DNA from: a virus
DNA: 39,015 nt
Virus record (IMG/VR): IMGVR_UViG_3300034111_001148
Location: 1-39,015 of that record
Reading direction: 5' to 3' (one strand)
A model generated the notes under the pieces. The model was not told the DNA's origin. It was given only the letters and a program-made list of their open reading frames with translations, and ran no database searches. The position numbers were made by a program, and so were the translations under genes. Below are positions 1 to 39,015 of this stretch, piece after piece (position 1 is the stretch's first letter; every line of letters begins with the position of its first letter).

Positions 1-686
1 GGTTCCCAATCAGGATTCATTTCAAGTGCTTGTTGAAAATCTTTAGGCTTACCTAATGCTTCCCACATACCATAGTGATCATAATTGTCAGGATCTCCAT
101 AGAAATAGTTTTGGTTCGGTCTTCTGTTTTCAGGAGCTGTTCTTGAGTAATCTAAAAATGCTTGATAATCTTCCGGTTCAGTTCCTGTAATTATAGGATT
201 TACAAAAGGTATATCCTCCATAGGAGCTTCAGCTGAAACATAAGGGTTATAGTCATAAGGAATAAAACCTCCGTCTTGAAAATACATTGCTGAAGGGTCA
301 TATGTTTTACTCTTATAGTTTTTCTTTTTAAATAAAGGGTTCTTCTTTAATAGCTTGTTAGTAGCCGATAGACTTTTAGATTGTTTCTTACTGCCCCCTT
401 TTTTCATGAGTGGTTCTTCCTTTATAGAGGAAGCCCCGGGAAAATGTACATTGGTTTCATCAAATGGATTCAAAAATTTCTGAATACCATTATCCGAAGT
501 AGCCTTAATGGTATAAGGAGTTGGATTGTATAAAGTATCCGTTGGTAAAACAACTGGTTTACCAGCATAAATAGGATTTAACATTCCTTTACCTGTAGGA
601 TCAAAAGAAATATCTTTCTTTTTAATCGGAGCCTTAGTTTTTTCAAGATTCTTAAGGGCTTCTAAAAGTATCTTCTTATTATACAT
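1..686 (-). CDS. Virion-associated protein, N-terminal part (runs off the window)
   Basis: The reading frame starts at ATG 686-684, where the start overlaps the TAA of the upstream tail gene by one base (TAATG), and stays open to base 1, giving about 228 residues. The N-terminus is helical and lysine-rich. The middle contains a basic KKGGSKK stretch near residue 95 and FQDGGFIPY near residue 137. Near the edge is YDHYGMWEALGKP, a pattern I associate with long virion or tail-internal proteins of Bacteroidota phages (memory of the family style, not a search). Translational coupling to the giant tail gene suggests a virion role, perhaps a cargo or tail-associated protein. The function is not known. 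The frame is certain, the role only a guess. Confidence 0.75.
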   Translation of the reverse strand, partial: MYNKKILLEALKNLEKTKAPIKKKDISFDPTGKGMLNPIYAGKPVVLPTDTLYNPTPYTIKATSDNGIQKFLNPFDETNVHFPGASSIKEEPLMKKGGSKKQSKSLSATNKLLKKNPLFKKKNYKSKTYDPSAMYFQDGGFIPYDYNPYVSAEAPMEDIPFVNPIITGTEPEDYQAFLDYSRTAPENRRPNQNYFYGDPDNYDHYGMWEALGKPKDFQQALEMNPDWE

Positions 687-3600
687 TATCTTGGAGAGTA
701 TTGAGTTTTTGTATTTAATATCTTCAGAATCATATTAGTGTTTCTAGAATCCAATTTAGAAAGCTTTAAGAAATTAATATAATGTCTGAATTTTTTTCTT
801 TGCAAATCTGGTTTTAAATAATCTAAGTTATCCAAATTTAATTCTTTTATATATCCATTAGGTTCCGTAACCCAAATATTTCTTTCTTCATAGTTTCCTA
901 ACAAAACTGTAGAAGAAGGATCTGGAAGATATGGTCCTGGTGTAGGAGGATAAACTGAACCAATAGGAAACTCACCTCTGTCTTTCGTAATATCCCAAAA
1001 TTGGTTTACTCTATACTTATGTTCCTCTTTGCTATATAATACATCATAACTCTGTTGATTTGCTGCTAATCTAGGAAACTGCAATGATAATGGAATATCA
1101 TTCTTAGGATATAAATTCAAATTTAAATATCCAGAAGCTTGCCCCGAATTATGCACTACTAAATAATCAAAGTTATAATCTAGTACATGAAATTGATCTA
1201 CACATAAGTTTCTATCTCTTCTGTAACATTCTAAATAATATTCAATACTTTTTACTGTGTTAATTACTTGACCTGTAGGCACCGGAAGTTCTATCTCAAA
1301 TGGATATTGAGTTCCGTAAAAATTACAATAATCATTACAGAAGGGACCATGTTTCCATATTGAATCTCCTTTGGTAGTTAAGAAATTACCTTTACTTGGC
1401 ATATAGAAACTTGGATGCCAGTCATGGAAACTTACCCAGAACTGAAGTTTTGGATCATAACTTGTAGTCCAAGAAGCATCGTCAAAATATCTCAGATCTC
1501 CCAATTTAAAATTAATCAATCTTGCAGATCCTGGACTAGCCGGAATTGTAAAGTTATCTCTTTCAGAATCATATGCAACTAAACCTCGGAACTCATCTTT
1601 AAGTTTAAAGTCCCTCTTAGAAAAATAAAGAACACTGTCATCATTATTATAACTAGCAGTACAACATATTCCAGCTACCGGATTATCTGTATGAGGATAG
1701 TTAGGGAAATCTTCTAATAGTTTATAAGGCAAGAATTCATTAAACCACCATTTCATACCGTTTTGAGAAATTTCTTGAATACCCTCTCTAAAGGAAAGCA
1801 CCTTACCTTGATTTTGAGATAAATAGTAAAGGCCTGCCGGAGTAGATATTACCCCAAATCTATTTTGAGAAGAGCCGTATTCATATGCTCTTTCTGCAAC
1901 TACAACATTCTGTGGAGCTTGTGCAAATAAACCAGCATCACCAACAGTAACTTTGGTACCACTATCGTCTAATTGTAGTGTATCTACTCCTTGGTATATA
2001 AGAGGGCTATCATTTTCAAAAGTGATAAACATACCTGTTTTTGCAAAACTTTTTACAGAGCTTAATTTGCTTTTGAAATCAACTTTATTTAAAGGTAAAA
2101 ACATCAACCAAGAATCTATATCACTATCTGATTCTTGTTGCTGTAAAGAGTAGTTAATTCTGTTTGGATAACTTACATAACATAACTCAGCAACATTTGG
2201 ATTATAAGTTGTGCCTTGTAAAAACCCGGCCGTAAAGTACTGATTAAATAAAAACCTAGCAGCACTTAGACTATAATCATAAGCATAATAATTACCCTTA
2301 GCTAAAATATCAGGATTAGAATCAAAAAGAGATTCTAAATCTGTATATTTAAACTTGTTGTAAGGTGTTTGCCAAGGGAAAGTACCAACTTCTCTAAAGT
2401 CTACAAGTACCTCAGACTCTACAAAGAAGTCTCTGACTCCGTTAGCTGATGTATAGAAATAAGAATCTTTAACTCCTACAAATCCAGGATATATAAGACT
2501 TAGGTTTGTAAAAAGATTGTAATAAACATTATCTAGATCATAAAAACTGTTAGGTAATAAACCTTCTCCATAGTCAGGTGTTGATTGAAACAGACCTGCA
2601 ATATTTGCAAGACTAAACTGACTTATATCCCAAGGAACGCTGTTAACTTGAAATTTAGGTTCAGGAACCATTTGATTTAAAAAGTAGTTGTATTCTATAT
2701 TATCTGGAACATCATAAAGCCAGTTGTAAAAGAAATGCATTATGTTTTTTTCTGCAAATCTATTTACATAGGTATCCCCTCCAAAAAAAGCAGGTGTTTC
2801 TAATTTTCTTTGAGAAAAGTTTTGAATATTACAAATATTTCCAAATATAGTTTCTGAAAGTGTATTAGGTCCAATAGTACCTTCAAAATCAATCTTTTGT
2901 TCACAAGGTGTTGCAACTACTTGTTGAATTGTATCTACCTGCCCATATTGATTTTCAATTCTATATTTTAAACCAACATAGTGACTAGCTATTTTATTTA
3001 TGAAGTTTTTATTTTTACCTGAGTCTGACCAATTTACTATATTAGGTGTAAAAAGAGAAGACCCGGGAATCATACCAAAAGGTACATTAAATGTTCTAAT
3101 AGCATGACCTAAAGTCATAGAAGATTGATCTATACTTGTATTATCGGAGTTTAATAAAAAGTGTGGACCAGAAGTTGTATTATTACTCCTTTTAGTTCTT
3201 AGTACAGCTAACTTAGGTCTTTTAAGATTGTTAATTCTGTATTTTCTAACTGTTCCTCCACTATCGATATAATCTGGTAAAGCCTGAAGTTGATCAAATA
3301 TGTACTGACCTTCTTCAAGAATAAATCTACGGTCTAGTAAGTCATTTGGTGGGACAAAAGTAAAGTAATCACCATGAGCAATCATCTCAAGAGCATATTG
3401 TCTTTTTCTAATTATAGCGTAAAGTGTATCAACAGCAAGTTGCATACCTTCTAAGAAATAATAAAAAAGCTGACCACCGTTTGTTATTGCTGATAAAAAT
3501 CCACTGATTGTAGGACCAAGCAATTGATTACCAGTATATGTTTTTTCATAAACAGCTTGTTGAATTTGTCCCGTATTTTGCATTACACTATTGGATCCTA

Positions 3601-6112
3601 TAAAAATTGCATCAAGAGCAGCACCTCCTGTAAGAAAATCTAGTACTGGGGCACCGGTACTAAAATAATTATTTAAAGCTGTTGTAGTTATACCGGCTTG
3701 TATACCAGCTGTTGTAGTAGCTCCAATATCATAGTCTCCACCAGCTGCAGGTGTTACGACAGTTGGTAGTCCTGTTGGAGGTGTAGTTGAACCATTAGCT
3801 GTTAAGGGAAAAACAGGACGAGTATAATTTCCAGCTGGATAATTTATTTTTACTTCACCTAACCCTTTCAGTAAAGCATTGATAACACCTGTTGCTAGTG
3901 CAAAAGGTATCATACCATTTGATATAAGCTTAAACTTAGGGTGTTTGCTAGGTTCAATAAAAGCTTGTATAGCTTCCCCCTGAACACTTCCATATATTTT
4001 TAACTCAGTAGTGGAAAGAAATGGATTAATGAAACTAGTATCCGGTGAATGGAAAGATATAATATCCAGAGGAATATTTTGATTTTCTATATCACCATCA
4101 TTATCTGTTTTAGTGATAAAAGGATCATTATACAAGTAATTAGCTGCCGAAGGATTTGCAAGGTTGTTTTGTTGAGGAACAATAGTATTAAATGGATAAT
4201 TAGCATATAGACCAACTATATCGGAATCTGCAGCCCCACCTCTTGGATTATAATCCCGGAAGTTGTTAATCATCCCTTTAGCTAGAATACTCTTGTTACC
4301 ATGTCTAGATCCTCTAAGTATTTCATATCCGACAATTCCAGGAATATCATTACCATCATTATCTTTTGGAAAGATTATATTTTTAAACTGTACACCCATA
4401 ATTCTTATATCAAACTCACCGTCAGGTTTTTTATCAAAATGGTATGTTGATGGATGTAAAGCATTATCAGGAAATCTATGGTGTCTAATAGGTTTCCCAC
4501 AAAGATCATAATTTGGATCTGTAGTTTGAGTCCAGCATTGAGAACTTGAATTCCAAACATCGGGTTGAAAATCTGGATATATTTCTGCTGATTCCCAATA
4601 ACCCATATTACCTCGTGAAAGAATTTTACCTCCGTCAGGTAAAAGTTCATTTATGTTTATTTGTGTTATAGTAGCTGTATTTATACTTTGAAAAAACAAC
4701 TCATCTCCCGGTAAAGTAACACCTACTTGATTAATAAAAGGTGCTAATTCAAACACAGAGTTTCCGTTATAATTATAAAACCCAGCAGGTCTTCCCGGAA
4801 TATGATATGATGCAGATTTGTCACCTGTATTATAAACCCATCTAATAAAGAAAGAATATACTTCATCTCTAAGATAACCAGCATTTTTTCCACCATTAAA
4901 ATAATAAGTTTCTGGGTATTCAATTGAAACCCACTCTGCTTGAATTAAATTAGCTAAAGGCTGATAATTAAAATCGAATTTACCAGTAGGTCCTATTCTT
5001 AATAAATAATTATTTACTTCAGACATTTGATTAGACTTTTCAAAAACAGGATTCTGAAGTATTAAAGTTTCTACAGATACAGTAGCTGCAGTTTCAGGAA
5101 TCTGATCTAATACAATCTTTTTAGTTCTTGTTGAATAAAAACCAACTCTTTTAGCACTAAGATTCTGATTTATAAATCTTACAACAACAAGTTCAAATTC
5201 ATCAAAGTGTTCTGAGTCAGCATCTACCGTAATTTCAAAAGAACCTCTTTCATTAATATCACTCTTAATCGGTTGTATATAACTAGGAGAAAAATAGTTT
5301 GTAACTCTTTGTCTATTAATAACATAAGCAACAGTTACAGCATAAGAACCATTCTCAATTACACCTTGTTGTAATGATAAATTTATATCTAAACAAGGTG
5401 TCTTTACTAAGCTTGCTATTCTAAGTTTATCACAATCTAATTCATTAATATCTTTACATATTTGACATGTTAAACCAGGACCTTGGTCTTCACAATTTTG
5501 AATCCAAAAAACACCTGGCCAAAGAATATTTGTACCAGAACCATTACCATAGTAATTTACATTTGATGAATTAGGCCCAGTGCTTAACCAAACGTAATCA
5601 TCAGCTGGCCAAGTTTGAGGATCTCCTACATTTAAATATCTATCTGGATTTAATCCATCAGCCCAATATACTTGCCATGTACAATCATCTTTTAATCTTG
5701 ATGCTCCTGTAATTATATTAAGCTTACTAAAGTTAAGACACACATCTTGAACTATAGGTCTGTATATACATTGGTCTGCTTCAAATAAACCTATTTCAGA
5801 ATTAATGGGTGTAGTATTTAACTGATCATAAGCTACACTGTATACTATCCATTTATCACTATACAAATGGATTTTACCTATTATGTAAACAAAAGAAGAA
5901 CCCATTGTTGTTCCTACTTTTGCACATAAAAAATTAGACTCCTCATTAGAGATAGTGCCTAGATCCCCCTCAACTGTATTATTTACAGCATTTCGAGCAT
6001 GTGTCCACATACCTTCTTGTACAAATAGTGGATCAGCATCTTTATTTAACCCTTTGATAAAAGAATTAGTCTGTTGACTATTAGTATTTTGATTTTGATT
6101 CTTCTTGGCCAT
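686..6112 (-). CDS. Giant tail hub / muzzle-like protein
   Basis: This 1808-residue protein is the largest in the window. A longer frame starts at 6193, but that extension would overlap the upstream gene by about 80 bases. The start at 6112 (MAKKNQNQ) lies one base after the upstream stop and is followed by NSFIKGLNKDADPLFV...GMWTHARNAV, an opening typical of long tail-hub proteins of short-tailed phages. The rest is rich in Asn, Tyr and beta-type sequence, with a hydrophobic Gly/Ala/Thr-rich stretch at about residues 740-930. Position directly after two ring/connector-type genes matches the place of the crAss-like muzzle protein, which plugs the tail end and meets the host surface. The role is inferred from size, opening and order; a P22 gp10-like hub is the alternative. 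Confidence 0.7.
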   Translation of the reverse strand: MAKKNQNQNTNSQQTNSFIKGLNKDADPLFVQEGMWTHARNAVNNTVEGDLGTISNEESNFLCAKVGTTMGSSFVYIIGKIHLYSDKWIVYSVAYDQLNTTPINSEIGLFEADQCIYRPIVQDVCLNFSKLNIITGASRLKDDCTWQVYWADGLNPDRYLNVGDPQTWPADDYVWLSTGPNSSNVNYYGNGSGTNILWPGVFWIQNCEDQGPGLTCQICKDINELDCDKLRIASLVKTPCLDINLSLQQGVIENGSYAVTVAYVINRQRVTNYFSPSYIQPIKSDINERGSFEITVDADSEHFDEFELVVVRFINQNLSAKRVGFYSTRTKKIVLDQIPETAATVSVETLILQNPVFEKSNQMSEVNNYLLRIGPTGKFDFNYQPLANLIQAEWVSIEYPETYYFNGGKNAGYLRDEVYSFFIRWVYNTGDKSASYHIPGRPAGFYNYNGNSVFELAPFINQVGVTLPGDELFFQSINTATITQININELLPDGGKILSRGNMGYWESAEIYPDFQPDVWNSSSQCWTQTTDPNYDLCGKPIRHHRFPDNALHPSTYHFDKKPDGEFDIRIMGVQFKNIIFPKDNDGNDIPGIVGYEILRGSRHGNKSILAKGMINNFRDYNPRGGAADSDIVGLYANYPFNTIVPQQNNLANPSAANYLYNDPFITKTDNDGDIENQNIPLDIISFHSPDTSFINPFLSTTELKIYGSVQGEAIQAFIEPSKHPKFKLISNGMIPFALATGVINALLKGLGEVKINYPAGNYTRPVFPLTANGSTTPPTGLPTVVTPAAGGDYDIGATTTAGIQAGITTTALNNYFSTGAPVLDFLTGGAALDAIFIGSNSVMQNTGQIQQAVYEKTYTGNQLLGPTISGFLSAITNGGQLFYYFLEGMQLAVDTLYAIIRKRQYALEMIAHGDYFTFVPPNDLLDRRFILEEGQYIFDQLQALPDYIDSGGTVRKYRINNLKRPKLAVLRTKRSNNTTSGPHFLLNSDNTSIDQSSMTLGHAIRTFNVPFGMIPGSSLFTPNIVNWSDSGKNKNFINKIASHYVGLKYRIENQYGQVDTIQQVVATPCEQKIDFEGTIGPNTLSETIFGNICNIQNFSQRKLETPAFFGGDTYVNRFAEKNIMHFFYNWLYDVPDNIEYNYFLNQMVPEPKFQVNSVPWDISQFSLANIAGLFQSTPDYGEGLLPNSFYDLDNVYYNLFTNLSLIYPGFVGVKDSYFYTSANGVRDFFVESEVLVDFREVGTFPWQTPYNKFKYTDLESLFDSNPDILAKGNYYAYDYSLSAARFLFNQYFTAGFLQGTTYNPNVAELCYVSYPNRINYSLQQQESDSDIDSWLMFLPLNKVDFKSKLSSVKSFAKTGMFITFENDSPLIYQGVDTLQLDDSGTKVTVGDAGLFAQAPQNVVVAERAYEYGSSQNRFGVISTPAGLYYLSQNQGKVLSFREGIQEISQNGMKWWFNEFLPYKLLEDFPNYPHTDNPVAGICCTASYNNDDSVLYFSKRDFKLKDEFRGLVAYDSERDNFTIPASPGSARLINFKLGDLRYFDDASWTTSYDPKLQFWVSFHDWHPSFYMPSKGNFLTTKGDSIWKHGPFCNDYCNFYGTQYPFEIELPVPTGQVINTVKSIEYYLECYRRDRNLCVDQFHVLDYNFDYLVVHNSGQASGYLNLNLYPKNDIPLSLQFPRLAANQQSYDVLYSKEEHKYRVNQFWDITKDRGEFPIGSVYPPTPGPYLPDPSSTVLLGNYEERNIWVTEPNGYIKELNLDNLDYLKPDLQRKKFRHYINFLKLSKLDSRNTNMILKILNTKTQYSPR

Positions 6113-6113
6113 A

Positions 6114-7109
6114 CTATAGTACTCTTGAGTTATGGTTATTTCTATACCCAATATTAGGACTATAACTTCGGAACATATCATAGAACATACCATTCATAGC
6201 TTTTCTATTTGCTTTCCAAAGTTTTTCCATTTCTTTAAAGTTTGGAGTATTTACCAAACCTAATGCTTGATTTCTAGCAGCTCTAAGTTTTGGCATTATT
6301 AGCTGTAATCTTTGAGCTACATCTTCCCCGTTCATATAAAGATTCTCTAGTATTCTTTCTTTTAATGCATACTCATAATATTCATTAAGAAGCTCATGAT
6401 CAGGAACCATTAAGTTTCCATGTTCATCTTCCATATGACCTTGATAATTAATATACACCGTACCTTCTTGAAAAGATGTATACAAAAATCCAAACTTTAT
6501 CCAACCTTCATTATGAGTATTGTAATAAAGATTTGGACAATCACAATCAATTTCTTGACTAGACTTCATTCTTAAAGGTTGAGTGTTTCTATAAATTCTA
6601 GTAGTAGCTTCATTTACTACCTGAACTAACTCATAAGCTTCACCTTTTTTATTTACAAAAACTCTAGGTTTAATGCAAGTATCTCCATATGGTTGATCAG
6701 GATTATGAGTTACACAAACCCCCTCCTTTCCGTTGAAACAACAAGGTTGTTCAACAGGAGCTTCACAACAATTCAAAATAGTTTTAGCAGGATACTCTCT
6801 ATAAGGTACTTCTTCAATATGAGTTCCACCTATTGAATAACCTGAATAATGAATGTAACTTCCGCAAACCAATGCAAAATTAAAAGCATAAAAGTCATCA
6901 GGTAATTTTACCTTTCCGTGACTTACTTCTAGTAGGGCTTCTTTTTGCTGAGTAATTCTTAAACCTAGATCATAGTTTATCTTTCTAGCAAGTTTAATCA
7001 ACTGCTGAGGTTCAATCATATTTTCTAAAGCAAAAGTATGCAAGTCAACTCTTACATCTTCTAAAAGTTGATCAAAAGTTCTATACTTGAGGGTGTAGTT
7101 AAAATCCAT
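6114..7109 (-). CDS. Neck/tail ring protein (tail-tubular-like)
   Basis: This 331-residue protein starts with a helical segment (FDQLLEDVRVDLHTFALEN) followed by PQQLIKLARKINYDLGLRI and KVKLPDDFYAFNFALV. The combination of a helix pair, a 'lp.df' strand and a C-terminal helical bundle is the usual plan of gp4/gp11-like connector and tail-tubular proteins. A Cys-rich central insert (residues about 112-145) carries CCEAP, CCFNG and CVTHNP. The start overlaps the stop of the 220-aa gene by one base and its own stop is one base before the giant tail gene. In crAss-like phages ring proteins sit just before the muzzle gene, so it probably forms part of the neck or tail barrel. The Cys-rich insert is the odd feature. 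Confidence 0.6.
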   Translation of the reverse strand: MDFNYTLKYRTFDQLLEDVRVDLHTFALENMIEPQQLIKLARKINYDLGLRITQQKEALLEVSHGKVKLPDDFYAFNFALVCGSYIHYSGYSIGGTHIEEVPYREYPAKTILNCCEAPVEQPCCFNGKEGVCVTHNPDQPYGDTCIKPRVFVNKKGEAYELVQVVNEATTRIYRNTQPLRMKSSQEIDCDCPNLYYNTHNEGWIKFGFLYTSFQEGTVYINYQGHMEDEHGNLMVPDHELLNEYYEYALKERILENLYMNGEDVAQRLQLIMPKLRAARNQALGLVNTPNFKEMEKLWKANRKAMNGMFYDMFRSYSPNIGYRNNHNSRVL

Positions 7110-7771
7110 TATCTTAAGATATTTTGACTGTCATCTGTAGTATCTACAGGCACCTGAGCAATCATGATTAGTTCTTTTAATGCATACTGTTCAATCTCTG
7201 AATACAAGTATTCAGGAACATTTAAAGGTTGATCCTGAATTAATTGACAAGGGTCACTGTCACAATTAGGAACATCATTTTCAAAAATAGCTTCTACTCT
7301 AATAGCTTCCCAATCAACATTAGGTATATAAATGTAACCATCTAGATACCAAAAATAAGGATTTTTATTATATCTAAAAGTAGTTGACTTTGTCATTGCA
7401 ACCCATATCCCCGGCTCTGTTCTACTTAGTTCAATACTACCATCTATAGAAGATAGTGTTCTAATAAGAGGACCAAACATACCATTTAAAATTGCAGGAA
7501 TTTTTTCCTTACTTCTTTTAAAATAACAACCAGAGTACACTCCAATACAACCCGCTTCTACTTTATCTACGTCAATAAGTTCAACATAAGGAAGCGCTTT
7601 AAAAAGAGAGCTCATTCTCATAAGTCTCATTTGGTTATCTTCTCGTTTGATAAAAGTTTTAGCATATTTACTAATGACAAAATATATTTGCCTATCAGTA
7701 AAAAATGCATCTTCTTTTACTGCTTTTATTGCATTTCTAACTCTAGATATTGCTTCACCAACACTTGTCAT
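7109..7771 (-). CDS. Probable ring/connector protein
   Basis: This 220-residue protein begins with a helix (VGEAISRVRNAIKAVKEDAFFTDRQIYFVISKYAKTFIKRE), continues with a beta-rich middle (IYVPNVDW-type strands, 'FWYLDGYIYIP') and ends in a helix (YSEIEQYALKELIMIAQVP). This helix-beta-helix plan is shared with head-tail adaptor proteins and with the 232-aa protein at 15661-16359. It overlaps its upstream neighbour by four bases (7768-7771) and its downstream neighbour by one, so the three genes are probably translated as a set. It likely forms a dodecameric ring between portal and tail hub. Which ring of the crAss-like neck it corresponds to cannot be told from sequence alone. Confidence 0.55.
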   Translation of the reverse strand: MTSVGEAISRVRNAIKAVKEDAFFTDRQIYFVISKYAKTFIKREDNQMRLMRMSSLFKALPYVELIDVDKVEAGCIGVYSGCYFKRSKEKIPAILNGMFGPLIRTLSSIDGSIELSRTEPGIWVAMTKSTTFRYNKNPYFWYLDGYIYIPNVDWEAIRVEAIFENDVPNCDSDPCQLIQDQPLNVPEYLYSEIEQYALKELIMIAQVPVDTTDDSQNILR

Positions 7772-8349
7772 AATTCAAATTCATTATAGCTTTTTAAAGC
7801 TTGTTTTTCTTTATTCACAACCATACTTTTATATACAGCTTTTTCATAGGTTTTCCTTAGTTTAATGGTTGAATCTACAGCTACATACATATTCCAATTC
7901 TCAGGATAACTTTTAGAAACAGATCTTTTAAAGTCTCGACATGCTACAAAATTCCAAAATTCTCTGTTTTTCATTTTGTGCTTTGGTGCATAGTTTGTAA
8001 AAAAGATTTTTGCTAGTTTACCATCAGTATCAAAATTGCTATTTGTAACAGTTACTCCATACTTGTTAGACTTTGCATAATCTACATTTGTCTTTTTACT
8101 TTTTTGACAAGTACCAATAAAAAGCCATCCAACATTCTCTGGTAATTGAACACCATCTCTTTTTTCTATCACTGTTGTATAAACCATTTTATTGAATGCT
8201 TTTATTATCTCTCTCAACTCAGCATTTGTATAATCTTTATACTTAGCATGTTTTTTTCTAAAGTCATCAAAAAATTTTTTATCTAAAACACTATGTGTTT
8301 CTGGTCTAAACCTAGGTGCTTTTAAATCAGGCTTTTTAAATGTCTTCAT
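7768..8349 (-). CDS. Conserved phage protein of unknown function
   Basis: A soluble, basic 193-residue protein that opens with KKPDLKAPRFRPETHSVLDKKFF, a lead-in that I recall from other Bacteroidota phages without a known function. Residues 30-75 are helical; the centre has W-rich strands (VGWLFIGTCQ) and FFTNYAPKHKMKNREFWNFVACRDFKRSVSK. No transmembrane segment, signal peptide or catalytic motif is visible. It is the first gene of the unit that also contains the two ring proteins and the giant tail gene, and has its own promoter-like box just upstream (8379-8409). A tail assembly or neck completion role is possible by position only. Confidence 0.6.
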   Translation of the reverse strand: MKTFKKPDLKAPRFRPETHSVLDKKFFDDFRKKHAKYKDYTNAELREIIKAFNKMVYTTVIEKRDGVQLPENVGWLFIGTCQKSKKTNVDYAKSNKYGVTVTNSNFDTDGKLAKIFFTNYAPKHKMKNREFWNFVACRDFKRSVSKSYPENWNMYVAVDSTIKLRKTYEKAVYKSMVVNKEKQALKSYNEFEL

Positions 8350-8378
8350 AATAATATACTAAAAATTAATGATATCTG

Positions 8379-8409
8379 CAAATATACATATAAAACAAAG
8401 CCCTCACAA
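8379..8409 (-). promoter_or_regulatory. Bacteroidota-type promoter for the neck/tail unit
   Basis: On the minus strand the box TATATTTG lies at 8386-8379, matching the Bacteroidota -7 consensus TAnnTTTG. A TTG lies 20 bases upstream at 8409-8407, as expected for the -33 element. The start codon of the 193-aa gene is 29 bases downstream. The -33 TTG falls in the loop of the terminator at 8395-8424, so the end of one unit and the start of the next share DNA. The same ten bases TATATTTGCA recur at 30538-30545. Confidence 0.55.
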
Positions 8410-8424
8410 GTGCAAGGGCTTTGT
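8395..8424 (-). terminator. Intrinsic terminator after the fibre genes
   Basis: A perfect 10-bp stem (ACAAAGCCCT with AGGGCTTTGT) encloses a 10-base loop. On the minus strand it is followed by TTTTATATG, a T-rich tract. It lies 36 bases past the stop of the fibre gene ending at 8461 and before the neck/tail unit. Confidence 0.85.
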
Positions 8425-8460
8425 CTGTTTGTCACAGAAACCAACAAACCTGTAACAATA

Positions 8461-9609
8461 TTATCCTATGACAGTGATACTAAAGTTATTTAAAGCTACT
8501 AAAGATGTGTTAGTCACAGTAATTTGATTAGCACTATTAATTACATATGTATAATCAGCGGGTGAAGTATACACTACAAAAGGTGCTGGTAAAGCTTCAT
8601 TAATTGCTGAAACCACAATCCCAAAAGTATTTAAATTATGAGTTATTACAGCAGTACCCCCTGGAGCCAAAGGTACTATTAAAACTTCTCTGTATTTTTG
8701 AACATCTGCTGAAATAGTAACATCTGTAGCTGTTGAAGTCAATGTAATACCTGAACCTGCGGCCAAACCTTTATTTGCTAAAGTAGGTCCTGCTCCATCA
8801 TTAACTAAGGATTCTGTTCCCAAACCTCCTGCGGAAGTTAAAGATACAGCTGAAGCAGGTGATGAGTTAGTGATTCTAATAGCATCTGTACCAGGAACAG
8901 TACTAGCATTAAGAGTAATTCCAGTACCAGCTACAAAATTTAAAGTATCTCCAGGAGCTTCAGCAATCTGAATATTTGTAGGATCATTATCCGGACCCCA
9001 CACAAAACCTGAATCAGGATTAATCTGAGCTCTATCAAAATCATTTGGTTGAATTACACTTCCCGGTACTACTGATGCTCCAGTAACGTGTCCAAAAGTA
9101 TCAAATGTAAAGAATATATCTTGTATAAATGAATTACCACTGTTATCACTATTTAAATTTGCTACAGATGATGTATCTTGATGAGATACAGTAACAGCAC
9201 TTGTGATAGGATTAACAGCTACATTAATACCAGGACCAGCAAAAAATGATGATGCAATAGTTTGTGCAATAATAATATCAAAGTAAGCTTGTAAAGCCGG
9301 AATATCAACTGATACTGTATATGTTGTTACATTACCTACGGTTGCTGGTACAACGTCAACATAAGTAGAACCTACAACCGTGGTTACAGGACCTACTGTA
9401 TTACAGATATAGTTTACTAATTTAGTAATAACAGTGTCCATATAATCATATCGACTGATTACAACATCCCCATTACATGTAATATCAGTACCTGTATAAA
9501 CAATACAAGAAGCATTAAACACTTCGGGACATGAAGGAGGACAAGGTGGTGTAACAACGTATGTATCAGTACATCCGCAATTTTTAGTACAATTGTGAGA
9601 AGTTGCCAT
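8461..9609 (-). CDS. Fibre-like virion protein, paralogue of the next gene upstream
   Basis: A 382-residue protein with a short Cys-rich head (CTKNCGCTDTYVVTPPCPPSCP), then a probable anchor segment containing CIVYTGTDITCNGDVV, which matches the head of the neighbouring 463-aa protein (CIVWQGPDIECI). A second shared segment is GSTYVDVVPATVGNVTTYTVS near residue 108. The remainder is low-complexity beta sequence rich in Thr, Val, Asn and Gly, as in trimeric fibres, ending in a small domain with TAVITHNLNTFGIVV. No signal peptide is present. It probably assembles as an adhesion or decoration fibre using the shared anchor. It is the last gene before the terminator at 8395-8424. The fibre type is inferred from composition and paralogy. 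Confidence 0.6.
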   Translation of the reverse strand: MATSHNCTKNCGCTDTYVVTPPCPPSCPEVFNASCIVYTGTDITCNGDVVISRYDYMDTVITKLVNYICNTVGPVTTVVGSTYVDVVPATVGNVTTYTVSVDIPALQAYFDIIIAQTIASSFFAGPGINVAVNPITSAVTVSHQDTSSVANLNSDNSGNSFIQDIFFTFDTFGHVTGASVVPGSVIQPNDFDRAQINPDSGFVWGPDNDPTNIQIAEAPGDTLNFVAGTGITLNASTVPGTDAIRITNSSPASAVSLTSAGGLGTESLVNDGAGPTLANKGLAAGSGITLTSTATDVTISADVQKYREVLIVPLAPGGTAVITHNLNTFGIVVSAINEALPAPFVVYTSPADYTYVINSANQITVTNTSLVALNNFSITVIG

Positions 9610-9660
9610 TTTTATTTTATTTAATTAAACATATATATAATTCGGTTCATCATTCTAATT

Positions 9661-11052
9661 TTATTTTACTCTTTGTATACTAAATCTTACATAGTCATCT
9701 GTTTCAGAAAGATAGTCAAAGGTTGTAAGATTAATTACTTTTAAACATATTTGAGTACCTGCAGTAAATTTTTGAATAAGTGATCCATTGATTGAAGCAT
9801 GTTTTTGTGTAACTACTGGAGTATCATTATTTACACAGTAAATACGACATCCTATTGGAGAAGTAATACCTGCTATAAACATTCCTGGTACTAAAGCATC
9901 GTGCCAACCATCAGCAGAATCTTTTGTATACAGTGTTGCAAAAGATATTATATAAACACCATCTGTAGGAAATGTAAATATCCCTGTTGTTGAATCATAA
10001 GCTAAACCAAAATCATTATAATTTATGGTATTCATTATTTGAATAGAACCATCACATATTCTACCTGTATTTAATCCAGGAGCTGTTTTTAACAGATTTG
10101 CTGGTGCTGATAATTCAACAGATAACCCGGGTTTTTCAATCTCACTTACAGTATAAGTTTCAACTAACCCAACTGTAGATAAACTAACATCTATCCAAGT
10201 ACTTCCAGCAACAATGACTGAAGAGTTTTCAACTGCGGTTCTTACATCACACAAAGCTACCCACAAATTAGTTATGGCATCTGCTACTGTATTATAAGAA
10301 GCTGATTGAACCCAATTAGGATTTGTTGAAAATGGTGTTCCCGTAGCTAATTGTAAATCAATGTCAGTTATACAGATTTCACTTATAGCACTTATTAAAC
10401 TTGTAGTAGTACCTGTAACAGCTTGAAATGGACACCACACATTATTGATAAATTCTTGTAATGCTACATTTATGAACTGTTGACTTCCTTGAGGTAGTAT
10501 TCCTATTTGGCATCCTAAAGTAAAGGATGGGATCACCGGTTCAGGAATTGGAGTATTTTCTAGAGTTTCAACTCTTATGGTTAACTGATCAATTTGTTGA
10601 TTAATAATAGTAATACTAGAAATAAGAGCGCAAACTTTATCAGCAATCATTTGAACATAGTCTAATAATTGCATAGTAGTTTGATTACCTGTTCTGAAAC
10701 AAGAGGCAACAGTTACAACACAATCTGGACAATTTCCGGATGTTCTAGTAGTAGATGTTCTAGTATCTGATTCAATAGCATTATGATCTTCACAAACTTT
10801 ATCAATAAGCAATTGAATTAAAGCTTGAAAATCATTTGGTCCACAGGCAGTTATTCCCAAACAAGCTAAGTCGTAGTTAGAAACATTTAACTGATCTAAA
10901 ATTGTACAAAGTTCCGTAGCCATAGCAGCCACTACATCGGAAATAGTATCTCCTTTACAGAGATTGATGCATTCAATGTCAGGACCTTGCCAAACTATAC
11001 AGTTTGAGGACACCGGACTACATGGTCTATTATCTAAATTTAATGGCTTCAT
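9661..11052 (-). CDS. Fibre protein with C1q/TNF-like C-terminal head
   Basis: A 463-residue protein with three parts. The N-terminus (residues about 10-60) holds CIVWQGPDIECINLCKGDT and ISDVVAAMATELC, a Cys-rich anchor shared with the 382-aa gene. The middle carries paired-helix segments and a short coiled coil (INQQIDQLTIRVETLE, about residues 150-165) followed by the repeated GSTWIDVSLSTVGLVETYTVS segment. The last 130 residues read as a C1q-like jelly roll: YDSTTGIFTFPTDGVYIISF, then SLIQKFTAGTQICLKV and a closing FSIQRVK strand. C1q-like heads in phages serve as trimeric receptor-binding tips. The assignment of the head rests on strand pattern and the 'F.dGvY.i.f' motif. Confidence 0.6.
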   Translation of the reverse strand: MKPLNLDNRPCSPVSSNCIVWQGPDIECINLCKGDTISDVVAAMATELCTILDQLNVSNYDLACLGITACGPNDFQALIQLLIDKVCEDHNAIESDTRTSTTRTSGNCPDCVVTVASCFRTGNQTTMQLLDYVQMIADKVCALISSITIINQQIDQLTIRVETLENTPIPEPVIPSFTLGCQIGILPQGSQQFINVALQEFINNVWCPFQAVTGTTTSLISAISEICITDIDLQLATGTPFSTNPNWVQSASYNTVADAITNLWVALCDVRTAVENSSVIVAGSTWIDVSLSTVGLVETYTVSEIEKPGLSVELSAPANLLKTAPGLNTGRICDGSIQIMNTINYNDFGLAYDSTTGIFTFPTDGVYIISFATLYTKDSADGWHDALVPGMFIAGITSPIGCRIYCVNNDTPVVTQKHASINGSLIQKFTAGTQICLKVINLTTFDYLSETDDYVRFSIQRVK

Positions 11053-11075
11053 ATTCTTTATCTATTTATAATATA

Positions 11076-11083
11076 CAAATTAA
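11076..11083 (-). promoter_or_regulatory. Weak promoter-like box before the C1q fibre gene
   Basis: The minus strand reads TTAATTTGTATATTA, one base off TAnnTTTG, 24 bases before the ATG at 11052 and overlapping the stop of the 615-aa gene. A very similar TTTGTATATTA occurs before the genes starting at 22835 and 37763. No clear TTG at -33 was found. Confidence 0.25.
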
Positions 11084-12927
11084 TTTCCACATTTGCAAGT
11101 TAAGCATGATTTTCCGGAATTACAAGAGCAGGGACATGATGGGCATTTGTAATTAGGATCCTTCAAAGATTGTAAGTCAATTAGTTCTTTTTTCATTAAC
11201 CACTTCTCATCTTCATCAGGACAACAATTGCTAATACCATATCTTTTTTCAAGAACCTGTTTATATACAACATCTGCAAAGCGACATGTTATCTTATCAT
11301 ATTCGTCAGGATTGCAGTTAGGTGTATTATATCCAGGTTTTACAGTTCTATTATTTTTGAATACTGGAGGCGGGCAATTACCAAATTTACATTCTCCAAA
11401 TGTTTCAAAATAATCATATACTGTAAATTCTATAGGGTTTTCTATATCTCCTAAAAACCATTCTGTTGCACAAACTTTATCACTACTTTGTCCGGGAACT
11501 AATGATATTTCATGAAGAATGTTATCACAATCAAAATATGAATAAACTGTAACTACTGCATTTAAATTAGTAACTTTTGTACAATTACATGTAAGAACTT
11601 TACAATCACTGCAGCTTATATAATCGGTAGTTACAGTTACTTCAATTGCATTAAGATAGTCTTCTGTATTTTCTACTGACCAACATTCTGTACAACCTTC
11701 AACTTTAATAACTCCACCTACATATTGAGCAAGATCTGAATAAGTAATAACAATATTTTCAGCATTCTCACAATCAGTTAGTTTATAATAAGTTCTTAAA
11801 CAAGTTACACAATTAGGATAACTATTATCAATTTCAATTACTTGCGGACTTACAGGATTATAATTTACTTTTTCAACTAAATAACAATCACAATCATTTT
11901 TTACTACTTGACCTATATAAACTTCTAAATCTGAATAAGTATGTATGGTGCTCCCATCTGTACAAGATGTTAATTTATAAGCTACTACACCAATACATTC
12001 CTCACAATCTTTAAAACTTGCAGTTACTGTAACATCAATTGGACAATCACATTCTTCTTCATCATCAAGTTCAGAAGCTATCCAACAACCTTCTCTACCG
12101 AGTATATTAACAACATTATTAGTTCCATATACATTAGGAATTACACTGTTTGAAGTTGTATAAATTACCAAATCTGAATTTTTACAGTTTGTTAATTTAA
12201 AGCATTGTACAAGACAAAGACCTTCAACACAGGAACCGAGATCAATAATCTGCGGTGATATTGATCCATCTTCTGCTATAGGTGGTATTTTTGAACAAAC
12301 TTTTAAATAAGGTTGAGCATTTGCTAAAGAAACATTTTGCAAAACGTTATCACTGTCTACATAAAAGAACCCATTTGTATTTGCTACATAATAACAAATT
12401 AAGTCACATTCACATGGTGTATCAATTGGTTCTATTGCAATAGCTTCTGAGCAATCAGTGTACCTCAGTGCTGTTATATAAGCACATCCTGCATAAACTT
12501 CGCTATCCACTGTAATAAATGAATTAAGATAAGTTTCAAATGCGGAATTATTACTTATGATTGGTTCAGTTCCATCACAAGGTATTATCATATAACATTG
12601 TGGTATTTCAACATCACAAGAACATTTAGCATCTTCACAACCATCAGGTATTAGACTAAATAAAGATGCTACAGGATCAATGGCTGGATATGGAGGTATG
12701 CCGTCCACATATCCAGAATAAAAAATATAACATATTCCAAATTCACCAGTAGTTGGCTCTAATGATCCTCCTGCCCCCGGAAATGGTGTAGTACCTATAT
12801 AAGTTACAACATCACCATTTACAAAAGGCAAAGATCCTCTGAAAAATATTTCTTGGCCAGTACAACAGTTAACAAATTTTATAAGATTTGCTATAGGAGT
12901 TGGATCTGGGATCAAAGTTGCTGCCAT
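11080..12927 (-). CDS. Cys-rich repeat virion protein
   Basis: A 615-residue acidic protein with about 50 cysteines (8 percent), many as CxxC or CxC pairs. The central part consists of diverged modules of roughly 70-85 residues: each has 'YKLTxC', then 'TYSDLxxYxGxVxK', then a 'C-x-C/W' pair and a 'VTVTxxYxxCxxC' end. The clearest copies begin near residues 315 (AYKLTSCTDGS) and 380 (YYKLTDCENAE). The C-terminus is a dense Cys cluster (CPSCPCSCNSGKSCLTCKCG), which suggests metal binding or cross-linking. No signal peptide is present. It sits between fibre genes and the head proteins, so a long tail or surface appendage is likely. I do not recognise a characterised family. Confidence 0.6.
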   Translation of the reverse strand: MAATLIPDPTPIANLIKFVNCCTGQEIFFRGSLPFVNGDVVTYIGTTPFPGAGGSLEPTTGEFGICYIFYSGYVDGIPPYPAIDPVASLFSLIPDGCEDAKCSCDVEIPQCYMIIPCDGTEPIISNNSAFETYLNSFITVDSEVYAGCAYITALRYTDCSEAIAIEPIDTPCECDLICYYVANTNGFFYVDSDNVLQNVSLANAQPYLKVCSKIPPIAEDGSISPQIIDLGSCVEGLCLVQCFKLTNCKNSDLVIYTTSNSVIPNVYGTNNVVNILGREGCWIASELDDEEECDCPIDVTVTASFKDCEECIGVVAYKLTSCTDGSTIHTYSDLEVYIGQVVKNDCDCYLVEKVNYNPVSPQVIEIDNSYPNCVTCLRTYYKLTDCENAENIVITYSDLAQYVGGVIKVEGCTECWSVENTEDYLNAIEVTVTTDYISCSDCKVLTCNCTKVTNLNAVVTVYSYFDCDNILHEISLVPGQSSDKVCATEWFLGDIENPIEFTVYDYFETFGECKFGNCPPPVFKNNRTVKPGYNTPNCNPDEYDKITCRFADVVYKQVLEKRYGISNCCPDEDEKWLMKKELIDLQSLKDPNYKCPSCPCSCNSGKSCLTCKCGN

Positions 12928-12968
12928 TTTTAATAAACTTTTTAGAATTTGTATAAATACTTAATTAC

Positions 12969-13109
12969 TTAGCTTTTTATTTCAGAATCCGTTTTTAAAG
13001 TATTTTCATAATTTTTTAAACAATTGCTACAAACAACTTTTCCATTAGATGCTGTTCTTCTTTGGCACCCACAGGATAATTTTTTTAAGCAATTAGGACA
13101 TGTACTCAT
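12969..13109 (-). CDS. 46-aa zinc-ribbon-like protein
   Basis: A small frame starts at ATG 13109-13107 and ends with TAA at 12969-12971. The product opens MSTCPNCLKKLSCGCQRRTA and continues with GKVVCSNCLKNYE. CPNC and CSNC form a classical pair of zinc knuckles, with an extra CGC between them. It fills the space between the 615-aa and 180-aa genes, keeps the operon direction and has no competing frame. A structural zinc ribbon, perhaps nucleic-acid binding or a virion linker, is likely; the function is unknown. Similar tiny zinc ribbons are familiar from Bacteroidota phage structural regions (recollection, unchecked). Confidence 0.7.
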   Translation of the reverse strand: MSTCPNCLKKLSCGCQRRTASNGKVVCSNCLKNYENTLKTDSEIKS

Positions 13110-13130
13110 AGTTGTTGGTTTTTTATAAGT

Positions 13131-13673
13131 TTAACAATTTTTACAATCTATTTTATTTAAGAGCTTCACTGCATAGTTAAAAAGTGTCATTCCTTCTTGA
13201 CTTTTATGACATATTTCAACTTTAGCTTTAGCTGCTTCTAAATACATTTTTATAAGTCTTAACTCCCGAAGCCTCTCCTTTACTTTAGCTGGGGGATCAC
13301 AATCAGCAACATCAATATCACACAATATTTTTTCATACTGATTTAATGCACAAGTCATTCTTAAGTGATTATACTCAACATAAACTTTACACTCAGGATC
13401 TACTGAATATTTTACTACATAGATACCATCAGGTAAAGCAACATATGATGTACCACAATTTTCATGTTGTAATTCAAAATCACATGCTGTATATGTAGGA
13501 GTTGATCCTGGCTCAAAAGATAGTTCAACACAAGATTTAAAACCAGGAACTGTTACATTAATTCTTGGTTGAAATATACCAACAAGTGGTGAATAAACAC
13601 TTGTATCAAAAATCTTAAAAACACAAGAGTTTGTTACTGTAGGTATCTCTAAACTTAATACATGATTTGCCAT
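13131..13673 (-). CDS. Structural protein with beta N-domain and helical C-domain
   Basis: A 180-residue protein. Residues 1-115 are beta-rich with an Ig-like feel (VLSLEIPTVTNSCVFKIFD, then LPDGIYVVKYSV and VYVEYNHLRMTCAL). Residues 125-180 are helical (VKERLRELRLIKMYLEAAKAKVEI) and end in a CKNC pair. The 'pdGiY.v.YSv.P...v.v.y.hlR' pattern recurs in structural blocks of crAss-like and related Bacteroidota phages, possibly one of the ring or connector proteins of the neck. The gene begins 16 bases after a terminator hairpin, so it may be expressed by read-through or from an unseen promoter. Role inferred from position. Confidence 0.55.
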   Translation of the reverse strand: MANHVLSLEIPTVTNSCVFKIFDTSVYSPLVGIFQPRINVTVPGFKSCVELSFEPGSTPTYTACDFELQHENCGTSYVALPDGIYVVKYSVDPECKVYVEYNHLRMTCALNQYEKILCDIDVADCDPPAKVKERLRELRLIKMYLEAAKAKVEICHKSQEGMTLFNYAVKLLNKIDCKNC

Positions 13674-13688
13674 AATTTTTAAAATAAA

Positions 13689-13720
13689 AAGGAGAGGAAA
13701 GGTTACCTTTCACTCTCCTT
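13689..13720 (-). terminator. Terminator after the 442-aa virion gene
   Basis: An imperfect hairpin pairs AAGGAGAG with CTCTCCTT and, further in, GAAAGG with CCTTTC. On the minus strand it is followed by TTTTTATTTT. It lies 25 bases past the stop at 13746 and directly before the 180-aa gene, where partial read-through would set a lower level for the downstream genes. Confidence 0.8.
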
Positions 13721-13745
13721 AAGTTACTATTAATGCATCAAAAGA

Positions 13746-15074
13746 TTAACCTTCACCGACACTGTCACCAGGAATCGGAACCACATAATCTGTACATGGT
13801 ACTCCTTCTCGAATAACAGGTTGACAACCTGAACCACATGTCTCTAACCATGTTTCAAGTTGAGTAAAAATGTTATCAGGATCTCCTTGAGGAACGATAA
13901 TTTCTAACATATATTGATCATTATCAAAGGTTCCTGTTGGATTGTACATTCTAGGTACATTATGCTGTAAATAGATTCTGTCATAAAGACCATCTCTAGA
14001 TATACCAGCTGCATTAAGAATATCATATCCTTGAGTAATTTCTCTGATACGTTCATCAGTAGCAAAATGATTTTGTCTGTAAGATTCAGAAAGAATCACA
14101 TCTCTTACTACAGTTTCACCAAGACCATTTACTTGACGACCATAACATTCTACTCCAACACAAAGAGTTTCAAATTCACATGGAGCTCCTGTATAATCTA
14201 CTTCAGAAGCATACACTCTTACAGGTTCAATTTCATAGAAGTCAGAAACTTGGAATGTACAGTTGCCAAATCTTGTTTCATAGTAAGCACCATTAAGTAC
14301 AAGACCTCCACATTCTCCTTCAAAAGGACCTGCTGGAGAAACATAGTTATCCCAAGTACCAACCCCGCCTAAAGCAAGTACTACTGCAGCAGGTGTTCCT
14401 GGAGGATACCAAGCAGCCAAAGCGCTATCAATAACTACAGGATAAACAAAAGGGTTTATCAAAGGTGAATTCAAAATTTGATTAGCCCACTGAATATAAA
14501 CTAATACTGGATCAGTTGCTATAGGTGCAATTGCATCATCTGGACAACATCCGGTATAAGCTTCAAGAGTAAGATATGCATTGTGATTTAGCAATCTCAT
14601 TGCAGGAGAACCTTTGATATCTAAACGTAGATAGTATGTTTCACCACATAAAAATGACTTACAACAGTTACCTGCTGTTTCACCTGGGTTAGAGCTATTT
14701 GGAGGATTAACATCTGTCCAAGGAGTTAAACCAACATGTGTTACATAACGCTGAGCTGGATTAGCAGGAGCATAATATAACTTGTTTACATACTTAGCTT
14801 TGATTGTTTTAGATTTGTTAGACTCTAAATAACCACCAGCAAAAGGACCAATTTTGTCATTTTGCATTAATGATCCAGAAGCTAAAATCATTTCACAACA
14901 ATCAGTTAAAGGAGCTGTTGTATTTCTAACTCGAAAAGTGTTAGGGTTAATAAAAGTAATTTCACCTGCAGCCAATGTATTTGCAACTGAAGTACCTAAT
15001 TGAACATTGTTCAATGTTGAAATGCCATTTGTAGCTACAAAGACTTTTCTAAAAGCATGATTAAAATGAGACAT
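13746..15074 (-). CDS. Virion structural protein, Cys-rich
   Basis: A 442-residue protein opening MSHFNHAFRKVFVATNG, then beta-rich with 15 cysteines, several as pairs (DCCEM, GNCCKSF, GCCPDD, CGSGC). Segments such as GETYYLRLDIKGSPAMRLLNH and DQYMLEIIVPQGD look like strands and loops of a large surface or tube-like protein. No transmembrane segment or enzyme motif is visible. It has its own strong terminator, which often marks an abundant product. Its place between the head genes and the neck genes fits an abundant capsid- or tail-associated protein of crAss-like phages. I cannot name its exact equivalent. An auxiliary capsid protein or long fibre are the main options. Confidence 0.6.
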   Translation of the reverse strand: MSHFNHAFRKVFVATNGISTLNNVQLGTSVANTLAAGEITFINPNTFRVRNTTAPLTDCCEMILASGSLMQNDKIGPFAGGYLESNKSKTIKAKYVNKLYYAPANPAQRYVTHVGLTPWTDVNPPNSSNPGETAGNCCKSFLCGETYYLRLDIKGSPAMRLLNHNAYLTLEAYTGCCPDDAIAPIATDPVLVYIQWANQILNSPLINPFVYPVVIDSALAAWYPPGTPAAVVLALGGVGTWDNYVSPAGPFEGECGGLVLNGAYYETRFGNCTFQVSDFYEIEPVRVYASEVDYTGAPCEFETLCVGVECYGRQVNGLGETVVRDVILSESYRQNHFATDERIREITQGYDILNAAGISRDGLYDRIYLQHNVPRMYNPTGTFDNDQYMLEIIVPQGDPDNIFTQLETWLETCGSGCQPVIREGVPCTDYVVPIPGDSVGEG

Positions 15075-15135
15075 ATTTTTTTGTTTTAGTTAATAAATAT
15101 AATATAATATAGTGAAAGTTTTTTTGATATCCAAA

Positions 15136-15657
15136 TTATTTTAGAAAAAGTAATTTATATTTAGTAGAATTAATAGCATCTTTTACAAGATCTAAGTTAT
15201 TTACTATTTCTGAATAAGGCATCATACCTTGAAGTTTATTTATTATAGCATATAAATCTCTTAAGTAAGAAATTCCATCAGAAACATCTTCAAGAGTTCT
15301 GGGTGCTAAATCTTTACACGTAAGAATTTTTTCTGATACTCCTTGATAGCCTTCCATAAGAGTATCTACAAAGTCAGGAATTTGATCATAAAGCTCATTA
15401 AGTGCTTTATGTGCGGCATAAGATCCAGGACCTGTTACTTTAAGATGCAGTTTATGAAAACTATTTCTAGCATTCATTAGTTCTACAGCACATGCTGCTA
15501 CCATATTATCTAGAGAACTTCCCCCTACCCCAGTGTCTTTAACAGGTTCTGGTTTAACAGGTTCTGGTTTAGTAGGTTCTGGTGCAGGAGTTTGAGGTCT
15601 AGTAATTGTTTTAACTGGCTCAGGATTTCTTTTTAAAAGTCTTGACGGTGTTTGCAT
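15136..15657 (-). CDS. Dps/ferritin-like protein with Pro-rich N-terminus
   Basis: A 173-residue protein. Residues 12-40 are a proline-rich tail with repeated PEPVK units. Residues 48-173 look like a shortened Dps four-helix fold. The first helices carry H71 in 'HLKVTG', H83 in 'AAHKAL', D98 and E102 in 'VDTLME'. The spacing H-x11-H-x14-D-x3-E equals that of the Dps ferroxidase residues (E. coli H51, H63, D78, E82), and 'G...ah..l..lY......vD...E' also matches. Dps proteins oxidise Fe(II) with peroxide and protect DNA. Here it is coupled to a connector gene (4 bases apart) inside the virion gene block, so it could be packaged or attached to the particle. It may belong to the phage family DUF5856 (recollection). 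Activity is untested. Confidence 0.65.
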   Translation of the reverse strand: MQTPSRLLKRNPEPVKTITRPQTPAPEPTKPEPVKPEPVKDTGVGGSSLDNMVAACAVELMNARNSFHKLHLKVTGPGSYAAHKALNELYDQIPDFVDTLMEGYQGVSEKILTCKDLAPRTLEDVSDGISYLRDLYAIINKLQGMMPYSEIVNNLDLVKDAINSTKYKLLFLK

Positions 15658-15660
15658 CTT

Positions 15661-16359
15661 TTAGTTATTTCTTTCTGCAGTTTCTGTACCTCTAGAGAAT
15701 TGGTTTATTGATTCAATATCTCCAGCTAAAATACTTACTGCTTCATCAATTATTAATTCTATAATATCATCTTTAAACTCAGATTCTATGTTAGTTGTAG
15801 AAGCTATATTAGTATAAGGATCTACACAACCTTCTATTTGAATTCTAACAGGTTGTCTGTAATAAGTAAGCTCTGCTTGTTCAATATCAAAGTCTTCATT
15901 TGTATAAATATTTACCTTACCACCTTTTAAAGTTGCTAAAGTTTCTCCCCATTCAAAGCTTGGTTGCTTAGCTTTATCTCTTAAAAGTTCTCGTAGATTA
16001 CCTTCTTCTGCAAGATATACCATCATCGTCCTATTACCACAACAATCTTTCTTTGCAGAGACATCCACTCTCTTCCATTGAAGATAATCTGCAGGAATAT
16101 CTCCATCATAATAATATTGTTTATTAGCAATGTTTAATTCTAAAGTTTCTAAGAGAACTTGTAAGTCATCTTTTCTTCTTGTTGAACCTTCATCTCCCTC
16201 TCGAGTAAGATTTACACCATGAAGTTGTCTTCTAGCCCATTCTACCTGAGCTTTATTAAAAGCCTCAACAATATTCCAGCAAGTTATATTATCATAATCT
16301 TGACTATCAAGCTTGTTAAGCCTTTGTTTAATCTTTATGGTTATAGTAGTATTAAGCAT
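15661..16359 (-). CDS. Head-tail connector / ring protein
   Basis: A 232-residue protein with an N-terminal helical part (ITIKIKQRLNKLDSQDYDNITCWNIVEAFNKAQVEWARRQLHG), a beta middle ('YYYDGDIPADYLQWKRVDV') and a C-terminal helix (FKDDIIELIIDEAVSILAGDIES). This plan, with 'lP.Dyl..k.v...' after the first helices and 'LTYYRQP' before the last, is characteristic of adaptor and stabilisation proteins that dock on the portal. The start overlaps the upstream stop by one base. It is likely the first ring below the portal. Assignment is by architecture and place, with no direct family match seen. Confidence 0.6.
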   Translation of the reverse strand: MLNTTITIKIKQRLNKLDSQDYDNITCWNIVEAFNKAQVEWARRQLHGVNLTREGDEGSTRRKDDLQVLLETLELNIANKQYYYDGDIPADYLQWKRVDVSAKKDCCGNRTMMVYLAEEGNLRELLRDKAKQPSFEWGETLATLKGGKVNIYTNEDFDIEQAELTYYRQPVRIQIEGCVDPYTNIASTTNIESEFKDDIIELIIDEAVSILAGDIESINQFSRGTETAERNN

Positions 16360-16550
16360 TATCTTTTAATATTTTTCCACATTGCGGCTGCAGCAATTCT
16401 TTTTCCTTTTTCACCACCCCCTGCTTCTTTAGCTACTTCGTCAAAGTTTTTACCTTTTTTACCAATATCTTTACCTGCTCTGGCTTTCTTAGTAACGGAT
16501 GACTTTTGCTTTTTAGTCAGGCCGGCAGAAGGTTTTTTCTTAGTTGCCAT
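16359..16550 (-). CDS. 63-aa lysine-rich protein
   Basis: A very basic 63-residue protein. It starts MATKKKPSAGLTKKQKSSVTKKAR, has a central GKDIGKKGKNFDEVAKEAGGG and ends AAAAMWKNIKR. The N-terminal KKK/KKQK pattern resembles histone-like tails, and the rest could be a short helix. It overlaps the connector gene start by one base and follows the next basic gene by two. It is part of a run of seven very basic small genes, probably DNA-binding virion or host-nucleoid factors. No specific function is known. Confidence 0.6.
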   Translation of the reverse strand: MATKKKPSAGLTKKQKSSVTKKARAGKDIGKKGKNFDEVAKEAGGGEKGKRIAAAAMWKNIKR

Positions 16551-16552
16551 AG

Positions 16553-16807
16553 TTATTTCTTCTTAGCTGTTTTTCTTTTAGTTGCTCCAGCAATTCTATC
16601 AGCAGCTGTAGGTTTTGGATTTTTATCAATTCCTGCTATTACTGAAAGCATACCAAAAGGATTGCTTTTTTTGGCACCACCTTTTTTCATAGTGATTGGG
16701 CTGGTAGTTGCATTGTAACCAGGCATTGTTTTGGTCATATTAGGTTGACCACCTTTTGACATTTTTTTCATAGAGCCTCCGCATTTAGCACACATTACTT
16801 TTTTCAT
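16553..16807 (-). CDS. 84-aa basic protein with a CxxC and GG motifs
   Basis: This basic 84-residue protein opens MKKVMCAKCGGSMKKMSKGGQ and contains KKGGAKKSNPFGMLSVIAGID, ending TKRKTAKKK. The single CAKC pair could bind zinc only as a dimer or with a partner. K-x-GG segments are shared with the 118-aa and 65-aa proteins and the partial gene at 1-686, so these proteins may share a processing or binding signal. It is two bases from the 63-aa gene and 12 bases from the HNH gene. Likely a virion-packaged or DNA-binding small protein; not recognised. Confidence 0.6.
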   Translation of the reverse strand: MKKVMCAKCGGSMKKMSKGGQPNMTKTMPGYNATTSPITMKKGGAKKSNPFGMLSVIAGIDKNPKPTAADRIAGATKRKTAKKK

Positions 16808-16819
16808 AATAAATATATT

Positions 16820-17392
16820 TTAACAATTCCATTTTCTTAAATACTCTTTTGCTTCAGAAGACTCTTTATTATAATATAGTAAATAAATCCGTGCAAACTC
16901 TAATAAAAAAGGATCATCTTTAAAATGACCTAATCCCATATTACAATTATTGCAAAGCATTCCCCTTACTATATTTGTAGTATGACAGTGATCAACTACA
17001 AGGTTTTCTTCAGATCCACATATAATACAACCTTCAGTTTTGATTAATTCTTTTAATTCTTCATCACTAATCATTGATCTATATTGACCTCTTCTTATTT
17101 CACTTCTATAAGAAGCTCTACATGTTTTACACCAACTGTCAAAACCATCTAAGGTTCTTTTATGTGCTGTAAAATATTCATTTGTTCTTGGTTTTTCTAT
17201 GTTACATTTCTTACATGTTTTGTTTTCTGAAAAACCTTTTTCTAATTGTATTTTATTGTTATAATCTTTTGAACAAGTTATAGTACAAAAAACAGTATTA
17301 TTCTTTTTTAATGTTCTTTCAATATCTGATTTACCTCTTATAAAAGAATTATCACAATGTGTACAATTATATTCTATCTTCTTTGATGGCAT
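16820..17392 (-). CDS. Endonuclease VII-type HNH protein (probable homing endonuclease)
   Basis: A 190-residue protein with three Cys-based zinc sites: C10/C13 with C36/C40, C60/C63 with C88/C91, and C122/C125 with C147/C150. The last one frames the catalytic motif VVDHCHTTNIVRGMLCNNC, with D134, H135 and H137 followed by RG and CNxC-NxG, the signature of the recombination endonuclease VII (T4 gp49-like) family. Free-standing versions with extra zinc modules usually act as mobile homing endonucleases. The gene interrupts a set of tiny basic genes, and both it and the gene upstream end in the same KWNC codons because of a flanking 14-bp repeat. It could instead be a Holliday-junction resolvase used in packaging, but repeat and context favour mobility. 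Confidence 0.8.
   Translation of the reverse strand: MPSKKIEYNCTHCDNSFIRGKSDIERTLKKNNTVFCTITCSKDYNNKIQLEKGFSENKTCKKCNIEKPRTNEYFTAHKRTLDGFDSWCKTCRASYRSEIRRGQYRSMISDEELKELIKTEGCIICGSEENLVVDHCHTTNIVRGMLCNNCNMGLGHFKDDPFLLEFARIYLLYYNKESSEAKEYLRKWNC
16822..16835. repeat. 14-bp direct repeat, distal copy flanking the HNH gene
   Basis: The plus strand reads AACAATTCCATTTT, identical to bases 17396-17409. It encodes the last codons (KWNC) and part of the stop of the HNH gene. The two copies lie 574 bases apart and bracket almost exactly the HNH frame. Confidence 0.8.
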
Positions 17393-17393
17393 A

Positions 17394-17675
17394 TCAACAA
17401 TTCCATTTTTTCCTTGCTAATCTTAATCTACTATTTGGATCTTTAGCAGCTTTTGGAAAATTAGCCATTTGCCCTGCAGATCTACTACAAAAAGACTTTC
17501 TTCTTTTAGCATCTTTGCTATCAGGATCAAGCTGCGATGGTTTTTTGGTAACAGCAGTTTGTAACTTACTACCTGGATTAGCTGCTCTATAGCTAGCTAC
17601 TCCTTTTGCATTAAGACCTCCTTTAGGATCTTTACCCTCTTTACGAGTCCATGCAGCTGTTTTCTTTTTTGCCAT
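17394..17675 (-). CDS. DUF6321-like basic protein
   Basis: A 93-residue basic protein reading AAWTRKEGKDPKGGLNAKGVASYRAANPGSKLQ and then KRRKSFCSRSAGQM, ending LARKKWNC. The 'W(s/t)r..GK.pkGGLn.kG..sYr..NPGSkL...v......sk.akRRKSFC.R..gq' pattern matches the phage family DUF6321 as I remember it; no function is known. It is basic enough to contact nucleic acid. Its last four residues are repeated at the end of the downstream HNH gene, so the HNH insertion appears to have occurred at this gene's 3' end without breaking it. The gap to the HNH start is one base. Confidence 0.75.
   Translation of the reverse strand: MAKKKTAAWTRKEGKDPKGGLNAKGVASYRAANPGSKLQTAVTKKPSQLDPDSKDAKRRKSFCSRSAGQMANFPKAAKDPNSRLRLARKKWNC
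17396..17409. repeat. 14-bp direct repeat, proximal copy
   Basis: Same AACAATTCCATTTT sequence as 16822-16835. Here it is the 3' end of the DUF6321-like gene (KWNC and the last base of its TGA). The single bases on both sides differ between the copies, which gives a clean 14-bp repeat boundary. Confidence 0.8.
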
Positions 17676-17677
17676 GA

Positions 17678-17920
17678 CTATTTCATTTTACCATTAGCAA
17701 GATTATTAAACATCTTAGCTTGTTCCATTGCCATCTTTTTTACATCCGACATAAGCTTGGAATCATTTTGAATTTCTGCTGCTCTCTTTAATGTAGACAT
17801 AGCAGATTCAATTTCCCACTTTCTCATCTCAGCTTTATTAGTACCAAGACCAATTGAAATACTTGCTGTATTTGATTTTTTAGCTGGTGCTTTTTTAGCA
17901 GTTGTTTTTCTTATTGCCAT
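17678..17920 (-). CDS. 80-aa protein with basic tail and helical body
   Basis: An 80-residue protein whose first 16 residues are KTTAKKAPAKK-type lysine/alanine repeats, like a histone H1 tail. From residue 30 it becomes an amphipathic helix pair (KAEMRKWEIESAMSTLKRAAEIQNDSK then VKKMAMEQAKMFNNL). A basic tail plus helical body is a plausible DNA-condensing or scaffold-associated design. It is two bases from each neighbour. Function unknown. Confidence 0.6.
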   Translation of the reverse strand: MAIRKTTAKKAPAKKSNTASISIGLGTNKAEMRKWEIESAMSTLKRAAEIQNDSKLMSDVKKMAMEQAKMFNNLANGKMK

Positions 17921-17922
17921 AA

Positions 17923-18261
17923 CTATACTTTTTTAACTCTTCTCCCCATACCTACTCTAGACTTCTCAGCTTTCTTAGCAGCTAGTTTAGAAGGAGAAAT
18001 TTCACTTTTAGTTTTAGGTGTTTTACTTGAAACTCTTTTGGTAGGCCGGCAGTATTCATTTTTACCACCGGCCCCACAAGCTTTTCCAGATTTTGTATCT
18101 TGCCATTTTTCTGCTTGCCATCTTTTAAGCTCAGTACCCTTCTCAGTCTTTCTTACTTGACCTTTACCTTTACGGCATTTAGCAATAGCTTGAGAAGCTC
18201 TTGCTGAAGGAAATACATCGTACCTTGCCTTTACACTATGATAGCAAGAATCTTTAGGCAT
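17923..18261 (-). CDS. DUF5872-like basic protein
   Basis: A 112-residue basic protein. Its N-terminal part (MPKDSCYHSVKARYDVFPSARASQAIAKCRK) resembles short conserved phage segments. The middle has RWQAEKWQDTKSGKACGAGG, followed by YCRPTKRVSSKTPKTKSE, the 'W.d..tGk.CG...YCRPtkRvs.kTP.t..E' signature of DUF5872, known from giant viruses and some phages. No function is established; the conserved Cys/Arg block could bind metal or nucleic acid. The start overlaps the upstream stop by one base. Family call is from memory of the signature. Confidence 0.7.
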   Translation of the reverse strand: MPKDSCYHSVKARYDVFPSARASQAIAKCRKGKGQVRKTEKGTELKRWQAEKWQDTKSGKACGAGGKNEYCRPTKRVSSKTPKTKSEISPSKLAAKKAEKSRVGMGRRVKKV

Positions 18262-18458
18262 TACATTTTCTTTTTAACTGATCCACCTTTTTTCATTTTT
18301 TCAGTTGCTTTGATTACACGGTTTTCAGTTCTAGCAGCTCTTTTTAAAAGTCTATCTGCTTTTCTTTCTCTACCTTCATCAACAGCCTTGTTCCCTTTAT
18401 AAACAAGTTTGTTTTCTTTTTTTTCTAATCGGGCAACTTTACCTTTAGGACTTCTCAT
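18261..18458 (-). CDS. 65-aa lysine/arginine-rich helical protein
   Basis: A very basic 65-residue protein with GKVARLEKKENKLVYKGNKAVDEGRERKADRLLKRAARTENRVIKATEKMK, a nearly continuous charged helix, and an end of KKGGSVKKKM. The charge pattern suggests coiled-coil or nucleic-acid contact. The GG within a lysine-rich terminus is shared with neighbouring proteins. No named family is recognised. Confidence 0.6.
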   Translation of the reverse strand: MRSPKGKVARLEKKENKLVYKGNKAVDEGRERKADRLLKRAARTENRVIKATEKMKKGGSVKKKM

Positions 18459-18466
18459 CTTAATGA

Positions 18467-18823
18467 TTATTTAGATTTCATTTTTCCACCTTTTTTCATC
18501 ATACCTGGTTTTACAGCCATTCCGTATGCAGCTTTAGGTGTAAGAGGTTTTTTAGACATTGTTGCCATAGAACCTTTTTTAGTAGTAATGCTTTTACCTA
18601 CACCTGTAGTACCGCTTTTTTGCATAAATTTTTTTGGACGAGAATCTGGATTAAGTTGATAAGGAGGTCTTGACTGTTCTTTCATAGAGTTTTTAAACTT
18701 TTTTGAAGCTTCAGAAACAGCTCCTTTATTAGATTTTCTAATAGCTCCATTATTAGATTTCATGGGAGGTTGAGTACCCATCAATGGTTCACCACCAGCT
18801 TGATACTTTTTAACAGTTTTCAT
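18467..18823 (-). CDS. 118-aa basic protein with GG motifs
   Basis: A 118-residue, lysine-rich, disorder-prone protein. It opens MKTVKKYQAGGEPLMG and closes MMKKGGKMKSK, with Lys/Ser/Pro-rich linkers between. 'YQxGG' and 'KxGG' near the ends are recurrent in small proteins of Bacteroidota phages (recollection). It is the first of the basic gene run, 12 bases after the 337-aa gene. A packaged, DNA-associated or proteolytically processed virion protein is possible; nothing more specific can be seen. Confidence 0.6.
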   Translation of the reverse strand: MKTVKKYQAGGEPLMGTQPPMKSNNGAIRKSNKGAVSEASKKFKNSMKEQSRPPYQLNPDSRPKKFMQKSGTTGVGKSITTKKGSMATMSKKPLTPKAAYGMAVKPGMMKKGGKMKSK

Positions 18824-18835
18824 TTTTATATTAAT

Positions 18836-19849
18836 TTAAGATTGCCAAACTTTTTCTACAGCAGAGTTCAGATCATTTAAAATATCTTCATGTAAAGGGT
18901 TTTTTAAATACTCAACTACATCAGATACATTTCGACCAAGCAGTGTGACTGTCTTAGCATGATAAATATATCCATCTGCCTTATTAATAATATACTTAAA
19001 AAAACTGGAATCTCTAACAATTGATTTAATTTTTAAAGTTTCCATGTCAAGATTAGCGGCATCTATAAATGATTTAGCTGATCTTTCTTTGTTTGGTTCG
19101 GAACCTTCTCCATTAATGTGTCTATCCATATTTTCATATATCACATCCAACGGAGTTGCTTTTCTATATTGGGCACTATTACCATCTACAATTTTTGCAA
19201 TGTAAAATAGTTTAGTGCTGTTCTTATCATATAATTTCTGAAGTTCAGCAAGAGCTTTGTTACGCATCTTCTTGTATTCAGTTCTAATCATTGAAGTTTC
19301 TTCTTCTTTATCTAGATAGAATTTAGGTGGTACAGGTCTTGATCTAGCATCTTCATAGCTTTTTGCTACAATTGAAAATCCTCCTGCTTCAATAGCTAAA
19401 TACTTAATTCTATCAAAAGGTTGAGTAAGATCTAAGAATACCGGTTCATTACCACACTTAATCTCAATCTTATTCCAAAACTCTGAATTATCAGGTTTTA
19501 ACATTTTTACCTGGTTCCAAAAATCTTTATCTTCAGGATCTAATACATTTGCTGCTAGTTCTTTTTCTAATTCTGAAACTGTTTCTCTAATTTGTCTTAC
19601 TCTAGCTTCTCTTTCTTCTGTAGGAAGAAGCTTGATTTCTGGAGCAAATTCATTAAGGCCTGTTAAATATCTCATTACACCATTAGCTTCAAGACATGCT
19701 AATTGTTCATGATGTTTAACACCGTCATATAAAGCTAGACCATATTCTTCAAGACCCATGTTACCTGAATTAGTATCTATAAAAGGTCTAATTGCTAACT
19801 TAGTTTTTTTTCTGCTGGTAGTTTCTACCATTGTAAATTTTGTTTCCAT
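18836..19849 (-). CDS. Conserved head-region protein of unknown function
   Basis: A 337-residue soluble protein. Residues 18-110 contain helices (LEEYGLALYDGVKHHEQLACL, then EREARVRQIRETVSELEKELAAN). The second half is mixed, with EYKKMRNKALAELQKLY and ADGYIYHAKTVTLLGRNVSDVVEYLKNP. There are no membrane segments and no enzyme motif. It begins a transcription unit directly after the capsid gene's terminator, with a promoter-like box TAACTTTG at 19880-19887. Its constant position next to the major capsid gene suggests a head-assembly or cargo protein. This is inference from place. Confidence 0.55.
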   Translation of the reverse strand: METKFTMVETTSRKKTKLAIRPFIDTNSGNMGLEEYGLALYDGVKHHEQLACLEANGVMRYLTGLNEFAPEIKLLPTEEREARVRQIRETVSELEKELAANVLDPEDKDFWNQVKMLKPDNSEFWNKIEIKCGNEPVFLDLTQPFDRIKYLAIEAGGFSIVAKSYEDARSRPVPPKFYLDKEEETSMIRTEYKKMRNKALAELQKLYDKNSTKLFYIAKIVDGNSAQYRKATPLDVIYENMDRHINGEGSEPNKERSAKSFIDAANLDMETLKIKSIVRDSSFFKYIINKADGYIYHAKTVTLLGRNVSDVVEYLKNPLHEDILNDLNSAVEKVWQS

Positions 19850-19879
19850 GTTGGTTTTTTATTTGTTGGTTATTAAATA

Positions 19880-19887
19880 CAAAGTTA
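19880..19887 (-). promoter_or_regulatory. Promoter -7 box after the capsid terminator
   Basis: The minus strand reads TAACTTTG, an exact TAnnTTTG box, 30 bases before the ATG of the 337-aa gene. The position where a TTG would be expected is G-rich terminator sequence, so only the -7 half is supported. It follows the terminator stem by three bases. Confidence 0.45.
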
Positions 19888-19890
19888 AAA

Positions 19891-19915
19891 AAAGGGAGGA
19901 GTTTCCCCCTCCCTT
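19891..19915 (-). terminator. Terminator after the major capsid gene
   Basis: An 8-bp stem AAGGGAGG/CCTCCCTT surrounds a short loop, and on the minus strand a run of seven Ts follows. It begins 13 bases after the capsid gene's stop, as expected for a highly expressed product. Confidence 0.9.
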
Positions 19916-19927
19916 GTAATTATAAAT

Positions 19928-21547
19928 TTAGAATGAACCTCCTGTAACAGGATTACGCATAACAATTTTTAATACTTTAGTTGGGTCTTTTACCCATACT
20001 GCAGGCATTGTTTGTGTCATCATTACACGGTAACCGTTGAACTGACCAGAAGACTGGAAGCCTTGGCTACGTCCCATGTAGTCCATAGTACCATTTTGAT
20101 ACCACCACTTCAATTGATTATCCCAAGACAACTTCAATAAGAAAATATTGTCATTAGTATTATCAGTGATATCAAAAATAATGAATGAATAAGAAGACAA
20201 TGGGAAACCATCAATGATTGGGTTTTCAATGTCATTAGTATGAATATTATCAAATGCTGGGTTAAGAACAAACTTAACATTAGCAAGGAATGGAATTACA
20301 TATGAAGTATAAGCAAAACCAAAGTTCAAGTCCATACCTTTACCAGTGATTGCTCCGATATCAGCAGCCTGAATAACAAGACCTGATGCTACAGCTTCAC
20401 GCTTAATGGCTTCATTAACCATTCTCATACCCCCCATACCAGTTTGAACTATTAGAGAACGTTTTGGATCCGGCCCTTGGAATTCAACCTTACCATTGAA
20501 GAAGTTATAGATTTCTCCACGGAACAAGTCAAGAGTAAAGTTATTTTTGTTGTATACTCTCTTGAAAGAGTTATCCAACTGCTTCCAAAGACCTACAGAC
20601 AATCTAATATCATCTGGACCATCTTGACGAACTCTACCACCTTGTCCCCACATCAAGTAAGTCTCGATGTCAGTTGCAATTTTAGAAAGGTGTGCAGCTT
20701 CCATAGAAGTCAAGAAAGTTCTAGAAAGATCACCATTATCAAAAGCTTTTTTCACTTTATCTTTACCCATAATCTTGATCATATCTTCAAGATTAGAGAT
20801 TGATGGATCTTGGATAGACTTATCAAAAGTTCTCCAGATTTCAGTTACAGGAATAGTACCGTCTGCATTCATACCACCTTTGATCATCAAGTCAGCACGA
20901 GAAGATACTGAATAGTGAACGTGAGCTTCTGCTCCTCCTACAAAGTTGTAGAATTCACGGAATGAAGTTCTAGTAGTAATATCAGAGAATCTTTCTCCAT
21001 ATTCACCACGAGCAGAACCTTTACGGAAAAACTTAGTTCCGTTTGCAAGATACTTGTGATCTAAAAATTTAAAATTGTCATTGTTTACCAATTGTACTGT
21101 GTAAACAAAACCATCACCAAGTGGAAGAATATCTTCATCAGTAATGTACATCTCAACTCCGTTATATTTGTCATAAGTGATGATATCACCATGTCCAAAT
21201 TCACGTCTGTTAAGTTTAATTTTAAAGGTAGAACCATCTGTACCAAGGATTTTAACAGGATCCTCAATGTCTTCAATAATGTAAGGAAGATCAATTGCTA
21301 CAGGTGTTTGCCATCTGTATTCACCTCTGTGGTTGTCCACATTGATCACATTCTTCCCACCAAAACTTGACATTTGGTAAAGAGGCATTTCTACTTTCTG
21401 TGCCATAGCCCAAAGGTCTACAGGACCTAAGTCCATTGGCTCAGCATCTTTAAGCATATTCACCAGGTGGTATGAATCCACATGGGAACTTGCATTGTAA
21501 GCGGTATCTCTGAGGAATATACCATTGTTTAAAACTGGAGTTGCCAT
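19928..21547 (-). CDS. Major capsid protein
   Basis: A 539-residue protein, ATG at 21547-21545, opening MATPVLNNGIFLRDTAYNAS. The sequence resembles crAss-like major capsid proteins, which adopt the HK97 fold: an N-terminal arm, a mid-region with 'EAHVHYSVSSRADLMIKGG' and a long helix, and a late 'SLIVQTGMGGMRMVNEAIKREA' segment, then a C-terminal P-loop-like part with 'NGYRVMMTQTMPAVW'. The gene follows a scaffold-like gene and has a strong terminator downstream. Codon usage here is richer in C-ending codons than in neighbours, which fits high expression. Family assignment rests on length, position and overall sequence style. Confidence 0.8.
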   Translation of the reverse strand: MATPVLNNGIFLRDTAYNASSHVDSYHLVNMLKDAEPMDLGPVDLWAMAQKVEMPLYQMSSFGGKNVINVDNHRGEYRWQTPVAIDLPYIIEDIEDPVKILGTDGSTFKIKLNRREFGHGDIITYDKYNGVEMYITDEDILPLGDGFVYTVQLVNNDNFKFLDHKYLANGTKFFRKGSARGEYGERFSDITTRTSFREFYNFVGGAEAHVHYSVSSRADLMIKGGMNADGTIPVTEIWRTFDKSIQDPSISNLEDMIKIMGKDKVKKAFDNGDLSRTFLTSMEAAHLSKIATDIETYLMWGQGGRVRQDGPDDIRLSVGLWKQLDNSFKRVYNKNNFTLDLFRGEIYNFFNGKVEFQGPDPKRSLIVQTGMGGMRMVNEAIKREAVASGLVIQAADIGAITGKGMDLNFGFAYTSYVIPFLANVKFVLNPAFDNIHTNDIENPIIDGFPLSSYSFIIFDITDNTNDNIFLLKLSWDNQLKWWYQNGTMDYMGRSQGFQSSGQFNGYRVMMTQTMPAVWVKDPTKVLKIVMRNPVTGGSF

Positions 21548-21575
21548 TTGTTATATAAATTTAAATTGTTACTAA

Positions 21576-22835
21576 TTAAAAACGTTTAAACATATTGTTT
21601 GAACGTGATATTGTTTTACCAGGTTTTGAAACTCCTCTCTGTTGAGGTTCGTTATCTACACCTGTTGAAGAAGGATTTTTTCTTGCTTCTTCTGTTTTAA
21701 GTTGCCTTACTGTTTTTTCTACAGCTTGTTTACTACCTTGATCTTTTACTTTGCTTCTATAGCCGTCAGGATCTGAAAGTAACCATAGAGCTTCTGCAAT
21801 CAAATCATGTCTAGGTTCTACAAACTGATATTTCTCTAACAAGTGTCCTAGCAAGTTTGTATTTCTTCCCGAAATAGATGGATAATTAGGTTGAACTAAT
21901 CCTGAATAAAGTTGACTTTGTGTTTTTCTATCTAACTTAATTCCACCTACCTCACCTGTTACAAGAGTATTATAAACATTATCTTGATAAGCTTTAGCTT
22001 GTTCTGCTTGTTGTTGCTTTTTATATTCTTGCTCTGCGAGTTGTCTAGCAACAATATCTTCTTGCATTCTATCAAGTTTAGGTTTAAACTGATTTGCTTT
22101 TTGAGATAGTCTTCCAAGCTCTGACCAATCTTGAATTTCTGCTTCAATTTCTTCAGGTGTACCAAACTGAGTAGCATAGAGATATTGTCTTGCAATTGCG
22201 GCTTGGTCATACTCATTAGAGGGATCTAACTGTCTGATTTCTTCTACATGTGCTAATGTTCTGAAAAGACCTTTTAAGTCTTGGCCTCCGTCAGCTACAT
22301 ATTTTGCTGCATATTGAAGTTCTGGAGGAAGAGATTGAAAAAACTCTTTGGGTGTGTTCTCTCTTATTTTAGCCTCTCTCTCTTGAAAGTTGGCTTCAAA
22401 TAATTCTCTAAAGTCTTTAGTAGTATATTCTTCTAATGATTTATCATCATCAAAAGGAATTAAACTACCTTCCTCAATCATTTTGGTAGCTAGATCATAA
22501 AGTCCGGATTTATCAAGTTTAGGTCTGCCTTTATTACCAGCATCCTCTTCTTGACTAATCAAACTATCTAGTTCAGCAATAGTCTCTTCAACTTCTACTT
22601 GTTTTTCTTCATCAACTCTTTTTTCATCAGCAGTTTTTGAAGAAGGATTGTCAAAGAACGTCATATCTGTTTTTTCAGCCGTAAAAACAGATTTTTTTTC
22701 TGGCTCTTCTTGGTTATCAGGAAGCATTACATTTTCTGCACCTGGTGTTCCAAAAATAGCATCTATATCAATATCAACTTGGCCTACCGTTGTAGTCTCT
22801 TGAACCAGATCATCTGGTTTATTTTCATATTTCAT
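21576..22835 (-). CDS. Scaffold-like head assembly protein
   Basis: A 419-residue acidic, Gln/Glu-rich, mostly helical protein. The N-terminal half is low in structure (PDNQEEPEKKSVF, DEEKQVEVEETIAELDSLISQEED) and the second half contains helices such as DRMQEDIVARQLAEQEYKKQQQAEQ. No enzyme motif is present. Acidic helical proteins between portal and capsid genes are usually scaffolds or protease-scaffold fusions; no catalytic Ser/His motif was found here, so a plain scaffold is favoured. C-terminal residues are basic (SRSNNMFKRF), which suits capsid binding. The ATG is followed upstream by a promoter-like TTATTTTG at 22868-22875. Confidence 0.6.
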   Translation of the reverse strand: MKYENKPDDLVQETTTVGQVDIDIDAIFGTPGAENVMLPDNQEEPEKKSVFTAEKTDMTFFDNPSSKTADEKRVDEEKQVEVEETIAELDSLISQEEDAGNKGRPKLDKSGLYDLATKMIEEGSLIPFDDDKSLEEYTTKDFRELFEANFQEREAKIRENTPKEFFQSLPPELQYAAKYVADGGQDLKGLFRTLAHVEEIRQLDPSNEYDQAAIARQYLYATQFGTPEEIEAEIQDWSELGRLSQKANQFKPKLDRMQEDIVARQLAEQEYKKQQQAEQAKAYQDNVYNTLVTGEVGGIKLDRKTQSQLYSGLVQPNYPSISGRNTNLLGHLLEKYQFVEPRHDLIAEALWLLSDPDGYRSKVKDQGSKQAVEKTVRQLKTEEARKNPSSTGVDNEPQQRGVSKPGKTISRSNNMFKRF

Positions 22836-22867
22836 ACTGTTGGTTTTTTATGTTATACTTTAATATA

Positions 22868-22875
22868 CAAAATAA
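22868..22875 (-). promoter_or_regulatory. Weak promoter-like box before the scaffold gene
   Basis: The minus strand reads TTATTTTGTATATTAA, one base off TAnnTTTG, 33 bases upstream of the ATG at 22835 in a 91-base gap after the portal gene. The TTTGTATATTA string is shared with 11076-11083 and with the gap before 37763. A supplementary promoter for scaffold and capsid would fit their high demand. Confidence 0.3.
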
Positions 22876-22926
22876 ACTTGGAAAATTTAAAATTTAATAA
22901 AACTTTTTTGCACTATATAGCTAAAG

Positions 22927-25677
22927 TTATTTTTTATCTTTTGTCGGTTTTTGAAAATCATATTTATTCTTGTTTGTCTTAGCAATCTGTAACTGCATAT
23001 CTGCTATCTCTTTTTGAGTTGCCAACTTCTGTTGCTCAATGTTCATCTTCTGAGAATGCTTTACCATATCATCACTTTGCTTTTCTCTTTGAATAGATGT
23101 CTGTTCTTGATATTGTTCGGTTTCTCTAATTTCTTTCATAGCATCTTTAAAGTCAGATTGTTGATTTTGATTTATGTCAACGGTTGACCCATAACCGGCC
23201 GCTCTGATCTCAGCAACTGTAATATCTTTCTGAATAATCTTATCATCTCTTTCAGCAGCAGCTTGGATCTCCATTTGTTTCTGTTTTTCAGCAGCTTGGA
23301 TTTGCTCTTGTTGCATTTTTTGCTGCATTTCCATTTCTTGTTGTTTCTGCTGTTGTTGTTTTTGTTCAGAAAGTTTAAGAACATTGTTTACATCAGCAAT
23401 AGAATCAGATTGAATGATTTTACCTAAATCATATATAGAAGCTCCTGTAGTATTATTATTAATAGCAAACTGTTTAAGTTGTTCTAATACAGCTCTGTTA
23501 TTTGCAGTAGTTGTACAGAAAATATTAAGATCTTTCATTAAAAGATCAGTGCCGTTAATTTGAAACATTACCTTTTCATCAGCTTCTGTTAAATAAGTAA
23601 GTCTTGCAGAAGGCTTTGTAGAATGATAATATTGTGCAAGATCAGTACGCATCTGATGCACTCTAGGCATTAAATAATCACAATGCTGAATAAAGTACAC
23701 TTCTGTTTGTGCATATGATGCGGCTGCTGCTTGTTCTACACCTGTTGCTGTCATTTGAGATAACTGCTGACCCATTCTTTGTGGGTTAACACCAATTACT
23801 TCATAAGCTTGTTGTTTAAAATGATTAGCCAGTTGAACTCTGGACATTAATCTTTCTGTCTGAGATAAATCTAGCTTTTGAAAATGAGCAAAATTTAATG
23901 CATTCTCTGTGTTTGTGATAGAAGTATCTAAAGGAAGCATTTGAAAGTTTTTCATTGCCACATAAGCTTTGGCTAAATTTCCTTTACCCCAATCCTCATT
24001 CATAGAATGACGAGGTAAACTGTTTTGATCCAACATTATAATGGTGCCTAATTCATCTACAAGTATGTCAGCAATTTGATTGTTTACAATATTAAAACCA
24101 ATCTGGTATGGCTTCATTAAATCAATAAGAGCTGTAGATCTTGTATTTCTATCTGAAAAAATACTTCCTTCAACAGGAAGCTTGCATCCATACAAAGAAC
24201 TGTCTCCCTTAAATTGAAATCTTAAAGTTCCAATTTTATGTTTATCTATACCTATGTAAACAGGTGTAAATCCCCCAGGATTATTCATTCCCCAAAACGA
24301 TGGAATATTAGGTCCTATTTTTACACCTCCCCATACTTCATTAATCCAAATCCAATCTATATGCTCACCAAATAATAAATTGTCTTTTGTTTTGTTTTTA
24401 AAGAGACGGTTGTCATATAAAGGTTTATCAGTTATAGTGTAATCTTCACTTACTATCTCTGTAAAGACTTCCCCTATTTCTGAAATTTTAGTTAAATGAC
24501 CAACCTTTTTCTGAGATTTCCAATAAGCAGTAGTTACTCTAAGGAGATAAGCAGTTCCTTCATCATAGTAGTCTTCTCCTTCAGAAAGTATCTGAGTTAT
24601 AACATCTGAACCATCTGTAACATTTCCTGCCATAAAAGACGTATATTGTCTATATGCTAAAGAAGGCATCTGAGTATTCCACTCATGAGATTTAGTAGCA
24701 TCATACAAACTACCATCATTTTGTAATCCTCCAATATTATATGCCGCAGATCTGATAGGATAAACAGATTCTAAAGAAGCTAATTGTTCTTCAGTCATTA
24801 AATAACCATACTTGTCAATAACATCAGATGGTGTAAGCATATCTGTTTTACCTACCCAATTGGCCTGAGATATGTATCTTGAATCAGGAGATTTATGATA
24901 AAATGTAAGCACCGGATTCCATAATTCTACATCATAATCATCCTCCATCATTCTGAAATGCCAAAACTCTCTATCTGTAATAAGCATATCTCGAAAAGCT
25001 CTTTCTTCTAACTCTTCTATTCTAAATCTTTCAGTATCTACTTTATGTTGATGAGTAGCCCATTGTTCTACCATAGATCTATAATCTTTTTGAAAGAATT
25101 TTTCAATCTCAGGTAAAGACTTTATATTATTTGGAGACAGTTGTTGTTGAGCTTCTTCTGATTCAGGATCCAATCCTTGCTCTAACATAGCTGCTATAAT
25201 TTTAGTTTGAGCATCTGCCATTAGAGTATCCTCTATCATTGTTCTTTTTTGCTCAAGCATTTCATTGTATGAATATTCATCAACAGCTCTATATGTTAAT
25301 TTAGTAGATCTCTTAGCAAACTCAGCTACTAAAACATTAATCACATTAGGAATAATAGGATAAAACCTAAGCTCTAGTGCAGAGTCATCTTCTTTAGTGA
25401 GCAATTCAACAATATCTCTATACTCATTATCTTCTTCAACAATATAATCACTTCTATCAATAATACCTTTAGCCAGCTTATAGTTTTTCATCAATCTCCG
25501 AGCATTTCTACGAAGCTGTCTTAGACCATTCCATTCTAACCAATCAAGGTTCCATGCTGCCCATTGTTCATCTTTTTCACTCTTACTAAGAAACTGCAAA
25601 GGCTGTGTAATACTACCTAGTCGGTTATGCTCTGCTTTAGCTCCCTTTTTTAACTGCATTGCGTTATATACTTGCAT
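22927..25677 (-). CDS. Portal protein
   Basis: A 916-residue protein, larger than most portals but normal for crAss-like phages. The N-terminal domain carries WNLDWLEWNGLRQLRRNARRL, then LAKGIIDRSDYIVEED and WATHQHKVDTERFRIEELEERAF. The core shows AFRDMLITDREFWHF and FKGDSSLYGCKLPVEGSIFSD, followed by 'RTALIDLMKPYQIGFNIVNNQIADIL' and QRMGQQLSQMTATGVEQAAAASYAQ, the typical crown/stem helices. Residues of about 765-812 are extremely Gln-rich (EQKQQQQKQQEMEMQQ), a long barrel or coil. It ends 5 bases downstream of the terminase gene. Dodecameric DNA entry ring is the family role. Confidence 0.85.
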   Translation of the reverse strand: MQVYNAMQLKKGAKAEHNRLGSITQPLQFLSKSEKDEQWAAWNLDWLEWNGLRQLRRNARRLMKNYKLAKGIIDRSDYIVEEDNEYRDIVELLTKEDDSALELRFYPIIPNVINVLVAEFAKRSTKLTYRAVDEYSYNEMLEQKRTMIEDTLMADAQTKIIAAMLEQGLDPESEEAQQQLSPNNIKSLPEIEKFFQKDYRSMVEQWATHQHKVDTERFRIEELEERAFRDMLITDREFWHFRMMEDDYDVELWNPVLTFYHKSPDSRYISQANWVGKTDMLTPSDVIDKYGYLMTEEQLASLESVYPIRSAAYNIGGLQNDGSLYDATKSHEWNTQMPSLAYRQYTSFMAGNVTDGSDVITQILSEGEDYYDEGTAYLLRVTTAYWKSQKKVGHLTKISEIGEVFTEIVSEDYTITDKPLYDNRLFKNKTKDNLLFGEHIDWIWINEVWGGVKIGPNIPSFWGMNNPGGFTPVYIGIDKHKIGTLRFQFKGDSSLYGCKLPVEGSIFSDRNTRSTALIDLMKPYQIGFNIVNNQIADILVDELGTIIMLDQNSLPRHSMNEDWGKGNLAKAYVAMKNFQMLPLDTSITNTENALNFAHFQKLDLSQTERLMSRVQLANHFKQQAYEVIGVNPQRMGQQLSQMTATGVEQAAAASYAQTEVYFIQHCDYLMPRVHQMRTDLAQYYHSTKPSARLTYLTEADEKVMFQINGTDLLMKDLNIFCTTTANNRAVLEQLKQFAINNNTTGASIYDLGKIIQSDSIADVNNVLKLSEQKQQQQKQQEMEMQQKMQQEQIQAAEKQKQMEIQAAAERDDKIIQKDITVAEIRAAGYGSTVDINQNQQSDFKDAMKEIRETEQYQEQTSIQREKQSDDMVKHSQKMNIEQQKLATQKEIADMQLQIAKTNKNKYDFQKPTKDKK

Positions 25678-25682
25678 AGCTT

Positions 25683-27878
25683 CTATTTAATATTTTTAAA
25701 TGCCGATCTTCTAATACCTTGAGAATTTTTCCCCATATTACGAAACGGACTCTTATTTAATTTAAACAAATTATCTGACTTTTGCAAGTTTTTAACTGTA
25801 TCGTCAGTAATATACCTTTTTAAAAAACCTCTGTTAGATTCTTGTATTTTCATGAATGCTACTAAAGCTGCAAAAGAAACAAGTCTATCCACGTTTAAAC
25901 CGGGAGTGTATTCTTGCATTTCTTTAATCAACATAGGATCAGGAATTCTTTCTATTCCATATTTAGTTTTTACAATAGTACCATCGGGTTTTGTTTCAAT
26001 ATCTAATTCTTCTTTAGTAAACTCAATAGCATAACTTAACATATGAGATTTAAATAATATACCCGTGTTTTTCCAACCATATTCTTGATATACATTATTG
26101 TTAGCACTAAGATCTTTTAAAAATAGAATCTGATTTTTAGGAACTAAATATTTTTGTTTTCTTCTTGATATCATGTACTGAATAAAATGAGAAATATTAT
26201 TTTCTACAAGTGTCCATGCATTGTACCATTCAATAATTAGCTCTAGCATTTGATGAGTTCTATTTATGTCATCAAATCTTCCACACCATGCAGCTACTAT
26301 GGTACCTTGTTCTATATAGGTATCTGTTTCACCGCTAGACTCTTTAGTAATTTGTACAGGAGCTTTCATTATATAAATAGAACATAATGATTCAGAAGTA
26401 GTTGTCTTTCCTTCTCCAACAGGGTCAATAGATGCATAATACATTTGAAACTGTGGATTAGGAACAGGTCTTTCCCAAACTACAAGACAGCCTGTCTTAT
26501 CTTCAGTTTTTTTACTTATCGGGAATTGGCTTATTGGTCTTTTGTTACTTGTTTTTACAACAGGTTTTCCGGTCTCATCTGTAGAAATATCTAGATATTC
26601 ACAAGGATATTCTTTTTCTTCAATTCTTCTTTGTTGTGCAGCAAGGAGATGTGTTGGGAATACAGAAACACTTCTGTTTGCAAAAGCCTCATGTATATTT
26701 CTGGGGTGCTGGGAAATTCTTAATTGATACTCTTCTGGAGCCAACTCATCTTTCCATTGTTTAAATTGGTCATTTAATGCTTCTAATGCTTTTTCTACAA
26801 GTGAGTTACCATAGTTATCAATGTACGGAGGCATTGACCATTGTTCGGGAATAAATAAACCTGACAGACCTGTTGTACCTTTGCCATCTATAAGATCTGT
26901 TTCTACTGCATAAATATCTTTAGCTGTTGGATTCAGAATCATATCCTTTAACGGAAGACACTGTCCTAAATCTCCCACAGAACCTGCAGCTATAAACATA
27001 CCTGTAGTAATCATTCCTGATCTCATGGCCGGCCGCATATATTCATATGTTTGATCCATTTTTGGAGCAATACCTGCTTCCTCATGAAAGAAGTATTTTA
27101 CAGGACCCCCTACACCATTTGTAGGATCTTTTTCAAATGACATTCCTTGTATGGTACCTTTTAAACCTACTTCATTTTTTCTGTCTCCTTTTCTTACCTC
27201 AATCTTTTGTTGCCACATCATAACCTTGTCAGGATTCATTGGCCGGTACCATGCAGTATGCTCATTTAAGAATGCAGCATATTCTTCTAAGAATTTCCAA
27301 GATCCTTTTTCATTAATGTAATCTTTAAGGCTGGCACCAATTTTTAAAGTAACCCCTGGTTCAAACCATTGTTGATTTAAAAGCTTACCCATATGATAGT
27401 ATGAAGAAGCTATCTGACGTTTTTTAAGAATGGCAACATGCTTGTAAGAAAGCTCAGCTAATAGTTCATAAAGAGCCATATGATACTGAGCATCTCGGAT
27501 TTTAGCAAAGTCAAACTTCTGTTGTTCTTTATCAAAGATTGGTAAGAAGTTTAACCACATGTAGTACTCTCTTGCTACAAACCAAGTTAAATCTTTGTCC
27601 TTAACAATTATTCCTTTTCGGCATTTATCTTTCTGATCATCCCAATAAGCTATGAAATCCTTTGATTTTAAAGGATGCGCACAGTATATCCCATCTTTTT
27701 TGAACCGCATTGATTCAGATATGAATACTTCATTGGTAGTGTCATTGAAACAATATTTTCCAGGTTCTTTAAACACATTATTGAGAATAAAGTGCTTGAA
27801 GTCTTCTCTGGATTCAAAACTTGTAGTTGACCAGTTTCCATTTTCATAAGTTGGTATGTCTTTATAAAATTCACTCAT
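25683..27878 (-). CDS. terL: Terminase large subunit
   Basis: A 731-residue packaging motor, cutting and driving DNA into the head. ATPase part: KKRQIASSYYHMGK (residues about 152-165) replaces the usual Walker A and YFFHEEAG (262-269) is the Walker B region with catalytic Glu. The nuclease part has D485 in MYYASIDPVGEG, E559 in WTLVENN and D664 in GLNVDRLVSFA, the three-acid RNase H-like site. Walker A lacks the canonical GKT/S, as in some large-terminase groups with a modified arginine/lysine loop. It overlaps the 171-aa gene by one base and precedes the portal by five. The small subunit was not identified. Confidence 0.9.
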   Translation of the reverse strand: MSEFYKDIPTYENGNWSTTSFESREDFKHFILNNVFKEPGKYCFNDTTNEVFISESMRFKKDGIYCAHPLKSKDFIAYWDDQKDKCRKGIIVKDKDLTWFVAREYYMWLNFLPIFDKEQQKFDFAKIRDAQYHMALYELLAELSYKHVAILKKRQIASSYYHMGKLLNQQWFEPGVTLKIGASLKDYINEKGSWKFLEEYAAFLNEHTAWYRPMNPDKVMMWQQKIEVRKGDRKNEVGLKGTIQGMSFEKDPTNGVGGPVKYFFHEEAGIAPKMDQTYEYMRPAMRSGMITTGMFIAAGSVGDLGQCLPLKDMILNPTAKDIYAVETDLIDGKGTTGLSGLFIPEQWSMPPYIDNYGNSLVEKALEALNDQFKQWKDELAPEEYQLRISQHPRNIHEAFANRSVSVFPTHLLAAQQRRIEEKEYPCEYLDISTDETGKPVVKTSNKRPISQFPISKKTEDKTGCLVVWERPVPNPQFQMYYASIDPVGEGKTTTSESLCSIYIMKAPVQITKESSGETDTYIEQGTIVAAWCGRFDDINRTHQMLELIIEWYNAWTLVENNISHFIQYMISRRKQKYLVPKNQILFLKDLSANNNVYQEYGWKNTGILFKSHMLSYAIEFTKEELDIETKPDGTIVKTKYGIERIPDPMLIKEMQEYTPGLNVDRLVSFAALVAFMKIQESNRGFLKRYITDDTVKNLQKSDNLFKLNKSPFRNMGKNSQGIRRSAFKNIK

Positions 27879-28393
27879 TACATGTCATATGCTAATCCTT
27901 GACCACCTCTTACTTTACTTGATTGTTCTTCCTGAAGATCTTTATAAGCTCCTTTAAAAGATTGTCTTATTCCTTCATAATTCTTAGCAGCTGCAATAAG
28001 AGAATTGAAATTACCATCTCGACCATGGGTTATTGGTGTAATTTCCATATATCTACCTAATCTATCCAACATAGTTGCAATACCTTTATATGCTCTTGAG
28101 GTTGGTGTTTCATACATCTTTTGACAAAAAGACAAAGCTCTAAAGATTGTGTCATCCTCTGTAGAAAATTCTCCCTTAACTTCTTTTAGTATTAAATGTT
28201 CTTTATCTTGCTCCGGGGTAAAGAAAAAAGGATTCATATCCGGATTAGGGCAGCACATATAAAATAAATACAAGTAAATCTTTAAGTAGTCATCAGGATA
28301 TTCATCCATAACATCTTTTAAAGCTTTCAGTGTATAACAGTGCTCTGTAGGAATAACTTTTCCATTTTGAACATCAAACAATCTTGCAAACAT
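27878..28393 (-). CDS. Conserved protein upstream of terminase
   Basis: A 171-residue soluble protein with an N-terminal 'FDVQNGKVIPTEHCYTLKALKDVMDEYPDDYLKIYLYLFYM' segment and a helical second half (GIATMLDRLGRYMEITPITHGRDGNFNSLIAAAKNYEGIRQSFKGAYKDLQ). The final helices resemble those of small terminase-like or packaging-associated proteins only loosely. It sits between the nuclease and TerL and overlaps TerL by one base, which is where a small terminase partner would be expected. This makes a small-terminase role possible, but there is no visible DNA-binding motif. Confidence 0.5.
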   Translation of the reverse strand: MFARLFDVQNGKVIPTEHCYTLKALKDVMDEYPDDYLKIYLYLFYMCCPNPDMNPFFFTPEQDKEHLILKEVKGEFSTEDDTIFRALSFCQKMYETPTSRAYKGIATMLDRLGRYMEITPITHGRDGNFNSLIAAAKNYEGIRQSFKGAYKDLQEEQSSKVRGGQGLAYDM

Positions 28394-28394
28394 T

Positions 28395-29231
28395 TTATTT
28401 CTTTTTTATAAAGTTAGGGTTTTCTTTAACATGATTTATTACCGCAATAACTTCATCATATAAATAAGGCACTCGTACTGGCAAAACATCTTTTACTATA
28501 GGGTTACCATCCTCATCTTTTTTTGCAATAGGATATCCCCATTTATCAACGCCTTCTGTTTCAAAAGTAATATGATGAATAACTATATTTCCAGGAAGCA
28601 TTTTAGGATTGTGCTTTAATATAATATACATATAAATACTCAATTGTAAAGCATAGTGATTAAAATGACAATCATCCAAATTAGAAACTGGATGGAGCAT
28701 CTTCTCTGAGATACCCTCCCAGTTCTTGAATGACTCCATCTTAATTTCTTTATTTGTTTTGTAATCAATAATATTAACTCTTCCGTTTACTACTTCAACT
28801 AAATCTGATTGACCGCAAATACCCGCAGATTTTAAATAAACCATGTGCTCTGGATAAACCCCTGGTTCAAGTTTTTGAGAAGGAGCATGCTTAATACCTT
28901 CTTTCAATGGTAAAGGTTTAAATACAGGTACAGTTGCACCTTCTCTTTCTATTGAAGCTAATGAACATATATCATCCTCTCTTTGGTTATGATACCAAGT
29001 TCCTAGATCTGTAGCTCTCTTAGCTTCATTAACCCATATTTCCTGAATTAGTTTAGGATCTATACCATACCATTTAGATTTAGAATTTTTACTTACCTTT
29101 TCTGAAGTTTTTTTAGCATCAAATGGTTTCTTTAAAGAGGATACCACAGTAGTTACACTATACCAAACAATATCTTGTTCAGCATCTAAACTATTGTAAC
29201 TGTGATCAATTGCATTAAATATTATACTCAT
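28395..29231 (-). CDS. PD-(D/E)XK (RecB-like) nuclease
   Basis: A 278-residue protein with RecB-type nuclease motifs in order: GTWYHNQRE around H81, YPEH with E128, GQSD ending at D143, IIDYKT with D156 and K158, and HYALQLSIY with Q196. Spacing mirrors RecB E1020, D1067, D1080 and K1082. Such nucleases degrade or trim linear DNA using Mg2+. A nuclease of this type next to terminase is usual in crAss-like phages and may help end processing, recombination or host DNA breakdown. It overlaps the Cys-rich 97-aa gene by four bases. The active site looks intact. Confidence 0.85.
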   Translation of the reverse strand: MSIIFNAIDHSYNSLDAEQDIVWYSVTTVVSSLKKPFDAKKTSEKVSKNSKSKWYGIDPKLIQEIWVNEAKRATDLGTWYHNQREDDICSLASIEREGATVPVFKPLPLKEGIKHAPSQKLEPGVYPEHMVYLKSAGICGQSDLVEVVNGRVNIIDYKTNKEIKMESFKNWEGISEKMLHPVSNLDDCHFNHYALQLSIYMYIILKHNPKMLPGNIVIHHITFETEGVDKWGYPIAKKDEDGNPIVKDVLPVRVPYLYDEVIAVINHVKENPNFIKKK

Positions 29232-29521
29232 AAGTTATTTATTTTATCTTCTTCCTCTTCTGACATTACAGCACTCCATTTACCTAAAGGACATTCTGTA
29301 GATAAGGATCTAGTTTTAAACGCAAGTGAACATCCACACTCATCACAGCAAGGAGCTGTTTTTGGAACTGCACATTTGGTACCTTTACTAGGACATACCT
29401 CACATACATTCATTCTTACTCTGGATATAGATTCTACATATTCATCTCTTATTACAGCATTTGTAATACCCTCTAAGATTTGATTTCTATTATTCCATAT
29501 CTTTTTGAGACTGTTTTTCAT
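29228..29521 (-). CDS. 97-aa Cys-rich zinc-binding-like protein
   Basis: I prefer the internal ATG at 29521-29519, which gives a 97-residue product starting MKNSLKKIWNNRNQILEGI. The frame is open to an ATG at 29563, but that version would overlap the IHF-like gene by 74 bases instead of 32. The second half has eight or more cysteines (VCEVCPSKGTKC, then PCCDECGCSLAFKT and TECPLGKW), two CxxC knuckles and a third cluster. Such proteins are common near the packaging genes of Bacteroidota phages, with no known role; DNA or protein bridging through zinc is a guess. Position between IHF-like and nuclease genes suggests packaging or genome handling. Confidence 0.65.
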   Translation of the reverse strand: MKNSLKKIWNNRNQILEGITNAVIRDEYVESISRVRMNVCEVCPSKGTKCAVPKTAPCCDECGCSLAFKTRSLSTECPLGKWSAVMSEEEEDKINNL

Positions 29522-29876
29522 ACTTGTCTTTTTTAAATTCTTGTTTTTTAAATTCTTTTTCAATCAACTTCAAGTTAAGCTTTTCTAAAGCTTCTACTTT
29601 TTCCTCAAGCATTTTTTTATTGTAATATGCTTTGAATGTAGAAGTATCATGGGAACTTAATGCTTTTGTATATCGATCAATAGATTTTCTTACTAAACCA
29701 GGCTTAGCAACAAATTGACCTAACCCTTCTACATTAATCCGAGGATGTGACAAATTTGTAATTTCAGTTCTTAAGCTTTTATAAAATGACTGTATTAAAT
29801 CTTCTACCAACTCAGCAGGGATATCAAATTCTTCTGCTAATTCTTTGTAAAGCTCATTAGATTTTTTAGGAATCAC
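29490..29876 (-). CDS. IHF/HU-like DNA-binding protein
   Basis: A 128-residue protein. The first 80 residues look like the HU/IHF fold: paired helices (YKELAEEFDIPAELVEDLIQSFYKSLRTEI) followed by a beta arm region 'HPRINVEGLGQFVAKPGLVRKSI', where the usual 'V.l.gFG.F.v..' and 'R.' pattern of HU/IHF is visible in reduced form. The C-terminal 45 residues are a highly charged coiled coil (KVEALEKLNLKLIEKEFKKQEF), an addition not found in normal IHF. IHF-like genes are a hallmark of crAss-like phages, probably bending the genome during packaging or late transcription. It overlaps the next gene upstream by four bases (ATGA). Confidence 0.7.
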   Translation of the reverse strand: MIPKKSNELYKELAEEFDIPAELVEDLIQSFYKSLRTEITNLSHPRINVEGLGQFVAKPGLVRKSIDRYTKALSSHDTSTFKAYYNKKMLEEKVEALEKLNLKLIEKEFKKQEFKKDKYEKQSQKDME

Positions 29877-30232
29877 TTAGCAAAAAATTTGTAATCTAAA
29901 AGTATACTACCCTCGGATTGAATTTTTAAATCAGGATTTATCATAATTACTTTTTTATTTTTGGAATCCTTAATTATTAAAGATTGCTTCTCACATTTAT
30001 TAATACAATTTCTTACTGTTTGTTCAGACTTAAAAATCATATGTTCATCCGAAGCTTCAAAACAAAAACTAGATAATTCAATAGGTCCTATTATAGTAAG
30101 CAAGGTCAAGCACTCAAAATCTGAATCACTTAATGCTATATTATTAATATAACAATGAGTCAGAATTTGATATTTAATAATCCCATTCTTAGACATGATT
30201 ACTTTTTTCTGTACTTGATTTACCGCTGACAT
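29873..30232 (-). CDS. Winged-helix-like small protein
   Basis: A 119-residue protein with an N-terminal segment 'KKVIMSKNGIIKYQILTHCYINNIALSDSDFECLTLLTIIGPIELSSFCFEA' and then 'SEQTVRNCINKCEKQSLIIKDSKNKKVIMINPDLK'. The order helix-helix-helix followed by a beta hairpin ('LIIKD...KVIMINP') is typical of a winged helix that reads DNA. No catalytic features. It lies between the first gene of the packaging operon and the IHF-like gene, so it could be a late regulator or a small-terminase-like DNA recogniser. The fold is inferred from pattern alone. Confidence 0.5.
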   Translation of the reverse strand: MSAVNQVQKKVIMSKNGIIKYQILTHCYINNIALSDSDFECLTLLTIIGPIELSSFCFEASDEHMIFKSEQTVRNCINKCEKQSLIIKDSKNKKVIMINPDLKIQSEGSILLDYKFFAK

Positions 30233-30233
30233 A

Positions 30234-30515
30234 TTATTGTTTTTTTAGCTTTCTTGCATTGTTTGGTTTAACATCTTCTCCGTCTTCTTCTTCCTCTTCC
30301 ATTTCAGAATTTTCCTTTTGTTGCTGCATCATCATAGCAAATTGAATTTGAAGACCGGTTCTTTTAAATCTTACTTCATCAAGCTTAAACAACATTTCTT
30401 CATACTCAAATTGAGCCTTAAGATAAGGCATTGATTCTTGATAGAACTCTAGCATTTCTTTTTTTCTTTCCAATAATTCTTCTTCTGTAATTGGATTTTC
30501 TTTTTGATTTTCCAT
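30234..30515 (-). CDS. 93-aa acidic helical protein
   Basis: A 93-residue protein, almost wholly helical, with two charged helices (EEELLERKKEMLEFYQESMP and AQFEYEEMLFKLDEVRF) and a Gln/Met patch (FAMMMQQQKEN), then an acidic run EMEEEEEDGED. It is the first gene of the packaging/head transcription unit, 22 bases after a TATATTTG box. Its small size and coiled-coil nature suggest a structural or assembly partner. No family is recognised. Confidence 0.6.
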   Translation of the reverse strand: MENQKENPITEEELLERKKEMLEFYQESMPYLKAQFEYEEMLFKLDEVRFKRTGLQIQFAMMMQQQKENSEMEEEEEDGEDVKPNNARKLKKQ

Positions 30516-30537
30516 TTTTATATATTTAAAGTTTATG

Positions 30538-30545
30538 CAAATATA
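30538..30545 (-). promoter_or_regulatory. Promoter -7 box for the packaging/head operon
   Basis: The minus strand reads TATATTTGCA, an exact TAnnTTTG box identical over ten bases to 8377-8386. It lies 22 bases before the ATG at 30515 and 36 bases beyond the terminator of the lysis unit. No TTG is present where the -33 box should be, so strength may depend on an activator. Confidence 0.5.
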
Positions 30546-30581
30546 TAATAAAAGTTTAAACTGAAAATATTTAAATTAAAA

Positions 30582-30603
30582 AAGGCTCCCTTTTGGAAGC
30601 CTT
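30582..30603 (-). terminator. Terminator of the lysis unit
   Basis: The stem AAGGCT/AGCCTT is extended by CC/GG with one bulge, and on the minus strand it is followed by TTTTTTAATTT. It is 30 bases past the 52-aa gene that ends the lysis cassette. Confidence 0.75.
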
Positions 30604-30633
30604 GCACATAGTTAGTTTAAGAATCTACTTTTA

Positions 30634-30792
30634 CTATCTATTCTTAATTGTAAAATTTAGTATACTGAGTGAATAAAAATTTCTAGACACGTCTATATCT
30701 ATACTTACTATATCAATGTAAGAAAGTCTAACTCTTATCATGAGTTTATCCCATTGTTTTCTGGAAGTTTTCCAATTATTTCTAAATTTCAT
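30634..30792 (-). CDS. 52-aa small protein at the end of the lysis cassette
   Basis: A short frame starts at ATG 30792-30790, overlapping the TGA of the lytic enzyme upstream by four bases (ATGA), and ends with TAG at 30636-30634. The product begins MKFRNNWKTSRKQWDKLMIR and continues with alternating hydrophobic Ile/Val and Asp/Ser, as in two beta strands, ending NFTIKNR. The overlap and the terminator right after its stop support a genuine gene. It has no membrane span. The function is unknown; a regulator or inhibitor of the enzyme is conceivable because of the tight coupling. Confidence 0.5.
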   Translation of the reverse strand: MKFRNNWKTSRKQWDKLMIRVRLSYIDIVSIDIDVSRNFYSLSILNFTIKNR

Positions 30793-31598
30793 ACAATGTC
30801 GTTTGATTCAATTAATGTATATGTAAAGTTGTTTCCATGTACAGCTTTTGCTCTACGGCAGATTGCCATAAACTCTTCAAAGTCTGCAGATTTTTTAAAT
30901 ACCTGACATCCTTCAGACCAGTTCTCTACAAATGTTGAATCTGCTCCAGCTTTGTGAATGTTAATTCCAAACAATCCTTCTTGTATTGACTTCTCATCAT
31001 ATACCATATCTTTGTTTGGATCACGGAAAACTTTAACTGGTTTGTTTTGTCCTAGTGCTTCATACTTACCTGCATGAAGTCTCATGATGTGAGAGTTGAT
31101 ATACTGACCCTCAACTAATCTAGCTACACCTGCTTTATTTCCGTACTGCATAACACCTTTCGTTCCTGGATCTGTGGTTGCTGGCCAACTATGAAAATGC
31201 TCTACACCATCAACTGTATAAGTTAAAGTCAAATAATCATCAAATAAGTTAGTTACTTTTTGACCTGTAGAAGAGTTACGTACTCCTATAATATTAAGCA
31301 TTAAGTCTTTACCTTCAAACCACTTGTAACCTTTGGATGCTACTGCAGTTTTTACTTGAGCTGCAGTATATTTAGTAGCAACTGCTGGTTTAGAAACTAC
31401 AGGTTTACTATCTACAGTAATACCCATCTTAGCTAATGTAGCAGGTCCTACAACTCCATCTGGAGTAAGACCATGTTTTTTTTGAAACTCAATAACAGCA
31501 GCTTCTGTTTTTGGTCCAAAGTTTCCTATTTGTTCTACACCTAATACTGCCTGAATTTTCTTAACAGTATCATTGTTGTCTCCTTTTTTAAGTACCAT
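30789..31598 (-). CDS. Peptidoglycan-binding YkuD-like L,D-transpeptidase-type enzyme
   Basis: A 269-residue protein without signal peptide. Residues 3-58 are a peptidoglycan-binding domain (VKKIQAVLGVEQIGNFGPKT then VIEFQKKHGLTPDGVVGPAT). A Pro/Ala-rich linker leads into a domain with H215 in FGINIHKAG and S228/C231 in NWSEGCQVF, the spacing and residues of the YkuD H...SxGC catalytic signature. YkuD enzymes cross-link or edit the stem peptide of peptidoglycan; phage versions may act in lysis or cell-wall entry. It is 11 bases from the GH24 endolysin, so it is a second wall-active enzyme. It could also be an inactive binder. Confidence 0.7.
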   Translation of the reverse strand: MVLKKGDNNDTVKKIQAVLGVEQIGNFGPKTEAAVIEFQKKHGLTPDGVVGPATLAKMGITVDSKPVVSKPAVATKYTAAQVKTAVASKGYKWFEGKDLMLNIIGVRNSSTGQKVTNLFDDYLTLTYTVDGVEHFHSWPATTDPGTKGVMQYGNKAGVARLVEGQYINSHIMRLHAGKYEALGQNKPVKVFRDPNKDMVYDEKSIQEGLFGINIHKAGADSTFVENWSEGCQVFKKSADFEEFMAICRRAKAVHGNNFTYTLIESNDIV

Positions 31599-31609
31599 AA
31601 CTATTCTAT

Positions 31610-32068
31610 TTATTTTTTAAAGTATAAGTTTGCTTCTGCCTCTCTTCTTCTCACAAGACCTTTTAATGTTTTACCTCCAGCTTTAACCCATTTCATAAAT
31701 TCTAATCTGATTGATTCGTCTTCTGGATTAGCATTAACCTTTTTCAATAGGGTTGATGACTTTAGATTCCCCGGGCCTAAATTATAAGCAAATGATACTA
31801 GAGCATCGAACTGATTCTGATTGATATCATCACGGCAATATGAATCTACATATTGCTCAAAACTGACAAGCATACTTTGTAATAGTTCCGTACCGCGTGC
31901 TTCAGTGATTGTAGCATCTGCCATTGTTACTTTTTTACCGCCTGGGTAAAATGTTGCTCCATACCCAATGGTTGGAATACCTGCAGGACATTTGTAAGGA
32001 GTTCCTCTAAATCCTTCAAAAGCTTTAATCATATCAATTCCAGCCGTGCCTGTTTTTGTAATTTTCAT
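31610..32068 (-). CDS. GH24 endolysin (lysozyme)
   Basis: A 152-residue muramidase. The catalytic triad of the GH24 family is E18, C27 and T33, with spacing E-x8-C-x5-T; the middle residue is Cys instead of Asp, a variation known in this family. TIGYGATFYPGGKKVTMADATIT and FDALVSFAYNLGPGNLKSSTLLKK match T4/P22-type lysozyme motifs. There is no signal peptide, so it depends on a holin. It lies next to the PAS-holin-like gene (6 bases) and upstream of the YkuD-type enzyme. It should cleave the glycan strands at lysis. Confidence 0.9.
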   Translation of the reverse strand: MKITKTGTAGIDMIKAFEGFRGTPYKCPAGIPTIGYGATFYPGGKKVTMADATITEARGTELLQSMLVSFEQYVDSYCRDDINQNQFDALVSFAYNLGPGNLKSSTLLKKVNANPEDESIRLEFMKWVKAGGKTLKGLVRRREAEANLYFKK

Positions 32069-32074
32069 ATCCTT

Positions 32075-33190
32075 TTATTTTTTTTCTTTACTGCCTTCTT
32101 GCGTAGCATACTTGATACCCATGATTGTGCCGACTATTGAAAAGGCATTTGTTAATAATACACTAAACATATTACTCCATGTTGATCCAATGATTTGAGT
32201 ATCTTGATTTGTTATAATTGCAGCCCAGTATAGTACAGTTGTTATAACCCCTACTCCAACTATAACAGCCAACGCAACTTTGACAATGATTTTAATCAGC
32301 TCACTTTGGCTTTTTTTCATCATTACATCTAAGTCATTCAGAGCTGCATCTTTTTCTATCTCAATTGCATTCTTAAGCTTTTGTGAGTTATCAAGTTCTA
32401 CCTGTAAATTTGTTGTTAAGTCGTCTATTTTCTTCTTATTGTTTACAGCCTCAGTGACATCAGTTGCAATTTTAACTACATCGGTGATGTTTCCTTTACT
32501 GTCCATTACAGGATTATAAGATGCTTGCAAGTAAACAGTAGATCCATCTACTTTTCTTCTTTCAAATATTCCATCAAAGAACTTACCCTTTTTCAGACTT
32601 TCCCAAAACTTAGCATATTCATCAGATTTAGAATACTCGTAGCTAACAAAAACACTGTGGTGTTTACCAATGACTTTACTTTTTTCATTGGTTTTATAAC
32701 CCATAGTTTCTAAGAATATAGAATTAACTTCTGTTATAAAACCCTCAATATTAAAACTAATAAGAGCTGTACTTCTGTTAATGGCATCTATTTGTTTCTT
32801 ACTATTGACAATTGCACTAATGTCAGTAGCAATCTTCATTACTTTGGTGATCTTACCATCCTCATTTAAAATAGGATTATAAGTTGCTTGAAGATTAATA
32901 AGACTTCCATCCTTTCTTCTTCTCTCAAATTCTCCAGTATAATACTTACCACTTCTTAGGATATCCCAAAACTTCTCATATTCAAGTGATCTTGAGTAAT
33001 CATCACATACAAAGATGCTATGATGTTTACCAATGATATCATCATGGTTGCCTTTACCATAACCCATTGCTTCCAAAAAAATGTCATTGACCCCTAGTAT
33101 AATACCAGCAAGGTCAAAGTAGATAATAGCATTACTTCTATTAATGGCTTCTAGTCTACTTAGTAACTCTTCTTTTGGGAGATTTTTCAC
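32075..33190 (-). CDS. Tandem PAS protein with two-helix membrane tail (holin-like)
   Basis: A 371-residue protein. PAS1 is residues about 8-128 and PAS2 about 133-254; both keep NxxFLExMGY, GKHHSxFV, FExRRxxDGS, LQAxYNPxxD and KIATDxxxxV. A charged coiled coil follows (255-295), then hydrophobic segments at 301-326 and 338-359, and a short tail GSKEKK. This is a class II holin pattern (two spans with a charged C-terminus) fused to two sensor domains; such repeated PAS domains with 'GKHH' are known in methyl-accepting and redox-sensing bacterial proteins. Position in a lysis cassette (6 bases from the GH24 endolysin, 10 bases from the K/E/V-rich gene) suggests a ligand-gated trigger of lysis. 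No kinase or methyl-accepting domain is present. Confidence 0.7.
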   Translation of the reverse strand: MKNLPKEELLSRLEAINRSNAIIYFDLAGIILGVNDIFLEAMGYGKGNHDDIIGKHHSIFVCDDYSRSLEYEKFWDILRSGKYYTGEFERRRKDGSLINLQATYNPILNEDGKITKVMKIATDISAIVNSKKQIDAINRSTALISFNIEGFITEVNSIFLETMGYKTNEKSKVIGKHHSVFVSYEYSKSDEYAKFWESLKKGKFFDGIFERRKVDGSTVYLQASYNPVMDSKGNITDVVKIATDVTEAVNNKKKIDDLTTNLQVELDNSQKLKNAIEIEKDAALNDLDVMMKKSQSELIKIIVKVALAVIVGVGVITTVLYWAAIITNQDTQIIGSTWSNMFSVLLTNAFSIVGTIMGIKYATQEGSKEKK

Positions 33191-33199
33191 TGCAAGTTA

Positions 33200-33499
33200 T
33201 TATTTCTTGAACTTTTTAAGCCAAACTTTAGATATCAAATTACCTGCTATTTTCAATAAAGGATTTTGAGCATCAACTGTTACAGTAGTACCTTCTTCAG
33301 TTTTAACTACATTAACATCTAATTTTTCACTATCTAGTTTGAATTCTTTTTTTTCTTCAGTTGCATGAACTTCTACATCAACCTTTGGAGTGTCAATTAC
33401 AACATCAACATTTTTTCCTTCTTTCTTTACTTTAGCAGTGACTTTTTTGGTTTTTACTTCAACCTCAATGTCTTTTACTTTTACTTCTTTCTTAGCCAT
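33200..33499 (-). CDS. 99-aa K/E/V-rich repetitive protein
   Basis: A 99-residue protein of alternating charged and beta-branched residues: KEVKVKDIEVEVKTKKVTAKV, then DVVIDTPKVDVEV and EKLDVNVVKTEEG. It looks like one long amphipathic beta strand array or a solenoid. The C-terminus changes to a hydrophobic-basic part (LLKIAGNLISKVWLKKFKK), which could touch a membrane. It sits between the PAS-membrane protein and a small membrane protein. No family known; a lysis-associated or membrane-bound role is inferred from neighbours. Confidence 0.55.
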   Translation of the reverse strand: MAKKEVKVKDIEVEVKTKKVTAKVKKEGKNVDVVIDTPKVDVEVHATEEKKEFKLDSEKLDVNVVKTEEGTTVTVDAQNPLLKIAGNLISKVWLKKFKK

Positions 33500-33510
33500 T
33501 TTTATTTAAT

Positions 33511-33750
33511 TTAGGGATTTACAATTTCTTCTTCTTTCTTGTCTTCAACAGTTAACTGTGAAGTTGCTACAATAGTAGCACTTACTGTTGCTAAATAAGT
33601 TGCAGTAGTAATTACTGCAGCTGGTAATGTTACTGGTGCAGCAATAATAATTCCTGCTACAGTTCCTGTAATAATAGCCCATCTTTGGACTCTTTTCCAA
33701 AACTCAGGTGTTTTAGCCTTCCATCTTTCTTTAAGGGTTTTCTCTTTCAT
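33511..33750 (-). CDS. 79-aa small membrane protein (holin/lysis candidate)
   Basis: A 79-residue protein with a positively charged N-terminus (KTPEFWKRVQRW), a long hydrophobic stretch (about residues 25-66, AIITGTVAGIIIAAPVTLPAAV and TATYLATVSATIVAT) enough for one long or two short spans, and an acidic tail (VEDKKEEEIVNP). It overlaps the holin gene by 20 bases. This is a typical small lysis-region membrane protein, either a second holin, an antiholin or a spanin-like factor. I favour holin/antiholin because the hydrophobic part is long and polar ends are short. Confidence 0.6.
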   Translation of the reverse strand: MKEKTLKERWKAKTPEFWKRVQRWAIITGTVAGIIIAAPVTLPAAVITTATYLATVSATIVATSQLTVEDKKEEEIVNP

Positions 33751-34279
33751 CTTTGATTGATTTTATTGGTTCATCTTTTACATACTGAGCTAGATATCTT
33801 AGTAGAGGATTATATTCTGTCCAACCCAGTCTTTTAAAATTTTCTAAATTTGATAAGAAAAGATTTATAATTATATAGTTATAGAATCCATAATGCAGCC
33901 ATTCATAGATATTAAAGGTAACTCCAAACACTGGTTTAATCGGAATATTTTCAGCTAATGCATGTGATACACCAATCATTAACATATATACAAACAATTT
34001 AAACCATCCTTTACCGAAAAGTTCTGAATCAAATTTTAAACCTTCTTTTCTGGAAGCTTTAAGACCTGTATAAAACTCTAATATAAAAAGTAAAAGAATA
34101 CCTATACCAACAGGCAATACAATACCAAAAACAGAATTAAAATAATAAGCAATTCCTGCAAAAAAAGCACTTATAATTGTTATAGTGCTGGAAGCTTCTG
34201 GATGAAATGCACTGTTTATAAAATGTGTTGTATCACTGTATCCTGCAGCAAAAACTAATTTGTTAAGTATTGTTTTCAT
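33731..34279 (-). CDS. Phage holin (toxin-secretion/phage-lysis type)
   Basis: A 182-residue protein with about four hydrophobic segments: 32-50 (STITIISAFFAGIAYYF), 55-72 (LPVGIGILLLFILEF), 95-108 (LFVYMLMIGVSHAL) and 125-140 (YGFYNYIIINLFL). The motif EFYTGLKASRKEG after the second span matches the phage_holin_4 / toxin-secretion holin family as I recall it. The C-terminus is charged and soluble (LGWTEYNPLLRYL). It is the first gene of the lysis cassette. It should make the membrane lesion that releases the endolysin, unless it acts mainly as an antiholin to the other membrane proteins. Confidence 0.7.
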   Translation of the reverse strand: MKTILNKLVFAAGYSDTTHFINSAFHPEASSTITIISAFFAGIAYYFNSVFGIVLPVGIGILLLFILEFYTGLKASRKEGLKFDSELFGKGWFKLFVYMLMIGVSHALAENIPIKPVFGVTFNIYEWLHYGFYNYIIINLFLSNLENFKRLGWTEYNPLLRYLAQYVKDEPIKSIKDERENP

Positions 34280-34332
34280 TAGGTTAATAATATAAGTATT
34301 AATGCTTTATTATTGCTGTCGGTTTATTTTGG

Positions 34333-34605
34333 TTAATCAATTTTAAATTTTTGCATACCTTCAATAACTCTTTCCATAAGATTTGCTTCTCCCTCATAGT
34401 TAAGATTTTGAGCAGGAATTTTTTCAAGCAGATAATCAAATCCAAATTTAGCATCATCAGATTGAAATCTGCACATTACAGATATTGCTATATCTAAAAC
34501 ATGTACCTGAATACTATTCTGATCAGGTGTAACATTAGGATCTATTGTGTTAAAACCCAAGGTTGGATCCTCACAAGGGAAAAAATATGTTCCTAGTACT
34601 TTCAT
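34333..34605 (-). CDS. 90-aa protein of unknown function
   Basis: A 90-residue soluble protein that begins MKVLGTYFFPCEDPTLGFN and has a helical second half with DDAKFGFDYLLEKIPAQNL and LMERVIEGMQKF. It overlaps the lectin-like gene by one base (its ATG shares the A of the stop TAA). It closes the surface-protein block; it may be a chaperone or small structural partner. I do not recognise it. Confidence 0.5.
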   Translation of the reverse strand: MKVLGTYFFPCEDPTLGFNTIDPNVTPDQNSIQVHVLDIAISVMCRFQSDDAKFGFDYLLEKIPAQNLNYEGEANLMERVIEGMQKFKID

Positions 34606-35297
34606 TAGTTTAAGGTATTAGTTAAAGGGTTATATGTAAATTTACGCATTACAGGTACTATACGCTCACCTGTATTAGCTATTGAAAAATTAGTAGCATT
34701 ACCAGAAAAATAAGCGAAAACATAATATTGGTTCTGTCTTCTTGTACTTGTCCAAAATTGATCTGCCAATACTGCACCAACTCTATTAAGTGGTGGATAA
34801 TTAAGTGTCTGTTGAACATCACTTAGTATTGGAAATTGTTGCCAGAATTTTAATGATGCTGCCATCCATCCTGTTGTATATGAACCAAGAGAAAAAGTTA
34901 ATGCTGCCGTAAATGGGATTCCTAAATTACCAGCCGCACCGGCCGGGTTAAAACTACCAACACCATTTATATTTAACCCCCAAACAGTATTTGTTTGTGG
35001 TCTCCAAGTATCCCAATTAATAATAATTTCATCAGGAAAAGCTGCTGCTCTATTAGCTGCAGCTGAACCATCTGCTAGAAAATAATTACCCGCTAAATCC
35101 TGATAACCACCATTAACTCCAGTTAACAAATAATCATTCCCAAAAGGATTATTAAAATTTGTTCTAAGAAAAGATGGATTATCTCCCGGTTGAAGCATTG
35201 CATCATCATTTAATGCAGCACTATTTACTAGACCAGATTTCATTAAACCACCTGTATCAGGAGAAGATGATGTTAATAACTGTATTAATGTACTCAT
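34605..35297 (-). CDS. Lectin-like surface protein (DUF1566/FISUMP-type)
   Basis: A 230-residue protein. The C-terminal half has the layout of C-type-lectin-like DUF1566/FISUMP domains: 'GWMAASLKFWQQFP' (143-156), FWTSTRRQNQYY (181-192), FSGNATNFSIANTGERIVPV and a closing VMRKF (216-220), where 'WTST ... Y...F ... RivPVRkF' is the characteristic frame. The first half is Asn/Gly-rich with 'GNYFLADG' and looks like the N-terminal strands of the same fold or a linker. There is no signal peptide. Lectin-like domains in phages often bind host glycans or serve as variable receptor binders. It follows the frameshifted small frame by two bases. The fold is an inference from the motif order. Confidence 0.5.
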   Translation of the reverse strand: MSTLIQLLTSSSPDTGGLMKSGLVNSAALNDDAMLQPGDNPSFLRTNFNNPFGNDYLLTGVNGGYQDLAGNYFLADGSAAANRAAAFPDEIIINWDTWRPQTNTVWGLNINGVGSFNPAGAAGNLGIPFTAALTFSLGSYTTGWMAASLKFWQQFPILSDVQQTLNYPPLNRVGAVLADQFWTSTRRQNQYYVFAYFSGNATNFSIANTGERIVPVMRKFTYNPLTNTLN

Positions 35298-35299
35298 TT

Positions 35300-35436
35300 T
35301 TAATATGTTTTGTTCAAAATGAATATATCACTATAGATACTGTTTGCCACATTAGCTGCTCCCCACTGAACAGTAATGTCAAGAGTATTAGGTATGGTGG
35401 ATCAGATTCTGGCTTTATATCTATTCTTGTACTCAT
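35300..35436 (-). pseudogene. Small frame interrupted by a frameshift
   Basis: From ATG 35436-35434 the frame reads MSTRIDIKPESDPPYL and then runs into poor sequence. A second minus frame in the same stretch starts after a TGA and reads IPNTLDITVQWGAANVANS and IYSDIFILNKTY to a TAA at 35302-35300, with good amino-acid character. Joining them needs a -1 shift (or one extra base) near 35402-35398, giving about 45 residues that fill the gap between the 416-aa and 230-aa genes exactly. It could be a decayed gene, a sequencing indel, or programmed slippage; no strong slippery heptamer was seen. Confidence 0.45.
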
Positions 35437-35447
35437 TGTTTTATATA

Positions 35448-36698
35448 TTATCTACTTACTTCTTCCCAATCTAATGAAACGTATGCTCCTAAAGTTCCTC
35501 CTGTAGCATCAATAGCCATTTCAATAACCAATTCAAGAGGTGTATTTGTAAAAGAATTTCTTTCAAGTTGACTAGCAAATATTGCCTCTTTTAATATATT
35601 GATACTTGGAGAACCTTGATTAGATGAATTTACATATCCTTGCGCTAATACTCTACCTCCTGAAACAGACGTTCCTGTAAGGTTATATTCTACAGATGAA
35701 TCTGTTCCTGCTGAAACCCAAGACCCTCCTGTTGTTATAGCAGATTGCACAATTCTCCATGCATAGTTTTTACCATTACCTAATCCTAATATAGATACCG
35801 CTGTAGTTATAATTATAGCATCTAATGCAGTAGTTTTAAGTCTAATTCCTACCATTGGATAATACGTTCCTGCTACAGCAAATGTCCTAGGAGCAGTAAT
35901 AGATGTTCCAATTACTTGTTGAGCTCCTCTAAGTTCATAACCACCTTCAGATATTGCACTAGAACAAACTTGTTTTAATGTACTTGGACTAGCTGTAACT
36001 CCAGTATTAGTTATCTCATATCTTAATGGTAATGAAGCTGTAGTGATATAAGTAGATGTAATAAAATTAGCATGATTAAATCTATGGCATACAATGAAGT
36101 TACCATCTATAATAAAACCTACTCTTACAGTTCCTTCTCCTAGCCACTCAATATCCATGAAAAGAATCTGAGCCTTAGTAATATCTAAAGTTATTCCTGA
36201 TGGACCGTTACCATCCATTGTATCCGCATTCCAAGAAGCTTGATTAACTACTGATTCTGTAACAATACCTGTGACTAAACTTCTTTCAACAAAACTTAAT
36301 GTATCACCATTTAACTGAACATAAATTCCATTATCAGTACCAAAGTATCCTACTCTTTGTCTTAATCTTTGTTGAGCAGGAGCCATTACAAATGTATTCA
36401 TTACAAGTAAAGACTTACCTGGTTGATATGACATTACTTTAAATGTTTCTCTCAGTACTTGTGAACCGCTTGTTGTATTCACATTTAGGTTTACTAAGCC
36501 TTCATTTGCACTAAAAACTGCTGCTCCTCCACTTGCTGTAGATGTAGCCCATAAACCATTATCTCTGTATCTATGTGAAGAGTCAAATAATGTCAATGGT
36601 TGTGCTACTCTTATCCTACCAAATGCATCAGCCAACATTGGATCATTAGCCAATATTGATTGATTAGATATGCTGGAAGTAGATATTATAGTAGCCAT
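35448..36698 (-). CDS. Conserved phage virion protein (DAFGRxRV family)
   Basis: A 416-residue protein with the recognisable signature DAFGRIRVAQP at residues 24-34, followed by LFDSSHRY, then YQPGKSLLV, LRQRVGYFGTDNGIYVQ, ILFMDIEWLGEGTVRVGF and DGNFIVCHRFNHAN, with PLRYEITNTG further on. This set of motifs is shared, as I recall, by structural proteins of many marine phages and of some giant viruses; the role is usually given as a tail, fibre or baseplate-like protein. The sequence is beta-rich throughout, with no membrane span. It lies in an unusual place, upstream of the lysis genes, together with other surface-type genes. Confidence 0.7.
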   Translation of the reverse strand: MATIISTSSISNQSILANDPMLADAFGRIRVAQPLTLFDSSHRYRDNGLWATSTASGGAAVFSANEGLVNLNVNTTSGSQVLRETFKVMSYQPGKSLLVMNTFVMAPAQQRLRQRVGYFGTDNGIYVQLNGDTLSFVERSLVTGIVTESVVNQASWNADTMDGNGPSGITLDITKAQILFMDIEWLGEGTVRVGFIIDGNFIVCHRFNHANFITSTYITTASLPLRYEITNTGVTASPSTLKQVCSSAISEGGYELRGAQQVIGTSITAPRTFAVAGTYYPMVGIRLKTTALDAIIITTAVSILGLGNGKNYAWRIVQSAITTGGSWVSAGTDSSVEYNLTGTSVSGGRVLAQGYVNSSNQGSPSINILKEAIFASQLERNSFTNTPLELVIEMAIDATGGTLGAYVSLDWEEVSR

Positions 36699-36700
36699 GC

Positions 36701-37111
36701 TTAATCAGCAACAAATATGATTAACAATTCTGTTCCTGTTCCGTCATACGAGAATACACCAAAATAATTATTTAAAGCATCCGCTGAAAAATTTACAATT
36801 TCTCCTGGACTAATGACTGTACCTAAAACATCTCCATTAGCTAAACCTACGTTAGCTACTGATACAGAATAAATAGGAGCATAAGTACTTAAGTCCCCTG
36901 CAGAAGTTTCTCTTATAAAAAACGGCTTTCTTTCAACACCTGTAGTATTAGTTTCTACAATTTGCAAAGTGCTTTCAGTAGCAAGACCTGTAGTATTAAC
37001 AAGCAAGTTCTGCAAATCTAGCAAAACCGCTTGTAAACCTTTTAGTACATTATGCTGATAAGGAAAATTATTACCTATATTCCCATCACTTTTTGTATTC
37101 CCTATTGACAT
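36701..37111 (-). CDS. 136-aa fibre-base-like protein
   Basis: A 136-residue protein with a short N-terminal part (MSIGNTKSDGNIGNNFPYQ), one helix (VLKGLQAVLLDLQNLLV, about residues 23-39) and a beta C-domain ('YSVSVANVGLANGDVLGTV' and 'YFGVFSYDGTGTELLIIFV'). The helix followed by a beta sandwich suits a trimeric base or attachment piece for a fibre. It is 2 bases from the 416-aa gene, so the two products may assemble together. No named family. Confidence 0.5.
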   Translation of the reverse strand: MSIGNTKSDGNIGNNFPYQHNVLKGLQAVLLDLQNLLVNTTGLATESTLQIVETNTTGVERKPFFIRETSAGDLSTYAPIYSVSVANVGLANGDVLGTVISPGEIVNFSADALNNYFGVFSYDGTGTELLIIFVAD

Positions 37112-37232
37112 AGTATTTTAATTTTTAATCTGTTGAATTAAATACAATAAACCCATTACATTTAATTGTCAACTATATATTTTTCAAAAACAGTAATAAA
37201 TCTTATTATCCTAATTACTTAGACTAATTAAA

Positions 37233-37499
37233 TTAGTTTCTGCTACGCACACGTCTGTAAAATGGTACTACTTCTACTTGAAAATCTCCAGCAGGTGTAT
37301 CAGGATTATCTACTACAACAAAAGTTCCTGTTGGTATTCCGTTTTCAGCAGCTTTTTGAGCTGAGTCCCATACACCAGTACTCAATAAATTTTGAAGAAG
37401 TTTTGTTAATTCAGCTGCTTTAGCTTGTGGTGATGCACTGTATTCACCAGTTAAATATACAGCTGGTGTGATAGTGTTAATTTTATAAGGTGTACTCAT
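37233..37499 (-). CDS. 88-aa small surface-type protein
   Basis: An 88-residue protein: 'TPYKINTITPAVYLTGEYSAS' at the start, one helix (PQAKAAELTKLLQNLL) and a beta tail (GTFVVVDNPDTPAGDFQVEVVPF) ending RRVRSRN. It is 15 bases from the 82-aa gene with which it shares small size and a beta C-terminus. A head-fibre or decoration protein is possible. Function unknown. The 121-base stretch between this gene and the previous one (37112-37232) contains no gene and no clear signal. Confidence 0.5.
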   Translation of the reverse strand: MSTPYKINTITPAVYLTGEYSASPQAKAAELTKLLQNLLSTGVWDSAQKAAENGIPTGTFVVVDNPDTPAGDFQVEVVPFYRRVRSRN

Positions 37500-37514
37500 G
37501 ATTTTTTAGTTTAA

Positions 37515-37763
37515 TTATTGAACAATTTTAACTAACAAGTCTCCACCGGAGTTTGTTACATACCAATCACCGGGTTTTAAACCAGCTGCAACAGCCGCTG
37601 CATTATTGGCATAAACTTTTTGTTTAGTAGCCGTTCCAGCATCAAACAAAAATTTTTTTACCGATCTGTTTAGATACTGATACATCTGAGTAAGCTTAGA
37701 TTTGTACTCAGGAAGCGTAGATCTTGCATTATCTACATTTTGATATTCTGGATAAGTTGCCAT
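37515..37763 (-). CDS. Head-fibre-like small protein with AAGLxxGDxY motif
   Basis: An 82-residue protein. The N-terminal half is helical (STLPEYKSKLTQMYQYLNRSVKKFLF). The C-terminus reads AVAAGLKPGDWYVTNSGG followed by LLVKIV; 'A..AGL..Gd.Y.T..G.l.vV' is a short closing motif that I recall from capsid fibres and tail proteins of Bacteroidota and other phages. The motif likely folds as a small trimeric beta tip. It is the first gene after the strong terminator at 37811-37844, yet no exact promoter box was found upstream; TATTTTTTTG at 37793-37802 is the nearest. Confidence 0.6.
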   Translation of the reverse strand: MATYPEYQNVDNARSTLPEYKSKLTQMYQYLNRSVKKFLFDAGTATKQKVYANNAAAVAAGLKPGDWYVTNSGGDLLVKIVQ

Positions 37764-37810
37764 AGTAAATATTTTAATTACATAATAATATACAAAAAAA
37801 TACGGAATAA

Positions 37811-37844
37811 AAAAAATCCTTAGAGATTTTTCTAAGGATTTTTT
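37811..37844. terminator. Strong terminator separating accessory and fibre genes
   Basis: A perfect 13-bp stem (AAAAATCCTTAGA with TCTAAGGATTTTT) and 6-base loop, with A/T tracts on both sides, so it could work in both directions. It follows the 64-aa membrane gene by 14 bases. Confidence 0.85.
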
Positions 37845-37857
37845 ATAGTTACTTTGG

Positions 37858-38052
37858 TTAGCTCAGTAGAGAGCCAATGATGACCCCGATGATAACCATA
37901 CCTATTACTACTATATTGGCCCAGGCTTTACTTACTTTATCTTCATGCCACATGTTTGACAATCTATTAAATGTAGGTTTTCTTAAGTTAGATTGTATAT
38001 AAAACAATATAACCAATAAAAACACCCAGACTGATAGTATTAACGCTTTCAT
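37858..38052 (-). CDS. 64-aa protein with two membrane spans
   Basis: A 64-residue protein with a hydrophobic N-terminus (ALILSVWVFLLVILFYIQS, residues 3-21), a polar basic loop (LRKPTFNRLSNMWHEDK) and a second hydrophobic helix (IVVIGMVIIGVIIGSLL, 47-63). The loop is probably cytoplasmic. Its start overlaps the DUF3310 gene's stop by one base. The design resembles small phage membrane proteins or holins, but it is 3.5 kb from the lysis genes, so superinfection exclusion or membrane remodelling are equal options. Confidence 0.55.
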   Translation of the reverse strand: MKALILSVWVFLLVILFYIQSNLRKPTFNRLSNMWHEDKVSKAWANIVVIGMVIIGVIIGSLLS

Positions 38053-38387
38053 TATTCTAAACTATTTATTCTTCTTTGTAAATATACTAATGCTTTTTGT
38101 AAGTCTTCTTTAATCTTGCTAGAATCTTTCTTTCCAGCGCGAGCTAGATACTTAATTACGTTGCCTAAATAGAAATCTTTATCTAATCCCCAAGCCTCTA
38201 AAACATTAAATACCTCATATGTATTATCAGCACCTCCGTAATAAACAGGTCTAGGTAAAGAACCAGGATTTAGTTTTTCAACTCTTTTGGTCCAATCTAT
38301 TTCCATGGCCGTTGGGCAAGTAGCTTTACGAATACTTGTATCCTTTCTATATACATCTTTAGACATATTTTCATAAGGTGTTACCAT
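38052..38387 (-). CDS. DUF3310 protein
   Basis: A 111-residue protein with the DUF3310 core: YYGGADNTYEVFNVLEAWGL, then FYLGNVIKYLARAGKKD and KEDLQKALVYLQRRI. The family includes T7 gp1.7-like proteins, for which a nucleotide kinase activity has been reported, and many phage proteins of unclear role, generally in DNA precursor metabolism. Residues 1-45 are an extra N-terminal part with no recognised feature. It overlaps the GroES-like gene by seven bases and the membrane gene by one, so the three are translated together. Confidence 0.8.
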   Translation of the reverse strand: MVTPYENMSKDVYRKDTSIRKATCPTAMEIDWTKRVEKLNPGSLPRPVYYGGADNTYEVFNVLEAWGLDKDFYLGNVIKYLARAGKKDSSKIKEDLQKALVYLQRRINSLE

Positions 38388-38659
38388 ACAAATGCAATTG
38401 AATTATCTGTAATTAAAATTCTCATTTTTCCGTCAACCTCAATCTTTTCACCGGTTTCCAAAGCATAAGTTTGAACATACACTATGTCACCAACTTTGAT
38501 ATCAGTAACTTCATCTCCAATAGCAAATACTTCTAGCTTCTGCCATTTCTTCATTGCTTCTTGCATGATCATATCCTCATCCTTCATAGAGAGTTCCACA
38601 GCTGATTTTTTCAACTCAGGAACAGTTATCATAATTCTTTTACCTCTTAGATTTTTCAT
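38381..38659 (-). CDS. GroES-like co-chaperonin
   Basis: A 92-residue protein with the size and pattern of GroES: an N-terminal strand with 'GKRIMITVPE', a charged mobile-loop-like helical segment in the middle (KDEDMIMQEAMKKW, longer and more helical than GroES), then 'FAIGDEVTDIKVGDIVYVQ' and 'IEVDGKMRILITDNSIAFV', which parallel 'VvavG......vkvGD.V.f' and 'v..dg.....i...di.avl' in GroES. T4 gp31 is the known phage parallel, replacing GroES so that GroEL can fold the large capsid protein. No IVL-type mobile loop is seen, so binding to the host chaperonin is uncertain. Confidence 0.6.
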   Translation of the reverse strand: MKNLRGKRIMITVPELKKSAVELSMKDEDMIMQEAMKKWQKLEVFAIGDEVTDIKVGDIVYVQTYALETGEKIEVDGKMRILITDNSIAFVW

Positions 38660-38676
38660 ATATATGTATTAATTAA

Positions 38677-38868
38677 TTACGCATCATATTTTTTTAAAGA
38701 AGTCAATTTACTATCAACCTTCATTAAATTATTTGTATTTACTAATGAAATCTTAATTTTTTCAAGTAGTCCAACTATTGCAAGATTATCATAAGCTTCT
38801 TCATTGATTCTTACTTCTAGACCTTCGCTTGTTTCAGCAATAGAAATAATAACATTTTTTTCTGACAT
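38677..38868 (-). CDS. 63-aa protein of unknown function
   Basis: Starting from ATG 38868-38866 the product is 63 residues (MSEKNVIISIAETSEGLEVR). The frame continues upstream to another ATG at 38955, but that part would cross the terminator hairpin and the promoter, so the shorter start is chosen. It has two strands (VIISIAETSEGLEVRI) and one helix (NLAIVGLLEKIKISLVN), reminiscent of a small alpha-beta fold. It is the first gene of the accessory unit. Function unknown. Confidence 0.65.
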   Translation of the reverse strand: MSEKNVIISIAETSEGLEVRINEEAYDNLAIVGLLEKIKISLVNTNNLMKVDSKLTSLKKYDA

Positions 38869-38883
38869 ATTTTTAATTTTAAG

Positions 38884-38917
38884 CAAAAATACAAACTTTT
38901 TTTGTTTAAAACAAAAA
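38884..38917 (-). promoter_or_regulatory. Bacteroidota-type promoter of the accessory unit
   Basis: On the minus strand TTTTTG (38917-38912) is followed after 20 bases by TATTTTTG (38891-38884), a full match to the -33 TTG and -7 TAnnTTTG elements. The start codon is 15 bases further. The -33 box is built from the T-tract of the terminator just upstream. Confidence 0.65.
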
Positions 38918-38938
38918 CCCCAGATATTTATCTGGGGT
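38917..38938 (-). terminator. Terminator of the preceding unit (beyond the window)
   Basis: A near-perfect palindrome ACCCCAGATA/TATCTGGGGT forms an 8-10 bp stem, followed on the minus strand by TTTTTGTTTT. It would end a transcript coming from the right of the window. Confidence 0.85.
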
Positions 38939-38982
38939 CTCTGCAAACAAAACATCAGAAAAGCAAATAAATTAACTTTTTA

Positions 38983-38990
38983 CAAATATA
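38983..38990 (-). promoter_or_regulatory. Possible promoter box upstream of the right-edge terminator
   Basis: The minus strand reads TATATTTG, an exact TAnnTTTG, but no -33 TTG is found in the remaining bases and the terminator at 38917-38938 lies about 45 bases downstream. If active it would produce only a short RNA. Confidence 0.25.
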
Positions 38991-39015
38991 TAAATTATTC
39001 ATTATCATAAAACAT

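Follow-up and report, generated by a model that had tools for sequence, protein, structure and literature searches.

What does a phage protein do that joins two PAS domains through a coiled coil to two membrane spans and is encoded right beside an endolysin? Is it the holin itself, a regulator of a separate holin, or a signaling protein with no part in lysis? The question is raised by a 39,015-base viral record (the whole stretch of DNA that was analyzed, here called the window), part of the genome of a distant crAss-like phage. The TerL of the window has about 25% identity to those of crAss-like and Flavobacterium phages, and window proteins match PHROG terminase and virion families; an Endonuclease VII/HNH-like gene (16820-17392) is inserted among the small virion genes. 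An initial annotation had read the protein as a holin with a sensor input.

A sensor-bearing membrane protein in a phage lysis cassette

The genes of the cassette follow one another on the minus strand in the order given here, and the parts of the protein in question, termed PAS-tail, stand directly below its gene.

33731..34279, minus strand: holin candidate of 182 aa, Phage_holin_4_1, distinct from the PAS-tail (PF05105, E = 1.7e-8, exceeding the gathering score)
33511..33750, minus strand: 79-aa membrane protein, co-occurs with the PF05105 holin (hydropathy and neighborhood comparison)
33200..33499, minus strand: 99-aa lysine-rich protein, co-occurs with the PF05105 holin (no predicted spans)
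32075..33190, minus strand: PAS-tail, a PAS-PAS-coiled coil-2TM protein of 371 aa (start codon GTG at 33190, stop codon at 32075)
32819..33133, minus strand: PAS1, residues 20-124 (Pfam, AlphaFold2, PDB sequence matches to MmoS, NifL and Aer)
32444..32767, minus strand: PAS2, residues 142-249 (Pfam, AlphaFold2)
32300..32443, minus strand: signaling helix/coiled coil, residues 250-297, running unbroken into TM1 (AlphaFold2)
32225..32299, minus strand: TM1, residues 298-322 (hydropathy, charges)
32102..32200, minus strand: TM2 with flanks, residues 331-363, the shared output tail (identical in 35 of 35 aligned sequences)
31610..32068, minus strand: GH24 endolysin of 152 aa, directly downstream of the PAS-tail (PF00959, E = 7e-44)
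30789..31598, minus strand: PG_binding_1 protein, second putative cell-wall enzyme (C-terminal domain phrog_3000, function unassigned)

The phrog_3000 domain of the last protein recurs in lysis cassettes, and the protein is possibly an undescribed cell-wall enzyme.

Pfam assigned PAS_3 to two stretches of the PAS-tail (E = 2.8e-25) and also PAS_9 (E = 2.9e-20), and the AlphaFold2 model (mean pLDDT 76) consists of two PAS domains, a helix from residue 246 to 327, and a second helix from residue 331 to 367. The protein belongs to the PAS family in fold and in sequence, as found by Pfam, PDB sequence comparison, AlphaFold2, and Foldseek, and the PAS structures of MmoS, DosP, NifL, and FixL were near the top of the Foldseek search against the PDB. 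Hydropathy places the spans at residues 298-316 and 341-359, with TM2 being weakly amphipathic. Since the loop between the spans is free of K and R and the C terminus is basic, the topology is predicted to be N-in/C-in. A kinase, cyclase, or MCP output domain was not found in the protein by Pfam. The initial annotation had described the two PAS domains, the coiled coil, the two spans, and the basic tail as well as the lack of a kinase, cyclase, or chemotaxis output, and in all of this it was right. Its two motifs fared differently: GKHHSxFV is present in both PAS domains (GKHHSIFV in PAS1, GKHHSVFV in PAS2), whereas FExRR is exact in PAS1 (FERRR) but not in PAS2 (FERRK). Likewise, the GH24 gene is indeed adjacent, but the supposed membrane gene on the other side is not: the immediate upstream neighbor (33200-33499) has no predicted span, and the two genes that follow encode the membrane proteins.

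Is the PAS-tail the holin of this cassette? Like class II holins and pinholins, it has two spans, a short charged tail, and, by prediction, both ends inside; it adjoins the endolysin, and there are a few loci in which no other holin was recognized. However, it is far longer than these holins, carries a cytosolic sensor and a coiled coil, and is accompanied by a separate holin, the PF05105 protein of the window. Furthermore, neither the entire protein nor its C-terminal part gave a match to holin families in Pfam or PHROGs, and no known channel was matched by the tail either. Indeed, neither a Pfam family nor a convincing PHROG family was found for it; phrog_1544 was considered and rejected, as its matches were weak and none was to the kinase-linked tails described below. 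With most of the similar cassettes doing without a PAS-tail, a holin gated by its own PAS domains is very improbable, and the cassette probably has its holin elsewhere, or at least not in the PAS-tail alone. What stands from the initial annotation is a sensor-bearing membrane protein in a lysis cassette, with a probably cytosolic input; the label "holin", as given there, is not supported.

Conservation and neighborhood of the PAS-tail

Two scans of IMG/VR gave 244 to 269 stretches as candidate relatives of the PAS-tail, both the patterns used as seeds (MGIKYATQ and TWSNMFGI) and scanning by pattern as such favoring sequences that have the tail motif. The best 80 relatives per scan have 80 to 100% identity over nearly the full length and lie on contigs of 4 kb to 272 kb; the fetched relatives retain every domain, and 82 distinct IMG/VR genes have the PAS-tail architecture. 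Residues 331 to 363 are invariant in all 35 aligned sequences, while the fourfold sites of this stretch are 50% identical. Compared to the window gene, dN is 0.016 to 0.099 and dS is 0.22 to 1.70. Silent sites have diverged and dN is well below dS, and therefore, constraint acts on the protein and is strongest on TM2. A DNA element as the cause of the invariant tail was ruled out because the silent sites within this stretch vary; an artifact, a chance match, or a decayed sensor gene was ruled out by the relatives, the retained domains, and a dN far below dS. By this measure of sequence evolution, the PAS-tail is a conserved and selected architecture and no wreck. Its host phages are widely different: PAS proteins of more than 80% identity have TerL nearby from 53% identity upwards. 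All known relatives are metagenomic, and none was found in the cultured-phage collection. A fecal "phage" sequence (MT836939) was rejected as a cultured relative, as it is a bacterial-type MCP.

How close is the tie to lysis? A hydrolase of the GH24, M15, GH19, or PG_binding_1 type lies within five genes of 76 of the 82 distinct PAS-tail genes and within two genes of 73 of them, and among the listed matches of a DNA pattern scan for the tail, one is near 28 of 29 PAS-tails that came up in this way alone. The PAS-tail gene is single-copy in 11 long records; nine of these have a GH24, M15, or GH19 gene, no family being represented twice, and in seven of the nine, all whole records, the distance from such a gene to the PAS-tail is at most about 1.1 kb. 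L128 is an exception, with a PAS-tail but no lysis gene nearby. The same fusion is hence found at the same locus in relatives, and the link to lysis drawn in the initial annotation holds in unrelated phages. Viewed from the neighboring genes, relatives of the GH24 endolysin of the window have a PAS-tail gene in 36 of 80 loci and a kinase-receiver-tail system (see below) in 5 more, and relatives of its PF05105 holin have a PAS-tail gene in 11 of 69 loci, a few of the 69 contigs ending too early to tell. The PAS-tail gene behaves as an accessory of the lysis cassette.

According to gene calls, PF05105, PF23987, or a small 2-TM protein (C1) is near the PAS-tail in 34 of the 45 loci with full context, and C1 was also found by tblastn in several of the remaining ones; homology of the tail to C1 itself was rejected, a profile comparison giving no match. 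A separate holin candidate near most PAS-tail loci and the accessory nature of the PAS gene are both in line with a sensor-controlled antiholin, whose hairpin would restrain the holin of the cassette in the membrane until the sensor changes its state, in the way that RI acts on T in phage T4. Lysis inhibition by the antiholin RI and the holin T, also described for phage ICP1, is a case of phage-encoded sensing that alters lysis time (PMC8385771, PMC7182436). RI binds the holin from the periplasm with its periplasmic domain; here a PAS domain, a GAF domain, or a kinase-receiver relay is linked to a hairpin of predicted N-in/C-in topology, and the sensor of the PAS-tail is cytosolic by predicted topology. 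The tail is accompanied by different holin families or, at some loci, by none that was recognized. One would not expect a near-invariant TM2 beside varied holins if it were a dedicated binding partner; this rather fits an effector that needs no particular partner. An antiholin is therefore unlikely.

Several other proteins of these cassettes deserve mention. In L006, L012, and L244, two probable spanins are encoded upstream of the PAS-tail or the endolysin: a u-spanin-like protein (C18) that has a lipobox and a C-terminal span, and a TM-coiled-coil protein (C8). In L041, L050, and L059, the PAS-tail gene adjoins a gene for a 200-aa protein with an N-terminal span, a possible GAF-like part, the motif QFHNGGH...PTG, and weak matches to PHROGs of unassigned function. 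Three uncharacterized proteins of cultured Cellulophaga phages, phi18:3 gp090 (L170), phi46:3 gp086 (L169), and phi19:1 gp108 (L171), are encoded one to a few genes before an endolysin; Foldseek matched those of phi18:3 and phi19:1 weakly to PAS-like folds (E = 3e-3 and 1e-4, respectively), and phi18:3 gp090 and phi46:3 gp086 have an N-terminal span.

Kinase-receiver systems and other inputs to the same tail

Tails without PAS domains were first met in loci seeded with GH24. In L281, L305, L308, and L242, genes for a PAS histidine kinase (540 to 604 aa), a receiver (143 to 145 aa), and a tail protein (189 to 191 aa) follow one another within the lysis cassette, and Pfam identified PAS, HATPase_c, and Response_reg in these operons, with the L242 receiver slightly under the cut-off. 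A scan with a kinase-linked tail protein gave 248 relatives, and the order kinase, receiver, tail was found in all 51 kinase-linked tail loci that have at least 3.5 kb of upstream sequence; near-copies are common among the contigs, 81 kinase-linked loci amounting to 58 distinct tails. An independent DNA scan with GSTWSNMF returned at least 120 stretches. Among the matches listed, there are four kinds of tail protein (two-PAS, one-PAS, GAF [L486], and kinase-linked), and kinase and receiver precede the kinase-linked tail in 21 of 21 cases with context. Full operons are present in L281 (930-3559), L242 (5942-8758), L328, and L330 (a 430-kb record). Two consecutive kinase genes followed by one receiver and a tail were seen in L326 (2572-5573), and in L343 and L348, kinase-receiver-tail operons lie near T4-like baseplate genes, away from recognized lysis genes. 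Of the 14 kinase-linked records searched, 5 have a terminase, two of them being 294 and 430 kb long, and the terminases on several of these contigs support their phage identity.

The signaling residues are intact: RHD, the N box, DNGRG, and GTGLGL of the kinase as well as D9, D10, D61, S92, and K114 of the receiver are essentially invariant. With these H, N, and G boxes and the receiver D, D, D, S, and K, the system resembles canonical two-component systems; it differs from them in being phage encoded, in its stand-alone receiver, and in a linked third gene that encodes a membrane hairpin. The sensor part of the operons varies (FAD-type PAS, BdlA-type PAS, GAF, or membrane), whereas the kinase core and the receiver are conserved. 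Neither the kinase nor the receiver of the tail system was found in any PAS-tail locus. For the kinase-linked tail, the AlphaFold2 model (mean pLDDT 83) has a small N-terminal helical part, one unbroken helix from residue 37 to 150, and TM2 from residue 154 to 188; as modeled, it is built on the same structural plan as the PAS-tail, and the shared 2-TM tail motif TQIIGSTWSNMF..LLTNAFSI.GTIMG.KYA is present in the window protein. L486 encodes a GAF-coiled coil-tail fusion of 341 aa, which is apparently an independent one-piece version. The tail is thus an undescribed phage membrane output domain that is driven by a phosphorelay or by directly fused sensors. The initial annotation was probably correct on the sensor input of the window protein but missed this larger system, in which a histidine kinase and a receiver, both phage encoded, drive the same tail elsewhere.

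Where did the sensors come from? Among the proteins compared, the soluble PAS-PAS kinase of L328 is closest to the PAS pair of the window (49% identity, E = 6e-82), with residues 1-249 aligning collinearly to residues 1-250. The GAF domain of the L486 GAF-tail has 59% identity to the GAF domain of the L386 phage kinase. In a tree of the tails, the PAS-tails (including L485, whose gene is split into two frames) form one clade (98/86) nested in the kinase-linked tails, with single-PAS forms basal, and the GAF-tail falls within another kinase-linked group (97/80). Their position in separate kinase-linked groups suggests that PAS-tail and GAF-tail arose by two separate sensor fusions, the direction of fusion being provisional since the tree, built on few columns, is rooted by midpoint. 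A homolog with an output domain, which the initial annotation had named as an argument against its reading, does exist in the sense that the closest PAS pair belongs to a phage kinase, but the PAS-tail is no decayed copy of it. BdlA/McpS-type PAS-PAS chemoreceptors and bacterial PAS kinases are also similar to the phage PAS pair (42 to 46% identity); their output is an MCP or kinase domain at the end of the protein, whereas the phage proteins end in a membrane hairpin. The PAS-PAS order is shared by BdlA and McpS of Pseudomonas aeruginosa, for which FAD was predicted from the sequence (PMC8694187). For PAS1 of the L281 kinase, the nearest sequence is MmoS (E = 6e-28), followed by Aer and NifL, and the window protein matches the same PAS chains in the PDB sequence comparison. 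MmoS, Aer, and NifL are flavoproteins, and by analogy, redox or oxygen is a candidate signal for the phage sensors.

The resemblance of the PAS pair to chemoreceptor and kinase sensors of the host could also speak for a signaling membrane protein outside lysis, which interferes with PAS or two-component signaling of the host or serves superinfection exclusion and merely rides in the late/lysis region. Consistent with this, kinase-linked tails are sometimes found away from lysis genes: among the listed GSTWSNMF matches, a recognized hydrolase is near just 16 of the 30 kinase-linked tails with context. This number counts against the explanation that we prefer, as do the operons near baseplate genes (L343, L348), the PAS-tail of L128, the weak amphipathicity of TM2, the lack of a match of the tail to any channel or holin, and the absence of the PAS-tail gene from many near-identical cassettes. 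However, the PAS-tails adjoin hydrolases of four families across phage lineages and genome sizes, and where whole records were compared, the two genes are usually close neighbors. We therefore regard a role outside lysis as improbable.

The tail was absent from 50,697 phage records, and a pattern-seeded scan, within its sensitivity, found no PAS-tail form in 84,980 GTDB species genomes. In 396 genomes from the phylum of a Winogradskyella match, there was one weak match to the tail (E = 3.8e-4, 27% identity, in a 599-aa frame); this single bacterial match was judged to be a chance match of coiled coils, and a bacterial or prophage origin of the tail was rejected. In a viral structure library, the kinase-linked tail had a single real match, to an uncharacterized protein of an uncultured phage. 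The control of lysis time by the environment has been worked out mainly for lysis inhibition of the T4 type (PMC7182436). The lysis literature that we searched describes inhibition by superinfection; a lysis cassette that takes its input from a phage two-component system or from PAS/GAF domains is not among its subjects, and nothing was found in the open-access literature on a phage PAS holin, a crAss-like PAS protein, or a two-component system in phage lysis. Hence, the phage kinase-receiver-membrane hairpin system appears to be undescribed in the sources searched, even if its output should be other than lysis.

A proposed model of signal-gated lysis timing

The best explanation of the data, to which we give an even chance, is that the PAS-tail belongs to a family of phage membrane effectors that are gated by a signal and is the one-piece form among them. 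The receiver is devoid of a Pfam DNA-binding domain and is followed by a coiled-coil hairpin, which points to a protein-protein rather than a transcriptional output; sensors fused directly to the same hairpin point in the same direction. Most likely, the tail gates a membrane event that sets the timing of lysis.

In the mechanism that we infer, from the ligand and the direction of the signal to the ion leak and its effect on lysis, the starting point is the cytosolic PAS pair, which is joined via the coiled coil to a two-helix membrane hairpin with a near-invariant second helix. In other phages, the hairpin is carried on a small N-terminal domain that presumably answers to the phosphorylated receiver; the PAS-tail would probably derive from a kinase-type sensor that was fused straight onto the tail, so that the phosphorelay is bypassed. 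The sensor may read the state of the host, for example, redox or oxygen, and the coiled coil would carry the signal down to the hairpin, which might open or close a small membrane lesion or ion leak. In phage lambda, holins are known to trigger early when the membrane loses its energy. De-energization of the membrane by the hairpin could then trigger the ordinary holin of the cassette earlier or later. We favor such a self-acting hairpin, which would trip any holin present, because TM2 is near-invariant while the neighboring holins differ or are absent.

In sum, we describe a phage two-component system with a membrane output, together with a one-gene version of it, that is widespread in uncultured aquatic phages and in which different sensors have been swapped onto one near-invariant hairpin. 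That dedicated phage signal transduction, by a kinase-receiver relay or by fused PAS or GAF domains, converges on a common new membrane output domain and lets the state of the host or the environment set the time of lysis is a proposal whose chances we judge to be evenly balanced. If it is true, there would be a defined gene set for how a phage decides on the moment of lysis, and the hairpin would be a new kind of output domain for signals that might also be put to use in ligand-controlled lysis.
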